Shown here piece by piece: positions 1 to 64,000 of a stretch of 64,000 nucleotides of DNA (position 1 is the stretch's first letter; every line of letters starts with the position of its first letter). Both the position numbers and the translations under genes were made by a program. The DNA is from Flavivirga abyssicola (GTDB taxonomy: Bacteria > Bacteroidota > Bacteroidia > Flavobacteriales > Flavobacteriaceae). The stretch covers positions 3,831,001-3,895,000 of the forward strand of contig NZ_CP141266.1 in assembly GCF_030540775.2 (NCBI RefSeq), given 5' to 3'. The notes beneath the pieces are model-generated. The model searched no databases. It saw only the letters and a program-made list of their open reading frames with translations, and was not told where the DNA came from.

Positions 1-574
1 CTTTATATTTTGAACCTCCAAATGTAACAGGCATGTTTTTTTTCATAATACGCATGTAGCCATTGTCACGTGTACGCCATTCTTCTTTTACAACACCGCG
101 TTCTGCATCTATTTCTTCTTCTTCTAATGTTAAATCATTAGACCAATCGTGTAGTATTTGTAGCCCTAAATCAATTTGTTCTGGTTTGGTGCCTAATTTA
201 TTAATATTGTAAACTGTTTCATCAAAACTGGTATATGCATTAATATCGGTTCCAAATTTTAATCCATTTTCTTCTAACGCATTCAATAGGGCTTTTTTAG
301 GAAAAGCCTTAGTACCATTAAAGGCCATATGTTCTAAAAAATGAGCCAATCCGCGTTGATCCTCATTTTCTAAAATAGAACCTACATTTTGTATGATGTA
401 ATAACTTGCAGCATTTTTAACCACATCAGTATGATGTATGTAATAGGTCATGCCATTAGGCAAACCCCCCTTTTTAATTGAAGTATTTACTGGTAATTTT
501 TGGTTTAAATCTATATTTTGACCTGAAACACATATAGTAAAAGTGATACAGGCTAGAAAAAAGAAATGCTTCAT
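1..574 (-). CDS. M16 family zinc metallopeptidase, N-terminal part (partial)
   Basis: This is the first ~191 residues of a pitrilysin/insulinase-type peptidase that continues beyond the left edge. The reading frame opens at an ATG (complement of 572-574) with a short hydrophobic signal peptide (MKHFFFLACITFTICVSG), so the protein is probably exported. The inverted zinc motif HFLEH is present in the context LAHFLEHMAFNGTK, followed by the INAYTSFDETVY block and an acidic DAERGVVKEEW segment that usually supplies the distal zinc ligand. The sequence is closely similar to the complete peptidase at 52338-55172 and is a paralogue of it. The substrate is unknown. The family assignment is firm, but the C-terminal half cannot be judged. 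Confidence 0.93.
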   Translation of the reverse strand, partial: MKHFFFLACITFTICVSGQNIDLNQKLPVNTSIKKGGLPNGMTYYIHHTDVVKNAASYYIIQNVGSILENEDQRGLAHFLEHMAFNGTKAFPKKALLNALEENGLKFGTDINAYTSFDETVYNINKLGTKPEQIDLGLQILHDWSNDLTLEEEEIDAERGVVKEEWRTRDNGYMRIMKKNMPVTFGGSKYK

Positions 575-964
575 GTTTATTTAATAATTATGAGATTAAT
601 AATATTCTTGTTTTTAATGTTTGAATTAAAGGGCTATTTCAAAAAACAGCCCTTTTCAACGTTCCCCCAATTTCAATAAATTTTTAAGTGACTAATTCAA
701 AAAATTATAAGTATAACTGTTAGGGTGTTGCTTTAATTCAAGTTTTAAAAAAAACTATCATATTTAAAGAGACCTAAACTTACGGTCACCCTATTAAAGA
801 AATGTTAAATTAGTCACATTTATAATCATATTTAGTTCTTAATAAAAAAGCTTTGAAGCATATTTAAAACCTCAAAGCTTTTATTAAAATGGTTAGAGTA
901 TTGTTTTTTAAACACTTAATTGTTCAAAGTACTGTTCAATTAAGGGATCTGATGGTCTCATAAT
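575..964. other. Intergenic region with two hairpins
   Basis: This 390-base gap lies between two minus-strand genes. It contains a terminator-like hairpin at 846-882 and a second inverted repeat, AAAGGGCT (628-635) with AGCCCTTT (648-655), just upstream of the peptidase start. I see no coding sequence and no clear TAnnTTTG promoter. Confidence 0.5.
841..882 (-). terminator. Rho-independent terminator-like hairpin after the aspartyl protease gene
   Basis: AAAAGCTTTGA (846-856) pairs perfectly with TCAAAGCTTTT (872-882). Read on the minus strand, the stem is followed by a T-rich run. It sits about 80 bases past the stop codon of the minus-strand gene at 965-2182. Confidence 0.65.
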
Positions 965-2182
965 TCAAAGTAAAGGCATTAGCTGGAAGATGATATTTTC
1001 TTCTTTTCCGTTGGGCTTTGCGACCTTAATGGTAATAATATCTCCTTCTTTACCTTCAGTAATTTTATAATATTCATTAGGGGTTTTAAGAGGTTTTGCA
1101 TTAATAGATAACACGTTATCTTTAATTCTTAACCCTGATTTGTATGCTGGAGAGGATTCATCTACACTAGAAATAATAATTGTGCCTTCTTTTTTGATAA
1201 ACTCAATACTACTTAAGGGAAGTTTATACGTACGTTTAGCATATGCATTGGGTTTTAGATAAATGATTTTCTTAGGATAATCCAATACGTAATTAAACTT
1301 ATGGATGATACCTGCCCCAAGAATACCCATAATATTGTTGTCTGAAGTAAAGCCACCTTCACTGTAAGATATGTTAACAGGAATATGACTGAGTTTTAAA
1401 GAATCAATATGTACCGCTTGAATAGCAACTTTTTCAGTTTTAAAGGCACCAGAAACTCCTCTAGCAGAAGACACTAATTTTTTATCTATTTGCGAACTAA
1501 TTTGATGCTTTTCATTAAACCCTGTATTGATAATTAACGTGCCATTATACCCTGTATCAAAAAGTACCTTACCTGTAAAGTACTTTCCGTTTTTTAATTG
1601 AAACGTTAGCGCTATAAAAGGAATGTTAATATCATCTATAAACTCAAAAGGTACCGGAGTGTAGCCTTCTAAACTTATATCTTTCATGCTGTTGTACAAT
1701 AGCATGTGTTTATCATCATAATCTATTTGGGTATAATACCTAGCTGGTAGACTATAACCTAAAATACCATGCATGGTGTCTTTAGACATGTGTCTTAAAT
1801 TCGACAAATCTACTGACGATATTTTAACATTCGGGATCTCAATATCTGTAGGTGGTAGCTTTATAATTTGATTATGTGCAACTGGATTTGTTTTGGTACC
1901 TGAAGCATCCTTAGATTGAGATGAACCAGCGTATACAAAATTAAATTTTTTAGCTTCTTTTTCATCTAATATTTCAGAAGAAACCCCCGTATCAAATAAA
2001 AAGTTATGCACGTTTTTTTTATTGTTGATTTTTCCTTTAACAAATACTAAACCTGAACCTTCTATGTTAAACGGCACCTTTGCTAATGGTGGATTAAAGT
2101 CAGGAGCTGTTTTATCTTTCGATTTACAATTGAATATTATAAAGCATAAAAAGAAATAGCTTATTACTTTTACTTGATGCAT
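965..2182 (-). CDS. Retropepsin-like aspartyl protease lipoprotein with C-terminal PDZ domain
   Basis: This 405-residue protein begins with a hydrophobic segment ending in IIFNC (Cys19), which looks like a lipoprotein signal, so it is probably membrane-anchored. It carries two aspartyl protease halves. The first has FDTGVSSEIL (Asp64) and the second FDTGYNGTLI near residue 210, each followed by a hydrophobic Gly motif (HGILGYSL and NIMGILGAGI). Residues from about 320 to the end form a PDZ-like domain (SPAYKSGLRIKDNVLSINAKP). Single-chain clan AA proteases with PDZ domains are common in Bacteroidota, but their substrates are mostly unknown. It lies 85 bases downstream of the SusD gene on the same strand and may be the last gene of that operon. 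The role within the uptake locus is inferred only from position. Confidence 0.85.
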   Translation of the reverse strand: MHQVKVISYFFLCFIIFNCKSKDKTAPDFNPPLAKVPFNIEGSGLVFVKGKINNKKNVHNFLFDTGVSSEILDEKEAKKFNFVYAGSSQSKDASGTKTNPVAHNQIIKLPPTDIEIPNVKISSVDLSNLRHMSKDTMHGILGYSLPARYYTQIDYDDKHMLLYNSMKDISLEGYTPVPFEFIDDINIPFIALTFQLKNGKYFTGKVLFDTGYNGTLIINTGFNEKHQISSQIDKKLVSSARGVSGAFKTEKVAIQAVHIDSLKLSHIPVNISYSEGGFTSDNNIMGILGAGIIHKFNYVLDYPKKIIYLKPNAYAKRTYKLPLSSIEFIKKEGTIIISSVDESSPAYKSGLRIKDNVLSINAKPLKTPNEYYKITEGKEGDIITIKVAKPNGKEENIIFQLMPLL

Positions 2183-2267
2183 TTTATTTAAAATGGTTTA
2201 CTGAAAAAACACATAGTTTTTCTAAATGATTTTTAGGCAATTGAACAGGTGTTTTGTCTCTCAAAAA

Positions 2268-3713
2268 TTATTGATAACCAGGGTTTTGTGGTAATAAATT
2301 AAGGTTAACGTCTAGCTCTCTTTGGGGTATTGGTAGTAATACACCTTCTGGATTCCAATTTGGTTTAATCTCAGTTAAAACGGCATTTATATATCCAGTT
2401 CGCTTTAAATCGTAAAAACGGTGTCCAAATTCAGTAAAAAACTCAACGCGTCTTTCACGTATAATGGCTTCTATAATACCTTCTTGGGAATTTATAAAAG
2501 CACCCACATTTGGTAAACCAGCTCTAGTACGTATTATATTAATATCGTCTTTAGCTCCAGGAATATCTCCAAGCATTGCTCTAGCTTCAGCTCGAATTAG
2601 ATACTGCTCTGCTAAACGAAGAATAATAGGATATTCTTTTGTAACAGGTGAAGTAGGTGCTGGTTCTTTATATTTTGTTGGAAAAAAAAGCGTATTGCTT
2701 CCTACAATTAGAGAACCAACCCAAGCATCACGCCTTTTATCGTTGAGGTCAAATGCATTTATTAAATCATTCGTTAAGATTGGTCGTCCGTCAAAATTTG
2801 CTGTATTTTCTTGTATAATAAATGAGGCGCCAAGATTCGTATTTTGATTATTAAGAATGTCTGTTTTTAGAGACCATATAACACTTTCTCCAATGTCTTC
2901 TCCTTCTTCGGATAAATTAAAAAACTCGTGTATAAACACTTCGTTTACATCTGGTTCCCATATAACATTATCAATTGCAAATGATGCACTTTGCGCCGCA
3001 TTAGTCCAATCTTCTGTGTATAAATATACGCGTGCCAAAAGCGCTTCAGCAGTAATTTTGTCTGGAAAAACAATATCGTTATCACGATTTGTTATTCCTA
3101 ATAGAGATTTCGCTTCTAATAAATCTTTAATGATTTGTGCATACACTTCTCCGGTAGATGCTCTGGAAGCTATTTTATTTATCTCATGGTTAGTCGTGGT
3201 TACATAGGGAATGTCTCCAAAAAGTTGTACCAACATGCTATGAAAAAAAGCACGAAGAAATAAGGCTTGTCCTCTAAATTCGTTTTTATCTTCTGCTGTT
3301 AAAGCATCAGAATTTTGAATGCCATCTAATATTTTGTTAACTTCAAAAATGTTATTATAACTTTCTCCCCAATAGTTTGAAACTGTAGCATCTTCTGAAT
3401 CGAGATCATTTAAAAAGAAAGGGTTATTATTTTCATTAAAGGTTTGAAGTTCATCGGTATACAGACCTAACAAAATACTACTACCACGGCTTCGAGTCCC
3501 ACTAATGATACCATTTTCCCTAATTTGAGAATACACCCCAGCAAAGGCAGCCTTTACAGAAACTGTATTTGAAAACACACTACTTGGTTCTATTTCGTTA
3601 CTTGGTACTTCAACCTCAAGAAAATCAGAACATGAATTGAGGATAACTAGTACTAATAGTAGTAGTTTTAAGTTTTTAAATGAAGCACTATAAGTCTTAT
3701 AAATATGTAACAT
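2268..3713 (-). CDS. RagB/SusD family nutrient-uptake outer membrane lipoprotein
   Basis: This 481-residue protein has a lipoprotein signal ending ILNSC (Cys28), followed by SDFLEVEVPSN, the usual start of mature SusD proteins. The helical TPR-like core is seen in the RGQALFLRAFFHSMLVQLFGD region, which matches the hallmark of SusD N-terminal domains. The C-terminal half contains RLAEQYLIRAEARAMLGD, IIRERRVEFFTEFGHRFYDLKR and an ending that is typical of the family (LLPIPQRELDVN...NPGYQ). SusD proteins cap the extracellular face of a SusC transporter and bind its ligand. The partner gene lies 17 bases upstream (3731-7096). The ligand cannot be read from the sequence; no glycoside hydrolase is adjacent, so a glycan, peptide or metal complex are all possible. 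Confidence 0.95.
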   Translation of the reverse strand: MLHIYKTYSASFKNLKLLLLVLVILNSCSDFLEVEVPSNEIEPSSVFSNTVSVKAAFAGVYSQIRENGIISGTRSRGSSILLGLYTDELQTFNENNNPFFLNDLDSEDATVSNYWGESYNNIFEVNKILDGIQNSDALTAEDKNEFRGQALFLRAFFHSMLVQLFGDIPYVTTTNHEINKIASRASTGEVYAQIIKDLLEAKSLLGITNRDNDIVFPDKITAEALLARVYLYTEDWTNAAQSASFAIDNVIWEPDVNEVFIHEFFNLSEEGEDIGESVIWSLKTDILNNQNTNLGASFIIQENTANFDGRPILTNDLINAFDLNDKRRDAWVGSLIVGSNTLFFPTKYKEPAPTSPVTKEYPIILRLAEQYLIRAEARAMLGDIPGAKDDINIIRTRAGLPNVGAFINSQEGIIEAIIRERRVEFFTEFGHRFYDLKRTGYINAVLTEIKPNWNPEGVLLPIPQRELDVNLNLLPQNPGYQ

Positions 3714-3730
3714 GGTATTACTGTGTTTAA

Positions 3731-6700
3731 TTAAAATGTAAGGTTAAATCCTAAAGTTATTTGTCTTAATAAAGGAAATGCGCTTAGCCCAGTTTCTGGA
3801 TCGGCATGGTCAAAATCAGTTATTATAAATAAGTTTTGCCCCTGTAAATACATATTAAGATCAATACCTTTTAATATATTCTTGGGCAAATTATAGGCCA
3901 AGGATGCTGTTCTTAAACGTATGTAAGAAGCATCTGTATATGCGGCATTACTAGAACTAAATGCAAAAGCTCCATTTCTAAAATCGGTTACTGGTATACC
4001 ACCACGATTTGTTAACCATAACTTTTGAAAATCTGTGATATCTCCTGGTTGCTGCCAACGGTTTAAAAATTCCACAGAAACATTTTCCATGCCACCTAAA
4101 GGCCTAAGATCTTCAGTTTGAACAGAACGCCCTAGTTGTTTTTTAAATTGAAAGAAAAAGTTTAGCTGCCAATTTTTGTATCTAAAATTGTTTCCAAAAC
4201 CTCCAAAAAAGTCTGGCGTTAAATCAACCAAGAATTCTCTGTCATCATTTCTACTAATTCTACCATCACCATCAATATCAGTAAATTCATATGCTCCAGT
4301 ATCTGGGTTAACACCTAGATAATTATATACTCGTTGTACATTTAATGATTCCCCTACAACTAAATTACGAGCAAATGGTGTGTTTTCAATATCTGGAAAA
4401 CTAACCAATTCATTTCGTTGTCGAGAATAGTTAAATATGGTTTTCCATGAGAAATCTTTAGTTTCAATATTTCTGGTTGTTAGATCTATTTCGAAACCTG
4501 AATTTTCAACAACCGCATCTAAATTTCTCCTAAAGTTTCTAAATCCTGTAACTTCAGATAAAGGTTCAGTGACTAACTGATTTCCAGAGCGATTTCTGTA
4601 CCATGCAGTTGTTAAAAATATTCTATCGTTAAAAAAACCTGTTTCTAAGGCTAACTCTACTTTATCATTAGATTCCCATTGTAGGTTTGGGTTAGGAAGT
4701 TTAGTTGTCGATATGGCTCCTAATACATTATATTCAAAGCTTGTAGCTTCGTAAGTGTCTAAAAATTGTAATTGCCCAATATTGTCGCTACCTGTAACAC
4801 CTATACTAGCCCTTAATTTACCAAAGCTAAGTACACTACTATCCACCAATAGATTTTCTTTGGAGAATATCCATGCCATTCCAATGGCCCCAAAATTACC
4901 AAACTGTTTTCCTGGACCAAAGCGACTGGAACCATCTCTACGTCCTGTAAAGTTTAAAATATATTTTCCTTGATAATTAAGATTAATACGTCCAAAAACA
5001 GAATTAAATTTATATTCTTCTTCTACTTGATTTAAGGGTGTTAATGTTGCAGCCGCTAATCTGCTAAATATTAAATCATCAGAAGGAAACCCTTCTCTTA
5101 GTTCAGCAAAACTATCAGTCGTTCTTTTTTGTAAGGTGCCTCCAACCAAAAATTTCAAGTCTAAATCGCCAAATACTAAGTCCCAATTTATTTGTGGTTC
5201 AACAATCCAGGACTTTCGTCTGGAATTATTTATATAAAATTCTGACTGTACAGAGCTAGGAAATAAATCAGGGAATCTAAGTTTGGTAAAAGGTTCAGCC
5301 CTGTATTCATCAAATATAAGATCAGTGTATCCAAAACGTGATGACAGCTTTAAGTTATTCGTAAGTTTATATGAAATATTGGCATTAATTAATGTGGTGG
5401 TGGTAATGCTATTGTATATTTCGTTAAGTTGTGCTAAGGGGTTATTCCAGGTATTTAAACCGTTTTCATCGGGTTCCCAGTTTAAATTCCCTTCATCATC
5501 ATACAACGCAGGGGCATTAGGTGCTAATCGTAACGATTGGATGTAAAAATTATTTCCAGGGATATCGTTATCATTTACATTAAAATTTGCAGTGAGGTTT
5601 ATTGAAAAACGTTTGTCTTTAGATTGGTGGTTAATATTACTTTGTAATGCTAATCGGGTATAGCCTTTATCTGAAGGAAATACCGTGGTTTCATTTAAGT
5701 AAGTTCCACTGATTAAAAACTTTGTTTGCTCACTACCTCCTGACACACTAAGTTGAGAGTTTTGTCTTATTGCTGTACCTCCTACTAATACTTTTTGCCA
5801 ATCGGTATACCTATTTTGGTCCCATGTACCATCAATATCAAAAGTTCTAAGACCATTAGGAACGTTAGGGTCTGTAGGGGCTAAATTAGAATTAGAAAAG
5901 ATTTCTCTTCGCATCTCTAAATACTGTTCAGTATTTAATAAATCTTTAAATAAAGATATTCTACTAAATGTAACACTAGAATTGACACGAAATTGCGTTT
6001 TGCCTGCTTTTGCTTGTTTTGTGGTAATTAATACAACGCCATTGGCACCTCTGGAACCATAAATAGCAGTTGCATCAGCATCCTTTAATATTTCTATACT
6101 TGCAATATCTGCTGGATTTATGGAATTTAGTGGACTTACATTTCCAAATCTTTCAAAGTTAACATTTATGTTAGATAAGGATTCTCCGTCAAACGGTACA
6201 CCATCAACTATAAACAATGGAGGAGAGGTTCCGGGTGAAGATTGGTTACCTAATCTATTAATTGAATTTACACCTCTAATAACAATATTTACACCTCCAT
6301 CGTTAAGGCCGCTGCTTTGAGAAATATCTACTCCAGGTGCCAGTCCTTGTAAAGAAACAATAATGTTGTTAGTGGGCTGTTTGTCAATGTCTTTAGCTTC
6401 AATTTTCGAAATACTCCCTGTTTTTTCTCTTTCCTTTACAGAGTAGTATCCAGCATTAACAACAACTTCATTTAATGTGCTAATGTCTTCTATCATAACA
6501 ACATCAATAACCGTTTGGCTTCCAACAAGAATTTCTTGTTTTTTAAAGCCCAAATAAGAAAACACTAAAATATTTTGGGAATCCGGAACAACAATAGTGT
6601 ACTTACCATCAAAATCACTAACAGCACCTTTATTTGTTCCCTTAACAAATACTGTTACTCCTGCAATAGATACACCAGATTGATCAGTTACTTTACCCGT

Positions 6701-7096
6701 TATTTTTTGACCTTGTTGATTATTCTTTTTTCGTTCTTTTATTAATATCGTATTATTACTTGTAACAATTACATCGATATTCTTATTTCCTTTAAGGCTG
6801 TTATTAAGAAGCGAAGTCACCTTTATTTTACCCTTTTTCAGGTTTATTTTTGGAGTGTCCTTAAATAGTCCTTTTTTGTAAATAAACTTAAAATCCGTTT
6901 GCTTTCTTATGAGGGAAAAAACTTCGTCTACAGTAACCGTCATTTCTGAACTAATGACAACCTTTTCTTGAGATAAAGTCTTCATTGGAGCCAAACCAAA
7001 AACTGTAGCACAAAGTAGAAAAATATATATTTTCATAAGAAATTTTGCAAATGTTGAATTAAGCCAAATAGAACTATTGGTAAATTTAATTTTCAT
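3731..7096 (-). CDS. SusC/RagA family TonB-linked outer membrane transporter with STN signalling domain
   Basis: This 1121-residue protein is an energy-coupled outer membrane transporter. After a signal peptide (about residues 20-42) comes an STN (secretin/TonB N-terminal) domain at about 45-120, a carboxypeptidase-regulatory-like beta domain at about 130-215 (ITGKVTDQSGVSIAGVTVFVKGT), a plug with the family signature IEILKDADATAIYGSRGANG, and a long beta barrel ending in LGFNLTF. The STN domain is the part that talks to an inner-membrane FecR anti-sigma factor. Such a gene lies immediately upstream at 7298-8368, so this is a transport-plus-signalling receptor. The barrel partner SusD follows 17 bases downstream. 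The substrate is not determined. Confidence 0.96.
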   Translation of the reverse strand: MKIKFTNSSIWLNSTFAKFLMKIYIFLLCATVFGLAPMKTLSQEKVVISSEMTVTVDEVFSLIRKQTDFKFIYKKGLFKDTPKINLKKGKIKVTSLLNNSLKGNKNIDVIVTSNNTILIKERKKNNQQGQKITGKVTDQSGVSIAGVTVFVKGTNKGAVSDFDGKYTIVVPDSQNILVFSYLGFKKQEILVGSQTVIDVVMIEDISTLNEVVVNAGYYSVKEREKTGSISKIEAKDIDKQPTNNIIVSLQGLAPGVDISQSSGLNDGGVNIVIRGVNSINRLGNQSSPGTSPPLFIVDGVPFDGESLSNINVNFERFGNVSPLNSINPADIASIEILKDADATAIYGSRGANGVVLITTKQAKAGKTQFRVNSSVTFSRISLFKDLLNTEQYLEMRREIFSNSNLAPTDPNVPNGLRTFDIDGTWDQNRYTDWQKVLVGGTAIRQNSQLSVSGGSEQTKFLISGTYLNETTVFPSDKGYTRLALQSNINHQSKDKRFSINLTANFNVNDNDIPGNNFYIQSLRLAPNAPALYDDEGNLNWEPDENGLNTWNNPLAQLNEIYNSITTTTLINANISYKLTNNLKLSSRFGYTDLIFDEYRAEPFTKLRFPDLFPSSVQSEFYINNSRRKSWIVEPQINWDLVFGDLDLKFLVGGTLQKRTTDSFAELREGFPSDDLIFSRLAAATLTPLNQVEEEYKFNSVFGRINLNYQGKYILNFTGRRDGSSRFGPGKQFGNFGAIGMAWIFSKENLLVDSSVLSFGKLRASIGVTGSDNIGQLQFLDTYEATSFEYNVLGAISTTKLPNPNLQWESNDKVELALETGFFNDRIFLTTAWYRNRSGNQLVTEPLSEVTGFRNFRRNLDAVVENSGFEIDLTTRNIETKDFSWKTIFNYSRQRNELVSFPDIENTPFARNLVVGESLNVQRVYNYLGVNPDTGAYEFTDIDGDGRISRNDDREFLVDLTPDFFGGFGNNFRYKNWQLNFFFQFKKQLGRSVQTEDLRPLGGMENVSVEFLNRWQQPGDITDFQKLWLTNRGGIPVTDFRNGAFAFSSSNAAYTDASYIRLRTASLAYNLPKNILKGIDLNMYLQGQNLFIITDFDHADPETGLSAFPLLRQITLGFNLTF

Positions 7097-7160
7097 AAAT
7101 TTGAAAGTTATTTGTTAGTTATTAGTAATAATCTAATTAAATGACATGTTTTGTTTTAAG

Positions 7161-7215
7161 GAGGAAATGTAGTCGAATAACCCGCACAAGTTTGAAAACT
7201 ACTTTCCTCTTTTTT
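7161..7215. promoter_or_regulatory. Long imperfect hairpin between fecR-type gene and susC-type gene
   Basis: GAGGAAATGTAGT (7161-7173) is complementary to ACTACTTTCCTC (7198-7209) apart from one bulged base, with a loop of about 24 bases. A T run (7210-7215) follows on the plus strand. The element occupies the ~200-base gap between the anti-sigma gene and the transporter gene. It could be an ECF-sigma or regulator target, or a transcript-processing or attenuation structure. The structure is seen directly; the function is inference. Confidence 0.45.
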
Positions 7216-7297
7216 ACAAACTCAGTTTAATTTGAGTCCAAGAGTGAAATGTTGATATAAATAGAGAGGTTTTGTATGTTAATGATCTTTATATTAT

Positions 7298-8368
7298 TTA
7301 TTTTAAGGTGACTGTTTTATAGTTTATACTAAATGTATTAATAACACCTACGTTATGAAGTGTAGATAATATATCCTCAATACTCTGATCTCTTGAAAAC
7401 ACACCAACATACTCATGGCTTCCAAGGTTTTTGTTTTCAAGGACAATATCTACGTCATACCATCGAGACAAGGTTATTATAATATCATTTAATGATTCGT
7501 TATCAAAACTGAACACACCATCTTTCCATGCTATGCTGTTGTAAGGGTCAACATCTTGAACAAAAAGGGTATTAGAACTCAGGTTAAGATTAGATTGTTG
7601 ATTTGGCAGTAATATCTTTTTTGTGGCATGGTTGTCAACAGTTACCTCTCCTTCTACCAGCGTAGTAAGAATATGAGGGTCTTCCTTGTAGGCTTTAATA
7701 TTAAATTCTGTACCTAATACTTCCACCTCCTGGGATTGGGTTAATACCTTAAATGATGCACCTTTGTTTTCAATACTAGAAGAGACATCAAAATAGGCTT
7801 CACCATAAAGCAATTCTACTTCTCTTGGTTGTCCTTCTAAGAATGCTACAGGATATTTAAGCTTTGAATCAGAATTTAACCAAACGATAGTGCCATCAGC
7901 CAATGTAACGTTGTATTTTCCACCTCTTGGGATTGTTAAATAATTATAGGCAATTTCTGTAACCGAAGATTCTTTATAGGCAATATCTTTCCCTTCACTA
8001 GAAGCATACTGTGTTTGAAATGCTTTTCCTTCTTCTAAAACCACATCAGAGCCATTAGCTAAAGTTAGTACTGCTTTATCTGTACCAATTTCAATAGTAT
8101 TATTTACTATAACTGGCTTAACCTGTGTTTCTGGGGTATTAAAAATAGTTGTTTTAAAAAGGTAGCCTCCAACTAATAAACCTATTATAACCGCAGCAGC
8201 TATGTATCTATAAAACGGTTTAAATCTTTTCTTATCTATCCTTAAGAAGAATTTCCGCTTTTCATGTTCTATATCTACAACTACATCTGGCGATAAATGC
8301 CTTATCTGGTTATATATAGCTTCAGCCTTATTGGCTTCACTTCTATTGTTCTTATTATTTTGAGACAT
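7298..8368 (-). CDS. FecR family anti-sigma factor (DUF4974-containing)
   Basis: This 356-residue inner membrane protein has a short cytoplasmic N-terminus for binding sigma, one membrane segment at about 54-72 (YIAAAVIIGLLVGGYLF), a periplasmic FecR domain at about 140-245 (the LTIPRGGKYNVTLADGTIVWLNSDSKLKYP region is diagnostic) and a C-terminal DUF4974 region from about 285. Proteins of this type hold an ECF sigma factor inactive until a ligand-loaded TonB receptor signals through its STN domain. The receptor is the next gene (3731-7096). The cognate sigma factor is probably that at 10285-10869, unusually separated from this gene by a T9SS protein gene. Confidence 0.95.
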   Translation of the reverse strand: MSQNNKNNRSEANKAEAIYNQIRHLSPDVVVDIEHEKRKFFLRIDKKRFKPFYRYIAAAVIIGLLVGGYLFKTTIFNTPETQVKPVIVNNTIEIGTDKAVLTLANGSDVVLEEGKAFQTQYASSEGKDIAYKESSVTEIAYNYLTIPRGGKYNVTLADGTIVWLNSDSKLKYPVAFLEGQPREVELLYGEAYFDVSSSIENKGASFKVLTQSQEVEVLGTEFNIKAYKEDPHILTTLVEGEVTVDNHATKKILLPNQQSNLNLSSNTLFVQDVDPYNSIAWKDGVFSFDNESLNDIIITLSRWYDVDIVLENKNLGSHEYVGVFSRDQSIEDILSTLHNVGVINTFSINYKTVTLK

Positions 8369-8493
8369 GAATTTCTTTTCTTAAGATTTTAATAAATTGC
8401 ATAATTTTCATTCAATATAGTATAAAAGAGTCCTTTTTTAATTTGCACCCTAATAATTTTTTAATTTTTATTTCACTAAAAGTAAGAGCCAAA

Positions 8494-9717
8494 TTATTGC
8501 TTAATAATACGCTTAGTAAGTACTTTGTTATCTGAATTAATTTTTACAATATAAACACCACTTGATAAACCGCTTACATCAACGCTAGAATATTTTGTAC
8601 GCACCACCTCTTTACCCAACATATTATAAACACTTACATGATCTATAGTTGTAACACTAGAAATGTTTAAGATATCATTTACCGGGTTAGGGTAAAGCTT
8701 TGTGTCTGTTAAAGTGTTTTTTTCTGTAGACAATGTGCCTGTAGTAACTATCAAGTCATCAAAAGCTATTTTTGGTCTTTGGTTGGGAGCATTAACGTTA
8801 ACAAAAGTTACTAAAAAAGAAGTAACACCTGTCCAATTGAAATTAACAGGCTGTGTAGTATTTTCAGGATAATTAAGTGTAACATCATTATTCCCAACAC
8901 CGTCGGTTGTGCTGTAGGTAAGTCGAAAAGTACCTATGGGCGCAATAATAGCATTTCTCGTTAGCATACTAACAATATTAACAGGTTGACTAAATGTAAA
9001 TGTACATCCTTGCAGTGATACCCCGTCAGTTGTATAAAAAACATTACCCGTTAATCCAACATTAAACGAACTGAAATCTTCCACTACAACAAAATTTGCA
9101 TCACCAATATTCTTAGCTGTTACAGTAATCCCATTTTTAGAATGTTCTATTGAATAAATATCTCCTGAGGGATAACCAGCATTTTCTTCCCAATCAAAAG
9201 TGGTAGTTGTAGGAGGAAGCGTCACGTTTAAGTCATCAAATAAGAGTACTGGACGACTGCTACCGCCACCAACTTCAACAGCTGTAACGGTAAATGACGT
9301 TACCCTAGACCAATTTAGGTTAACAACTTTGCTTTCATTTTGAGCATATGTAATGACTACATCCATATTACCTGCACCATCAGAGGGGCTAAAGGTTAAT
9401 TCAAAATTACTTGAAGAACCAGAAACGTTAACAACTCTAAAGGTATCAACATTAAGAGCATCATTAAACGTAAATGTGGCTACATCAATGCCATCATTAG
9501 AAAAGAGAACGTTGCCTGATGTACCTCCTGTGTTTCCTCCAAATTGAACTATAAAATCATTAGTCAAATTTTTAGAAGCGGTAACATTAAAATCACCATT
9601 TGCATGTGTAATATTACCATTAACATCAGAAGTGTTATTGGCTTCCCAGTCAAAAGTTATTTGGGCTAACGCCAAACTGGAACTCATTAAAAATAATACT
9701 AGGGTAATTTTTTTCAT
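8494..9717 (-). CDS. T9SS type A sorting domain protein with two tandem beta-sandwich-like domains
   Basis: This 407-residue secreted protein has a signal peptide (MKKITLVLFLMSSSLALA). Two similar domains of about 150 residues follow, each starting with TFDWE and ending with a FDDL motif (about 20-172 and 173-330), separated by a Thr/Pro linker. The C-terminus from about 335 is a type A T9SS sorting domain (LYPNPVNDILNIS... SGVYIVKI...KRIIKQ), which directs cell-surface attachment or release. I do not recognise the repeated domain; it could bind a ligand or glycan. The gene lies between the FecR and sigma genes on the same strand, 125 bases upstream of FecR, so it may share their regulation. 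Confidence 0.85.
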   Translation of the reverse strand: MKKITLVLFLMSSSLALAQITFDWEANNTSDVNGNITHANGDFNVTASKNLTNDFIVQFGGNTGGTSGNVLFSNDGIDVATFTFNDALNVDTFRVVNVSGSSSNFELTFSPSDGAGNMDVVITYAQNESKVVNLNWSRVTSFTVTAVEVGGGSSRPVLLFDDLNVTLPPTTTTFDWEENAGYPSGDIYSIEHSKNGITVTAKNIGDANFVVVEDFSSFNVGLTGNVFYTTDGVSLQGCTFTFSQPVNIVSMLTRNAIIAPIGTFRLTYSTTDGVGNNDVTLNYPENTTQPVNFNWTGVTSFLVTFVNVNAPNQRPKIAFDDLIVTTGTLSTEKNTLTDTKLYPNPVNDILNISSVTTIDHVSVYNMLGKEVVRTKYSSVDVSGLSSGVYIVKINSDNKVLTKRIIKQ

Positions 9718-10284
9718 AATAAATTTATTTTTTTACTAGCATTATACTTGTTTTGATTAAAACTACTTGATAATTAGGTTTTTACAGGTATTTCATGCCA
9801 TTGCTTTATAATTTATTTTTACAATAAATATGATTAATTACAGTAAATTGAGTGATATACATTATTGCTTGTACATTTCTTGATTTTGAAACCCTTTAAA
9901 CAAGTACACAACTAAACTAAACGAGACTATTTTTTTATAATACCCTAATATTTTTTTTGAATTTTATAATAATATTTTAGCTATATAAATCCTTTACATT
10001 GTAATGCAACTAAATGAAAAAGGCTGTATTTAAAGTGAGCTAGATACATTAAGCATTGATAATCAATTTTTTAATTATTTCAAAACCTGTTCTCGATACA
10101 AAATTCTTTCAGAATTTCACTCGAACTGACACTTAGTTCGACTGAATTGATCAAAATGCACAACGGGTTGTTTTAATAGTATTTTTCTAAAAAAATAAAT
10201 AAAACTGACCTTAATTTAAGATTAAAAAAGTTACCGCACTTTAAATTCTAATTAACAATCATATGGCATTTAAAACACACTATT
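9718..10284. other. AT-rich intergenic region
   Basis: This 567-base gap separates the sigma factor gene from the T9SS gene. The only structure I can support is the palindromic repeat at 10089-10145. No convincing ORF, promoter or terminator was found. Confidence 0.4.
10089..10145. repeat. Palindromic intergenic repeat-like element
   Basis: Two perfect short stems lie side by side: AAATTCT (10101-10107) with AGAATTT (10111-10117), and TCGAACT (10121-10127) with AGTTCGA (10135-10141). The composition and arrangement resemble interspersed hairpin repeats seen in flavobacterial genomes. I cannot see a second copy in this window, so the repeat status is inferred. Confidence 0.4.
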
Positions 10285-10869
10285 TTAATTCCAAAACCGT
10301 TTAAAGAAGGCCAAAAATAGATATAAATACGATTTCAAGTTTTCTCTTAATATTTTTAAGGCATTAGACATATGATATTCTACTGTTTTTACAGATATAT
10401 CTAATTCTTTTGAAATTTCGATATAAGTCATGCCACTTAGTCTGGACATCACAAAAATTTGTTTTGTTTTTTCGGGTAATGCTTCAATGGCACTATTAAT
10501 TTTGGTTTCAAGCTCATTACCTTTCAACGTTAATTCTTCCTGTTTGGTAATTAGAGCATGGGCTCTGTCAAACTCCTCTATATAAACCTTCTTTTCCTTT
10601 TTTCCTCTATAAAATTTAGAAATTAGACTTCTTAAGATTTGCCATAAGTAGGCTTCCATAAAATGCTTTTCGGGGGTAATGGTATGTGCTTTCTTCCAAA
10701 ATATGGTAAATGTATCCTGTACAATTTCTTTGCAGGTTTCCTGATCGCTGACAAATTTTAGTGAACGTGCCAATAACAAAGGGTAGTATAGCTCGTAGAA
10801 TTCTCCAAATACCCTTCTGTCTCTATTCTTTATAAGTTGCCAAAACGGGTCGAGTTTTTTGAGAGTCAT
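10285..10869 (-). CDS. ECF-type RNA polymerase sigma-70 factor (Bacteroidetes family)
   Basis: This 194-residue protein has sigma region 2 at about 25-95 (SDQETCKEIVQDTFTIFWKK) and region 4 at about 125-180, where LPEKTKQIFVMSRLSGMTYIEISKELDISVKTVEYHMSNAL gives the helix-turn-helix. It has no region 1 or 3, as expected for an ECF factor. In Bacteroidota such factors pair with FecR proteins to switch on SusC/SusD loci. The FecR gene at 7298-8368 and SusC/SusD genes downstream on the same strand are the likely partners and target. A TATGTTTG element (10942-10949, minus strand) matches the TAnnTTTG box, but I see no good TTG upstream of it. Confidence 0.93.
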   Translation of the reverse strand: MTLKKLDPFWQLIKNRDRRVFGEFYELYYPLLLARSLKFVSDQETCKEIVQDTFTIFWKKAHTITPEKHFMEAYLWQILRSLISKFYRGKKEKKVYIEEFDRAHALITKQEELTLKGNELETKINSAIEALPEKTKQIFVMSRLSGMTYIEISKELDISVKTVEYHMSNALKILRENLKSYLYLFLAFFKRFWN

Positions 10870-11222
10870 TAAATAAAATCTTTTAGAGCTAAAAACAATC
10901 TTTTTAAATAAAAACTATTTTTAATACGGTTAGAAAGTTGACAAACATAACCAAAAATTAAAGGAATCTGTTTGTTAAATTTTCTTAAATGTACTATAGT
11001 AAAGATATTTATAATTGTGGAAATCCTTATAAAATCACTGTTAAATGGGGTATTTATTCGATAAATTAGTTATAAAAATCTATCATTTTTGATTTTTTAT
11101 AAAATAAAATGTAATTAAACTTTAGGGGATACAAAAAAATAGGGCTCTTAAAATATGATAGCAATTATTATTAAGTTGTAAAAAGCTATTTTATTCTAAA
11201 TATTAATTAAACAATTAACGTC
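10870..11222. other. Divergent intergenic region
   Basis: This 353-base gap lies between the sigma factor gene (minus) and the T9SS gene (plus), so promoters for both must lie here. Apart from a lone TATGTTTG on the minus strand at 10942-10949, I see no clear promoter or structured element. Confidence 0.4.
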
Positions 11223-12782
11223 ATGATTAAAAAATTACTCGTTTTAGGGATTTTTTCTCTAGCACTCTCACTCAGTGCACAAATTCAAGGTACTGGAACT
11301 TTGGTAATGGATATTAATGCAGGAGATGCAAATTCATTACCTGCAAATTTATTTACTTTTGGGGGGCATGTGTATTTCCAGGCAAATGATGCAGGTACAA
11401 CTAATCCGAATGCTCCTACTGCAATAGGAATAGAATTATGGAGAACTAACGGTACAACTACTGAGTTGGTAAAAGATATTAACACTGAACAGAATTTTAG
11501 TTCACGTGTTACTAATTTTTTCGAATTGAATGGAAATCTTTACTTCTCAGCTCTTGAGCATTCTGATGCTTCAACATCTACTAGAGATTTGTACACTAGC
11601 GATGGAACTGAAGTTGGAACTGTTGAAATTGATTTAATCTCTGGTAACACGCAAGATGAGCCATCTCAAGCTTTTGTAGATGGTTCTATAGCATATCTAT
11701 ACGCTAAAGATGCTTCTGATGCTAGTAGATTGATAGAGTTTAATGGTACTACAGCAAACGAAGTTGCTAATGCAGACACTGATACAAGTGCTAAATTTAC
11801 ACCTAATGTAACTAATGGTATTGGTAAGATAGGAAGTAAACTTATAATATCGGGCACATATACCACAGCTACTGACCCAAATGGTGTTGTTAGTGAGCTT
11901 TATGCATACGACACTGCTACAGATTTGTTTACTTTAATAAAAGATATAGATAATGATCCAACTGCAGCATCTAGTCCTAAAAATTTAACGACATTAGGAT
12001 CTAAAGTTTATTTTTCTCCTGGTAATGGTACTACTGCCAAAGGTAGATTATGGGAAACCGGTGGTACTGAGGCACTTACAGGGCAAATAGTTTATTCTAA
12101 CTTTCTAACTACTGATATTGCTAAGATTACCTCCTTGTATGCATGGAATGGTAAATTATTCTTTGAAGGAGACGATGAAGGAACTACCCCAGGCATTACA
12201 AGTGGTGCCCAATTATTTGTTTACGATCCTTCAGATGGCTCACTTACAGACTTAAGTCAGCAAGGAGCAGATCATGATCCTAAAGACTTTGTGCCTGGAC
12301 CTGATGGTTATTTGTATTATGCTGGGGAAACTCCTGGTAGCTCTTCGCACAGTTTGTATAGAACAGATGGTACATCTATTGAATATTTATTTTCTGATGG
12401 TACTGCAAATGGGGTAACCATAAATGCAGTGGATGATCTAGCTGTACTTGGTACTGTAATATATTTTGAAGGGGAAGATCTTACTGATGATCCAGATGTT
12501 GGAAGAGAATTATTTGCTTTTGACACAGCTACTTTAAGTACATCTACAATAGGATTTAGTGGTAAAATAGCTATACATCCTAACCCAACTATTGATGTTA
12601 TTAATGTATCACACGATTTAAACACCAAACTTAACTATGAGATTTTTGATGTTATGGGGCGTGATGTTATGAAAGGTGAATTAAGGAATAAAACCATTAA
12701 TCATAACCTGAATCCTGGTATCTATGTGTTAAGACTATCTAACCAGACAGATAGATTTACACAAAAAATTGTGGTAGAGTAA
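11223..12782 (+). CDS. T9SS type A sorting domain protein with ELW-x-T-x-GT repeats
   Basis: This 519-residue secreted protein has a signal peptide (LLVLGIFSLALSLSAQ). The body carries repeated short blocks of the type ELWRTNGTT, LYTSDGTEVGT, LWETGGTEA and LYRTDGTS, each followed by a VKDI-like strand. This pattern is common in Bacteroidota surface proteins and is usually modelled as a propeller- or HYR-like fold. The last ~75 residues are a type A T9SS sorting domain (IAIHPNPTIDVINVSHDL... PGIYVLRLSNQTDRFTQKIVVE). The function is unknown. It is followed by a clear terminator and is probably a single-gene unit. Confidence 0.88.
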   Translation: MIKKLLVLGIFSLALSLSAQIQGTGTLVMDINAGDANSLPANLFTFGGHVYFQANDAGTTNPNAPTAIGIELWRTNGTTTELVKDINTEQNFSSRVTNFFELNGNLYFSALEHSDASTSTRDLYTSDGTEVGTVEIDLISGNTQDEPSQAFVDGSIAYLYAKDASDASRLIEFNGTTANEVANADTDTSAKFTPNVTNGIGKIGSKLIISGTYTTATDPNGVVSELYAYDTATDLFTLIKDIDNDPTAASSPKNLTTLGSKVYFSPGNGTTAKGRLWETGGTEALTGQIVYSNFLTTDIAKITSLYAWNGKLFFEGDDEGTTPGITSGAQLFVYDPSDGSLTDLSQQGADHDPKDFVPGPDGYLYYAGETPGSSSHSLYRTDGTSIEYLFSDGTANGVTINAVDDLAVLGTVIYFEGEDLTDDPDVGRELFAFDTATLSTSTIGFSGKIAIHPNPTIDVINVSHDLNTKLNYEIFDVMGRDVMKGELRNKTINHNLNPGIYVLRLSNQTDRFTQKIVVE

Positions 12783-12809
12783 GCTTATAATAATCAACTA
12801 AATTTTTTT

Positions 12810-12845
12810 AACCTCGTTATCTTTTATTGATGGCGAGGTTTTTTA
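12810..12845 (+). terminator. Rho-independent terminator
   Basis: AACCTCG (12810-12816) pairs with CGAGGTT (12834-12840) and is followed directly by a T run (12841-12844). It lies 28 bases after the stop codon of the T9SS gene at 11223-12782. Confidence 0.8.
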
Positions 12846-12848
12846 TTT

Positions 12849-12931
12849 AAAAACACCCTCCTTAATCCTCCCTCGAGGGAGGAATCTCACTCGGTAAAAT
12901 TGTCCCCTTGAGGGACTTTAGGGGTGTTTTT
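12849..12931. repeat. Composite palindromic intergenic repeat
   Basis: The outer arms AAAACACCC (from 12850) and GGGTGTTTT (to 12930) are complementary. Inside them are a perfect 18-bp palindrome TCCTCCCTCGAGGGAGGA (12866-12883) and a GTCCC/GGGAC hairpin (12902-12916). It is richer in GC than its surroundings. This arrangement resembles dispersed repeats found between genes in Flavobacteriia; that it is dispersed is inferred, since only one copy is visible here. Confidence 0.5.
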
Positions 12932-13007
12932 AATGTAACTAATTGAAAATCAATAGCTATTAACTCACGTTAAATATGATTCTCGTTAAGTTAAAACCTT
13001 GACTATG

Positions 13008-13035
13008 ATTAAGAATTGCTTTAGAATTATTTAAG
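13008..13035. promoter_or_regulatory. Tandem TTAAG-type operator upstream of PAP2 gene
   Basis: Three half-sites with an exact 11-bp period are visible: ATTAAG (13008-13013), CTTTAG (13019-13024) and TTTAAG (13030-13035). Each is at most one base from YTTAAK. The array ends 68 bases before the ATG of the PAP2 gene. It matches the arrangement of the sites at 21149 and 23392 and is probably bound by the OmpR-family regulator encoded at 22672-23352. It is weaker than those two. Confidence 0.5.
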
Positions 13036-13079
13036 ATTAGATACAATATTACTAAAGGCTAACCTTAGAACACACATAT

Positions 13080-13102
13080 ACATTCGTCTTAAAATCGAAT
13101 GT
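13080..13102 (+). promoter_or_regulatory. Hairpin directly before the PAP2 start codon
   Basis: ACATTCG (13080-13086) pairs perfectly with CGAATGT (13096-13102); the start codon begins at 13104. If transcribed, the stem would cover the ribosome entry region and could lower or condition translation. The effect is inference. Confidence 0.35.
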
Positions 13103-13103
13103 T

Positions 13104-13868
13104 ATGAGTTATATAAGAATAATTACTTTAGTTATAAGTGTATTTACTTTTTCTACTTTAAACAGTCAAATAATTTTATTAGATAAAAAACACTTAAAAA
13201 AAGAAAAAAGCTTATTGCAAAAAAGTATTTTACCTGCAAGCATTATAATAAGTGGAGCAGCATTAAGTAAGAGTCTTTTTGAAAAAAGCTTGCAAAAGGA
13301 CATTAGAAAATTTGCAGGTAATAATTTTAATTCCTCAATAGAAGATTATACGCGTTACGTACCTATTATTGAGTTGTATGCAGCAGATATTCTTAATATA
13401 AAGGCTAAGAATCATTGGTTTGATCAAACCAAAAATTTAACCATGTCTATCTTAATAACAGATTTTATTACCTATAAATTAAAAAAAGGCATAAAAAAGG
13501 AACGACCTGGCAGTACCATAACACACCCTTCATACGAATCTTTTCCTTCCGGACACACATCTTTTGCTTTTGCAAATGCTTCAGTACTATATCAGGAATT
13601 TAAAGATTCTAATAAAATCTTGGCATATAGTGGCTATGCCTTTGCTGTAACAACAGGCTCTTTTAGAATGCTTAATAATGCACATTATCTTTCTGATGTG
13701 TTGGTAGGTGCTGGAATTGCAATTTTGGTCACAGAACTTATATATCATTTTGAGCCTATTAAGTGGAACCCTTTTAAAAAGAATGAAAATATTACTTTTA
13801 TACCAAAAATAGGAAGAGACGATTTTGGTAAAGAAAACTATGGTTTATATTTTAATGTTCGTTTTTAA
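13104..13868 (+). CDS. PAP2 family phosphatase (membrane lipid or polyprenyl phosphatase)
   Basis: This 254-residue protein has an N-terminal signal or membrane segment and the three-part acid phosphatase signature: KGIKKERP (K-x6-RP), FPSGHTSFAFA (PSGH) and FRMLNNAHYLSD (R-x5-H-x3-D; the Ser usually before the Arg is Phe here). Family members remove phosphate from phosphatidic acid, undecaprenyl pyrophosphate or lipid A. It is the first of two PAP2 proteins in the window (the other is at 20544-21110). An 11-bp-spaced operator lies upstream, which suggests control with the nearby envelope genes. The exact substrate is not determined. Confidence 0.88.
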   Translation: MSYIRIITLVISVFTFSTLNSQIILLDKKHLKKEKSLLQKSILPASIIISGAALSKSLFEKSLQKDIRKFAGNNFNSSIEDYTRYVPIIELYAADILNIKAKNHWFDQTKNLTMSILITDFITYKLKKGIKKERPGSTITHPSYESFPSGHTSFAFANASVLYQEFKDSNKILAYSGYAFAVTTGSFRMLNNAHYLSDVLVGAGIAILVTELIYHFEPIKWNPFKKNENITFIPKIGRDDFGKENYGLYFNVRF

Positions 13869-13880
13869 ATTTAGATTAAG

Positions 13881-14315
13881 CTAATCTTCAATCTCATTTA
13901 TATATTCTTTAACAACATGGCCTTCTTTGTTATAGAGAACTTCAATGTCTTTGCCTTCAAATTCTAACTCGATTTCGTAAAATTCACGTTCATTTGATTC
14001 GACAAACGCTACGTCATCAACCTCATATTTTTCATAGCTAGTTTGCAAATTTTCCAGAATAATTAAAGGTAGATTATTCTTGTTAATGTCATGTTCAGTT
14101 TCTAGCCAACGTCCCTGTTCGTCAAAGGTTGATGAATATTTTTGGCTATTTTTATAGAAACTGACTTCCCATATGCCATTTTCGTATGTCCATTTTAGAT
14201 GCTTTGCTTCAGAAAACTTTGTTTCAAAAGCTTTTTTTACTAGCTCTGGTATATCTTGCTGTTTTTGGCAACAAAATAGTAAACTAAGAATAATAAAAGG
14301 GATATAATTTTTCAC
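13881..14315 (-). CDS. PepSY-like domain lipoprotein
   Basis: This 144-residue protein has a short lipoprotein signal (IPFIILSLLFCCQKQ). The rest resembles the putative beta-lactamase-inhibitor-like PepSY-like family: VKKAFETKFSEAKHLKWTYENGIWEVSF, followed by FDEQGRWLETEHDI, and a second half ending YNKEGHVVKEYI, each a helix plus strands. Such small envelope proteins often neighbour two-component systems or TonB receptors in Bacteroidota, but their biochemical role is not established. It is divergent from the TonB-dependent receptor at 14433, and both starts face an array of 11-bp-spaced half-sites at 14347-14374. Confidence 0.75.
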   Translation of the reverse strand: MKNYIPFIILSLLFCCQKQQDIPELVKKAFETKFSEAKHLKWTYENGIWEVSFYKNSQKYSSTFDEQGRWLETEHDINKNNLPLIILENLQTSYEKYEVDDVAFVESNEREFYEIELEFEGKDIEVLYNKEGHVVKEYINEIED

Positions 14316-14346
14316 AATTAAATTTTATTAAATCTAATCACTAATT

Positions 14347-14374
14347 CTAAAATTACTTTTAAGTAAATCTAAAA
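14347..14374. promoter_or_regulatory. Tandem TTAAG-type operator between PepSY gene and TonB receptor gene
   Basis: Half-sites CTAAAA (14347-14352), TTTAAG (14358-14363) and CTAAAA (14369-14374) follow each other at an 11-bp period. The first two enclose the spacer TTACT, which is identical to the spacer in the sites at 21149 and 23392. The array lies 32 bases from the PepSY start and 58 from the receptor start. It is a likely but degenerate target of the regulator encoded at 22672-23352. Confidence 0.5.
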
Positions 14375-14432
14375 CCATAAAAGTTTCATTAAATTTAAGC
14401 TAAAGTTTATATTTAAAGACTTATAAATATTA

Positions 14433-17279
14433 ATGAAAAGCATTTTAATAGGTATCCTATTGTTCATCAGTTCGGCTTCCATGGCACAAGGGAGTATGAT
14501 ACAAGGCCGGGTTATTGATGATAACGGAATTAACATTTCCGGAGCTATAGTCGTTATAGAAAGTATTAACAGACAAACGTCAACAGACATTCAAGGAAAC
14601 TTTTTTCTTTTAGATTTAAATGAGGGACACTATACCTTAAAAATCTATTATTCGGGTTATAAAACATTAGAAAAAGAAATAAAGCTAGAAGCACATCATA
14701 GAAATATTGAAATTTTTACATTAACGACAAATAGTGTATTGTTAGACGATGTGGTTTTAAATGTTTATTTAAATGATAATCGTTTAAGAGACATTAATTC
14801 ACAAAAGAATAAAGCGAATATCACTAATGTTGTATCTATAGACCAAACAGGTAAATTTCCTGATGCGAATATAGGAGATGCTTTAAAAAGAATTCCTGGA
14901 ATCACCATGCAGGTAAAAGAGGGAGAAGCACAGGACATCATAATAAGAGGGCTCGCCCCCGAGCTAAATTCCGTTACGATTAATGGTAGTAGGGCGCCTT
15001 CTACAAATGGTGATAATAGAAGCGTTCAATTAGATGTTATTCCTACAGATATGATTGAGTCTATAGAAGTAGCTAAAGCACTTACACCCGATATGGAAGC
15101 TGATGCATTAGGCGGGTCTGTAAATTTAATTACCAGAACAGCACCACATGGGTTTAGGCTTTCTACGACATTAGGCTCAGGGATTAATTTAATTTCAGAC
15201 AAACGCATCTGGAATACTAATTTTTTAATAGGTAGCCGATCTAAAAATAAAAAGTTTGGTTGGATGATTTCGGCTACCGTGAATGATAATGATTATGGAT
15301 CGCATAGTATTGAAGCGGAATGGGGCAATACTTTGGAGTATAATACAGGAAACACAAATATGCAGGGTGAAGCCATTATAGAAGAAGTAGATGTTTCTCC
15401 ATATACAAACACATTATTAGAGCAGACATTTTTTTTACAAAGAGTTCGCCGTAGTCTTGCTGCAAACTTTGAGTATATGTTTAATAATAACCACACCGTA
15501 TTTTTTAAGTCTTTTTTAAATTGGAGAGATGATAGAGAAAATAGGTTTGTTTTTGAGAGCGAAATATTGGATCCAATTGATATCGCACAGGAAAATTTTA
15601 CTTTAAACGGAACCAACCTTATTAACTTTCCAGTTGAAATTAGCAGGCAAACCATTGGGGGAGCAAATAGTAGCAGAAGCAAAAATGGACGTTTAGAAGT
15701 TAAAAGATTGCAAAACTTTAGTGTAGGAGGGACTCATTTATTTAAAAATGTAAAAACGGATTGGTTAGCTTCATTCGCTGATGCTTCAGAAAAGGTTAAC
15801 GAGCGATTAGCTGAATATAAATCTGAATACAGTGTATTTAACGATGTTTCAAATACTCGATTTCCTTTTTTAAGACCATTAGATTTAGATGATGCAAATA
15901 ATTTATCAAATTTTGAATTTGAAGAAATAGTAGAAGAAGTATTATTTAATAAAGAAGAAGACTTTAATTTCTTAGTTAATACTGAAATACCGTCAAGTAT
16001 ATTGGGATTTAATGATGGTACTATAAAATTTGGATTAAAAAATAGATTTAAGTATAAAGCAAGAAATAATGATTTTACGTTTTTCGATTTTGAAGACGAC
16101 TATCCAACCTTGGGCGATGTTCCTGTAACGAATTATTCAGATCCCGATTTTTTAGTTGGTGAAAAATATAAATCTGGATTTTTTGCAGATAAAAAGTGGT
16201 TGAGTGGTTTGAATTTGATTAATGGTGAAACCATAGGAGAGGAGTTTTTAAGACAACATTATTCGATTAAAGAAAATGTCTTTGCCAGTTATATGATGCT
16301 TAATGAAAAAATAAAAGATAAACTACATGTGGTAGCTGGAGCTAGGTTGGAACATACAAATATTAAAGCGAAAGCAAATAATATTGAGAATCCAGATGAT
16401 TTTAATAGGGTTACTAATGAGAAATCATACACAAACATATTGCCTGGAATTCATTTAAAATATAATTTTTCTAAACAATCCATTATAAAGTTTGCCTGGA
16501 CTAATACTTTGGCAAGGCCTAATTATGTCGATTTAGTTCCAACATTAGAGATTGTATTGGCAGATGAAGAAATTATACTTGGTAATCCAGAGTTGGATGC
16601 AACAACTTCTATGAATTTTGATATTTCGGCAGAACATTATTTTAAATCTTTTGGCATTATATCTGCAGGGCTTTTTTATAAAAATATCAAAGGTTTTATC
16701 TATACTTTTAAAAGTGAAACCACAGATGATAGATTTGGATCAGGAACCAGCGGGTTTACAACGTTTAAGCCACTTAATGGTGATAGCGCATCACTTTTTG
16801 GTGCAGAAATTGCTTTTCAAAAACGACTTTCTTTTTTGCCTGGGTTTGCCAAAAACTTTAATGTCAATATTAATTATACCTATATAGACTCTAACGCAAA
16901 TGGAATAAGAAATTCAAAAGGGGAGGAGCGAGATGATTTAGACCTTCCCAATACTGCCAGACATACTTTAAATACAGCTTTGGGTTATGATGATAAGATG
17001 TTAAGCACCCGATTAGCGTTAAACTTTTCCGACAGATATATTGAAAATATAGGAGGTAATAGTTTTGAAGATATTTATTATGACAAACAGCTATTTTTAG
17101 ACTTTAACATAAATTATGTGTTAAAAAAACATTTAAGTATTTATGTAGCAGTAAATAATATAACAAATCAACCACTTCGATTATATCAGGGAATATCCGC
17201 AAGAACTGCACAGGCTGAGTACTATGATAGAAGATTTGCTTTTGGGTTAAAATATGACCTTTTTAAAAAACAAAAATGA
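14433..17279 (+). CDS. TonB-dependent outer membrane receptor
   Basis: This 948-residue protein has a signal peptide (MKSILIGILLFISSASMAQG), a carboxypeptidase-regulatory-like domain at about 25-105, a plug with NIGDALKRIPGITMQ and IIIRGLAPELNSVTINGSR (about 140-240), and a barrel ending in RRFAFGLKYDLFKK. There is no STN domain, so it transports without sigma signalling. The plug type resembles TonB receptors used for organic substrates or siderophores, but the ligand cannot be read. Its stop codon lies one base from the stop of the convergent ArnT-like gene. The upstream operator suggests it belongs to the envelope regulon. Confidence 0.92.
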   Translation: MKSILIGILLFISSASMAQGSMIQGRVIDDNGINISGAIVVIESINRQTSTDIQGNFFLLDLNEGHYTLKIYYSGYKTLEKEIKLEAHHRNIEIFTLTTNSVLLDDVVLNVYLNDNRLRDINSQKNKANITNVVSIDQTGKFPDANIGDALKRIPGITMQVKEGEAQDIIIRGLAPELNSVTINGSRAPSTNGDNRSVQLDVIPTDMIESIEVAKALTPDMEADALGGSVNLITRTAPHGFRLSTTLGSGINLISDKRIWNTNFLIGSRSKNKKFGWMISATVNDNDYGSHSIEAEWGNTLEYNTGNTNMQGEAIIEEVDVSPYTNTLLEQTFFLQRVRRSLAANFEYMFNNNHTVFFKSFLNWRDDRENRFVFESEILDPIDIAQENFTLNGTNLINFPVEISRQTIGGANSSRSKNGRLEVKRLQNFSVGGTHLFKNVKTDWLASFADASEKVNERLAEYKSEYSVFNDVSNTRFPFLRPLDLDDANNLSNFEFEEIVEEVLFNKEEDFNFLVNTEIPSSILGFNDGTIKFGLKNRFKYKARNNDFTFFDFEDDYPTLGDVPVTNYSDPDFLVGEKYKSGFFADKKWLSGLNLINGETIGEEFLRQHYSIKENVFASYMMLNEKIKDKLHVVAGARLEHTNIKAKANNIENPDDFNRVTNEKSYTNILPGIHLKYNFSKQSIIKFAWTNTLARPNYVDLVPTLEIVLADEEIILGNPELDATTSMNFDISAEHYFKSFGIISAGLFYKNIKGFIYTFKSETTDDRFGSGTSGFTTFKPLNGDSASLFGAEIAFQKRLSFLPGFAKNFNVNINYTYIDSNANGIRNSKGEERDDLDLPNTARHTLNTALGYDDKMLSTRLALNFSDRYIENIGGNSFEDIYYDKQLFLDFNINYVLKKHLSIYVAVNNITNQPLRLYQGISARTAQAEYYDRRFAFGLKYDLFKKQK

Positions 17280-17280
17280 T

Positions 17281-18693
17281 TTATTGATAAGAATAGATGC
17301 TTTTGTATTTATTAGACTGTATTTTTTTTAACTTGGTTTTTTGCTCTTTTTTTAATGAAAGCGTATCACGATGCGAAATAATTAGTAAAAAAGGCGTTCT
17401 TGTTTGCAATGCTTCATTGAATTGATTTGAAGTCATTAATTTAATTTTCCCATTTGAATAAAATCTGCTAGAATAACTTTTCTTATGCAAATGATAAACA
17501 GGAATACTGTCATCAGCTTTATCATTCAACAAATATTTGTCGGTCTTACTATAAAACTCTAGACTTTTATTCTGAAGAGAGACTGTGAAGAAGATAACCG
17601 CAATTATTGGTATTATTAAACTGGTTATTAAATACGTTTTTTGCAATGTTATGGAGCTCCACCAAAAAACAATCAACAATGCTAAAGGGATCATAACAGG
17701 CATGATGTATGGGTGGATTAGACTTTTGGAAATGGTAAAGAAAATAGGGGTCCATAACAGCCATAACATGAGAAACAATAACCATTTGTTTGTTTTTAGA
17801 TTAAGTCGCGCAGTCCATATTTTTTTAATAACTAAGATCATCCACGGCAGTGTAAATAAAATAAGGAATACCCATATCATGCCTATAGGTTGAGATTTTG
17901 GAAAACCATATTTATCACCGCTCCAACTAGAATCCAAAAAACGTTTAAAGTGTTCGCCTACTATAAAATAGTCCCAAAAGCCAGGACTCGCTTTTTCGGC
18001 AAAATAATACCAGGGGATACTTATTATAATGACGATAAGTGTGCCTATTAGCCAAGGCATTTTTCTTATTACTTTTATATGGTCTTTAAAAAACAATAGC
18101 CAGAGACACAGAGGAGGCAAAGTTAAAATGATAATAATCGGACCTTTTGCCAATAACCCTAATCCTAGCCCTACGAAGAATAAATAATTCCAAACAGTTC
18201 TTTTTTCAGTTTTACTACTTTCCCAAAAAGAAAGCATGGTTAGCACAACGCAAAAACAAAGTGACATGTCTGTAGAGACAACACCAGCATGTAATAAAAA
18301 CTCAGGAATGGTTAACAGAATAAAGGCAGGTAAGAAGAAAGGTAATCCTTGTTGCTTAGAGTATTTACCAATCATAAAAATTATTAAAATGGCAAATATT
18401 AAAGAAGGTAATCTTACCGCAAATTCTGTTACCCCGAAGAGGTTTATACTAAAAGCAGATAGCCAGGTTGATAAGGGTGGTTTGGCCCAAAAAGGGATGT
18501 TATAATCAATTTGTAGCGTTATCCAATTATTGGTCTCGGACATGATTCGGGCAATCTCGGCATATCGAGCCTCAGTTTTATCCATTAGAGGAAGCACAGC
18601 ATTAATAAAAACCCTTATTATTAATAAAACCAATGTGCTTAATAAATAAAATATAGGCTTATTTAAAGTATGCTTTGAAGAACTGCCTTCCAT
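17281..18693 (-). CDS. ArnT-like GT83/PMT-family membrane glycosyltransferase
   Basis: This 470-residue polytopic membrane protein has the N-terminal signature of ArnT and related polyprenyl-phosphate-sugar-dependent transferases: LPLMDKTEARYAEIARIM with the acidic pair, then WITLQIDYNIPFWAKPPLSTWLSAFSINLFG. About ten hydrophobic segments follow, then a short soluble tail. ArnT moves aminoarabinose from undecaprenyl phosphate to lipid A; here the sugar and acceptor are unknown. It is the last gene of the operon running from 21110 and overlaps the GT2 gene by 31 bases, so the two are translationally linked. The GT2 enzyme is well placed to make its lipid-linked sugar donor. Confidence 0.88.
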   Translation of the reverse strand: MEGSSSKHTLNKPIFYLLSTLVLLIIRVFINAVLPLMDKTEARYAEIARIMSETNNWITLQIDYNIPFWAKPPLSTWLSAFSINLFGVTEFAVRLPSLIFAILIIFMIGKYSKQQGLPFFLPAFILLTIPEFLLHAGVVSTDMSLCFCVVLTMLSFWESSKTEKRTVWNYLFFVGLGLGLLAKGPIIIILTLPPLCLWLLFFKDHIKVIRKMPWLIGTLIVIIISIPWYYFAEKASPGFWDYFIVGEHFKRFLDSSWSGDKYGFPKSQPIGMIWVFLILFTLPWMILVIKKIWTARLNLKTNKWLLFLMLWLLWTPIFFTISKSLIHPYIMPVMIPLALLIVFWWSSITLQKTYLITSLIIPIIAVIFFTVSLQNKSLEFYSKTDKYLLNDKADDSIPVYHLHKKSYSSRFYSNGKIKLMTSNQFNEALQTRTPFLLIISHRDTLSLKKEQKTKLKKIQSNKYKSIYSYQ

Positions 18694-19457
18694 GAAGTTT
18701 TTGTTTGTGTTTTATACTTTTTTGAGATTAATATAAGGTCGTACCAAAGTGTAAAAAAATAAGATATCTTGACTTTAGAATTGCTAGTGTCTATCCAAGA
18801 TTCTAAAGGGATTTCTTTTACAGTATGTTTGATACTATTTTTGCCTATAAGTTGAATTAAACGATGAAATAACTCAACATCAAATAGCCATTTTGAAAGA
18901 AACCTTTCTTTAAACAATTGCCTGGCTAAATCTGCTCTAAATACTTTACAACCGCACTGTGAGTCGTAAATAGAAAGTTTTAATTGCATAGAAATTAGCG
19001 TAGCAATAAGCCGTCCAATAAAAAACCTGAGCAGTTTTCTATTAATAATATTATCTATTTTAGATATTCTTGACCCAAAAACAAATAAAACCTTGTTGTC
19101 AATAAGTTTACTTAATTTTAAACATTCATCTAAAGTTGTTGACAAATCCGCATCCAAATAAGCGATTTTACTAAATCTTAAATGTTTTTCCGAAAATAAA
19201 AACCCCGAACGAACTGCTGCGGCCTTCCCGCTATTTGTTTTTAAGTTATTAATAAAAACTTGGTTAGGAGCTCCTGCTTTTATTTTGTGAAGTATTTCAA
19301 GTGTATTATCGCGTGAACCATCATTAGAAAAAACAATAGCAACATTATTCTTCTTCTGTAAGAAAGAATGGAATACCTCTGTTTGTAGTCTTCCAAATTC
19401 ATTATAACAAGGAATAACTAGTACCAGGGAAAAATGTGTATGACTATAATAACTCAT
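18663..19457 (-). CDS. GT2 family glycosyltransferase, dolichyl-phosphate-sugar synthase-like
   Basis: This 264-residue protein has the GT-A features of DPM1/Alg5-like enzymes: LVIPCYNEFGRL near the start, VFSNDGSRDNTLEIL, the metal-binding AYLDADLS, and FGSRIS. The SQCGCKVFRADLARQLF and RFLSKWLFDVELFHR segments are typical of polyprenyl-phosphate glucosyl- and mannosyltransferases. I see at most one weak hydrophobic stretch, so it is probably peripheral rather than integral like ArnC. The expected reaction is transfer of a nucleotide sugar to polyprenyl phosphate for the GT83 enzyme encoded next. It starts 7 bases after the GT9 gene ends. Confidence 0.88.
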   Translation of the reverse strand: MSYYSHTHFSLVLVIPCYNEFGRLQTEVFHSFLQKKNNVAIVFSNDGSRDNTLEILHKIKAGAPNQVFINNLKTNSGKAAAVRSGFLFSEKHLRFSKIAYLDADLSTTLDECLKLSKLIDNKVLFVFGSRISKIDNIINRKLLRFFIGRLIATLISMQLKLSIYDSQCGCKVFRADLARQLFKERFLSKWLFDVELFHRLIQLIGKNSIKHTVKEIPLESWIDTSNSKVKISYFFTLWYDLILISKKYKTQTKTSWKAVLQSIL

Positions 19458-19464
19458 AAACTAT

Positions 19465-20544
19465 TTAAACTGCTAGTTTTTTTATTGGATTTAAACTGTT
19501 TTTTACTTTTTTAATAATATCGTCTGTTGATTCCATGTTTGTGTTAACAGCAGTACTATTATTACTATAAGGATGGTATCTCTTTATATTAGAAACCGAA
19601 AACAATCCAATGGTTGTGGTTTGCGATGCAGATGCTAAATGCATAATACCGCTATCTGCACCAATAAAAATTTCTGTGTTAGCAATTACAGCCGCTATTT
19701 CTCGAATATCCTTACTATAAAATGAAGAAGCCTTAAATTGAATCTGGGAGACATTTTCTACAGGTAAAATTTCAAGAATATTATAGTCATTAAATTCAGC
19801 TTTTAATTTTTCGTAAAAAGAGAGCCACCAGGATTCACTGTAGCACTTTTTATCCGTAGCATAAGTAAATATGCTAATACTTTTATTTTGTTTGTTAACA
19901 GCTAATTGGTCTACAATTTTTTTTCCATGATTTATTTCTGCAGGATCAAGCTTTATATCTAATGAAGGAATAACGTTTTTGCTTTTATGACCAAACAAGG
20001 TTAGGTATTCCCTTAACAAATAGATTTGTTCTTTTGCCATATGATGTTCAGTGTTATGTATAAGATGCTTATTTTCATCAGGATTACCTATTATTTTATG
20101 TTTTGAAGCGGATAATAGAGTAAATAACTTCCCTGAAGATGAATCGCTTGCTCCATTAATAGCGATATCATATTTTCTTTTTCTTACAGATAGGCATCCT
20201 TTTAAATAGTGTAGGGGATATTTAAAAGGCCTTTTTGGTAATTGGATAATCTTATCTACAGGATTGTAATTTTTAAAAATAATGGGAGACAGCCCACCAT
20301 TTACAATTAAATCAACTTTACAATTTGGAAATGTTGAAATAACTTCCTTTACCAAAGGCGAAGTAAGTAGTTGATTGCCTAACCTATGGTTTGGTCTACA
20401 AATTAGGATGTTTTTTATTTCATTTACATTTATGGTCTCGCCTTTATTGGGAACCTTGGTGTTAGAAATGTTTTTGGTAATAGCATGCATGAATTTCCTC
20501 TTGTAAACATTTATTCTTTTTAAAAGTTTTTTGCGCTGATTCAT
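19465..20544 (-). CDS. GT9 family (heptosyltransferase-like) glycosyltransferase
   Basis: This 359-residue cytoplasmic protein has the GT-B pattern of LPS heptosyltransferases: the N-terminal loop ILICRPNHRLGNQLLTSPLVKEV and the C-terminal nucleotide-sugar site FIGADSGIMHLASASQTTTIGLFS. It probably adds a sugar to a lipid A-core or related glycolipid acceptor. Its ATG overlaps the stop codon of the upstream PAP2 gene by one base (TAATG), so it is translationally coupled to it. The sugar may be a heptose or another sugar; the sequence does not decide. Confidence 0.88.
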   Translation of the reverse strand: MNQRKKLLKRINVYKRKFMHAITKNISNTKVPNKGETINVNEIKNILICRPNHRLGNQLLTSPLVKEVISTFPNCKVDLIVNGGLSPIIFKNYNPVDKIIQLPKRPFKYPLHYLKGCLSVRKRKYDIAINGASDSSSGKLFTLLSASKHKIIGNPDENKHLIHNTEHHMAKEQIYLLREYLTLFGHKSKNVIPSLDIKLDPAEINHGKKIVDQLAVNKQNKSISIFTYATDKKCYSESWWLSFYEKLKAEFNDYNILEILPVENVSQIQFKASSFYSKDIREIAAVIANTEIFIGADSGIMHLASASQTTTIGLFSVSNIKRYHPYSNNSTAVNTNMESTDDIIKKVKNSLNPIKKLAV

Positions 20545-21110
20545 TAAAATTTATATTTAAAACCTATGAGGTAATTATTGTTATTATTTGAAAAAGAAAG
20601 ACTGAGTTTTTTCTTTTGATAAGGTGTTGTAAACAGGTAAGAACTGCCAATACCAACAAGAGCACCAACAAGTATGTCCCAATGGTCATGTTTTTTAGCA
20701 TCTATCCTGCTAAAAGCTGTAAATCCAGCCAAAACATAAAATGGGATACTTTTTTTAAAGCCGTATCTTTTATGAATAAATGAAGCTGCTTGGAAAGTAA
20801 CAGATGTATGACCCGAAGGAAATGAGTTTTCGTTGCTCGCGTCTGGTCTTGATTTGTTAATCGATAACTTTAAACCATAAGTAATAATACTTGAAAGGAT
20901 GGCTCCTTTGGTGAATTGCCAACGCCCTTTTTTATCTTTGAATAACAAAGTCGTTGTAACTGCAGCAACAGGAGCGGTAAATAGTATAACATCTCCTGCA
21001 GTTTCTATGGTTTTGTTTTGTGAAAACGAATAGAAACAATTAACAAGTAGAATGGTTAATAGCCAAACTGTTGTGAAAGCATTACACGTATGTTTTAAGA
21101 CTGGTAGCAT
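20544..21110 (-). CDS. PAP2 family phosphatase
   Basis: This 188-residue membrane protein has complete PAP2 motifs: KLSINKSRP (K-x6-RP), SFPSGHTSVTFQAA, and SRIDAKKHDHWD (SR-x5-H-x3-D). Hydrophobic segments flank them, and there is a signal-like N-terminus (TVWLLTILLVNCFYSFSQN). Likely substrates are lipid A phosphate or a polyprenyl (pyro)phosphate, consistent with the glycosyltransferases it is co-transcribed with. It is the first gene of the four-gene operon 21110-17281. A strong TTAAG-type operator lies 38 bases upstream of its start. Confidence 0.9.
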   Translation of the reverse strand: MLPVLKHTCNAFTTVWLLTILLVNCFYSFSQNKTIETAGDVILFTAPVAAVTTTLLFKDKKGRWQFTKGAILSSIITYGLKLSINKSRPDASNENSFPSGHTSVTFQAASFIHKRYGFKKSIPFYVLAGFTAFSRIDAKKHDHWDILVGALVGIGSSYLFTTPYQKKKLSLSFSNNNNNYLIGFKYKF

Positions 21111-21131
21111 CTGGTTTTTCTAATGAATCGC

Positions 21132-21176
21132 CAAAGTAGATGCAGAATCTTAAATTACTCTTAAGAGAAGTTTAAG
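21132..21176 (-). promoter_or_regulatory. Operator and promoter of the PAP2-glycosyltransferase operon
   Basis: Three half-sites at an exact 11-bp period are seen: CTTAAA (21149-21154), CTTAAG (21160-21165) and TTTAAG (21171-21176). Ten bases nearer the gene is TACTTTG on the minus strand (21132-21138), a near match to the TAnnTTTG box. The same arrangement and 10-base spacing occur at 23375-23430 before the response regulator gene, with 21 of 22 bases shared between 21144-21165 and 23387-23408. An OmpR-family activator site overlapping the -35 region is the natural reading. Confidence 0.7.
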
Positions 21177-21208
21177 AAGATCTATAGTTTAAGTATTGGT
21201 AGAAATGA

Positions 21209-21406
21209 TTATCCTTCTAAGACCTTTTGAGAACTAGGACATTTAGTATTACCATAAGAACAAAAAATACAGCAGCTACCATCTAACGGTCTCAATATTT
21301 TTTTGCAATTACCGCATTCGTGTATAAAATGAATACTGGTTTCGGACATTTTTGCGTTCATTTTATGGTTACAATAGGGGCAAGAAATAGTAGCTTCTAA
21401 TGGCAT
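21209..21406 (-). CDS. Small GDCCVxC-type Cys-rich protein
   Basis: This 65-residue protein has two CxxC pairs (Cys9/12 and Cys31/34), followed by the motif GSCCIFCSYGNTKCP (Cys45, 46, 49, 56). It matches the pattern of the GDCCVxC family, some members of which are selenoproteins; here all positions are Cys codons. The two CxxC pairs suggest metal binding, probably zinc or another thiophilic metal. The function is unknown. It is the third gene of the response regulator-kinase operon, 8 bases after the kinase stop codon. The product could be a metal-handling accessory, but this is inferred only from position. Confidence 0.75.
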   Translation of the reverse strand: MPLEATISCPYCNHKMNAKMSETSIHFIHECGNCKKILRPLDGSCCIFCSYGNTKCPSSQKVLEG

Positions 21407-21414
21407 GGGTATTA

Positions 21415-22668
21415 TTAGTTAAAAGTTAATTTAAAAACATGCAGATTATCACTAAACGTATAGCTAATGGTATAATCATAATTATCACAAATTTTCTTAA
21501 CAATAGCTAACCCAAGACCAAGAGATTTCTTGGTTGTGTTCTCTTTATAAAATCGATCGTATAATTTTTCAGGGTTTTTAATAGCCGCTTCTCCAGAGTT
21601 TGACACTATAAATTCATTAGCAACGACTTTTACAATAATCTCTCCTTCAGAAGATGTGTATTTTATAGCATTTGATAATAAATTATCAGCAATTATTCTT
21701 GCTAAATATGAATCACCATTAATTTCAATAGATTCCATTTCTGTTGTTAGAATGGGAACCTTATTTAATCCCTCAAAAGATTCTATAGAATTTTTTAGAA
21801 TATTGGTGAAATTAATCCGATTAGAGGTTTTAAATTGTTGATTTTCAATTTTAGCTAATAGAATTAATTTTTTATTGAGTGTTGCTAGCCTGCGGGCATT
21901 ATTAGATATTTCTATTAAAAGGTTGTACTGTTTTTCATTAATTTGATTCTCATCAAATAGATTACCAATCTTAGCTTGAATGTTAGCCAAAGGCGTTTGG
22001 ATTTCGTGAGAGACATCTTCTGTAAATTGTTTTAAATTTTGATAGTCTGAAATAACCTTATTTGTTAAGGTTTTTATTTCTGTATTTAATTCGGAAAATT
22101 CTTCTATATCTGTTTCTTCCAGATTGAGAGCTTTGTTGGATTGTATAGAAAACGTCTTTATTTTTTTAAGGTTATCAAAAAAAGGCTTCCAAACTAATGC
22201 GGTGTTTTTTCTACTTAAATAATATTGTGCCAGAAACACTGTTATAAGAATTACGACATAAGACAAAATAATAGCTTGTAAAATATCGTATAGCTCCATA
22301 ACCTTGGTTCTAACGGAAATTTTATATGTCCTTTCATTTATTTTTTTATATGTGATTAGTTCCATATAAGGTTCTAACTCTTCTTCAGCAGGATCATATA
22401 AAATAGTGTCTTTTATTCTCTGCGTCCCTACATATTTAACTTCTTGGGTGTTTATTATTGGATGCACATTAATAAGAACCCCTTCTTTTTCAATTAATTT
22501 TTCAATTCTAAATGCCTGTGAATTTAGAGCTTCTTCGGTTTCGTCTTCTATAATATACTTGGTAACAAAATATAAAACAATAACGCTCAAGACCATGGCA
22601 AGCAAACCATAAGTCAAAAAACTTCGGGATGTTTTTTTTAGTAATTTTATTTTCTTTTTCTGGTTCAT
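21415..22668 (-). CDS. Membrane sensor histidine kinase
   Basis: This 417-residue protein has a membrane segment at about 20-40, a periplasmic sensor region at about 41-128 and a second membrane segment at about 130-150. The HisKA domain has FTEDVSHEIQTPLANIQ (phospho-accepting His221), and the ATP-binding domain has NLLSNAIKYTSSEGEI (N box) and KKSLGLGLAIVKKICDNY (G box). The sensor region has an acidic patch (DPAEEELEP, about 92-100) that might bind cations, which is speculation. It follows its partner response regulator by 3 bases. The likely target genes share TTAAG-type sites with its own operon. Confidence 0.93.
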   Translation of the reverse strand: MNQKKKIKLLKKTSRSFLTYGLLAMVLSVIVLYFVTKYIIEDETEEALNSQAFRIEKLIEKEGVLINVHPIINTQEVKYVGTQRIKDTILYDPAEEELEPYMELITYKKINERTYKISVRTKVMELYDILQAIILSYVVILITVFLAQYYLSRKNTALVWKPFFDNLKKIKTFSIQSNKALNLEETDIEEFSELNTEIKTLTNKVISDYQNLKQFTEDVSHEIQTPLANIQAKIGNLFDENQINEKQYNLLIEISNNARRLATLNKKLILLAKIENQQFKTSNRINFTNILKNSIESFEGLNKVPILTTEMESIEINGDSYLARIIADNLLSNAIKYTSSEGEIIVKVVANEFIVSNSGEAAIKNPEKLYDRFYKENTTKKSLGLGLAIVKKICDNYDYTISYTFSDNLHVFKLTFN

Positions 22669-22671
22669 AAT

Positions 22672-23352
22672 TTACATGTCTTCATCCGTAAATTTGTACC
22701 CAATTCTATAAACGGTTCTAATATAGTTAGCAGCGACATCTGTTAGTTTTTTTCGTAAATGATTGATGTGTACATAGATGAAGTCAAAACTATCAACAGT
22801 ATCGATATTATCGCCCCATAGATGTTCTGCGATAACTTCTTTTGAAAGTACTCTGTTTTTATTAGTAATAAAATAAACCAGTAAATCATACTCTTTTTTA
22901 GTTAACTGTATTGGTTTTTCATTAACATAAGCTTGCATGGCTTCTGTTTTAATTTTTATTTCGTTAAAAGAGATATTGGAATCTCCATCATATTTACCTC
23001 TTCGCATCACAGCTTTAATACGTGAATTTAGTTCCGTAAGATGAAAAGGCTTCGTTAAATAATCATCAGCCCCTAAATCTAATCCTTCTACTTTGTCATC
23101 AAGCGAGTTATTTGCCGAAATAATAATTACAGGAATTTTTTTACCCTCTTTTTTTATTAGTTTTAATAAATCCAATCCATTACCGGTTATTAAATTTATA
23201 TCTAAAAGAATGAGGTCGTATTCATATATAGAGACTTTGGAGATCGCTTCATAATAATCAGAAGCAGTTTCACATATGTGAGCATCTCTATTTAAAAATT
23301 TAACGATAGATTCTTGTAATGTTATTTCATCCTCAGCGATTAATATTTTCAT
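22672..23352 (-). CDS. OmpR/PhoB family response regulator
   Basis: This 226-residue protein has a receiver domain (acidic pair in IAEDE, phospho-acceptor Asp51 in LILLDINL, Lys101 in DDYLTKPFHL) and a winged-helix DNA-binding domain from about 130 (QLTKKEYDLLVYFITNKNRVLSKEVIAEHLWG, ending TVYRIGYKF). Regulators of this family bind tandem direct repeats spaced by about one helical turn. Four such half-sites lie 40-78 bases upstream of its own start, so it is probably autoregulated. It forms an operon with the kinase and the small Cys-rich protein downstream. Kinship to PmrA, QseB or CusR subgroups cannot be settled by eye. Confidence 0.95.
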   Translation of the reverse strand: MKILIAEDEITLQESIVKFLNRDAHICETASDYYEAISKVSIYEYDLILLDINLITGNGLDLLKLIKKEGKKIPVIIISANNSLDDKVEGLDLGADDYLTKPFHLTELNSRIKAVMRRGKYDGDSNISFNEIKIKTEAMQAYVNEKPIQLTKKEYDLLVYFITNKNRVLSKEVIAEHLWGDNIDTVDSFDFIYVHINHLRKKLTDVAANYIRTVYRIGYKFTDEDM

Positions 23353-23374
23353 TTATTCTTTAATTGTAATTTTG

Positions 23375-23430
23375 CAAAATATATTAAGAATCTTAAGTTA
23401 CTCTTAAGCATCTTTAAAGATAAGTTTAAT
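23375..23430 (-). promoter_or_regulatory. Operator and promoter of the two-component operon
   Basis: Half-sites at an 11-bp period are CTTAAG (23392-23397), CTTAAG (23403-23408), TTAAAG (23414-23419, shifted by one) and TTTAAT (23425-23430). The first two form CTTAAG-TTACT-CTTAAG, an exact fit to YTTAAK-N5-YTTAAK. Ten bases closer to the gene is TATTTTG on the minus strand (23375-23381). The layout is the same as at 21132-21176. It implies autoregulation by the regulator encoded at 22672-23352. Confidence 0.7.
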
Positions 23431-23600
23431 AAAAGTATAAAAAATCAGAATTTCTAGTTTAAATTTTTGCCCTAACGTATCTGTTAGTCATTAGAGTCTT
23501 TTATTGAATTTATAGGTACTCATCCAGATACTCCATAAATAGAAGTTGAAGGGATAATTTACCTTTAGGTTTTTTAAACCCCCTTTTCCTACATCAGTTC

Positions 23601-23644
23601 AAAAAAAATGTTCCAATTTTTCAATCTGAAAAATTGGAACATTT
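23601..23644 (-). terminator. Strong rho-independent terminator of the lactonase gene
   Basis: AAATGTTCCAATTTTT (23606-23621) pairs perfectly over 16 bp with AAAAATTGGAACATTT (23629-23644), with a 7-base loop. Read on the minus strand, the stem runs into an unbroken T run (complement of 23601-23608). It lies 28 bases after the stop codon of the SMP-30 gene. Confidence 0.85.
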
Positions 23645-23671
23645 ACGCTAACTTCAACAAAGTTTATAAAT

Positions 23672-24490
23672 TCAAATTTTATTCAGTTTAACGTAAAACA
23701 ACCCGCCTCCGTAGATATCCTCATTAAGGTCATCCTTGGCAGTTGTTATATATAAGTTAGAATCATTATCAAAACAACACGACGTGACATTTGTGCATGG
23801 TAATTTTATGTCCTCTATTTTTTCTCCGTTTAACGGATTCCACTTAGAGATGCATCCGCCTCCCCATTCAGCAATCCATAGCATACCATTTTTATCAATG
23901 CACATGCCGTCAGGACTACTTGCTCCCTTAAACTCTATGACGTTTGATATAAATTCCACCTCGCCAGTTTCTATATCATAAGAATACTTTGCTACTTTTT
24001 TTGTTGGTGTATCAATAAAGTAAAGAAATTTATTATCCAGTGAAAAGGCTAAACCATTAGAAATAGTGGTATTGTTAATAATGGTTTTATACTCACCTTT
24101 ATGATATGAAAAAACGTGTCCTATTTTCTCTTTAACTTCAGGGTATCCCATGGTTCCTATAATAATCCTTCCAATGGGATCTTTGATGCCATCATTATAT
24201 CTTACAGCATTATCTATATCAATTTGAAAAACAAATTTCTTTTGTAATGTGTTGAAGTCTATTTCGAAAAAGCCATTTTTAGACGACACTAAGATTACTT
24301 TTTTTTCTAATAAAAACACACAGCTAACAGGAGAATCTAATTTTATACTTAGAATCTCTTTAGTTGCAGGGTTATAATAATATACCAAACAATCAAAAAT
24401 GGATACAAAATAAAGGTCATTGTTTTTTTCGTCAAAAACAGGGCCTTCTAAAAGTTCTGAGTCAGAATGAAAAACTAAAGATGGAATCAT
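23672..24490 (-). CDS. SMP-30/gluconolactonase family (sugar lactone lactonase-like) protein
   Basis: This 272-residue protein without a signal peptide has the six-bladed propeller pattern of the SGL family: SELLEGPVFDEKNNDLYFVSI at the start (Glu metal ligand), NAVRYNDGIKDPIGRIIIGTMG, NTTISNGLAFSLDNKFLYFIDTPTKKV and GASSPDGMCIDKNGMLWIAEWGGG, with the conserved Asn and Asp that coordinate a divalent metal. Members hydrolyse sugar-acid lactones. It is 14 bases after the SDR gene on the same strand and near galactonate dehydratase (25721). A role as galactonolactonase is therefore a reasonable inference, though L-arabinono- or gluconolactone are alternatives. Confidence 0.85.
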   Translation of the reverse strand: MIPSLVFHSDSELLEGPVFDEKNNDLYFVSIFDCLVYYYNPATKEILSIKLDSPVSCVFLLEKKVILVSSKNGFFEIDFNTLQKKFVFQIDIDNAVRYNDGIKDPIGRIIIGTMGYPEVKEKIGHVFSYHKGEYKTIINNTTISNGLAFSLDNKFLYFIDTPTKKVAKYSYDIETGEVEFISNVIEFKGASSPDGMCIDKNGMLWIAEWGGGCISKWNPLNGEKIEDIKLPCTNVTSCCFDNDSNLYITTAKDDLNEDIYGGGLFYVKLNKI

Positions 24491-24504
24491 AAAAATAAAG
24501 TTAG

Positions 24505-25251
24505 TTATATATATTGACCACCAGTAATTCTAATTAAAGAGCCAGTTGTCATTGCAGATTCGTCAGAGATTAAATGCATTACAGCTGGTACAGGGTCAGT
24601 AGGGGTTAGCATACGTCCCATTGGAATATCATGAGCAGCTTGACGTTTTAATTCTTCTTCACTTATGCCTTCTTCATCTCTTAATTCTAATTCTCCTTCT
24701 GTAGTTGTCCACCCCATTACCACGTAATTCGATCGAATGCCATATTCAGCATAATGATGAGCAAGATGACTAGAGAAAGTGTAAAGCGTACTTTTAGTAA
24801 GCGCATATGCCGTTCTGTCTTTCATACCATAATCCATGTGAGCAGAACCAAAAAATATAATAGAACCTGTTTTGAATTCCATCATAGATTTTAAAACATG
24901 TTTGATTAAAAAATAAGGTGATTTTAGATTAACATTGAAAACACTATCATAAACATCTTCCTTGGTTTCAATTATAGAAGCTACAGGAGTTATTCCAGCA
25001 TACAAAACTAGAGCGTCTATCCTTTCAAATCTTTTTTTAGTTTGAATAACAAAATTTTCAAGCTCATTGGTGGTATTTAAATCAATCTTATGAAAATAGA
25101 GTTTATCTTCCGCTTGCAAAGATTGGATGAGTTCATTGCCTTCCTCAAGGTTTCGACCACAAAAAGAAACATTGTAACCTTTTTTTAAACAAGATTTAAG
25201 TATCTCCTTACCAACGCCTTTGGTACCCCCTAATATCATTACTGTCTTCAT
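24505..25251 (-). CDS. SDR family oxidoreductase (probable sugar dehydrogenase)
   Basis: This 248-residue cytoplasmic protein has the Rossmann start MILGGTKGVGKEIL (G-x3-G-x-G), LVLYAGITP (NNAG-equivalent), an active-site Asn near 108, Ser136 in FFGSAHMD and the YxxxK pair Tyr149/Lys153 in TAYALTKS. The C-terminal segment (ISDESAMTTGSLIRITGGQY) is typical of classical SDRs. The substrate is not evident from sequence alone. Adjacency to an SMP-30 lactonase and divergence from galactonate dehydratase suggest it oxidises an aldose such as galactose to its lactone. Confidence 0.88.
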   Translation of the reverse strand: MKTVMILGGTKGVGKEILKSCLKKGYNVSFCGRNLEEGNELIQSLQAEDKLYFHKIDLNTTNELENFVIQTKKRFERIDALVLYAGITPVASIIETKEDVYDSVFNVNLKSPYFLIKHVLKSMMEFKTGSIIFFGSAHMDYGMKDRTAYALTKSTLYTFSSHLAHHYAEYGIRSNYVVMGWTTTEGELELRDEEGISEEELKRQAAHDIPMGRMLTPTDPVPAVMHLISDESAMTTGSLIRITGGQYI

Positions 25252-25720
25252 AAATGTTTTAATAAATTAAGATTTAATTAACTTGTGTAAAAATCTAAAT
25301 GTTTTATTAAGACAAAGTGTTTTAGAGTCATTTGTTTGTTTCCCTCAGTAAAAAATATTTTAAGGATAATCAAAATGAACACGTATTGGAATTCGATAAT
25401 GTTCAATTTTGGAAAGGCATAAATAGGTTGATGTTATTTTCATAATAAACGTTAAGAAACATTTATTTACTTATAACTACAAAAATATAACCCTAAGAAA
25501 CTTATAATAGTTTTTAATACTCGATTTTTGATAATTAAGTTTATGTGGGGAAAGTGACAAGGACTAACTTAAAATTTTTATATTGACTTTAAAAAGTAAT
25601 ATTACGAGAGAATGTGAATCTTTCTGCTGCAATTAAGACAACATCTATTGAAACATACAATATGCCGTGTTGATAAAGTTAAGCGTGGTGTATATCATAA
25701 ATAACATAAAATAAAATTAA
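25252..25720. other. Divergent intergenic region
   Basis: This 469-base gap separates the SDR gene (minus) from galactonate dehydratase (plus) and must carry both promoters. I see no canonical TTG/TAnnTTTG pair, no strong inverted repeat and no coding sequence in it. Confidence 0.4.
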
Positions 25721-26878
25721 ATGAACGATTTAAAAATTGTTAAGATTGAATTATTCAAAGTACCACCGCGTTGGTTATTTCTTAAGATAACTACCCAGTC
25801 AGGTATTGTAGGTTGGGGAGAACCTGTTGTTGAAGGAAAAGCAGATTCAGTAGCTGCTTGTGTAAAAGAGTTAGAAAAATTTGTAATTGGTCGTAATGCA
25901 AATGAAATAGAAGATATATGGCAGGTTTTATACCGTGGTGGATTTTATAGAGGCGGCGCAATTTTAATGAGTGCTATTTCAGGAATCGATCAAGCTTTAT
26001 GGGATATAAAAGGAAAACATTTAAATGTACCTGTTTATGAACTTTTAGGTGGGGCAGTTCGTGATAGAATGAAAATGTATTGTTGGATTGGTGGAGATAA
26101 CCCGGATGTAGTCTTAGAACAAGCACATGAAAAGGTGAAAGCTGGTTTTAAAGCTGTAAAAATGAATTGCACAGGGGCCATGGATTGGGTGTCTTCTATA
26201 AAAGACGTTAAAACGGTAGCTAATAATATAAAACTATTAAGAGAGGAGTTTGGGTACGATTTAGATATAGGGTTAGATTTTCATGGGAGAATCCATAAAC
26301 CCATGGTAAAGCGATTGATAGATGAACTGGTTCCATATGAACCGATGTTTATTGAAGAGCCAGTTTTAACAGAAAATAATGATGCTTTAAAACATATATA
26401 TGGCTATACTAGCATACCTATAGCTACAGGTGAACGTATGTTTTCAAGATGGGATTTCAAGGACATATTACACCAAGGTGTTGTAGATATTATTCAACCA
26501 GATTTAAGTCATGCGGGTGGTATTTCGGAAGTAAGACGTATTGCTGCTATGGCAGAAGCTTATGATATTACTTTGGCACCTCATTGCCCTCTTGGTCCAG
26601 TTGCTTTGGCATCTTGCTTACATGTAGACTTTGTATCTGCAAATGCAATCATTCAAGAAAGTAGTATAGGTATACACTATAATCAAGGTTATGATATCTT
26701 AGATTACATGACTAACCCAGAGCTATTTGATATTAAAGATGGTTATATAGAACTGTTTAAAAAACCAGGTTTGGGTGTAGATATAGATGAAGATAAGTTA
26801 AAAGAAGCACAAAAAGTGGGACACGATTGGTCTAATCCGATTTGGAGACGCAAAGATGGAAGTTTTGCCGAATGGTAA
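25721..26878 (+). CDS. dgoD: D-galactonate dehydratase (enolase superfamily)
   Basis: This 385-residue enzyme dehydrates D-galactonate to 2-dehydro-3-deoxy-D-galactonate. It aligns along its whole length with what I recall of Escherichia coli DgoD, including PPRWLFLKI, GWGEPVVEGKA, WQVLYRGGFYRGG, ISGIDQALWDIKGK and the C-terminal GLGVDIDEDK and NPIWRRKDGSFAEW. Visible active-site elements are GLDFHGR (metal Asp and catalytic His), FIEEPV (Glu), ATGERMF (Glu) and LAPHCPLGP (catalytic His). It is transcribed away from the SDR and lactonase genes. Galactonate is the most likely substrate, but related sugar acids cannot be fully excluded. Confidence 0.93.
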   Translation: MNDLKIVKIELFKVPPRWLFLKITTQSGIVGWGEPVVEGKADSVAACVKELEKFVIGRNANEIEDIWQVLYRGGFYRGGAILMSAISGIDQALWDIKGKHLNVPVYELLGGAVRDRMKMYCWIGGDNPDVVLEQAHEKVKAGFKAVKMNCTGAMDWVSSIKDVKTVANNIKLLREEFGYDLDIGLDFHGRIHKPMVKRLIDELVPYEPMFIEEPVLTENNDALKHIYGYTSIPIATGERMFSRWDFKDILHQGVVDIIQPDLSHAGGISEVRRIAAMAEAYDITLAPHCPLGPVALASCLHVDFVSANAIIQESSIGIHYNQGYDILDYMTNPELFDIKDGYIELFKKPGLGVDIDEDKLKEAQKVGHDWSNPIWRRKDGSFAEW

Positions 26879-27259
26879 TGCTATAATAATATTTGTTTAG
26901 GTTATAGGTTTAAATTTCTTTATTTCTGAAATTACTTGGTGAGATGTTTTTTCTTAGTCCAGTATGTTATGCTGTCGGGATATTTATATGCTTTTTGTAA
27001 AGTGATTATCAATATTTTAACCCGCCTCATTTGATAATGATTAATAAATTACCTTAGATTAGTGAGTAAGAATGAGTAACATGTAGCATTTAAAAACAAA
27101 AACTTTACATTTTTATACTATTTTTATCTAATTGTAACTCACTGTTATACTATAAAATTTTACAAAATTTAGGACAAAATGCAAAAAAATCGGTTAAAAT
27201 GTTGTTTTTTAAGATTAATTGCATAGTTTTGCTATTCATAATCAAGAAAATTTTGTAAT
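26879..27259. other. Intergenic region before the surface block
   Basis: This 381-base gap contains a likely promoter close to its right end (27202-27231). The remainder is AT-rich with no structure I can support, and I see no terminator with a T run after dgoD. Confidence 0.4.
27202..27231 (+). promoter_or_regulatory. Flavobacterial-type promoter
   Basis: TTG (27202-27204) is followed after 19 bases by TAGTTTTG (27224-27231), which matches the TTG / TAnnTTTG consensus of Bacteroidota vegetative promoters. Transcription would start about 20 bases before the ATG at 27260. Confidence 0.55.
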
Positions 27260-27706
27260 ATGAAAATGAAAATTATATTTTTTAGTCTTAGTTTATTTTT
27301 AATAACAGGTGCCACCTTTGCCCAAAAAAAGGATACACCTAAAAGTATTATTAGCGAAAAAGTTGGTATAAAGAAATACCACGATAAAGAAGAATTAGAC
27401 CGTATGCAAAAAGGTCAATTATTAGAGCTTTATATAGAGCGAATAAAACTTCTTGTAAAAACATTACCTTATATAGCATTTGCAACCAAGCCAGGTGTAA
27501 CAATGTCTACTTTAGGTATCCCAAATACAAAAGATAATAGAGAAACTTTGAATGATGAGTTTGAAGCTTCAGATGCTTTTCTTGAAACGACTCTGAATTT
27601 CCAGCGAACCATGTTGCCCTATTCAGATAAAAGTAATTTGATTGCTGCCATTATCTTTTATGAAGATACAATGAAATCGCTGCATCAATACAGTGAATTT
27701 CATTAA
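27260..27706 (+). CDS. Exported protein of unknown function
   Basis: This 148-residue protein has a clear signal peptide (MKMKIIFFSLSLFLITGATFAQ) and no other recognisable motif. The mature part is charged and probably helical (DKEELDRMQKGQLLELYIERIKLLVKTLPYIAF, then EALDDEF-like acidic helices). It has no lipobox, no T9SS sorting domain and no Cys in the mature part, so a soluble periplasmic location is likely. It has its own promoter-like sequence upstream and a hairpin at 27723-27766 downstream. Confidence 0.75.
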   Translation: MKMKIIFFSLSLFLITGATFAQKKDTPKSIISEKVGIKKYHDKEELDRMQKGQLLELYIERIKLLVKTLPYIAFATKPGVTMSTLGIPNTKDNRETLNDEFEASDAFLETTLNFQRTMLPYSDKSNLIAAIIFYEDTMKSLHQYSEFH

Positions 27707-28161
27707 TTAAGAATTTATTTATATTATTTGTATCGTCTGACCTGATGATGATGATTTACAAATAATTAAAAGATTTTCATTAACCATATATATTATATAA
27801 ATAAGGTATAATAATAATTAAACCTTATTCCTTATTATTCTATAATTTATTTTATGGCACAAAACAATTTGTGCAAAATATAGAATAACAAAAACCATTA
27901 TAACATTACAGATTTTCTAAAAGTTTAAAACTTTATAAACACAAATTTTTTTCATTTATAAAGTTTTAGACTTTCGTTATATAAGATTTTTTATTTAGAT
28001 AAGAGTGGAAGAAATAAACAGGTGCATTACATCGAATAAATTAATAAGTAAAAACCTACATAATTATGCATTTCATCGAATTTATTCGCTTTTTATGGAA
28101 TTAAATTGTAAATAATTGTAAATTTGAATACTGAACTTAACAAGTGTTAATAATAACAGCT
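27707..28161. other. Intergenic region with two inverted repeats
   Basis: This 455-base gap carries a 10-bp inverted repeat (27723-27732 with 27757-27766) just after the preceding stop codon and a much longer one at 27920-27974. A TAAATTTG box (28119-28126) lies 35 bases before the next start but lacks a clear TTG partner. No ORF is supported. Confidence 0.45.
27920..27974. repeat. Long inverted repeat (20-bp arms)
   Basis: Bases 27920-27939 are complementary to 27955-27974 at 19 of 20 positions, and the one mismatch would be a U-G pair in RNA. The loop is 15 bases. It is not followed by a tight T run and lies 214 bases past the preceding gene, so a simple terminator is not obvious. It could be a protein binding site or a stable RNA structure. 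Confidence 0.5.
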
Positions 28162-29466
28162 ATGAAAAAAATTATACAAATAATGATGTTCCTTTTACTG
28201 GTTGGAAGTGCATCGGCGCAGCAAGAAAAAGGAATAATTGGTACAGATAATTGGTTAAATAATTGGACCGATTTTTATCCTAAAAGTGCTGACTATGGAG
28301 AGCCTAGTCAGATTCTTACAGGAAACATATCTAAAGATACTAAACTATATAAAAAAGATACATATCTATTAATGGGTAATGTTTTTGTTACAGATAGTAC
28401 TACACTAACTATAGAACCAGGAACCGTAATCATTGGTGATTGGGAATCAAAAGCATCTCTAACTATTGCCAAAGGAGCAACTATAATAGCTGAAGGTTTA
28501 GAAACCGACCCTATAGTGTTTACTTCTAATAGAAGTGTTAAAAAAGCTGGTGATTGGGGAGGCATTATTTTATTAGGTGATGCCCCAACTAATAAATTTG
28601 GAAATGGTTCTGTTGCATCTATGTATGCGAATCTTGACCAATCATCTTATGGACATACAAATTACGGTGGTAATAATATTAAAAGTAATTCTGGGGTATT
28701 AAAATATGTTAGAATTGAATATGCAGGAAAGAGAAGAAGAGGAGGAGCAAATTTTGATGGTCTATTATTAGCCAGTGTAGGTAGTGAAACTGTATTGGAA
28801 AATATAATGGTAAGTTATTGCGCTGGAGATTCTTTTGAGGTAATAGGCGGAGAGGTGAATTTACTTAAAGCGGTTTCTTATAGATCTAATAGTAATGACT
28901 TTAAATTTAATTTAGGAACACAATCTAGATTAGATAATTCATTAGCAATCCGATCTCCATATTCAACCAGTAGTGCTGGAGCAAGATGTTTAGAAATTAC
29001 TTCATACGATAAAAAAGAAGAAGTTGATTTCACAAAAGCAGGAACAACAGTAATTGCTAAAAATATGACAATGTTAAATCTAAGTGATGATTTAAATGCT
29101 CATATAGGATTAGGGTTGATTAAAGAAGCTGTTTTTATTGGTGAAAATGCTTCACTTGATATTAATAAGAGTGTTATTTCTGGATTTAATCCAGCAGTAA
29201 TATTAGATGATAAAATAATTATAAATCAAGAAAATTTAGAAAAAATTAAATTTGTTGACATGTTTTTCAACAATTGTAATGGAAACATATTTAAAGAGTA
29301 TAACTCTAATAATGAAGACTTAGAAAATTGGTATGGTAACAGATCTTTTTATAATGTCTATTCAAAAACTCAAAATTCAGAAACGTTTATTGATTTGAAG
29401 AATAAGAAAAGGCCTGATTATAGATTGCGTATTAATAAAATAATAGCAGCCAATGGAAAAAATTAA
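28162..29466 (+). CDS. Secreted right-handed beta-helix-type protein
   Basis: This 434-residue protein has a signal peptide (MKKIIQIMMFLLLVGSASAQ). A GTG at 28144 would add six residues, but the ATG at 28162 directly precedes the lysine-rich signal start and is preferred. The body shows the pattern of Bacteroidota surface proteins with a parallel beta-helix: LMGNVFVTDSTTLTIEPGTVIIGD, LTIAKGATIIAEGLETDPIVFTSNR, AGDWGGIILLGDAP and VLKYVRIEYAG. No T9SS sorting domain is visible at the C-terminus, which is unusual for this group. The function is unknown; an adhesion or surface role is possible. Confidence 0.75.
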   Translation: MKKIIQIMMFLLLVGSASAQQEKGIIGTDNWLNNWTDFYPKSADYGEPSQILTGNISKDTKLYKKDTYLLMGNVFVTDSTTLTIEPGTVIIGDWESKASLTIAKGATIIAEGLETDPIVFTSNRSVKKAGDWGGIILLGDAPTNKFGNGSVASMYANLDQSSYGHTNYGGNNIKSNSGVLKYVRIEYAGKRRRGGANFDGLLLASVGSETVLENIMVSYCAGDSFEVIGGEVNLLKAVSYRSNSNDFKFNLGTQSRLDNSLAIRSPYSTSSAGARCLEITSYDKKEEVDFTKAGTTVIAKNMTMLNLSDDLNAHIGLGLIKEAVFIGENASLDINKSVISGFNPAVILDDKIIINQENLEKIKFVDMFFNNCNGNIFKEYNSNNEDLENWYGNRSFYNVYSKTQNSETFIDLKNKKRPDYRLRINKIIAANGKN

Positions 29467-29473
29467 ATTTAAA

Positions 29474-29509
29474 GGGAAGGTCTTCATAAAGTAAAATGAT
29501 AACCTTCCC
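29474..29509 (+). terminator. Terminator-like hairpin
   Basis: GGGAAGGT (29474-29481) pairs with ACCTTCCC (29502-29509). The flanks AAATTTAAA also pair loosely. It lies 8 bases after the beta-helix gene; the following T-rich stretch is interrupted, so efficiency is uncertain. Confidence 0.5.
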
Positions 29510-29584
29510 ATAAATTTAAAATAAGTTTTCTTTTTATTAAACCAACCAACAATTATTAAAAGTGAATTTCAATTATTCTAATGG

Positions 29585-29600
29585 TATCGTTAGAACGATA
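29585..29600. promoter_or_regulatory. Small palindrome upstream of the adhesin operon
   Basis: TATCGTT (29585-29591) and AACGATA (29594-29600) form a near-perfect 16-base palindrome, 45 bases before the ATG at 29645. It is the right size for a dimeric regulator site. No other copy was noticed. Confidence 0.3.
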
Positions 29601-29644
29601 ATTGTTTCCCAAAGTTTTTTATTAACTAAAGAGAATGATATCGT

Positions 29645-31096
29645 ATGAAGAACTTTACTATTAAAACTAATCTTACTACCATTGTTATTTTTCTGTTTTT
29701 TGCGGGTCAAATCAAGGCGCAAATTGTAAACCCTCCTAGCACAGAATTTACAAATGCTTGTGCGAGTCCTTCCTTTAACACTTATAATGTAAAGTTTTCA
29801 TTTGAATCTACATTAATAAATGCCTCTAATCAATTTGTATTGGAGCTTTCTGATGAAAATGGGAGTTTTTCAAGCCCAGAAATACTTTTCACATCTGCTG
29901 CTGGAGCAATTACAACGTCGCCAGCTACGATTAATTTTTCTGTACCAACTACAATTGCAGGAGAAGCATATAAAGTACGAGTAAAAAGTACTTCACCGGC
30001 ATCAACAAGTAGCGGTTCTAATTCTTTTGCTGCATATTATAAATTTCAAGACACACCTTTTACTATTAATAACTTAAATGAGACAGGTGTTTACTGTGCC
30101 GGAGGAAGCTATTTACTTACTATAGATAATCCGGGAACAGGAGACAACGATTCGCCATTACAATATCCTTCATTAACATTTAATTGGTTTAAAGAAACAA
30201 GCCCAACTACATCCGTTTTTGTAGATTCTGGGGCTAGTTTAGCTGTTAGTGAACCAGGAACCTATTTTGTTGAAACAAATTATGGGTCCTGTTCTTCAAA
30301 TTCGTTTTCAAATAGAGTAACCGTTAGTCAAGCCTCATCTGGAGGCTCTACTAGTATAAGTTCTAGTTTTGGTAATCCATATTGTTCTAGTTTAGGGGCA
30401 ACAACTTTAAGTACTGTTTCTGGTGGTGTTAGCTATCAGTGGTTTAAAGATGGTAATGAGATTGCAGATGCTACAAGTGATACATATATAACAGACCAAT
30501 CTGGATTATACGAGGTAAATGTTTCATTAGGAGCATGTTCAACTAGTGGATCCATTAATTTAGATGCCAATCAATTTACAAGTAGTATTGATGTTGAGGA
30601 GACACCAGCTGTTAATTTAATGCCAGCAAGTGGGACTTTAACAATTACTTTAACAGATACAGCAACTAATCCAGAATATGAATGGTATTTAAACGACGTA
30701 TTAATTCCAGGAGCTACTGGCAATAGTTTTGAAGCATCGCAGATAGGTGACTATAAGGCTGTTATAAAACAAACGGTAGGTTGTGTATCATCAAAAGAAT
30801 TTCTTTTTGTAATACAAGAAACCTTTCCCGATGTTGAAAATATCCCCAATTTAATAAGCCCTAATGGAGACGGTGTAAATGATACTTGGGTAATTCCCAA
30901 AGCGTATATAACAGGAACAAATGCAGAAATTATATTAATTAGCTCGCAAGGAGAAATTGTATTTCAAACCAATGATTATCAGAATAATTGGCCACAAACA
31001 GAATTAGATTTTAAAGATGTAAACCCAGTTTACTATTATATAATAACTACCGAGGATCAAAAAACAAAAAAGGGTTCAATTACGGTTATAAAATAG
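29645..31096 (+). CDS. T9SS type B sorting (gliding motility-associated C-terminal) domain protein
   Basis: This 483-residue secreted protein has a signal peptide (about 1-25), a body of Ig-like beta modules (for example YQWFKDGNEIADATSDTYITDQSGLYEVNVS and YEWYLNDVLIPGATGNSFEASQIGDYKAVI) and a C-terminal type B sorting domain beginning NLISPNGDGVNDTWVIPKAY and ending in GSITVIK. Proteins with this domain need the T9SS and usually a PorP/SprF-like helper. Such a gene starts 1 base after this stop codon, so the two are coupled. It is probably a surface protein of the same export pathway as the giant adhesin downstream. Confidence 0.88.
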   Translation: MKNFTIKTNLTTIVIFLFFAGQIKAQIVNPPSTEFTNACASPSFNTYNVKFSFESTLINASNQFVLELSDENGSFSSPEILFTSAAGAITTSPATINFSVPTTIAGEAYKVRVKSTSPASTSSGSNSFAAYYKFQDTPFTINNLNETGVYCAGGSYLLTIDNPGTGDNDSPLQYPSLTFNWFKETSPTTSVFVDSGASLAVSEPGTYFVETNYGSCSSNSFSNRVTVSQASSGGSTSISSSFGNPYCSSLGATTLSTVSGGVSYQWFKDGNEIADATSDTYITDQSGLYEVNVSLGACSTSGSINLDANQFTSSIDVEETPAVNLMPASGTLTITLTDTATNPEYEWYLNDVLIPGATGNSFEASQIGDYKAVIKQTVGCVSSKEFLFVIQETFPDVENIPNLISPNGDGVNDTWVIPKAYITGTNAEIILISSQGEIVFQTNDYQNNWPQTELDFKDVNPVYYYIITTEDQKTKKGSITVIK

Positions 31097-31097
31097 C

Positions 31098-34000
31098 ATG
31101 AAGAAGTATTTAATACATATCGTTTTATTTTTATGTTTTACGCAACAATTCCATGCTCAAGAAGATGGGGTTGTTTCGTTTGCAATACCTGTTAGAAATT
31201 CTTTAAAATTTAATAGACATATTATTAACCCGACCTTTAGTTTTGTAAGAGAACAAAATAAATATATTAGTTTTAACAATAGAAGACAATGGGTTCAATT
31301 CGATGATGCCCCACAAACATATTTATTTGGATATTCTGGTAGGTTTAGAGAAGACATAGGAGTTGGCGTTAGTTTATTTCAACAAAATTATGGCGTATTA
31401 ACAACTTTTGGAGGGCTTTTAAACTTTGCCTATAATGTCGTTTTAAATAGAGATAGTAATCTAACTTTTGGTCTAAATTTAGGATTTTACAGAAGTGGTT
31501 TAAACGAAGGTAAAGTCGTAACAAATTTCCCAGATTCATCATTGGATAATATCCCTTCAAACTCCCTACTAACCATAAACCCTGGAATAAATTATGGTAC
31601 AGACTTTCTTGATTTTGGAATCGCAATAAACAATGCTGTTTTGTATAATCTTAATGCATCTAAAATGGTTGAAGATGATCCAGAACAAAGTGTACAAGCT
31701 CATGTTATGTACACTGGTTATGCAAATACCCGTGGTTTTTTTGATGAAAGTAAATTTTCTGGACTAATCAAGTCAGAATTCAAAAAAGACAATACAGTCA
31801 TTTCAGGAATAGCCATGCTAACAGTACCCAAAGGTATTTGGGCGCAAGCAGGGTATAATACTTTGTACGGGTTATTTGGTGGTATAGGTTTTAATATAAG
31901 TACTCAGATTTCTATAGAGTATAATTATGAAAAAGCGATGGGAGACCTAGTAGATTTTGGTAGTTCCCATGATATTACTTTAGCTTATAAATTCAAAAAC
32001 AGATACAGATATAGATATAGTGGTGATGAAGAAGAAGGTTCTGTTATTATTCCAGACAAAAAATCGAGACGTTATATCGCTAAGCGAAGAGCGCCTTCTA
32101 AACCAAAAGTATCAGCTCAAGATAGAGCAGCTGCAAGAGCTAAAGCTAAGGCGGATGCTGAAGCCAGAGTAGCAGCAGCGGAAGCAAGAGCAAAAGAAAG
32201 AGCAGAAGCAGCAGAAAGAGCTAAAGCTGAAGCTGAAGCCAAAGCAGGAGAAGAAGCTAGACTAAAACGAGAGGCTGAAGCGGCAGCGGCCAAGGCCAAA
32301 GCAGACGAAGAAGCTAGACTAAAACGAGAGGCTGAAGCGGCAGCGGCCAAGGCCAAAGCAGACGAAGAAGCTAGACTGAAACGAGAAGCAGAAGCGGCAG
32401 CGGCCAAGGCGAAAGCGGACGAAGAAGCTAGACTGAAACGTGAGGCAGAAGCGGCAGCGGCCAAAGCAAAAGCAGACGAAGAGGCTAGGCTTAAACGTGA
32501 GGCAGAAGCGGCAGCGGCCAAGGCGAAAGCGGACGAAGCGGCTAGGCTTAAACGAGAAGCAGAAGCGGCAGTGGCCAAAGCCAAAGCGGACGAAGAAGCT
32601 AGACTGAAACGAGAGGCAGAAGCGGCAGTGGCCAAAGCGAAAGCGGACGAAGAAGCTAGACTGAAACGTGAGGCAGAAGCGGCAGCGGCCAAAGCGAAAG
32701 CAGACGAAGAAGCTAGACTGAAACGTGAGGCAGAAGCGGCAGCAGCCAAGGACAAAGCAGACGAAGAAGCTAGACTGAAACGAGAAGCAGAAGCGGCAGC
32801 AGCCAAGGCCAAAGCAGACGAAGAAGCTAGACTAAAACGTGAGGCAGAAGCGGCAGCGGCCAAGGCCAAAGCAGACGAAGAAGCTAGGCTTAAACGTGAG
32901 GCAGAAGCGGCAGCAGCCAAAGCGAAAGCAGACGAAGAAGCTAGACTAAAACGAGAGGCAGAAGCGGCAGCAGCCAAGGCGAAAGCAGACGAAGAAGCTA
33001 GACTGAAACGAGAGGCAGAAGCGGCAGCGGCCAAGGCCAAAGCGGACGAAGAAGCTAGATTGAAACGTGAGGCAGAAGCGGCAGCGGCCAAAGCGAAAGC
33101 AGACGAAGAAGCTAGACTGAAACGTGAGGCAGAAGCGGCAGCAGCCAAGGCCAAAGCAGACGAAGAAGCTAGACTAAAACGAGAAGCAGAAGCGGCAGCA
33201 GCCAAAGCGAAAGCGGACGAAGAAGCTAGATTGAAACGAGAGGCAGAAGCGGCAGCAGCCAAAGCGAAAGCGGACGAAGAAGCTAGACTGAAACAAGAAG
33301 CAGAAGCGGCAGCGGCCAAGGCGAAAGCAGAGGAAGAAGCTAAAGCAGCAGCACCAACACCAGTTGACGATATTACTAAATCGATGAATGATTTATTAAC
33401 AAAGCTAGATGAAACGGTAGCTAGTAGAGATAAAGATCTTAAAGATTTAAAAGAAGAAAATGATTTAGGTGAAAAAGGAATTTTCACAGCGCCGAAACCT
33501 TTTAAAAGTATAACAGCAGAAAATGCGGCACTAGAATCCTTGAAGTCAGAACTTGATGGTGTTATAAACACCCGAAATGAAAAAATTACAGAACTAGAAA
33601 AATCATATAGAGGTTCAATCAACCCTGCTGATTTAAAAATGCTGGAAAGATTGAAATTAGAGCAAGCGCAAGCATTGAAGTCTAGAGAAAATTTAATGGG
33701 AACATTAGAAAAAATTAAAGTAGCTACAGAAATAGAGAGAAAACGAAGAATTAAGCGAGCAGCTTACGATAATGCGGATGATAGATATTCTAAGGATATG
33801 GCAACATTAAATAGAATTAAGCAAAATACTCCTGTAAGTTCAGTACCTCTTAAAGAAGAAGATTTTGATTTTGGTGAAAAACAGAGTGGTAATATACGGA
33901 TTGTAAAAGATGTTAAAAATGTAGAGAGTGGTTATTATTTAGTGATTGCTGTACATGATAATGTTGATAAAAGAGATGAATTTGTGAAGAAAACAGTATC

Positions 34001-34163
34001 TGCTGGACAATCAAACGTAAACTTCTTCTACGATGAAAACACTAGTAAATATTTCATTTATTATGAACAGTATAGTAGTGTAGAACAAGCAACAAGAGCT
34101 TTACAATCTAAAGGAGATAAGCCATATAATGGAGAAATGTCTATGGTTAAAATAGAAAATTAA
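31098..34163 (+). CDS. PorP/SprF family T9SS outer membrane protein fused to a long repeated coiled coil and a C-terminal SPOR-like domain
   Basis: This 1021-residue protein has a signal peptide, then a PorP/SprF barrel domain at about 20-305 (VSFAIPVRNSLKFNRHIINPTFSFVREQNKYISFNNRRQWVQFDDAP, ending HDITLAYKFKNRYRY). A basic linker follows, then an Ala/Glu/Lys/Arg-rich coiled coil: 19 tandem copies of the 19-residue unit EEARLKREAEAAAAKAKAD (DNA 32250-33332). A further charged helical part and a C-terminal ~75-residue domain (GYYLVIAVHDNVDKRDEFV... YFIYYEQYSSVEQATRALQ) resembling SPOR/peptidoglycan-binding folds complete it. Normal PorP/SprF proteins are about 300-350 residues, so this is a large fusion. 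The coiled coil may span the periplasm to the cell wall or gliding apparatus, which is inference. Confidence 0.88.
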   Translation: MKKYLIHIVLFLCFTQQFHAQEDGVVSFAIPVRNSLKFNRHIINPTFSFVREQNKYISFNNRRQWVQFDDAPQTYLFGYSGRFREDIGVGVSLFQQNYGVLTTFGGLLNFAYNVVLNRDSNLTFGLNLGFYRSGLNEGKVVTNFPDSSLDNIPSNSLLTINPGINYGTDFLDFGIAINNAVLYNLNASKMVEDDPEQSVQAHVMYTGYANTRGFFDESKFSGLIKSEFKKDNTVISGIAMLTVPKGIWAQAGYNTLYGLFGGIGFNISTQISIEYNYEKAMGDLVDFGSSHDITLAYKFKNRYRYRYSGDEEEGSVIIPDKKSRRYIAKRRAPSKPKVSAQDRAAARAKAKADAEARVAAAEARAKERAEAAERAKAEAEAKAGEEARLKREAEAAAAKAKADEEARLKREAEAAAAKAKADEEARLKREAEAAAAKAKADEEARLKREAEAAAAKAKADEEARLKREAEAAAAKAKADEAARLKREAEAAVAKAKADEEARLKREAEAAVAKAKADEEARLKREAEAAAAKAKADEEARLKREAEAAAAKDKADEEARLKREAEAAAAKAKADEEARLKREAEAAAAKAKADEEARLKREAEAAAAKAKADEEARLKREAEAAAAKAKADEEARLKREAEAAAAKAKADEEARLKREAEAAAAKAKADEEARLKREAEAAAAKAKADEEARLKREAEAAAAKAKADEEARLKREAEAAAAKAKADEEARLKQEAEAAAAKAKAEEEAKAAAPTPVDDITKSMNDLLTKLDETVASRDKDLKDLKEENDLGEKGIFTAPKPFKSITAENAALESLKSELDGVINTRNEKITELEKSYRGSINPADLKMLERLKLEQAQALKSRENLMGTLEKIKVATEIERKRRIKRAAYDNADDRYSKDMATLNRIKQNTPVSSVPLKEEDFDFGEKQSGNIRIVKDVKNVESGYYLVIAVHDNVDKRDEFVKKTVSAGQSNVNFFYDENTSKYFIYYEQYSSVEQATRALQSKGDKPYNGEMSMVKIEN
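32250..33332 (+). repeat. 19 tandem copies of a 57-bp repeat
   Basis: The repeat unit is 57 bp long and occurs 19 times in frame without insertions: the first and last GCT-AGA positions (32256 and 33282) are 1026 bases apart, exactly 18 periods. Copies differ mostly at third codon positions (GCC/GCG/GCA, CGA/CGT, CTG/CTA/CTT), and a few change a residue (EAARL, AAVAK, KDKAD, KQEAE). It encodes the coiled coil of the PorP/SprF fusion. Confidence 0.95.
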
Positions 34164-34256
34164 AAAAATATATATGTAATAAAATTAGCCCAGCTTACTT
34201 TATCTGATTATGCCCCTAAACCTATGAGGATAAAGAAGCGTCAAATATAAACTATT

Positions 34257-37200
34257 ATGAAAAAACCTACTACTTTAAAAAAAGAACTAATTGTGTTGCT
34301 GATACTACTATTCAGCATACAATTATTTGCTCAAAATCAAGTGCCCTTCACACCCAGATTTAATCAAGATTTGAAAGGTGATATCATATTGATAGGTAAT
34401 AATATTTTGGGACCAAATAACAATGATTTCAATAATAATTCGACATATAACGATGAGGTTAATATGCGATATATTGACATTGATTCTGATGGAACCACGT
34501 TTAGTTCATCGAGTGCGGATTTACAAATCCCTATTAATCCTCATATCCCACCCGCAGCTAATGATTGTTATGAAATTGTACATGCCGGCCTATATTGGAG
34601 TGCCGTTACTGATGGTGCAGAGCCTATTAATACTGTGAAATTAAGGGGACCAACCGGTGGATATAATGATATTACTGGAACCGTTATTTTCAATGCAGGA
34701 AGCACATCGGTAGATGGGGGTAATAGTTTTCCATATGCATGTTATGCAGATGTAACAAATATTATAAGGGCGTTAGGTACCGATCAAGGAACATATACTG
34801 TGGCTAATGTATCGTCATCTCAAGGTCAAACAGAACTTTTTGGTAACTTCACAGGAAACTCAGCTGGGTGGTCTTTATTTATAGTTTATCAAAACCCGTC
34901 ATTACCAGGTAAATCCATAACTAGTTTTGATGGTTTTAGTACTATTACAAGAAGTACTCCCGGATTAGATGTTACGGTTTCAGGGTTTAGAACCGTACCA
35001 GCACCTGCTCCAGTTAGAGCGAATTTCGCATTTGCTGCTTTAGAAGGAGATAAGCCAATTACTGGTGACCGATTAATAATTAATGGAACCAGGTTGTCTG
35101 ACCTGAATCGAGATCAAAATAACTTTTTCAACAGTTCAGTAACAGGGCCACCGGTCAGAGTTCCTAATAGTAGTAATGCCTTAGGGTTTGATACGGGTAT
35201 ATTAGCCGTACCTAATCCAGCTAATGCCGTTATTAATAATGATGACACAAGTGCTACAGTACGTTTAGAAACAGGTAGAGATACATATTTCCCATATTTC
35301 TTCGCCTTTGCGGTAGATATTATTGCCCCTAACATGGTGCTCACTAAGACCGTTGAGGATGAATTTGGAAATAACATTGGAGGCGGATTAGTAGATCTCG
35401 GAGATGAATTAAACTATGTAATAGGTTTTCAAAATACAGGAAACGATGATGCTACGGGACTAACCATTAGAGATGTACTTCCGACTAATATTGAATTTAA
35501 TTACCCAGCCGATATGGGTTTATTGCCTCCAGGGCTAACGGTTCAAAGTTATAATCCAGCAACGCGAGAGCTTATTTTTGCTGTAGATGATTCTGTAATA
35601 GAGGAAAATGATCCTGTACTGGAAATCCGTTTTAAAGTTACAGTAGTAAGAGAATGTAGTTTACTGAATGATGCCTGTGATAATATTGTAAGTAATCAAG
35701 CTTTTTCAACTTATAGAGGTACTTTAAATCCTTTGTTTGTTATTTCAGATGATCCAAGTTTCAGCACCAATACAGGTTGTCTGTTAATACCTGGGGCTAC
35801 TAACTTTATTGCCGATATTGATTGTACGTTTGAAGAAGACGTGATTCTTTGTGGCGATAATGTGGTATTAACGGCAGGAGACGATTACGATTCATATTTG
35901 TGGTCTACTGGAGAAACAACACAATCTATAACAGTTACAGCTCCAGGAACGTATACTGTTCGTAATACAGCGACGGCACCTTGTCAATCTATCGACCAGA
36001 TTTTTAATGTAATTACTTATGGAGCAGGAGTTCCGAATCCAGTGATTCCATTTGCAGATCAGGTCGTTGTATGTCCTGATGATGGAACAGAATTGCCAAA
36101 CATTTTTATGTGTGGTGCTTCCGATACAACATTTATTGATACAAATATTACTGATGCTAACTCAATAATTTGGCAAAGACTGGACGAATCAAGCTGTACA
36201 GCAGTTGCAGATATAAGATGTCCCAATGTGGAGGCAACTTGTACATGGAATACAGTACAAACCGGACCAGATTATTTAGTAGACACGGCTGGACAATACC
36301 GATTAACATTAAATTATACAGGTGGTTGTTTTAATGAGTATTACTTTAATGTTTATGAAAATGTATTACTGCCAACTGCAACATCAAATGATATTATTTG
36401 TACAACACCAGGAGAAATAGTTGTAGCAGATGTGCCTTCTGGCTATGAGTATAGTATTGACAATGTGAATTTTCAACCTAGCAATGTTTTTTCTATTACT
36501 ACGGCAGGTATCTATACCGTTTATATTAGACAGATAGGAGTTACACCTAACCCTTGTGTCTTCACGATACCAGATATTCAAATAAGAGAAAGAAATTTTA
36601 CTGTTACAACAGACATCACACAACCCTTATGTCATAACGGACAGGGAAGTGTCTTAGTAGCTGCTAATGATGTGCGTCCACAATATTATTTTTCAATTTC
36701 CCAAGGAGCTACATTAATAAATAGTGTAGGTCCTATTGTAGCAAGTGATTATACATTTCCTAACTTAAATCCGGGAACATATACTATAGACGTTACTACA
36801 GACGATGGTTGTGTATTTAATGGCGATATAGATATAATAAACCCAACATTGTTGGAAGCTACAGCGGCTTTAACAAGTCCTTTAACTTGTACCGATGGAG
36901 AAATTACTGTGTATCCTGTTGGAGGAACATCACCTTATTTCTATTTTGTAAATAGTACAACGGTATTCCAAACACTACCACAAATACCAGTTACAGCAGC
37001 AGGAACATATGATATTAGAGTTGTAGATTCTAACAACTGTTTTGTAGATATATCAATAGATGTAGATGCTATTCAACCTCCTGCTTATACTGTTTCTAAG
37101 ACGGATATTTTATGTGCAGGTACTGGAAACGTTGGAGAAATAGATATTAATGTTACGAATGCTAACGGAAATACATTACGATATAGTATCGATAATGGAG

Positions 37201-40200
37201 CGACATATTCCAATTCACCTGTTTTCACAGGACTTGCAGTTGGAAGTTATGAAGTATTAGTTGAATATACTTCCGGAACAGATGTGTGTGTCACGGCACC
37301 ACAAACTATAGATATCATAGAACTTTCTGCAATTACAGGAACAGCGACGTTAACAACTCCATATACGTGTACTACAAATGGAGAAATAACGGTTTCAGGG
37401 GTTTCTGGAGGAACTGCACCTTATTCATATAGTATTGATGGAATAAATTTTCAACCAGGGCTTACATTTACAGGATTAACAGATGGTTCATATACAGTAA
37501 CAATAAGAGATGCTAATAATTGTACGTTTACAGCTCCGGCTATAGATATTAATCCATTAGATCCACCAACAAATTTAACTTTTAGTAATACAGCTTTAAC
37601 TTGTCCAACAAATGAATCTGATGTTACAATTACAACAACTACAGGAGGAACAGCTCCTTTAGAATATAGAATAATAGCACCAGCCCCGTCTGTAACAGGA
37701 TATCAAAGCTCGATCACTTTTACTGGTTTAGCTCCAGCAATTTATACATTTGAAGTAAGAGATGCTAATAATTGTACTTATAGTGAATCTTATGAGATTG
37801 AGGCACTTCCTGCATTAACAGTAGTAGGAGCATTAGTAAATAATATTACTTGTTTTGGTGCTTCAGACGGAGCAGTTCGATTTACAGTTGCAGGAACAAC
37901 AGGTTTTACTTATACTATTAATGGAGGAACTTCTACAGCTGGTACGTCACCTATTGATTTAACAGGATTGTCGGCTGGACCTTATGCAATTGTTGTTACG
38001 GACACAGCTACAAACTGTCAAGCAACAGCTTCTGTTACAGTAGATGCACCACCAGCAGCATTAAGTGTTACAGTAACTGAATCTCCTATTACCTGTCTTG
38101 CTGATGGTAGTGTTATTATTAATGCCGTAGGCGGTTGGGGAGGAAATTCATATACACTAACACAACCAGATACAACTGTTTTAGGACCGCAAGGAAGTAA
38201 TACTTTTGGAGGTTTAACACAAGCAGGAACTTATACAGCGACTGTTACAGATTCAAATGGATGTACAGCGACAGATACATTTACTTTAAGTTTAACAACA
38301 TTGCCAGTTGCTTCTATAGATGTGACATCAGACTTATGTTATGATACGACTAATGCAGCGACTCTAGTGGCAACAGTAACATCTGGGGGACAAGCTCCTT
38401 TTGAATATAATATTAATGGTGGCCCTTTTGGTTCTAGCAATACATTTACAGGTTTAACTCCTGGTAGCTATACCATCATAGTCAGAGATGCTTACGGTTG
38501 TCAAGTTACTTTGCCAGCGCAAACCATAGCCCCACAATTAACATTAAGTGCCGTTTTAACAAAAGACATAGATTGTTCTGCTGCACCTGATGCTTTAATT
38601 ACAGGTAATGTTTCGGGAGGCACACCACCATACGAATATACAACCTCTTTTAATGGAGGGGCTTATAATCCATTGTCTACAGCAATAGCGGGAACAACAT
38701 TTGTTAGAGCTGTAGCTTCTCCGGGAGATTATAGATTTAGAGTAACCGATGCACAAGGATGTCAGGTAGAATCTGGAGTTGTTACTGTAAATCCAGCAGT
38801 AAATCCAACAGCTACGGTAACCACAGTGAACCCAACTTGTAATGGCGGGGCAAATGGTTCTGTACAAATAACAGCCTCAGGTGGTGAAGGACCTTATGAG
38901 TATAGTTTTAACGGAAGCGCTTTTACAACAACATCATTTTATGATACATTAAGTGCTAGTATTGTTTATGCATACCAAGTGAGAGATAGTAAAGAGTGTC
39001 TTTTTAATGGTACAGTAACCTTAACAGAACCTGATGCTTTAGCAGCAACACATGCGGTAACACCATTTAGTTGTAGTGCTACAAATACAAGCCAACCAGC
39101 TACGATAACTGTAACTGCTACAGATGGAACAGCACCTTACCAATTTAGTTTTAACGGATCTGGTTATAGTGCTACCAACACATTTAATGTGAACGATGAT
39201 GGTACAAACCAAACTATTCCATATTCAGTAAGAGATAATCAAGGATGTATTTTTAATAGTTCTGTAACAATAAATGCACTAAATCCACCAATGGCTGGTA
39301 CTATTACTAGTACACCTGTAACATGTATAAATACAACAAGTACGGCAACAGTAACACCAGCAGTAGGAACAGGAGTAGGAGCATTGACTTATGAAATAAC
39401 CTTACCAGCAGCTTTTGTAGCTTCAAATGGAACGGGTATTTTTCCAGGGTTAGATCCAGATATTACTTATACTTTTAGAGTGACAGATGCAGATGGATGT
39501 TATTATACAGAAACACATAGAATAGAACCAGTTGTAAACATAGCAGTTACAGGAGCATTAGTAAATGATGTAAGCTGTAATGGTGGTACAGATGGTGCTG
39601 TAACTTTTACAGTTTCTAATTTTGCTACCACATATAGTTATACTATTAATGGTGTGTTACCAGCAACAACAGGTCAATCGGCAGTAACAATTCCTTTAAC
39701 ATTGTTACCTGCAGGAGATCAGGTGATCGTTGTAACAGATGAAACCACTGGATGTACAGACACGTTTACTGTACCAGTTAGTGAACCAGCAGCTGCTTTA
39801 GGACTTAGTGCCACATCAACAAATGTATTTTGTACGAATGATAATTCACAAATTACAGTTACAGCAACAGATGGCACGCCAAATTATACGTATGCTGCGG
39901 TTATTACAGGAGCTGGAGCTCCTGCAATTGGAGCATATAGTAGTGGTAATGTTATAACAGTCGATACAAATTCGGCGGCAGATTTAGTTTGGGATGTATA
40001 TGTAAGAGATGCTAATGATTGTATAGAAATGACTACGGTTACTATTGTTAGCGATCCATTACCAACAGTAAGTACACCAGCTTTAGCATCTAATCAATGT
40101 AGCGTAACTTCTGGATTTACTTTTACAGCAACTCCAGGGGCAGGTGCAATTACACCGCTAACATATAGTATAGATGGAGGAACCTCTTATCAAACTAGTC

Positions 40201-43200
40201 CAACGTTTACAGTTAATGGACCAGGAACTTATACCGTAACTATTAGAGATGGTAATGGGTGTACAGCAACTAGTGCTACCACTACAGAAGTTTTTGCACC
40301 AGTTACAGCAGGTGCTATTTTAACAAAAGACTTAACATGTTCAGTACCACAAGAAGCAACCATGGATATAACAGTATCTGGAGGTAATACTCCTTACTCT
40401 TATAGAGCTAGTATAGGCGGCGTTGCTTATGCAGGACCACAAATACCAATTGTTGGATCAGCATTTACTTATACACCAGTTTCACTTGTTGGAACTACAT
40501 ATCAATTTGAAATTACTGATGCAAATGGTTGTACGGTAGAAACGAATATCATAACAACAAATACTGCGGTTAATCCGGTTATTACTAGTGTAACACAAAC
40601 ACAGTTTATTTCATGTTTTGGAGACCCGACAGCTGCTATTGATATTATTATTGATAATACAGTAGGCTTAGCGCCTTATACCATAAATGTTAATAATGAT
40701 ACAACAACCACAAATTATGGTACGCAGACTAGTGGACTGCCAGCAGGAAGTTATACTATAACTGTTACAGATGCTAATGGGTGTACAGATACTGATACTA
40801 TTGCAATTAGTGAACCATCAGCTATTAATACTCTTTTTACAGCTGTTCCTATTACATGTTTTGGAGGCGGGTTATCAAGTGGATCGATTACCGTTGATGG
40901 TATAACTGGAGGTACAGCCCCTTATAATATTTTTGTTACAGGTACAGGTGCTTATTCTAATTCTGCACTTGGTGTTCCTGGTACGGCAGCAGTTCCTTTT
41001 ACTGTAATTGATTTTGGATTATACCAAATTAGTGTTGTAGATGCTAATGGATGTACTCAGTTGATTCAAGATGTATTAGTAGCATCTCCTCCAACTGATT
41101 TAGATATAACTGTAAATACACTACCAACAATTTGTACTACAGGAGGAACAGCCGTGGTAACTATTGGGGGAACATTAACAGGAAACGGTCCATATCATTT
41201 TGCCATTTATACAGGACCAGGAATGACTTATTCGGCTCCAACTGCTGCTCCGTGGCAGGATGAAGATGCTTTTGGAAGTGAAACGTCAACATTTACAGGG
41301 TTATTACCAGGAGTAACTTATACGTTCATTATTTATGATGAATTTACACAATGTTATTATTTTGAAACATCAACTATTCCTATTCCAACAAACTCTACAT
41401 TGACAACAACTGCAGTTGTTGAAAACAATATTACTTGTACCGGAAGTGCTGATGGAAATGTAAGCTTTGACATAAATAGTACTTATCTGGTTACTACCGA
41501 TGTAACTTATACAGTATTTAATTCACTAACTCTAGCGACAACAGGTATTACCGGGTCTGGAACGGTTCCTGCTAGCGGGACATTATCAGTCTCTAATTTA
41601 GGACCATTACCAGTTGGGAATTATTTTGTTGTAGTTGAAGAAGATTTAGGAGCTACCAATGCAGGTTGTAGTGTTTCAACTACTACATTTAGCATCACAG
41701 AGTCAGCTGCCTTATTAACTATTAGTGCTGCAGTTTCAAAAAATGCAAATTGTAATGAATTAGGTACTATTACAGCTACAGCAGCGAATGGTACTGGACC
41801 ATACGAATATCAAGCGGTAGTATCAGGAAGTCCTGTAGTGCCAGCTAATTGGGCTGCTGCTAATACATTTAATTTAGCAGGAACTACAACTTATGATATT
41901 TATGTAAGAGATGCTTACGGATGTGTTCAATTTGCTACACAAGTATTACCTACAGATCAACCACCTACTATAAGCCCAGTAGCTCAACAATGTTATACAG
42001 GAACTCCTATTAACATTACGCTATCTGGAACCGTATTTGTAGGTACAGCAGCATACAGTATTAATGGGGTTGCTGGTCCTTATCAGGCAAGCCCTAATTT
42101 TACAATTGCTTCACCTGGAACCTATACTTTAAGTATTCGTGATGATAACGGTTGTACTGCAACAACATCTTATGTTGTAGAGCCTCAATTATTACTTAAT
42201 GCTAATATGACACAGGATTTAGAATGTCAAGGCGTTGATGCAAGTATTACGTTAACACCAACAGGCGGAGTAGGACCGTACACTCTTGAAGTGAGTTTTA
42301 ATAGTGGAGGCTTTATTCCTGCCGTTTCTCCTTTTACAACAAGTGTTGCTGGAGATTATGTGTTTAGAGTTACAGATTCTCAGGGACCTCCTGGATGTCC
42401 GGCTTTATCTAATACTGTTACGGTAACACCAAGAACAACACCAACACTTACAGAAGTACATACAGATGTAACTTGTATAGGTGATACAGATGGTCGTATT
42501 GTAGTAACAGCATCTAATGGAATACCACCATATCAATACAGTAATGATAATGGAGTTACATTCCAGGCATCTAATGAATTTAGTGGATTAGCTCCGGCAA
42601 CATATAACATTGTTGTGAGAGATAGTAAAAACTGTGATTCAGCAGCAACATCAGTAGTTATTGATGAACCTTTAGTGGTTACTTCAGGACCAGTTTTAAC
42701 GCAAGGATTAACTTGTGGAACGGGTAATGCTGCTCAAGCCGCTACGATAACAATTAATGCAGGGGGAGGTACTCCACCGTATGTATATAGTTTTGATGGA
42801 GGTGTGAATTTTACGCCAGTAAATATTTTTACAACCACTACAGCAGGTCCAGTAAATACTATGGTTAGAGATAGTAGAGGATGTTTAAGTGCTGTGGTAC
42901 CAATAAATATTCCAGCATTAGTGCCTCCAACAGATTTAGATTTTGTTGCTACACCAGTAACCTGTACAAATTTAACAAGCGATGTTACTTTAACTACAAC
43001 TGGTGGTGTAGGTGTGTTAGCTTATGCTATTTTATCTCCGGCAAGTGCCACAGGAAATACTACAGGAGCTGCTTCTGGAGTTTTTACAGGATTAGCCCCA
43101 GATATCTATTTATTTGAAGTAACTGATGCTAACGGATGTACATATGAAGAATCATATACGGTAGAAGATGTAACAAACATTACAGTTTTAGGAGTGTTTG

Positions 43201-46200
43201 GTAACGATGTAACTTGTAATGGTACTCCAACTGGAGCAGGAAGTTTTACAGTTGGAAATTTTGCTGGAACATATAGTTATAGCATTAATGGAGCTGCAGC
43301 AGTGGTTGGTCAATCAGCTACAACAATTAATTTACCTCCATCAATTGCTGGAACCTATACAATCGTTGTAACAGACGAAACAACAGACTGTACTGCAACG
43401 GATTCAGTAGTGATCAATGAACCAGCTTTATTAACACTTACTGAAACAGGAAATATAAATGCGAATTGTAATGAAGATGCACAGGTAACTGTTGAAGCAA
43501 ACTTTGGAACACCAGGTTATACATATGCCTTTGTTCAAGATGGCGTTGCGCCAGTCCCTGCAGATTTTACAAGTAATGCGACTGCGTTTTTAAATCCAGC
43601 TACAAACACAGATTGGGATGTTTGGGCACAAGATGCTAACGGATGTCAAGAACAAATAGATGTGACTATAGCTACAGATCCATTACCAACGGTAACTGCT
43701 GTGGTAGATAATCAGTGTACGGGAACATCGTCATTTACTATTACAGCAACACCGGGAGCGGGTGCAATAACACCATTAAGCTACAGTATTGATGGCGGTG
43801 TGTCTTATCAAACAAGTCCCGTATTTACGGTAAGTACAGCTGGAAGTTATATTGTAACTATTAGAGATGGAAACAATTGTACTGCCAATACTGTTGCGCC
43901 AATAGACGTTTTTGCACCACTTGCAGCAAATGCCACTTTAACTAAAGATTTAACATGTTCATTACCAACAGATGCTTCTATGGATATTGAAGTGCTTGGA
44001 GGAAACGGACCGTATTCTTATAGAGTTAGTATAGGAGGCGTAGCTTATGCAGGACCACAAATACCGTTTGCAGGAACTACATTTACTTATAACAACGCTA
44101 CGGCAGATACATATCAGTTTGAAATTACTGATGCAAATAGTTGTACAACAGAAACAAATGTCATAACAACTAATGCTACAATACCTGTAACATTTACAAC
44201 AACTGTAATTGATGTTAGTTGTAATAGTGGCAATGATGGTTCAATTACTGTAAACTTAGACCCAGGTAATGATAACCCAGTTTATACTTATGAGATTATT
44301 GCAGGACCTATTTTAAGACCTTCACAAACCTCAAATCTTTTTGAAGATTTAGTAGCTGGAGATTACACAGTAGAAGTAACTTCTGGTAAAGGATGTACTA
44401 ATACTGCAGTTGTTCGAGTTGATGAGCCGTTAGCTTTAACGGTTTCAGGAACCGCAACGCCTTATACATGTGCACCAGATAACTCTGTAAACACAAGTAC
44501 ATTAACTATTAATGAAGGCGCAGGAACAGGAACCGCACCATATGCATATAGTATTGATGGTACAAATTATTTCACAACGAATACATTTGATATCATTGAT
44601 ACGGGTGTTCCGCAGACCATTAATATTTTTGTAAGAGATAATAATGGGTGTATTGAGAGCAATACTGTAAATATAGCACCATTACCAACGTTAACTGCTG
44701 CAACAGTAGCGGTAGCTACACCTATTGATTGTAATGGTACAGGTTCGGTTGATATAACTGTAACAGGAGGATCTGGTAACTTTACTTTTCAAATGTTGCC
44801 TAGTGGAACGCCACAAGCATCTAATATATTTAGTATAACTAATCCAGGAACTTACCATTTCCAAGTGAATGATTTAGATACTGGATGTACTATAGATGCA
44901 TCATATGAAGTACTGCCTTTTGATACTATTGATGCAGTAATAAATACACCAACTCAAGTCACCTGTTTTACAGATAACAATGGTGGATTTGAACTTAATA
45001 TAAGTGGTTATACAGGGCCTTATAATTATGATATATTAGATAGCACAGGAGCTTCAGTAAGAGGTCTTACAGCAGCTAATACATCAACAAACCCAGAACT
45101 GGTAACAGGATTAACAGGAGGTAATTACACCGTGGTAGTAACAGAAACGGCAAGCCCATTCTGTACTACAACATCGAATGTAATTACTATAGATTCTCCT
45201 GCCAGTGCATTAACATTGGTAGCAACAGAAACAGCAAATGTAACCTGCGATAATAATGTAGGTACTATTACTGCTGTAGCTAGTGGGGGAAGAACACCTT
45301 ATGAGTATGAATTAACAGGAGCGGCTACGGTAGCATATTCTCCAAGCGGAATGTTTACAAATTTATCAGCAGGAGCTTATATAGTAAATGTAAGAGATGC
45401 TGGGGGTTGTATAGTTTCCGATCCAATTACTTTAAATATTCCAACACCGATTAATGCCACAGTAACGCCTAGTGCAAGCTTATTATCTTGTTTTGGTGAT
45501 ACAAATGGAACGATTACTGTAAATGCTACTGGCGGACAAGGAAGTAATTATTCTTATACGCTTAATATGGTTTCACCAATAGTAGCATCGTCAGGACCTC
45601 AAACAGATCCAGTATTTACAAATCTGGGTGCAGGAACTTATAATGTTACTGTAACTGATGGATATAATTGTGTGTTTAATTCGCCTAATGTTGTTATAAA
45701 TGAGCCAACTCAAATACAAACAACTTTAGCAAAAGAGACCTCACAAACCTGTTTAACAAACGCTACATTAACATTAAGCGCTACAGGAGGAACAGGACCA
45801 TATACGTATAGTGATACTCCAAATTTTGTTACGACACTAGGATCATTTGCTACATCGGTAACATTCCCAGTACCAGTAGGATCTCATGTTTATTATGTAA
45901 GAGATGCGAATGGCTGTAATGCAAATGTTTCTAATGAAATTATAATAGACCCACTACCAGCTTTAACAGTTGATTTGGATTCTGTTAATATAAATTGTGC
46001 CGGTGATAACACAGGTGTTATAACCGCAACAGCTCAAGGTGGTTTAGGAAATTATGTTTATACGTTGCAGGATACGTCTGGAAATGATATAACTCCAGTG
46101 ACTCAAAATACACCAGGTGTTTTCACCGAACTTGTTGCTGGAAGTTACCAAGTAAGAGTAGAAAGTCTGGATTGTTTAATCACTTCTGCAAGAATCGACA

Positions 46201-47438
46201 TTGTTGAACCTGCACAGCCATTAATCGCAGATTTTGTAACAACAGAATTAACTTGTCCAGGTGCTGATGATGGTATATTACAAATAAATGCGTCTGGTGG
46301 TACAGGATTGATTAGATATGCTATTTCACCAAGATTAGATCAGTTTTTCGAAACATCTACATTTGAAAACCTTGCTCCTGGTACGTATCAGGCCATTGCA
46401 CAGGATGAATTAGGATGTTTTGTGTTTGATACTTTTACTATTGGTTCGCCAACTCCAGTATTAGTAAGTCTTGTCCCTGGTTCATTAATTCCTGAGGTTT
46501 GCGAGGGTGATGCAGATGGATCATTTAGCATTGATATTTCAGGAGGTAACTTACCATACAGTGTCGCTATAGATGATATAAATGGCACTTATGTGACTGG
46601 AACAGCTACTCAAACACAGTTCGATTTTGATAATCTAAGTGGAGGAGATCATATTGTATATGTTAGAGATGCTCGTAATTGTGAATCTGAATGGACTATC
46701 GCATTCCCGTCATCAGTAAGGATTAATCCTGAAGCTGCTGTTGAGTATGCTTGTACTGGAAATATAACAACAAATACCGTTACAATAACTGTAGATGCTA
46801 GTATAACTGATTTGACAGATCTGGATTACTCGTTAGATGGAGCACCATATCAAGCTAGCAATGTATTTGTAAATGTGCCGGCTGGATTAGACCATTATGT
46901 AGACGTAAGACATACAAATGGATGTATTCAAAGAACGGAAGGTTTTGATATTGATCAATCAGATCCATTAACTCTTGTTTTAGAAGATGGCGGATTAAAT
47001 GAAATTGTTGCCGTAACTAATGGAGGATCAGAACCATACGAATACACGCTTAATGGTGAATCTTATGGCAGTACTAACACATTCCTTATTTATTCATCTG
47101 GAGATTATACTGTTACTGTAACAGACAGAAATGGTTGTATTGCTACAGTTACCAGATATTTTGAATATATAGATGTATGTATTTCGAATTATTTTACCCC
47201 TAACGGAGATAATGATCAAGACGAATGGGGGCCAGGTTGTACATCTCAATACAAAGATCTTACTTTCGATATTTTCGATAGATATGGTCGAGCCATAGCA
47301 ACATTACGTGTTGGAGAAAAATGGGATGGTAAATATAATAATGCAGAGCTTCCAACTGGAGATTATTGGTATATATTAAAGCTTAATGATCCAAAAGATA
47401 ATCGTGAATTTGTTGGACACTTTACACTTTATAGATAA
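34257..47438 (+). CDS. Giant SprB-like surface adhesin with T9SS type B sorting domain
   Basis: This 4393-residue secreted protein has a signal peptide (ELIVLLILLFSIQLFAQ), an N-terminal region of about 350 residues, a DUF11-like repeat at about 360-465 (VLTKTVEDEFGNNIGGGLVDLGDELNYVIGF), and then several dozen SprB-type modules of 70-100 residues. Each module has a C-x-G-x-x-x-G start, a GG-x-x-PY-x-YS core and a V-x-D-x-NGC end. The C-terminus is a type B sorting domain (ISNYFTPNGDNDQDEWGPGC... GHFTLYR). SprB of Flavobacterium johnsoniae is a mobile gliding adhesin of similar plan. It lies between two PorP/SprF-like genes, as expected for a T9SS cargo and helpers. Adhesion or gliding is the likely role. 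Confidence 0.92.
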   Translation: MKKPTTLKKELIVLLILLFSIQLFAQNQVPFTPRFNQDLKGDIILIGNNILGPNNNDFNNNSTYNDEVNMRYIDIDSDGTTFSSSSADLQIPINPHIPPAANDCYEIVHAGLYWSAVTDGAEPINTVKLRGPTGGYNDITGTVIFNAGSTSVDGGNSFPYACYADVTNIIRALGTDQGTYTVANVSSSQGQTELFGNFTGNSAGWSLFIVYQNPSLPGKSITSFDGFSTITRSTPGLDVTVSGFRTVPAPAPVRANFAFAALEGDKPITGDRLIINGTRLSDLNRDQNNFFNSSVTGPPVRVPNSSNALGFDTGILAVPNPANAVINNDDTSATVRLETGRDTYFPYFFAFAVDIIAPNMVLTKTVEDEFGNNIGGGLVDLGDELNYVIGFQNTGNDDATGLTIRDVLPTNIEFNYPADMGLLPPGLTVQSYNPATRELIFAVDDSVIEENDPVLEIRFKVTVVRECSLLNDACDNIVSNQAFSTYRGTLNPLFVISDDPSFSTNTGCLLIPGATNFIADIDCTFEEDVILCGDNVVLTAGDDYDSYLWSTGETTQSITVTAPGTYTVRNTATAPCQSIDQIFNVITYGAGVPNPVIPFADQVVVCPDDGTELPNIFMCGASDTTFIDTNITDANSIIWQRLDESSCTAVADIRCPNVEATCTWNTVQTGPDYLVDTAGQYRLTLNYTGGCFNEYYFNVYENVLLPTATSNDIICTTPGEIVVADVPSGYEYSIDNVNFQPSNVFSITTAGIYTVYIRQIGVTPNPCVFTIPDIQIRERNFTVTTDITQPLCHNGQGSVLVAANDVRPQYYFSISQGATLINSVGPIVASDYTFPNLNPGTYTIDVTTDDGCVFNGDIDIINPTLLEATAALTSPLTCTDGEITVYPVGGTSPYFYFVNSTTVFQTLPQIPVTAAGTYDIRVVDSNNCFVDISIDVDAIQPPAYTVSKTDILCAGTGNVGEIDINVTNANGNTLRYSIDNGATYSNSPVFTGLAVGSYEVLVEYTSGTDVCVTAPQTIDIIELSAITGTATLTTPYTCTTNGEITVSGVSGGTAPYSYSIDGINFQPGLTFTGLTDGSYTVTIRDANNCTFTAPAIDINPLDPPTNLTFSNTALTCPTNESDVTITTTTGGTAPLEYRIIAPAPSVTGYQSSITFTGLAPAIYTFEVRDANNCTYSESYEIEALPALTVVGALVNNITCFGASDGAVRFTVAGTTGFTYTINGGTSTAGTSPIDLTGLSAGPYAIVVTDTATNCQATASVTVDAPPAALSVTVTESPITCLADGSVIINAVGGWGGNSYTLTQPDTTVLGPQGSNTFGGLTQAGTYTATVTDSNGCTATDTFTLSLTTLPVASIDVTSDLCYDTTNAATLVATVTSGGQAPFEYNINGGPFGSSNTFTGLTPGSYTIIVRDAYGCQVTLPAQTIAPQLTLSAVLTKDIDCSAAPDALITGNVSGGTPPYEYTTSFNGGAYNPLSTAIAGTTFVRAVASPGDYRFRVTDAQGCQVESGVVTVNPAVNPTATVTTVNPTCNGGANGSVQITASGGEGPYEYSFNGSAFTTTSFYDTLSASIVYAYQVRDSKECLFNGTVTLTEPDALAATHAVTPFSCSATNTSQPATITVTATDGTAPYQFSFNGSGYSATNTFNVNDDGTNQTIPYSVRDNQGCIFNSSVTINALNPPMAGTITSTPVTCINTTSTATVTPAVGTGVGALTYEITLPAAFVASNGTGIFPGLDPDITYTFRVTDADGCYYTETHRIEPVVNIAVTGALVNDVSCNGGTDGAVTFTVSNFATTYSYTINGVLPATTGQSAVTIPLTLLPAGDQVIVVTDETTGCTDTFTVPVSEPAAALGLSATSTNVFCTNDNSQITVTATDGTPNYTYAAVITGAGAPAIGAYSSGNVITVDTNSAADLVWDVYVRDANDCIEMTTVTIVSDPLPTVSTPALASNQCSVTSGFTFTATPGAGAITPLTYSIDGGTSYQTSPTFTVNGPGTYTVTIRDGNGCTATSATTTEVFAPVTAGAILTKDLTCSVPQEATMDITVSGGNTPYSYRASIGGVAYAGPQIPIVGSAFTYTPVSLVGTTYQFEITDANGCTVETNIITTNTAVNPVITSVTQTQFISCFGDPTAAIDIIIDNTVGLAPYTINVNNDTTTTNYGTQTSGLPAGSYTITVTDANGCTDTDTIAISEPSAINTLFTAVPITCFGGGLSSGSITVDGITGGTAPYNIFVTGTGAYSNSALGVPGTAAVPFTVIDFGLYQISVVDANGCTQLIQDVLVASPPTDLDITVNTLPTICTTGGTAVVTIGGTLTGNGPYHFAIYTGPGMTYSAPTAAPWQDEDAFGSETSTFTGLLPGVTYTFIIYDEFTQCYYFETSTIPIPTNSTLTTTAVVENNITCTGSADGNVSFDINSTYLVTTDVTYTVFNSLTLATTGITGSGTVPASGTLSVSNLGPLPVGNYFVVVEEDLGATNAGCSVSTTTFSITESAALLTISAAVSKNANCNELGTITATAANGTGPYEYQAVVSGSPVVPANWAAANTFNLAGTTTYDIYVRDAYGCVQFATQVLPTDQPPTISPVAQQCYTGTPINITLSGTVFVGTAAYSINGVAGPYQASPNFTIASPGTYTLSIRDDNGCTATTSYVVEPQLLLNANMTQDLECQGVDASITLTPTGGVGPYTLEVSFNSGGFIPAVSPFTTSVAGDYVFRVTDSQGPPGCPALSNTVTVTPRTTPTLTEVHTDVTCIGDTDGRIVVTASNGIPPYQYSNDNGVTFQASNEFSGLAPATYNIVVRDSKNCDSAATSVVIDEPLVVTSGPVLTQGLTCGTGNAAQAATITINAGGGTPPYVYSFDGGVNFTPVNIFTTTTAGPVNTMVRDSRGCLSAVVPINIPALVPPTDLDFVATPVTCTNLTSDVTLTTTGGVGVLAYAILSPASATGNTTGAASGVFTGLAPDIYLFEVTDANGCTYEESYTVEDVTNITVLGVFGNDVTCNGTPTGAGSFTVGNFAGTYSYSINGAAAVVGQSATTINLPPSIAGTYTIVVTDETTDCTATDSVVINEPALLTLTETGNINANCNEDAQVTVEANFGTPGYTYAFVQDGVAPVPADFTSNATAFLNPATNTDWDVWAQDANGCQEQIDVTIATDPLPTVTAVVDNQCTGTSSFTITATPGAGAITPLSYSIDGGVSYQTSPVFTVSTAGSYIVTIRDGNNCTANTVAPIDVFAPLAANATLTKDLTCSLPTDASMDIEVLGGNGPYSYRVSIGGVAYAGPQIPFAGTTFTYNNATADTYQFEITDANSCTTETNVITTNATIPVTFTTTVIDVSCNSGNDGSITVNLDPGNDNPVYTYEIIAGPILRPSQTSNLFEDLVAGDYTVEVTSGKGCTNTAVVRVDEPLALTVSGTATPYTCAPDNSVNTSTLTINEGAGTGTAPYAYSIDGTNYFTTNTFDIIDTGVPQTINIFVRDNNGCIESNTVNIAPLPTLTAATVAVATPIDCNGTGSVDITVTGGSGNFTFQMLPSGTPQASNIFSITNPGTYHFQVNDLDTGCTIDASYEVLPFDTIDAVINTPTQVTCFTDNNGGFELNISGYTGPYNYDILDSTGASVRGLTAANTSTNPELVTGLTGGNYTVVVTETASPFCTTTSNVITIDSPASALTLVATETANVTCDNNVGTITAVASGGRTPYEYELTGAATVAYSPSGMFTNLSAGAYIVNVRDAGGCIVSDPITLNIPTPINATVTPSASLLSCFGDTNGTITVNATGGQGSNYSYTLNMVSPIVASSGPQTDPVFTNLGAGTYNVTVTDGYNCVFNSPNVVINEPTQIQTTLAKETSQTCLTNATLTLSATGGTGPYTYSDTPNFVTTLGSFATSVTFPVPVGSHVYYVRDANGCNANVSNEIIIDPLPALTVDLDSVNINCAGDNTGVITATAQGGLGNYVYTLQDTSGNDITPVTQNTPGVFTELVAGSYQVRVESLDCLITSARIDIVEPAQPLIADFVTTELTCPGADDGILQINASGGTGLIRYAISPRLDQFFETSTFENLAPGTYQAIAQDELGCFVFDTFTIGSPTPVLVSLVPGSLIPEVCEGDADGSFSIDISGGNLPYSVAIDDINGTYVTGTATQTQFDFDNLSGGDHIVYVRDARNCESEWTIAFPSSVRINPEAAVEYACTGNITTNTVTITVDASITDLTDLDYSLDGAPYQASNVFVNVPAGLDHYVDVRHTNGCIQRTEGFDIDQSDPLTLVLEDGGLNEIVAVTNGGSEPYEYTLNGESYGSTNTFLIYSSGDYTVTVTDRNGCIATVTRYFEYIDVCISNYFTPNGDNDQDEWGPGCTSQYKDLTFDIFDRYGRAIATLRVGEKWDGKYNNAELPTGDYWYILKLNDPKDNREFVGHFTLYR

Positions 47439-47453
47439 TGAAAATAAAGGATT

Positions 47454-48461
47454 ATGATATTGAAATTTAAAATGATACGAATACAAAAATTATTTATATA
47501 TATGTTTCTCTTGGTTATAGCTAACAGCTATAGCCAAGAGTTGCACTTACCTGTTTTAACACAATATTTGGCAGAAAATAATTTTGTAGTCTCTCCTGCA
47601 TATGCAGGAATTGGAGATAATTTAAAGGTAAGGGCTAACGGATTAACACAGTGGGTTGGTATTAAGGATGCACCACAAAATCAATCCATTTATGCAGATT
47701 TTAGAATTGCAGATCGTTCTGGAATAGGCGTGTCTTTTTATAATGATAGTAATGGAAATACCATTCAAAAAGGTGCTAAATTTTCGTTTGCGCATCACCT
47801 TATTTTAGACTATTATGCTAAAATGTATTTATCATTTGGTATTTCTTATAACATTAATAGTTTTAGAATTGATGTTGATAAATTTGAAAACAACTCTCAA
47901 AATCCAATCACAAATATCCCAACGGACGATAGGGCAATTACAAATAACAACTTTGATGTTAGTGCCTTGTATAGGTTTAAAGGGTTTTTTATGAGCTTTA
48001 ATGCTAATAATATTTTAGGTAAAGATTTTGATTTTGAGGAAACTATTAATGCTATAGAAGAGCCTAATTTACTTTTAAATTATCAAATTTATTCAGGATA
48101 TACATTTAGAGGCCCAAAAAAGAGTGGTTTAGAATATGAGCCATCAATTTATTATCAATTATTCAGTAGTGATAGTAGATCAAGTACCGATATTAATTTT
48201 AAATTCAGAAAGTTTAATAGAAAAGAAGATTATTATTGGGCTGGGATATCCTATCGTTTTCTTAATGATCAGTTTTTTAAACCTTTAAATATAGGACCCA
48301 TGATAGGTTTTAAGAAATCTATTTTCTATTTAGGATATGCGTATCAAATAACAACCAATAATTTGTCTAGTTTCAACTCAGGAACACATATGGTTACTAT
48401 TGGATTAGACTTTTTACGAGGTATTAGTAACTGTCCATGTACACAAAGTCCAGTGCACTAA
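47454..48461 (+). CDS. PorP/SprF family type IX secretion system membrane protein
   Basis: This 335-residue outer membrane protein has a signal peptide (IQKLFIYMFLLVIANSYSQE) and the family pattern LPVLTQYLAENNFVVSPAYAGIGDNLKVRANGLTQWVGIKDAPQNQSIYADF, followed by barrel strands and HMVTIGLDFLRG near the C-terminus. SprF is needed for export of SprB in Flavobacterium johnsoniae; this gene starts 15 bases after the giant adhesin and is probably its dedicated helper. An internal ATG at 47472 could also be the start, still leaving a good signal peptide. A 13-bp hairpin lies inside the signal peptide coding region. Confidence 0.9.
   Translation: MILKFKMIRIQKLFIYMFLLVIANSYSQELHLPVLTQYLAENNFVVSPAYAGIGDNLKVRANGLTQWVGIKDAPQNQSIYADFRIADRSGIGVSFYNDSNGNTIQKGAKFSFAHHLILDYYAKMYLSFGISYNINSFRIDVDKFENNSQNPITNIPTDDRAITNNNFDVSALYRFKGFFMSFNANNILGKDFDFEETINAIEEPNLLLNYQIYSGYTFRGPKKSGLEYEPSIYYQLFSSDSRSSTDINFKFRKFNRKEDYYWAGISYRFLNDQFFKPLNIGPMIGFKKSIFYLGYAYQITTNNLSSFNSGTHMVTIGLDFLRGISNCPCTQSPVH
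47510..47538 (+). promoter_or_regulatory. Stable RNA hairpin inside the signal peptide coding region
   Basis: CTTGGTTATAGCT (47510-47522) pairs with AGCTATAGCCAAG (47526-47538) over 13 bp in RNA, counting one U-G pair, with a 3-base loop. It lies 56-84 bases into the SprF-like gene. It could tune translation of the helper relative to the adhesin or protect the 3' segment of the mRNA; the effect is inferred. Confidence 0.4.
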
Positions 48462-48543
48462 TTAGTCATTAAACAATTAATAGTCTTTATTTCTAATTTA
48501 TCTAGAGTAAATGCATCTATATGCTTTTTAGTTAACAGTAAAA

Positions 48544-49380
48544 TTAATGGAATAAATTATAGAAAAAAGCCCCTAGTTTAGAGCGTTCTATGTCTCCATT
48601 TTTAATTTTTAACTTACGTTCCTTTGCTTGCCTTTTATAAAATTTAAAATAGTTATTTCTTCTTAATTTGTTTAATCGTTTTTTCTCTAACTCTTCTGGA
48701 GAACAAGTATAATTTGAGTTTCCAACTGCTCTACCAACTACAACGGTCATAATTTCGCCCGTAATGACTTCTTCTAATTCCAGTAAAATAACACGAGGCA
48801 TTTTTTTATTAATTTCAATCTCTTTAGGCTTATATCCCAGATAGCTAACCTGTAATATGTCTCCTGTCTTAGCTTTAATAGAAAAATTACCATCAAAATC
48901 GCTCACAGTGCCTATTGTAGTTCCTTTAATCAAAATTACTGCGTCTGGTAAGGGTGTTTTACTTTTATCGATTATAGTCCCTTTAATTTCATTTCCTTTT
49001 TCCCTATTTATAGTATTCTGATTAACTTGTATATCCTTTTGCAGAGTATCTAATTGTACGATTTTTGGTCGCCCTTGTGAATATGAATATTCACTGGAAA
49101 ACCCTAATATGGCAAATAGACCAGATGCCAGAAAAGATAAATAATTATTAGTTTCTTTTCTGCTATAAACCAAGTCTCTTTTTAATTGAGTTGATTTAAA
49201 ACGACCACAAACATTAGAGTTTTCTGTAAATGTTTTAACAATATATTCATCGGTTTGCGAAGTGAAGTCAAAAACTGTTTTCTGGCAAACCTTACAATGC
49301 CTCCCTTTTTCTTCTGGAGTCATTTTGTTCCAATTCTCATGACATGGTTTTGGTATGTCTATCTTTATAACGTTTCTCAT
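48544..49380 (-). CDS. CarboxypepD_reg-like domain protein with N-terminal four-Cys motif
   Basis: This 278-residue protein starts with a cytoplasmic-looking Cys motif: Cys13 in PKPCHENWNKM, Cys29-x2-Cys32 in RHCKVCQK and Cys58 in NVCGRF, which could bind a metal. A hydrophobic segment at about 80-100 (NYLSFLASGLFAILGFS) is followed by a carboxypeptidase-regulatory-like beta domain at about 130-205 (IKGTIIDKSKTPLPDAVILIKGTTIGTVSDFDGNF). The C-terminus is strongly basic. The combination occurs in Bacteroidota proteins of unknown function. It is a stand-alone gene convergent with the SprF-like gene. Confidence 0.75.
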   Translation of the reverse strand: MRNVIKIDIPKPCHENWNKMTPEEKGRHCKVCQKTVFDFTSQTDEYIVKTFTENSNVCGRFKSTQLKRDLVYSRKETNNYLSFLASGLFAILGFSSEYSYSQGRPKIVQLDTLQKDIQVNQNTINREKGNEIKGTIIDKSKTPLPDAVILIKGTTIGTVSDFDGNFSIKAKTGDILQVSYLGYKPKEIEINKKMPRVILLELEEVITGEIMTVVVGRAVGNSNYTCSPEELEKKRLNKLRRNNYFKFYKRQAKERKLKIKNGDIERSKLGAFFYNLFH

Positions 49381-49468
49381 AGTTCAAAGATCTATAAGAA
49401 GTACATAAAATAAAACCCAAAATGAGTAAACACCTCTTTTTGTTGAGGGAATTAAACTAGTAGACGGA

Positions 49469-50488
49469 CTATTTTTCTAAAATCTTTATCATTTTAAAAG
49501 ACTTAAAAAGATGAAAAAGCCCAGGTAAAATTATTAATCCTCCAATAATTAAAGAGATGCCTAATACATTAGTAACTTCATTCGTTGAAGCAGTTTCTAA
49601 AATACTGATTTTATCATTGGAAGTAATAATAAAATAAGGAAAGTGAGTTACCATGGCAGCTATCAAAATCAAAATAACCTGTAAGCCAGCCAAAGAACGG
49701 CTCATAATTTTCCGAGCTTGCTTTATACTTTTTAATAAAGGAAAAATTAAAAAAGCAGAGAGTAATACTAAACTAATCGTATAAGGGTTTTTTAAAAAAC
49801 CTGTAGCAAAAATAATATCATAGATAAATCCGTAACTTAATACTATAAAACCCAATAAGATAACGACTATAGTCGCATTCCGAGCTTTTTTTACATATAT
49901 ACGTCTATCGTCTCTTTCTGCTTCTCCTATTAATAATATGGACGTTAAAAAAGTGCATAAAGCAGCAAAGAACAGCCCAATTAAAATTGAAAAGGCATTA
50001 AACCAGGGGTTTATAAATAATTCATAAAAAGTAAATAATTCATAATCTTGAGTGATGATTAATTCACCAGATAACATGCCTCCAGCTGTCATTCCCAGAA
50101 AAATAGGAGTCAAAAAGCTCGATATTCTAAACATCCAATCGTATAAAATTTGAGATTTATCTTTATAAGCATCATAATGCCTAAACACAAAAGCAACGCC
50201 TCTCATGGTTATACCTAATAAAACCAAGGTTAAAGGGATGTGTAAATACACAGTAAGCACATTATAAAACTCTGGAAACCCCACCCATAGAATAACAACA
50301 AGAATGATAATCCATATATGGTTTGCTTCCCAAACAGGTCCCATAACCCGATATACGGTCTTTTTTGTTATTTGCTGACTCTTTTTAGTTGAGAATAATT
50401 CAACAATACCTGCGCCAAAATCTGCACCGGCCAGTATAACATATAATAGTAATGAAACCATTAAGAAGAATAAAACTACGTATAACAT
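49469..50488 (-). CDS. cydB: Cytochrome bd ubiquinol oxidase subunit II
   Basis: This 339-residue protein has about nine hydrophobic segments. The N-terminus (LYVILAGADFGAGIVELF) and the GPVWEANHIWIIILVVILWVGFP segment are hallmarks of CydB. It is the second subunit of the terminal oxidase that reduces oxygen with quinol at the inner membrane, with high oxygen affinity. It directly follows cydA: cydB starts at 50488 and cydA ends at 50489, with no intervening base. The C-terminal MIKILEK tail is short. No CydX-type small ORF was recognised next to it. Confidence 0.95.
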   Translation of the reverse strand: MLYVVLFFLMVSLLLYVILAGADFGAGIVELFSTKKSQQITKKTVYRVMGPVWEANHIWIIILVVILWVGFPEFYNVLTVYLHIPLTLVLLGITMRGVAFVFRHYDAYKDKSQILYDWMFRISSFLTPIFLGMTAGGMLSGELIITQDYELFTFYELFINPWFNAFSILIGLFFAALCTFLTSILLIGEAERDDRRIYVKKARNATIVVILLGFIVLSYGFIYDIIFATGFLKNPYTISLVLLSAFLIFPLLKSIKQARKIMSRSLAGLQVILILIAAMVTHFPYFIITSNDKISILETASTNEVTNVLGISLIIGGLIILPGLFHLFKSFKMIKILEK

Positions 50489-51793
50489 CTAAACAAGTTT
50501 TGAATTATTAAGTGATTTTATTTGTCGTCTCATAAGCCAGATGACTGCTACTGTTAGTATACTGTAGAGTGTGATATACATGTAAAAACTATAAATCATT
50601 CCAGGCATTGGAGTAACGGCATCTTTCGTTTTCATTATGTTGTGAATAATCCAGGGTTGCCTACCCACTTCTGTAACAATCCAACCAGCTTCTAAAGCAA
50701 TAAAACCCATGGGAGCAAGCAGGACAAATAAAAGCCAAAACTTGTTATTGAGCCACCACGTTTTCTTTTTTAAACTAATAAAAAACAATAACCCAACAAC
50801 TAATAGTAAAGTACCAATACCAACCATAGTTTGAAAAGCATAATGAACGATGGCCACGTTGGGGCGTTCATCTTCTGGAAAATCATTCAAACCTTTTACT
50901 TCGGCATTAAAATCCCCAAAAGCAAGAAATGATAAGGCTTTAGGAATTTCTATTTTATAAGAGACTTCCTTTTTCTCAACATCTACTATACCACCAATAT
51001 AAAGTGGTGCACCTTTTTTTGTTTCATAATGCGCTTCCATGGCAGCCAATTTTACAGGTTGTCTTTTAGCAATGTCTTTTGCAGAAAGGTCACCGCTTAT
51101 AGGCTGTAAAATGGCAGCAATGGCGCCAAATGTAATCGCTATTTTAAATGCTTTTTTATGAAGGTCTGTTTGTCTTTTTTTATAAACTTGATAAGCATGT
51201 ACCCCAGCTACAGCAAAACCAGTTGCAGTAAAAGCAGCCAAAACCATATGCAAGGCTTGGGTAAACCATGCAGGGTTCAATAAAGCTTTTACGGGGTCAA
51301 TGTTTAAGAATTCACCGTTAATATAATCAAAACCAGAAGGCGCATTCATCCATCCATTAGCAGAAACCACCAAAATACCAGAAGCTACGCCGGCAATACC
51401 AACAATAACTCCTGTAAACCAATGGAATTTTTCAGAAATCTTTCCCCAACCGTACAAATAAAACCCTAGAGCTATGGCTTCTACAAAAAAAGCAGCGCCT
51501 TCTAAAGAAAAAGGCATACCAATTATAGGGCCAGCATGTTTCATAAATTCAGGCCACAATAAACCTAATTCAAAAGACAATGCAGTACCGGAAACAGCCC
51601 CAATAACAAAAAATATGGCGACACCTTTTTGCCAAGATTTAGTGAGTTTTAAATAAACAGGGTTTTTAGTATTCAACCATTTTTTATGAGCAACAACCAT
51701 AAAAAAAGGCATTACCATACCTATACACGCAAATACAATGTGAAAAATAAGCGTAAATGCCATTTGTAATCTTGAGGCATCTAAATTATCCAT
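50489..51793 (-). CDS. cydA: Cytochrome bd ubiquinol oxidase subunit I
   Basis: This 434-residue protein is the haem-carrying subunit. It shows SRLQMAFTLIFHIVFACIG (His18, corresponding to the haem ligand near residue 19 of E. coli), the AFFVEAIALGFYLYGW segment with its conserved Glu, KLAAMEAHYET of the quinol loop and the signature EVGRQPW. It is shorter than the E. coli protein (about 520 residues), so it has the short-Q-loop form common in Bacteroidota. It precedes cydB directly. A promoter-like sequence lies 24 bases upstream of the start. Confidence 0.95.
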   Translation of the reverse strand: MDNLDASRLQMAFTLIFHIVFACIGMVMPFFMVVAHKKWLNTKNPVYLKLTKSWQKGVAIFFVIGAVSGTALSFELGLLWPEFMKHAGPIIGMPFSLEGAAFFVEAIALGFYLYGWGKISEKFHWFTGVIVGIAGVASGILVVSANGWMNAPSGFDYINGEFLNIDPVKALLNPAWFTQALHMVLAAFTATGFAVAGVHAYQVYKKRQTDLHKKAFKIAITFGAIAAILQPISGDLSAKDIAKRQPVKLAAMEAHYETKKGAPLYIGGIVDVEKKEVSYKIEIPKALSFLAFGDFNAEVKGLNDFPEDERPNVAIVHYAFQTMVGIGTLLLVVGLLFFISLKKKTWWLNNKFWLLFVLLAPMGFIALEAGWIVTEVGRQPWIIHNIMKTKDAVTPMPGMIYSFYMYITLYSILTVAVIWLMRRQIKSLNNSKLV

Positions 51794-52337
51794 AAGAAAG
51801 GATTTAAAATAGTATTACAAAGGTACTTTATAAAGGTTAATTTTAATCAAAATATAGCCTATAATATTCTAATATTTTGGGGTAAATTAAAAACGTATTT
51901 TGCAAATGAAATATTTTAAATATTTATTGAGAATTATATACCCGTTGAAGTTAAATTTATAGAGGCATAGATGTTTGCACTTTTGTTATTTTAAACTTTA
52001 TGAACTCATCTTGACTTTTTGTTTTTAACCGAAAATGAGATAAAATTTGTTCAGATGAGGTATTTTTTGCAAGGCATAGCAGTGCTAAGCATAAAAAAAG
52101 TAACAACATATAGGCGAATTTTAGCCATTTTTTAGGAAATAGAAAAAGTAAAGATGAATTCTATATAAATTAGTTTAATAAGCCACCCATTATAAGTTTT
52201 ATTTGTTGTTAGAGTTAAATATAATGCTATAAAAATAGAGTCTTAGAAGGTTAAAATTCAATTTTAACATTTTATTAATAAGGGGACGTAAGATAAAAAG
52301 CGTCCTTAGAGAGTAACATAAACAAAAACAATTACTA
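51794..52337. other. Divergent intergenic region
   Basis: This 544-base gap contains the cydAB promoter candidate (51818-51851), an imperfect hairpin GCATAGCA/TGCTAAGC (52074-52090) in a stretch that looks like a dispersed flavobacterial repeat, and a GGACG/CGTCC hairpin (52284-52305) in the leader of the peptidase gene. I found no ORF worth annotating. Confidence 0.4.
51818..51851 (-). promoter_or_regulatory. Flavobacterial-type promoter of cydAB
   Basis: On the minus strand, TTTG (complement of 51848-51851) is followed after 22 bases by TACCTTTG (complement of 51818-51825), matching the TTG / TAnnTTTG consensus within its usual 17-23 base spacing. The ATG of cydA is 24 bases further. Confidence 0.5.
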
Positions 52338-55172
52338 ATGATTAAACTACAAATTAGAGTAATTACACTTTTATTTTTCATTGTAAGTACAGCAGTTCAC
52401 GTATTTGCACAACAAAGTGTAACTAAAAATCTGGAATTAAATAGCCTAATCCCTTTAGACCAAAGTATAAAAAAAGGTGTGCTTCCAAATGGATTAACCT
52501 ATTATCTTAAAAGTACAGATGTTACTAAAAATGTAGCGAGTTATTATATTATTCAAAATGTAGGATCTGTTTTAGAGAATGATGACCAACAAGGATTGGC
52601 TCATTTTTTAGAACACATGGCATTTAATGGCACTAAAAACTTTGAAGGCAAAGGTATTTTAAATACGATGCAAAAACATGGATTAGTCTTTGGAAAAGAT
52701 ATTAATGCCTATACTTCCTTTGATGAAACAGTTTATAATATAAACAATATTCCCACAACCCCAGAGCTTATAGATACAGGCTTATTAGTATTACATGATT
52801 GGTCTAACTATTTATTGCTTACAGACGAGGAGATTGATGCAGAAAGAGGTGTTATTAAAGAGGAATGGCGTACCCGCCAAAGTGGAGGCATGCGAATTCT
52901 TCAGAAAAATATAGGTACGATGTTTAACCATTCAAAATATGCAAAGCGTTTACCAATTGGATTGATGGATATTGTTGATAATTTTGAATACAAAGCATTA
53001 CGCGATTTCTACCATGATTGGTATAGAACCGATTTACAGGCCATCGCTATTATAGGGGATATAGATGTTAATCAGGTTGAAGAAAAAATTAAAGCATTAT
53101 TCTCAAAGATTCCAGCCGTAAAAGAGCCTAAAGAACGGTTTGTTGTTACTATTCCAGATAATGATGAGATGCTATATTCTATGGCTATGGATGAAGAGGT
53201 TACGACCTCGGGTATAAGTTTTGGAATAAGACACCCAAAACCTTTAAAGGAAGAAACAGTAGCTAGCTTAAAAGCCTCTCTTTTAAATAACATGATAACA
53301 AGTATGTTATCTGCAAGAATTACTGAGCTTTCTAGAAAGCCTGAAGCCACTTTTTTAAGCGCACGAATAGGCTATGGAGGTCATTCTAGATCAACAAAGG
53401 CATTCAATATAACCATAAACCCGAAACCAAATCAACAACATGCAGCTTTTAAATCTGTTTTAACAGAAGTAAATAGGGCGGTGAAGTTTGGTTTTGCTAA
53501 AGCTGAGATTGAAAGAACCATTACAGATTTTACGAGCTATTATGAGAATCAGATTAGCAAAAAAGACGACATGTCTCATAAACGTATCGTTAAATTGATA
53601 CAAAACGATTATTTAGATAATGTAGCCATTGCAGATATAGAAAAGGAATTTGAGATTGTTAAATCAATATTTAATACATTAAAAGCAGATGAAATTCATT
53701 CAGCACTTAAAAAATTATACACAGATAAGAACAGATTTTTAACGCTAACAGGAGTAAAAGATAATAATAATTTAAGTAAAGAAGACGCATTAAATATAAT
53801 CAGTGATGTAGAAAATGATGCATCCATAGAAGCTTATACAGATGAGTTTGGAGGAAAAACATTAATTTCTGGTATGACAATAAAGAATGGTGCAATTACT
53901 TCAGAAGAAACCAATAAGGCTTTAGAATCGACAACATTCACTTTAAGTAATGGTATAAAAGTACATTACAAATATGCTAACAAAAATGCTAATGATGTAA
54001 AATTAAAAGCTTTGAGTAAAGGCGGTACATCCTTATTAAATGATACAGATCTACCTTCAACAGCTATATTACCTAATGTTGTTCAATACTCAGGTTTAGG
54101 AGATTATTCCTCTACAGATTTACCAAAAGTATTAGCAGGTAAAACGGCAAATACTTCTATTGGTATTTCAGGTTTATCAGAAAGTATCTCAGGGTCATCT
54201 GTAACAAAAGATACAGAAACGATGTTACAGATGGTATATCTTCGTTTTGTAAAACCCCGTTTCGATGAAAATGGATATGATGTCATCATGCAAAATGTAG
54301 AAAACTACAAAATAAGAAGAAAGGAGAATATTGCTGAGAAAATGAAGGATAGTATGACTGTTACTTTGTATGGGACTAACAGTCCAAAGAAGCGTATATT
54401 TAATGATGCTTTTATTAAGGATATTTCTTTTGATAAAATAAAGGCGATCTATAATGATAGATTTGGTAATGCAGCAGATTTTGAGTTTTTTATTGTAGGA
54501 GATATAGAAAAAGAGGCTTTAAAGCCTTTGTTAGAAAGATACGTAGCAAGTATACCTACAAACGATACAAAAGAAACCTGGAAAGATAATTCTACGCCTT
54601 GGTTAAGTGGGAAAATAGATAAAGATATTTATCTAAAAATGGAAGACCCAAAAAGTTCTGTAAGGATTTCATATAAAAATGACTATAAATATAGTTTGAA
54701 AAATGCGTTGATAGCTCGTGCATTAGGAGATATGTTGGATTTAAGATATACCGAAACTTTAAGAGAAGAAGAAGGCGGAACATATGGAGCCAGTACGAAT
54801 GCTGGCTTGTCTAAACGACCATTACAAAAAGCATCTATCTCTGTTAATTTTGATTGCAATCCAGATAAGGTAGAAACCTTAATAGCGATAGTACATGAAG
54901 AAATAAATAAAATGGCAGAAGGACATATTCTTCAGTTAGATTTAGATAAAACATTAACTAATTATTTAAAGGAGAGAAAGCAACAAAAAGATTATAATAG
55001 ATATGAAATGAGTTTGTTAACGCGTTATTATCGTGAAGGTTACAATATGAATGATTCAAAGAATTTTGAAGATATTGTCAATAATATTACGATAAAAGAT
55101 ATTCAAAACTTTGCTAAAACACTTTTAAAAGATGCAAAATCTTATGAAATTGTATTCAAGCCTAAAGTTTAA
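52338..55172 (+). CDS. M16 family zinc metallopeptidase (pitrilysin-like, two-domain)
   Basis: This 944-residue exported protein has a signal peptide (VITLLFFIVSTAVHVFA). The first half is the catalytic unit: LAHFLEHMAFNGTK (zinc motif HxxEH, about residue 90) and DEEIDAERGVIKEEW for the distal ligand. The second half (from about 530: STTFTLSNGIKVHYKYANKNANDVKL) is the inactive partner domain, with the late REEEGGTYGAS motif that is typical of M16 C-terminal halves. Periplasmic M16 proteases of this size degrade peptides. It is a paralogue of the truncated gene at 1-574. A terminator follows. Confidence 0.93.
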   Translation: MIKLQIRVITLLFFIVSTAVHVFAQQSVTKNLELNSLIPLDQSIKKGVLPNGLTYYLKSTDVTKNVASYYIIQNVGSVLENDDQQGLAHFLEHMAFNGTKNFEGKGILNTMQKHGLVFGKDINAYTSFDETVYNINNIPTTPELIDTGLLVLHDWSNYLLLTDEEIDAERGVIKEEWRTRQSGGMRILQKNIGTMFNHSKYAKRLPIGLMDIVDNFEYKALRDFYHDWYRTDLQAIAIIGDIDVNQVEEKIKALFSKIPAVKEPKERFVVTIPDNDEMLYSMAMDEEVTTSGISFGIRHPKPLKEETVASLKASLLNNMITSMLSARITELSRKPEATFLSARIGYGGHSRSTKAFNITINPKPNQQHAAFKSVLTEVNRAVKFGFAKAEIERTITDFTSYYENQISKKDDMSHKRIVKLIQNDYLDNVAIADIEKEFEIVKSIFNTLKADEIHSALKKLYTDKNRFLTLTGVKDNNNLSKEDALNIISDVENDASIEAYTDEFGGKTLISGMTIKNGAITSEETNKALESTTFTLSNGIKVHYKYANKNANDVKLKALSKGGTSLLNDTDLPSTAILPNVVQYSGLGDYSSTDLPKVLAGKTANTSIGISGLSESISGSSVTKDTETMLQMVYLRFVKPRFDENGYDVIMQNVENYKIRRKENIAEKMKDSMTVTLYGTNSPKKRIFNDAFIKDISFDKIKAIYNDRFGNAADFEFFIVGDIEKEALKPLLERYVASIPTNDTKETWKDNSTPWLSGKIDKDIYLKMEDPKSSVRISYKNDYKYSLKNALIARALGDMLDLRYTETLREEEGGTYGASTNAGLSKRPLQKASISVNFDCNPDKVETLIAIVHEEINKMAEGHILQLDLDKTLTNYLKERKQQKDYNRYEMSLLTRYYREGYNMNDSKNFEDIVNNITIKDIQNFAKTLLKDAKSYEIVFKPKV

Positions 55173-55287
55173 ACGTATTATTTCATTAAATAAAATTAAA
55201 GCATAGTAACATCTTTCTTAATACTTTTGTTTTTGTGTTAATTATATTCGAGTTAGTCCTTTGAAATATAATATAAGAAAGATAACT

Positions 55288-55316
55288 AAAGGGTTATTTA
55301 TAAATAACCCTTTTTT
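55288..55316 (+). terminator. Rho-independent terminator
   Basis: AAAGGGTTATTTA and TAAATAACCCTTT form a perfect palindrome (55288-55313) followed by more T. It lies about 115 bases after the M16 peptidase stop codon and 22 bases before the DsbD-like gene, separating their transcripts. Confidence 0.75.
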
Positions 55317-55337
55317 AAAAATATATAAAATAATATT

Positions 55338-57359
55338 ATGAAAAAAATTATTCTACTATTAGCCTTATTTTCTTTAACTATAGGGAACTCTCAAGTTTTT
55401 GATCCAGTTAAGTGGTCAACCTCTGTAGAGAAAATATCTGATACCGAATATAAGTTAATTTCTAAAGCAAGCATAGAGCCGGGTTGGCACCTATATTCTC
55501 AAGATGTACCTGAAGGAGGACCAATAGCTACAGCCTTTACTTTTGATGAAGCAAATGGTGCTTTTAAGTCTATAGGCAATACTACAGAAGAAGAAGGACA
55601 TACTGTGAATGATCCTATTTTTGAAATGAAAATTAAGTTTTTTGAGAATAAAGCTGCTTTTGAACAAAAAATAGAGGTTTTAGGGGATAAAAAAACAGTG
55701 AATGCAACTGTTGAGTTTATGGTATGTGATGACACGAGATGTCTACCACCTAAAGAGGTTGATTTGGTTTTTAATTTACCAACTTTAACCAAATCGGAAC
55801 CAAAAGCAGTTGAAGAAAAGCCTGCAATTACAGAAGCGCACTCAGACACATCTTCTTCAGAATCAGAATTAAAAGACGTAAAAACAGAGACCGGTAAACC
55901 AGCTTCAAATTCAGGATCAAAGAAAGGGCTTTGGACAATATTTTTTATTGCTTTTTTATCTGGATTCGCAGCATTGTTAACACCATGCGTGTTTCCTATG
56001 ATTCCAATGACGGTAAGTTTCTTTACCAAGCAAAGCAAAAATAAAGCAGCAGGAATTAGAAATGCTATTATTTATGGTGTTTCAATTATGGTTATTTACG
56101 TATTGCTAGGCGTTATAGTTAGTTTAATTTTTGGCCCCGATGCACTTAATGCTTTATCAACGAATGTTTGGTTTAATATTGCTTTCTTCTTACTGTTAAT
56201 AATATTTGCAGTATCCTTTTTAGGAGCTTTTGAGATTATGCTTCCTAATTCTTGGGCAAACAAAGTGGATAGTCAGGCAGACAGAGGCGGCCTAGTTGGT
56301 ATTTTCTTTATGGCTTTGGCCTTAGCTATAGTATCTTTTTCTTGTACAGGACCTATAGTAGGAACATTACTTGTTGAAGCAGCAGCTGGAGGTAGTCAGG
56401 TAGGACCTATTGTTGGAATGTTAGGGTTTTCACTTGCTATAGCCTTACCTTTTGCACTATTTGCTGCATTTCCGGGCTGGTTAAATTCATTACCAAAATC
56501 TGGAGGCTGGTTAAATACAGTAAAAGTGGTTTTAGGGTTTTTAGAACTTGCTTTAGCATTTAAATTCTTGTCAAATGCCGATTTGGTATTACAATTGCAT
56601 TGGTTAGAACGTGAAGTATTTATAGCCATTTGGATTGCTATATTTGGAGCGTTAGCTTTCTATCTTTTTGGAAAAATACAGTTACCACATGACTCTCCTT
56701 TAACCCATATTTCGGTTGGACGGTTATGTCTTGGTCTTTTAACACTCTCATTTACTATTTATATGATTCCAGGACTTTGGGGAGCGCCTTTAAACTTAAT
56801 TAGTGCTTTCCCGCCACCACAACATTATAGTGAATCTCCATACGGTGTTGGATTTAACAAAGTTGGTTCTGGTGGTTCTGCAGATAATCATATAGAGGTT
56901 CCAGAAGGTGCCCACCTTATGCCACCTCATAATATCTTAGCTTTTAATGATTATGATAAGGGCTTGGCATATGCTAAAAAAATAGGAAAACCTGTTATGA
57001 TTGACTTTACAGGACATGCTTGTGTGAATTGTAGAAAAATGGAACAAAACGTTTGGGTAAAACCTAAAGTGTTGGACATTCTTAAAAACGATGTGGTTCT
57101 TATTTCATTATATGTGGATGACAAGCGTAAATTAAAAGCCAGTGAAGTTATTGATTCTAAGTTACGACCAGGTAAAAAATTAAAGTATATAGGACAGAAA
57201 TGGAGTGAATTACAAACCATTAAATATAAAACGAATTCTCAACCGTTTTATGTTCTTATGGATCATAATGAAGGCAATCTAATAGATCCTGTGGCGTATA
57301 CACCAGATGTTGATGAATACTACACATGGCTAAAAGCAGGGGTTTCTAAGTTCAAATAA
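55338..57359 (+). CDS. DsbD-like protein-disulfide reductase (thioredoxin domain-containing)
   Basis: This 673-residue inner membrane protein carries reducing power from the cytoplasm to the periplasm. It has a signal peptide ([14 protein letters not shown]), an N-terminal DsbD-alpha-like domain with the Cys pair in [12 protein letters not shown] (about 130), an acidic linker, and a membrane core with Cys in [14 protein letters not shown] and [11 protein letters not shown]-terminal thioredoxin-like domain has [11 protein letters not shown] (CVNC, about residue 560). All three redox pairs of DsbD are present. The gene is followed 26 bases later by the class V aminotransferase gene. Substrates in this organism are unknown; cytochrome c maturation and disulfide isomerisation are typical. 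Confidence 0.93.
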
Positions 57360-57385
57360 AAATTTATAGATATTAGAATAAAATT

Positions 57386-58903
57386 ATGATAAAGACTATA
57401 AAGAATAAACTAACTCCTAAGTCTAAAGATAATGATTCAAGCCTAGAAGACTATTTTAAACCCTTTCGAAATAATATAGTTGGTGTAAACGAATCTTTTG
57501 AATCTCCTTATGGAAAGCAGAAAATTATTTATGCCGATTGGACAGCTAGTGGGCGACTATATAAGCCTATAGAACAAAAATTACTTAATCAAATAGGGCC
57601 TTTTGTAGCTAATACGCATACAGAAACATCTATAACTGGTTCTGCAATGACATTGGCTTATCATGATGCTAGAAATATCATTAAAAAGCATGTAAATGCT
57701 TCAAATGAAGATGTGCTTATAACAGTTGGCACAGGTATGACAGGAGCCATTAATAAGTTTCAACGTATTTTAGGTTTAAAACTAAATGAGAACTTAAAAG
57801 AACATACAGTTGTTCCAGAGGCTTTAAGACCTATCATTTTTGTGTCGCATATGGAGCATCATTCTAACCAAACATCCTGGTTAGAAACGATTGCACGCGT
57901 TGAAGTGATCCCTTCGAATGAGGCGGGTTTACCATGTGCAAAAAATTTAGAAAAGCTTATTGCTAAGTATAAAGATTGTCCAATAAAAATAGCAGCTATT
58001 ACTGGCTGTTCTAACGTAACTGGTATTAGAACCAATTACCATGAAGTCGCAAAAATTATGCATCAGAATAATGGCTTGTGCTTTGTGGATTTTGCATGTT
58101 CGGCACCTTATGTAGATATTAATATGCATCCAGAAGATGAAGACATGTATTTAGATGCTATTACATTTTCCCCTCATAAATTCTTGGGAGGTCCTGGGGC
58201 TTCAGGCGTATTAATTTTTAATAAAAAATTATATAAAAATTTAGTGCCAGACAATCCAGGAGGTGGTACGGTATCTTACACTAATCCTTGGGGAGACCAT
58301 GATTATATAGATGATATAGAAACTAGAGAAGACGGTGGAACACCAGGGTTTTTACAGGCTATAAAAATTGCACTATCCATCCAACTTAAAGAGAAAATGG
58401 GGGTACAAAATATCCTGGATAGAGAACATGAGTTGAATGCTATCATTTTTGAAAAACTGGGAGCCATAGAAAATCTAACAATACTGGCACCAGAGCATAC
58501 AGATAGGCTAGGGGTGTTCTCTTTTTATATTGAAGACGCACATTACAATTTAATTGTTAAACTATTAAATGACCGTTTTGGGGTACAAACCAGAGGAGGA
58601 TGCTCTTGTGCAGGAACCTATGGACATTATTTATTAAATGTAGACGAGCCAACATCTAAGTCTATAGAACAAAAAATATTGGAAGGCTGTTTGATAGAGC
58701 GACCAGGTTGGATAAGAATGTCTATTCACCCTACTATGACTAATGATGACATCCACTTTATTTGTGACGCTATTAAAGAGGTTGCTAAGCATTATGAGGC
58801 TTGGGGAAAAGATTATGAATACAACGCTATAAAAAATGAGTTTATTCATAAAGGAAATTACAATATCGAAAAAGAAATAACCAAAGATTGGTTTAATTTA
58901 TAG
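57386..58903 (+). CDS. Class V aminotransferase-fold PLP-dependent enzyme
   Basis: This 505-residue cytoplasmic enzyme belongs to the cysteine desulfurase-like group. It shows YADWTASGRLYKPIE near the start, HMEHHSNQTSWLE, FVDFACSAPY (PLP-binding Asp) and FSPHKFLGGPGASGVL (Schiff-base Lys about 264). A distinctive Cys pair sits in TRGGCSCAGTYGH (about 405). The Cys loop resembles SufS/Csd enzymes, but the length is greater than theirs (about 400) and the family's exact reaction is not established. The gene follows the DsbD-like gene and is probably co-transcribed with it. Confidence 0.85.
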   Translation: MIKTIKNKLTPKSKDNDSSLEDYFKPFRNNIVGVNESFESPYGKQKIIYADWTASGRLYKPIEQKLLNQIGPFVANTHTETSITGSAMTLAYHDARNIIKKHVNASNEDVLITVGTGMTGAINKFQRILGLKLNENLKEHTVVPEALRPIIFVSHMEHHSNQTSWLETIARVEVIPSNEAGLPCAKNLEKLIAKYKDCPIKIAAITGCSNVTGIRTNYHEVAKIMHQNNGLCFVDFACSAPYVDINMHPEDEDMYLDAITFSPHKFLGGPGASGVLIFNKKLYKNLVPDNPGGGTVSYTNPWGDHDYIDDIETREDGGTPGFLQAIKIALSIQLKEKMGVQNILDREHELNAIIFEKLGAIENLTILAPEHTDRLGVFSFYIEDAHYNLIVKLLNDRFGVQTRGGCSCAGTYGHYLLNVDEPTSKSIEQKILEGCLIERPGWIRMSIHPTMTNDDIHFICDAIKEVAKHYEAWGKDYEYNAIKNEFIHKGNYNIEKEITKDWFNL

Positions 58904-58961
58904 TCTGATTTCGATGTAATCTTATCGTTAGCTCTCATTATTTTATAGTTATTGCTTTGTC

Positions 58962-58976
58962 ATTCCTGAGAAGGCA
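58962..58976. repeat. Left half of a hairpin repeat split by the IS element
   Basis: ATTCCTG (58962-58968) is the left arm of a hairpin whose right arm CAGGAAT now lies at 60264-60270. Joining the outer flanks across one copy of the target duplication restores ATTCCTG-AGAAGG-CAGGAAT. Similar ATTCCTG..CAGGAAT hairpins are common between genes in many bacteria. Confidence 0.55.
58967..58976. repeat. 10-bp target-site duplication, left copy
   Basis: TGAGAAGGCA here is repeated exactly at 60256-60265, directly outside the two terminal inverted repeats of the IS element. The length suits IS4-family insertion. Confidence 0.8.
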
Positions 58977-60255
58977 CACTACTGTCCGGAATAAATTTAT
59001 TCAAAAATAGCATATTGATATTTAACTTTATTTTGTTGTTGTTTTCTAATTCTATTTTGATAGTCCATTGTGTTTTTGACAGGCACAAACATTAAAGAAC
59101 AGAGCTTTTCAACAAATAAATAAAGAGGTTCTTTAGCTGATTTCATTTTCTTCAAGATCAATGCCAAAGTATAGGTAATGATGGCTGTATAGATCTGTAT
59201 TTTCACTGCATTTTCAGATGTGCCTATAAACCGTTTTATCTTTAAATTTTGCTTTATCCATTTGAAAAACAATTCAATATCCCATCTTTTCTTGTATAGA
59301 TCGGCTATCTGCTCTGCAGGTTTTTCTAAATCATTAGTTGCTATTATCAATGGGGTATCTTTATCTTCTCTTTTAACGGTAATTCTTCTTAACGGTTCCC
59401 TATACTCATTCTTTTTTCCTTTGCGTGGCGTTTTATTTTTAAACAAAACGATCTCATCTGCCATTATTCTACTTTCCTGTTTTGAATCTACAGGAAAGGT
59501 ATCTACCACTTTGAGTGACGCATTTTTTTTAAATCGGGTTATAAAAATGCTATTGTGCCGATGTATTTTATACCACCAGTTGTAATCGGTGTAGCCTTTA
59601 TCAAAAACGTAAACAGCATTGGGTTCTATTTTTAGCTCTTGACCTTTATTGATATCATTAATATCACTGTTGGTAATACTTAATTGGGATAATGTTTTGG
59701 TCAATGGGCTATATAACAAATGAATTTTAAGCCCTTTGGTCCGGTGATTCATTTCATCAACCCATTTATGGCGGTGGTTGCTCAATGGTATTGGTGAGGA
59801 ATCCAATAGATATAAAAGCGCTTTTAAATCTTTAGTACTATCATGATGGACCTGTGATATAAGATAATTGGCCAATTCTTCAAAAACTCTTGAGTCCCTT
59901 TTTTGATTGGCCTCTCCCAAGGTAGACCTCTTTATCCTTTTTACCCCTAAATGATAATGTTTGTTAGAAAATGAGTTAAAAGTGGTCTCTAGTTCCCGTA
60001 AACTATTGGCCTTGCTTAATTGGGCATAGATCATAGCCACCAGATGATCCCATGTCTTAAATCCTTTTGAATATTTATCCGTTTTATTACGCTCTACTAT
60101 GCTCCTGAATTTTTGCTTTGGCAATAATGATAACAGCTCTCCGAAATATGTTTGAGAATACATGAAAATTAAGTCTTTTGGTTTAACTAATCTTAATAAG
60201 ATCAGTGAAAATAATACAAATAAAACAATATAATATATTATTCCGGACAGTAGTG
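58977..60255 (-). mobile_element. IS4-family insertion sequence
   Basis: This 1279-bp element is bounded by perfect 18-bp inverted repeats, CACTACTGTCCGGAATAA (58977-58994) and its complement (60238-60255). It is flanked by a 10-bp direct repeat, TGAGAAGGCA, as target duplication. It contains one transposase gene on the minus strand. Identical ends and duplication plus an intact gene indicate a recent, probably active insertion. Confidence 0.92.
58997..60163 (-). CDS. IS4-family transposase (DDE)
   Basis: This 388-residue protein starts at the ATG at 60163. A GTG further upstream (60274) lies outside the element's end and would add residues coded by flanking DNA, so it is rejected. A DUF4372-like N-terminal part (ELLSLLPKQKFRSIVERNKTDKYSKGFKTWDHLVAMIYAQ) is followed by the catalytic core with Asp in LLDSSPIPLSN, Asp in VYVFDKGYTDYNWW and the Y-x2-R-x3-E-x6-K signature in YKKRWDIELFFKWIKQ. 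The gene fills almost the whole element and ends 2 bases inside the left inverted repeat. Confidence 0.93.
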   Translation of the reverse strand: MYSQTYFGELLSLLPKQKFRSIVERNKTDKYSKGFKTWDHLVAMIYAQLSKANSLRELETTFNSFSNKHYHLGVKRIKRSTLGEANQKRDSRVFEELANYLISQVHHDSTKDLKALLYLLDSSPIPLSNHRHKWVDEMNHRTKGLKIHLLYSPLTKTLSQLSITNSDINDINKGQELKIEPNAVYVFDKGYTDYNWWYKIHRHNSIFITRFKKNASLKVVDTFPVDSKQESRIMADEIVLFKNKTPRKGKKNEYREPLRRITVKREDKDTPLIIATNDLEKPAEQIADLYKKRWDIELFFKWIKQNLKIKRFIGTSENAVKIQIYTAIITYTLALILKKMKSAKEPLYLFVEKLCSLMFVPVKNTMDYQNRIRKQQQNKVKYQYAIFE

Positions 60256-60274
60256 TGAGAAGGCAGGAATCCAC

Positions 60275-60692
60275 ATGAATAACAGAAATATTTAATAGCG
60301 AGTAGGTTTCTGCTTTACTGAACTGCGGTGTACCACATCTTTAAAAAAAGATTCATTATTAACTTTTCTTTACCCGTCCAAAGAAAAGTAACAAACCTGC
60401 CTGCCATGCCTTTGGCTTGGTAGACCGACAGGCAGGAGAAAAGACGCCCCTTCGATAGGAATTTCTTCTCTCGGCTTACGCCCGAGAAGAACCAAGCACA
60501 AAACTTCGACGTCGCGCCAATGTATTATCCAATGCTATACTACTTTTCAATGTTTTTCCCCCAATGCGACACTCTGGCTGCTTCACTAAAATAGTCCACT
60601 GGACTATTTCTAAACGTTCTCCCCTCTTACGAAGGGTCGGGACTTGCCTAATGGTCATTTCTTAACGAACACCTTAATCCCTTTTTTTGTTC
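60275..60692. other. GC-richer intergenic mosaic with several hairpins
   Basis: This 418-base stretch between the IS element and the LysR gene holds three inverted repeats: CCTGCCTG (60396-60403) with CAGGCAGG (60429-60436); TTCTTCTC-type arms around 60472-60489; and AAATAGTCCA/TGGACTATTT (60589-60609). Its GC content is visibly above its neighbours. A 60-codon reading frame on the minus strand (60476-60658) has unusual composition and is probably not a gene. The stretch looks like dispersed repeat DNA. Confidence 0.45.
60589..60609. repeat. Perfect 21-base inverted repeat
   Basis: AAATAGTCCA (60589-60598) and TGGACTATTT (60600-60609) are perfectly complementary around a single central base. 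Function unknown; it is part of the GC-richer mosaic before the LysR gene. Confidence 0.5.
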
Positions 60693-61571
60693 CTAAATAA
60701 AATCAAAGACCCTATTCAAAATAGGGTTTCTATTATGCTTATTCCATACCATTGAAAGCGTGGTTTTTTGTTTTATTTTAGATAATTCAATGAACTTTAC
60801 TTTTTTGTTATTGATATCTATTAGAGACATGGGGACAATAGAAATGCCAAAATTATTCTCAACAAGCTTATATATAGAGCTAGCATGAATGGTATTATGT
60901 GAAATGATAGGAGAAAAACCACTATCATCGAAAATTTGCATCACTTTTTCAAAATAAGTAGTACTATATTTAGGGTCAAATAAAATAAATGGTTCCTCTT
61001 TCAACTGCTGTAAACCCTTAAAGGTTTCTTTATTTAATGCATGACTATGTGGTAACACCAGACAAAAATTCTCCTTTAAAATGGGTTTAATTTCCAATTC
61101 TTTAGGGACTCTGTCTAAACGTACAAAGCCTAAATCTATATCATAAGAAAGCAGCTCTTCTATTTGCTTATGATTTCCCATTTCTTTTAAGCTAAATAGT
61201 AGATCAGGATGTTCCTTCTCAAATGCTATTAATAAATTGGGAATTATTTCTTGCATGGCAGACCCTACATATCCAAATTTCAAATCACCTTTTTTACCAT
61301 CATTCAATAATTTGGCATGATAAAAAGTGTGCTCCAGACTTTTTAAGTTTAAGGTTAATTCTTCTTTAAGGTATTCCCCAGCCTTGGTAAGTATTACTTT
61401 TCTATTATGTCTTTCAAATAAAAGAACCCCCAAATCATCTTCCATTTGTTTAATCTGTCTACTCAATCCTGGTTGAGAAATGAATAAACGTTCAGCAGCT
61501 TTTCTGAAGTGTAAATCTTTAGCAACCGCTAGAAAATATCTAATATGTCTTAATTCTATTTGATAACTCAT
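60693..61571 (-). CDS. LysR family transcriptional regulator
   Basis: This 292-residue protein has the N-terminal winged helix of the family (ELRHIRYFLAVAKDLHFRKAAERLFISQPGLSRQIKQMEDDLGVLLFERHNRKVILTKAG, about 5-65) and a periplasmic-binding-protein-like effector domain after residue 90. It is divergent from hutH with only 79 bases between the start codons, and the two promoters overlap, so it is a good candidate for the hut regulator, responding perhaps to urocanate or histidine. That role is inferred from position; LysR proteins commonly control the neighbouring divergent gene and themselves. Confidence 0.92.
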   Translation of the reverse strand: MSYQIELRHIRYFLAVAKDLHFRKAAERLFISQPGLSRQIKQMEDDLGVLLFERHNRKVILTKAGEYLKEELTLNLKSLEHTFYHAKLLNDGKKGDLKFGYVGSAMQEIIPNLLIAFEKEHPDLLFSLKEMGNHKQIEELLSYDIDLGFVRLDRVPKELEIKPILKENFCLVLPHSHALNKETFKGLQQLKEEPFILFDPKYSTTYFEKVMQIFDDSGFSPIISHNTIHASSIYKLVENNFGISIVPMSLIDINNKKVKFIELSKIKQKTTLSMVWNKHNRNPILNRVFDFI

Positions 61572-61598
61572 GGTTATTGTTTTGAACTATAAATGATA

Positions 61599-61629
61599 TT
61601 GTTAGTTATCAAAATTAAAAATAACTTTG
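61599..61629 (+). promoter_or_regulatory. hutH promoter
   Basis: TTG (61599-61601) is followed after 20 bases by TAACTTTG (61622-61629), matching the TTG / TAnnTTTG consensus. Transcription would start about 15 bases before the ATG at 61651. This also rules out a TTG start codon at 61627, which lies within the -7 box. Confidence 0.55.
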
Positions 61630-61640
61630 TTATTCACCAA
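61610..61640 (-). promoter_or_regulatory. Promoter of the LysR gene
   Basis: On the minus strand, TTG (complement of 61638-61640) is followed after 20 bases by TAATTTTG (complement of 61610-61617). It overlaps the hutH promoter by about 20 bases on the opposite strand. Confidence 0.45.
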
Positions 61641-61650
61641 TTTTTATAGA

Positions 61651-63144
61651 ATGTCATTTAAGTACGGTATAGATAATTTAACAGTTAAAAAGGTATTAGC
61701 TATTTCCAAAGGCGAATTAACTGCTGTTATTACTTCAGAAGCAAAAGAACAAGTCATTGCATGCAGAAAAAAGGTTGAAACCATGGCTGCTGGAAATAAA
61801 GCTGTATATGGTATTAATACTGGGTTTGGACCCTTGTGTGATGTGCAGATCACAGCAGAAGAAACTAATAAGTTACAAGAAAACCTGTTGATTACCCATG
61901 CCGTTGGCGTAGGAACTCCTATAGATAAAGAACTCTCGAAAATCATGATGATTTGCAAGGTTCATGCTTTATGTCAAGGATATTCCGGAGTCCGACTAGA
62001 ATTAATTGAAAGAATTTTATATTTCATAGAAAATGACTTATTACCAGTAGTTCCAAAACAAGGTTCGGTTGGAGCGTCAGGAGACTTAGCACCCTTGTCG
62101 CATTTATTTTTGCCATTGATAGGAGAGGGAGAGTTTTGGATTGATGATACCATTGAACATGCAAAAATAGGATTAGAAAAACATCAATTAACCCCTTTAA
62201 CGCTACAAGCTAAAGAAGGGTTAGGTTTAATAAACGGTACACAATTTATTTTAGCACATGCTATTGTTGGCTTAGATAAAATGGCCTATTTATTAGATTT
62301 GGCAGATGTAGCTGGCGCTATGAGTATTGAAGGGTATCAAGGGAGTTCTTCTCCGTTTAGAGATGAATTACACAAAATACGTCCTTATAAAGGAACCATT
62401 GAAGTTGCAGAAAGAATGTTTATGCTACTCTATAAATCCCAGAATGTTGATTCTCATGAAAATTGTGAACGTGTACAGGATCCTTATTCCATGCGTTGCA
62501 TTCCTCAAGTACACGGAGCTTCCAGAAATGCCTATTACCATTTAAAAGAGTTAGCAGAAATAGAAATGAATTCTGTTACTGATAATCCTATTGTTTTAAG
62601 TGATACCGAGGCTATTTCTGGAGGGAATTTTCATGGGCAACCTCTAGCTATGGCATTAGATTATACTTCAATAGCAGCATCAGAATTAGGAAATATTTCA
62701 GATAGAAGATGTTATTTATTACTAGAAGGTAAATTTGGATTGCCACGATTATTAACCACTGGAGGCGGTTTAAATTCTGGTTTTATGATTCCGCAGTACA
62801 CAACAGCTGCTTTGGTAACAGAAAATAAGTCATTATGTTTTCCGCCATCAGCAGATAGTATTCCAACATCTTTAGGACAAGAAGACCATGTGTCTATGGG
62901 GAGTATATCAGGACGTCAATTCAATCAGATATTGGGAAATATTGATAAAGTATTAGCCATAGAACTCATGTATGCAGCACAAGCCTTAGAGTTTAGAAGA
63001 CCCAATACGTTTTCGGATATTATTGAAGAAAACTTTAAGATTATCAGGGAAAAAGTACCAAGACTAGAAGATGATAGAATTTTAAAAGACGATATTAATG
63101 CCATGATTCGATTGGTTAAAGATCAAGCATTCAATTTAAAGTAA
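61651..63144 (+). CDS. hutH: Histidine ammonia-lyase
   Basis: This 497-residue enzyme deaminates L-histidine to urocanate, the first step of the Hut pathway. The Ala-Ser-Gly triplet that cyclises into the MIO cofactor is in GSVGASGDLAPLSH (about 141-143). The N-terminal YGINTGFGPLCD, the ALCQGYSGVRLELIERIL segment and the C-terminal QEDHVSMGSISGRQ are also typical. I chose the ATG at 61651 because an upstream TTG (61627) lies within the promoter. hutU starts 8 bases after the stop codon, so the two form an operon. Confidence 0.96.
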   Translation: MSFKYGIDNLTVKKVLAISKGELTAVITSEAKEQVIACRKKVETMAAGNKAVYGINTGFGPLCDVQITAEETNKLQENLLITHAVGVGTPIDKELSKIMMICKVHALCQGYSGVRLELIERILYFIENDLLPVVPKQGSVGASGDLAPLSHLFLPLIGEGEFWIDDTIEHAKIGLEKHQLTPLTLQAKEGLGLINGTQFILAHAIVGLDKMAYLLDLADVAGAMSIEGYQGSSSPFRDELHKIRPYKGTIEVAERMFMLLYKSQNVDSHENCERVQDPYSMRCIPQVHGASRNAYYHLKELAEIEMNSVTDNPIVLSDTEAISGGNFHGQPLAMALDYTSIAASELGNISDRRCYLLLEGKFGLPRLLTTGGGLNSGFMIPQYTTAALVTENKSLCFPPSADSIPTSLGQEDHVSMGSISGRQFNQILGNIDKVLAIELMYAAQALEFRRPNTFSDIIEENFKIIREKVPRLEDDRILKDDINAMIRLVKDQAFNLK

Positions 63145-63152
63145 AGACAGAA

Positions 63153-64000
63153 ATGACATTTCAAGATCAAATATTACAAGGTATTCCTGATATATTACCA
63201 GCTAAGAAAGTATATCCTAAAGATGCAAACAGAGCGCCAAAACGAAAAGATATTTTGTCAATAGAAGAAAAGCAATTGGCTATCAGAAATGCGTTGCGTT
63301 ATTTTCCAAAGGATTGGCATCAGGAGTTGGCCATTGAATTTGCTGAAGAGTTGAAAGCATATGGTAGAATTTATATGTATAGATTCAAACCAGATTATGA
63401 TATATATGCTAGATCAATTATAGAATATCCTGCTAAATCTACACAAGCAGCAGCGATCATGCTTATGATTCAAAATAACCTCGATCCTGCCGTTGCACAG
63501 CATCCAGAGGAATTAATTACCTATGGAGGTAATGGTGCCGTATTTCAAAATTGGGCACAATATCTTTTAGTGATGAAATACCTGGCAACCATGACAGATG
63601 AGCAGACTTTACATATGTATTCGGGGCATCCCATGGGGTTATTTCCATCTTCAAAGCATGCTCCTAGAGTTGTTGTAACGAATGGTATGATGATTCCTAA
63701 TTATTCACAACCAGATGATTGGGAAAAATTTAATGCATTGGGAGTTACTCAATATGGGCAAATGACGGCTGGTTCATTTATGTATATTGGCCCTCAGGGA
63801 ATTGTACATGGAACAACGATTACGGTTATGAATGCTTTTCGCAATATTTTACCAAAAGGAGATGATTCAAAAGGAAAAATATTTTTAACTGCAGGATTAG
63901 GAGGCATGAGTGGCGCACAGCCAAAAGCAGGAAACATTGCAGGTTGTATTACTGTTTGTGCAGAAGTGAACCCAAAGGCAGCTAAGAAGCGTTATGAACA
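63153..64000 (+). CDS. hutU: Urocanate hydratase, N-terminal part (partial)
   Basis: About 282 residues are visible before the right edge. The enzyme converts urocanate to imidazolonepropionate using tightly bound NAD. Recognisable segments are MYRFKPDYDIYARSIIEYPAKSTQAAAIMLMIQNNLDPAVAQHPEELITYGGNGAVFQNW, MYSGHPMGLFPS and the glycine-rich FLTAGLGGMSGAQPKAGNIAG nucleotide-binding loop. The start codon ATG (63153) follows the hutH stop by 8 bases. The C-terminal part with the catalytic Cys lies outside the window. Confidence 0.96.
   Translation, partial: MTFQDQILQGIPDILPAKKVYPKDANRAPKRKDILSIEEKQLAIRNALRYFPKDWHQELAIEFAEELKAYGRIYMYRFKPDYDIYARSIIEYPAKSTQAAAIMLMIQNNLDPAVAQHPEELITYGGNGAVFQNWAQYLLVMKYLATMTDEQTLHMYSGHPMGLFPSSKHAPRVVVTNGMMIPNYSQPDDWEKFNALGVTQYGQMTAGSFMYIGPQGIVHGTTITVMNAFRNILPKGDDSKGKIFLTAGLGGMSGAQPKAGNIAGCITVCAEVNPKAAKKRYE

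Follow-up and report, generated by a model that had tools for sequence, protein, structure and literature searches.

A putative cell-envelope control circuit in Flavivirga abyssicola that probably recurs in many related bacteria

The 64,000-nucleotide stretch of Flavivirga abyssicola DNA analyzed here (the window) most likely encodes an autoregulated two-component system of the OmpR/PhoB type that activates envelope remodelling, with a 22-bp repeat as the core of a class-II-type promoter. Comparison with relatives suggests that this putative cell-envelope control circuit is probably real and recurs in many related bacteria. The genes and sites concerned are as follows.

13008..13088, plus strand: 11-bp-phased array of half-sites before the second PAP2 gene
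13104..13868, plus strand: second PAP2 protein, 254 aa, clustering with a F. rizhaonensis protein that matches Pfam PAP2
13881..14315, minus strand: PepSY-like protein (Pfam PF11396), GTG start
14327..14363, minus strand: operator and -7 box of the PepSY-like gene (37-mer), matrix score 11.4
17281..18693, minus strand: ArnT-like membrane glycosyltransferase (PF02366; PDB 5ezm, E 5.5e-22)
18663..19457, minus strand: GT2 glycosyltransferase (PF00535)
19465..20544, minus strand: GT9 (heptosyltransferase-type) glycosyltransferase (PF01075)
20544..21110, minus strand: PAP2 phosphatase, distant relative of LpxE (PF01569; PDB 6ebu, LpxE, E 9.1e-4)
21129..21165, minus strand: operator and -7 box of the PAP2-GT9-GT2-ArnT operon (37-mer), matrix score 12.0, with a third half-site, CTTAAA, upstream
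21209..21406, minus strand: 65-aa cysteine-rich GDCCVxC ORF between kinase and PAP2 (NF041374, 73.2 bits, cut-off 40)
21415..22668, minus strand: sensor histidine kinase, 417 aa (Pfam HisKA and HATPase_c)
22672..23352, minus strand: OmpR/PhoB-type response regulator, 226 aa (Pfam Response_reg and Trans_reg_C)
23372..23408, minus strand: operator and -7 box of the regulator-kinase operon (37-mer), matrix score 11.0, with more half-sites directly upstream

As the preliminary description had proposed, the gene at 22672-23352 encodes an OmpR-type regulator, whose receiver (Response_reg, 94.8 bits, cut-off 30.2) and winged-helix domain (Trans_reg_C, 75.3 bits, cut-off 26.2) both exceed their Pfam thresholds. 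The kinase passes the NCBIfam PorY-family model NF052314 (T9SS_HK_PorY) with 389.6 bits against a cut-off of 350. Its AlphaFold model has a mean pLDDT of 83.7 and a pTM of 0.52, and the 50 Foldseek matches listed out of 1007 are nearly all titled histidine kinases, kinase fragments or photoreceptors, with TM-scores by query length of at most 0.41 among them. The PAP2 protein reaches 54.1 bits against the equivalog for LpxE, the lipid A 1-phosphatase (PRK09597, cut-off 177). The ArnT-like protein, whose sole PDB match is ArnT (5ezm/5f15), scores 119.4 bits against the equivalog for ArnT, the lipid A aminoarabinose transferase (PRK13279), and misses its cut-off of 567. The GT2 enzyme is perhaps a polyprenyl-phosphate-sugar synthase; its matches to the NCBIfam PpgS and ArnC-type models fall under the cut-offs. 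The second PAP2 protein had no NCBIfam match. The GDCCVxC ORF was overlooked previously, and translations inspected by eye revealed like ORFs at the equivalent position in two Flavivirga loci (L010 and L011).

Direct comparison confirmed the claimed repeat, with positions 21144-21165 (AGAATCTTAAATTACTCTTAAG) and 23387-23408 (AGAATCTTAAGTTACTCTTAAG) identical at 21 of 22 positions. Among the matches listed, the window's other same-strand pairs of 22-mers that agree at 21 or more positions fall at 32.2-33.4 kb and 37.5-44.7 kb; no such pair arose in any of 20 Markov-1 simulated windows. These simulations, together with pattern searches of the genome itself, rule out a chance or mobile repeat. 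On the gene strand, both sites read CTTAAG-N5-YTTAAG followed after 10 bases by a box, TATTTTGC at the regulator and TACTTTGG at PAP2. The second half-site precedes the start codon by 39 bases at the regulator and 38 at PAP2 (counted by hand), in agreement with the roughly 40 bases noted before. Additional half-sites in 11-bp period, also part of the earlier account, are present at both sites: CTTAAA upstream of the PAP2 pair, and CTTTAA and ATTAAA upstream of the regulator pair. Of 4074 intergenic positions sampled, ~2.7% match [ACT]TTWAR, a loose form of the half-site.

Conservation was evaluated with a matrix built from the 22 regulator-promoter sites of 29 loci, all from other genera, the site being missing at 7/29. 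Matrix sites were found upstream of 66 of 80 target genes in eight families, which, like the five operon-internal families, were grouped only after the per-family results were in view. The eight include PAP2, PepSY, an LtaS/MdoB-like transferase, a TonB-type receptor, TolC, GT2 and two more; in relatives, the genes preceded by sites include an RND pump and GT2 cassettes. The opposite strand of the target genes yielded 1/80, operon-internal genes 1/62, the antisense strand of the regulators 3/29, and all other genes 13/260 sense and 10/260 antisense, while 200 column-permuted matrices gave a mean of 0.06/80 and a maximum of 2. The -7 box stood at the matrix spacing in 54/64. Separate sites before the GT2, GT9 and ArnT genes of the Flavivirga-type operon were absent (0/4, 0/3 and 0/4), which speaks against separate promoters for these genes and fits one operon; L010 and L011, where this locus lacks PAP2 and GT9, keep the operator before GT2-ArnT. 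Lack of conservation before orthologous operons was the outcome named beforehand as telling against the shared operator, and the prediction survived it: conservation in relatives supports a common operator for the two-component and PAP2 operons, and with it the predicted autoregulation and the predicted control of PAP2-GT9-GT2-ArnT.

Two further places in the window had been overlooked. The site at 14327-14363 precedes the PepSY-like gene, which ranks second by matrix among the scored window ORFs, after PAP2 and before the regulator, and whose cluster carries a site in 14/20 genes examined. The divergent TonB-receptor gene at 14433-17279 reaches at best -0.3 on its own strand and is unsupported as a target of that site. 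The array at 13008-13088 comprises ATTAAG, CTTTAG, TTTAAG, one weak unit, CTAAAG and CCTTAG, then TACATTCG. It is weaker than the other sites, its proximal 37-mer (13052-13088) scoring -0.4 here versus 12.4 in F. rizhaonensis, and it probably makes the second PAP2 gene a target. The original list of predicted targets, PAP2, GT9, GT2 and ArnT, is supported but too narrow.

Among 101 sites of relatives, picked because they scored high with the matrix, the box reads TAnnTTTR in fixed register, and the two window boxes are imperfect versions of it. The TAnTTTG element first described 10 bases from the array is one reading of this box. The regulator box also fits TAnnTTGY, given for Flavobacterium psychrophilum as the SM5 box (PMC9723704), but the PAP2 box does not. 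Averaged over 106 sites of relatives, there is hardly any signal around -11 and -22, which rules out longer arrays as a family-wide rule; for this reason the longer half-site arrays look like a Flavivirga feature.

A search of the 4.68-Mb genome, suggested at the outset, located exact CTTAARTTACTCTTAAG only at the two known sites of this locus. Allowing up to three mismatches gave 69 occurrences versus 86 for the reversed pattern, without enrichment, so the 17-mer alone loses specificity when relaxed. The search patterns were composed with the known sites in view; two half-sites plus box, at up to one mismatch, occur in three places, all inside the window, versus none for the reversed pattern, and at two mismatches in 29 versus 12. 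The family pattern has no match in this genome at two mismatches, and by this comparison the motif here is drifted from that of the family.

Across 120 Flavobacteriaceae genomes, several of which coincide with matrix training loci, the motif mostly accompanies the regulator. Within the genus, perfect pattern matches occur in 5/5 genomes with a regulator orthologue and 0/7 without. In the family, the motif is found in 6/6 other genomes with a regulator at E ≤ 1e-84 versus 4/113 without, and two of these four have 57-58% homologues. The sequences themselves show the sites with their fixed geometry, the conservation at target families and this co-occurrence. It is exceedingly improbable that the repeats are chance, or a general flavobacterial promoter element tied to no specific regulator. 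The -7 part does correspond to the ordinary sigma-A TAnnTTTG box described in PMC9723704, but there are 31 motif matches versus 4 reversed, 110/120 genomes have none, 23/31 matches have the regulator gene or a homologue within ~7 kb, and operon-internal genes are nearly devoid of sites (1/62). Reading of the sites mainly by a paralogous PorY-family pair (G000:C1:3380863-3382778), or by both systems, is very unlikely. The paralogue is 52% identical, divergent genes ~9 kb away have sites of the CTWAAG type and, at equal distance, a TA box, and similar sites lie 8-12 kb from it in genomes G001, G006 and G008, so cross-binding is possible. However, G001 and G006 possess a paralogue-type regulator (E ~1e-75) without the orthologue and without a perfect pattern match, and inspection by eye found no such site upstream of the paralogue itself. 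The divergent genes look like universal-stress genes.

In the activation mechanism that we favor, the kinase would sense an envelope condition and phosphorylate the regulator, a dimer of which would bind two head-to-tail half-sites 11 bp apart. Placed where a -33 element would lie, 10 bp upstream of the -7 box, it would recruit RNA polymerase and raise expression of its own genes, the PAP2, GT9, GT2 and ArnT-like enzymes, the PepSY-like protein and probably the second PAP2. We infer the binding, the activation, the signal and a change in lipid A or glycans brought about by the targets. Autoregulated OmpR-type systems are usually activators, and repression, with the regulator covering the -33 region and silencing the genes until a signal frees them, appears unlikely. 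The half-sites do fall across the position of the -33 element, and spacing by itself cannot separate activation from repression, but the fixed 10-bp distance to the -7 box, in replacement of the -33 element, is as in PhoB and PmrA activator promoters; for PmrA, the -35 element is described within half-1 (PMC4660055). Quite unlikely, too, is a kinase devoted to type IX secretion control (PorY), with genes that serve secretion or attachment instead of modifying lipids or glycans. The NF052314 score (389.6 versus 350) favors this assignment, as does an ORF elsewhere in the genome with a PglZ domain, which we take to be the PorX-type output domain. Yet an OmpR-type regulator is encoded together with the kinase, the two PorY-family kinases of this genome that exceed the cut-off each adjoin such a regulator, and the representative target proteins scanned gave no match to models named for T9SS components.

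In a more tentative reading, a regulon core would combine a PepSY-like protein, which may be a feedback subunit, with an OmpR-type regulator and an autoregulated kinase of the PorY family. Sites at both regulator and PepSY genes extend beyond Flavobacteriaceae to Prolixibacteraceae (L046), Sphingobacteriaceae (L055) and two Bacteroidota bins (L051, L052). To our knowledge, few response-regulator motifs are known in Bacteroidota, and a regulon of putative envelope enzymes now has a precise, testable operator. The pairing suggests that the PorY label covers kinases partnered by an OmpR-type regulator rather than PorX. Tentatively, Bacteroidota might possess their own envelope-remodelling regulon, built up independently of PmrAB, in which one operator serves varied lipid and glycan cassettes with specificity shifting along the lineage, possibly the ordinary setting of many PorY-labelled kinases. 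Among the literature matches listed, titles and the opening of abstracts appear to contain no description of this system.

Overall, the system most likely works like PmrAB but is not PmrAB. As in PmrAB (BasRS) of enterobacteria, an OmpR-type regulator is paired with a kinase, and head-to-tail half-sites separated by 5 bp replace the -35 region; the PmrA half-sites are given as CTTAAG and XTTAAT, 5 bp apart (PMC3973317), with half-1 overlapping the -35 element (PMC3973317, PMC4660055). The targets are similar as well: ArnT-like and PAP2-type enzymes here, joined in relatives by a DAG kinase and a transferase of the Pfam sulfatase superfamily. For Proteobacteria, eptA is described beside PmrAB-like systems, and mcr together with pap2 and dgkA (PMC10285318). 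The circuit would parallel this proteobacterial grouping of a two-component system with PAP2, DAG kinase and lipid transferase via other protein families. Unlike in PmrAB, the DAG kinase of relatives is YegS-like, the transferase is weakly LtaS/MdoB-like, and the set also includes a PepSY-like protein and a TonB-type receptor. The PmrAB parallel drawn initially put its weight wrongly on the look of the half-sites; CTTAAG is present in Flavivirga, whereas the family consensus half-site is CTTTARA. The base-reading residues of PmrA, Asn188, Asn196 and Arg210 (PMC4660055), align with Asp, His and Tyr in the regulator (numbering counted from the alignment). NCBIfam cut-offs are missed for PmrA (PRK10643, 165.7 of 330 bits), PmrB (PRK10755, 68.5 of 314), QseB (PRK10336, 135.3 of 345) and PhoB (163.1 of 296.2; 151.1 of 270), which, for PmrA along with the recognition residues, rules out filing the system as PmrAB, QseBC or PhoB. 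Because CTTAAG is a Flavivirga trait, the family half-site being CTTTARA, and the base-reading residues are not conserved, the PmrA likeness would be analogy, not descent.

The pho box of PhoB likewise consists of two direct repeats 11 bp apart, which stand in for the -35 element and leave ~10 bp to the -10 box, but the half-site here differs. With PorXY of Porphyromonas gingivalis, the system shares a kinase above the PorY-family cut-off. In that organism, PorX is encoded far from PorY and has a C-terminal ALP domain, and the system is reported not to be autoregulated (PMC8050853). In contrast, the kinase partner here is adjacent, OmpR-type and apparently autoregulated.

The window comes from a Flavivirga genome (Flavobacteriaceae) and sits within a single contig of 4.68 Mb; among named relatives F. 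rizhaonensis is the nearest (regulator identity 99%). The genes considered are as follows, in window positions.

22672-23352, minus, OmpR-type regulator
21415-22668, minus, kinase
21209-21406, minus, 65-aa GDCCVxC ORF between kinase and PAP2 (over the NF041374 cut-off)
21110 down to 17281, minus, PAP2, then GT9, GT2 and an ArnT-like gene
14433-17279, plus, TonB-type receptor
13881-14315, minus, PepSY-like gene
13104-13868, plus, second PAP2 gene

Elsewhere in the window, 32249-33342 holds dense repeats with offsets that are multiples of 57 bp.

Dimers of OmpR/PhoB-type proteins, to which the regulator belongs, target head-to-tail half-sites with an 11-bp period. The preliminary description reported 21 of 22 identical positions between the segments preceding PAP2 (21144-21165) and the regulator (23387-23408); this count is correct, and none of 20 simulated windows contained a 22-mer pair of such similarity. 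The exact 17-mer CTTAARTTACTCTTAAG occurs twice in the whole genome, and relaxed searches with it were uninformative because up to three mismatches gave 69 matches versus 86 for the reversed pattern. Within the window, CTTAAGTTACTCTTAAG (≤3 mismatches) matched five times versus a shuffle mean of 0.63 and maximum of 3 (100 shuffles), and one match lies directly upstream of the PepSY-like gene, with a TAGATTTA box again 10 bases off. Using a pattern of both half-sites plus the −7 box, composed with knowledge of the window sites, we found three places in the genome at ≤1 mismatch, all in the window (PepSY, PAP2 and regulator), and none for the reversed pattern; up to two mismatches gave 29 versus 12 reversed.

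Conservation was evaluated in 80 loci collected around regulator homologues, with L079-L088 (mostly Clostridia) set aside and regulator upstreams compared across L009-L078. Most Flavobacteriaceae regulator upstreams carry CTTTAGAATTyCyTTAGAATy, followed by TAnnTTTA a short way 5′ of the ATG. Regulator upstreams alone, taken from 29 loci outside Flavivirga (L012-L040), served to train a 37-column matrix; a site was obtained from 22 of these loci. The matrix was then applied to the upstreams of script-called ORFs in L009-L040 and the window. Among window ORFs, PAP2 (12.0), PepSY (11.4) and the regulator (11.0) scored highest, the next reaching 5.7.

Genes with a site (score ≥10) per family; further clusters were scored in the same table.
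LtaS/MdoB-like transferase, 10/10
GT2b, 6/6
TonB-type receptor, 12/13
TolC, 8/9
c19, 4/5
PAP2, 12/16
PepSY, 14/20
PAP2b, 4/7
ArnT-like b, 2/3
Regulator, 25/33
HK, 0/32
MFP, 0/9
RND, 0/8
DAG kinase, 1/11
c16, 0/6
GT2, 0/4
GT9, 0/3
ArnT, 0/4
Unclustered genes, 6/225

In a control set excluding the window and Flavivirga, with families grouped after the per-family table had been seen, eight target families had sites in 66/80 upstreams on the sense strand versus 1/80 on the opposite strand, bearing out, with a matrix from other genera, the proposed conservation upstream of related genes in relatives. Corresponding sense and antisense counts were 1/62 and 0/62 for five operon-internal families, 21/29 and 3/29 for the regulator, and 13/260 and 10/260 for all remaining genes. 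Column-permuted matrices gave a mean of 0.06 and a maximum of 2/80 (200 trials), and shuffled upstreams a mean of 0.10 and a maximum of 2 (50 trials). The best −7 box stood at the matrix spacing in 54/64 cases.

The operator also tracks the regulator across genomes. Perfect pattern matches were present in all five Flavivirga genomes with a regulator orthologue and in none of the seven without (20 matches at ≤1 mismatch across the 12 genomes, versus 5 reversed). Among 120 Flavobacteriaceae genomes, a partly non-independent sample since several are also training loci, the family motif (≤2 mismatches) gave 31 matches in 10 genomes, versus 4 reversed. Seven of the 120 encode the regulator at E ≤ 1e-84; all six besides our genome carry the family motif, which at ≤2 mismatches has no match in our genome. 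Four further motif genomes comprise two with 58% (G152) and 57% (G035) homologues and the motif within a few kb, one with a 49% homologue (G072), and one with no homologue at 1e-40 (G079). By hand count, 23/31 matches have the regulator or a homologue no more than about 7 kb away.

Two loci offer a natural experiment. At L010 and L011, from two genomes assigned to the same genus (G005 and G011), PAP2 and GT9 are missing and the array is retained before GT2-ArnT, reading CTTAAGGTTATCTTAAGAGTAATTTAAGATTCTCTATCTACTTTCG at L010. ORFs similar to the 65-aa GDCCVxC ORF are present at both.

The suggestion that half-sites continue at the 11-bp period is borne out in the window: an in-register third unit precedes the PAP2, regulator and PepSY pairs. 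Averaged over 106 sites of relatives, almost no continuation appears. At 13008-13068, upstream of the second PAP2 gene, a single 11-bp register comprises ATTAAG, CTTTAG, TTTAAG, one weak unit, CTAAAG and CCTTAG, and TACATTCG comes after it; the proximal pair scores only −0.4, and the F. rizhaonensis copy 12.4.

Two other loci merit description. L047 has a strong operator copy (scores 23 to 34) before each of three successive small ORFs (4854-6401), and its regulator upstream is absent from those scoring ≥5. Many regulator upstreams in L057-L073 (mostly Cytophagales) have a TCCAGAATTG- or TCCAACATTG-type element, then a TACTTTCG-like box, possibly a shifted version of the operator.

The window regulator belongs to a clade of 30 regulators (support 100/99, tree of 70 rows). 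It falls below the equivalog cut-offs for PmrA, PhoB and QseB, and PmrA's three reported base-reading residues are replaced by Asp, His and Tyr in the alignment. The second place is His in Flavivirga-type regulators (four rows), with half-site CTTAAG, and Asn in those same-clade rows of other Flavobacteriaceae that cover it, with half-site mostly CTTTAR. This concordance, which amounts to one evolutionary event, hints at a specificity shift.

The window kinase and a paralogous kinase (3381543) both exceed the PorY-family model cut-off, each adjoined by an OmpR-type regulator. An acidic stretch is conserved in the periplasmic portion of the window kinase, with consensus KDTLIYDPxQxExExFREL over 48 rows; among the structural matches listed for the kinase's predicted fold, none was informative on the sensor class. 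By ORF reading, the paralogous pair (G000:C1:3380863-3382778; L123 4864-6785; also at L148 and L149) has V-type ATPase-like neighbours. About 9 kb from the pair, divergent universal-stress-like genes (by ORF reading) are preceded by CTAAAG/CTTAAG units in direct repeat, spaced from a −7 box as in the operator, and similar sites lie near the paralogue in G001, G006 and G008. A PglZ-domain match (G000:C1:4108709-4109287) within a 517-aa open frame marks a candidate PorX.

PMC9723704 gives the F. psychrophilum sigma-A −7 box as TAnnTTTG and describes a TAnnTTGY class (SM5) that takes in LPS and gliding genes; the regulator copy TATTTTGC is also compatible with that class. On the simplest reading, the regulator would take over the −33 contact and, we infer, activate its own operon and envelope genes. 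For PmrA, PMC3973317 and PMC4660055 place half-sites 5 bp apart and the −35 element inside half-1 of the promoter. Titles and abstract openings from a literature search contained no description of the present system. In relatives, by Pfam or sub-cut-off NCBIfam matches, the neighbourhood takes in an LtaS/MdoB-like transferase with a DAG kinase after it, as well as PAP2, an RND pump, and GT2 adjoining a lipid-A-disaccharide synthase N-terminal-like protein and an ArnT-like protein. This gene set resembles what PMC10285318 outlines for Proteobacteria, where eptA or mcr is associated with PmrAB-like systems, pap2 and dgkA.
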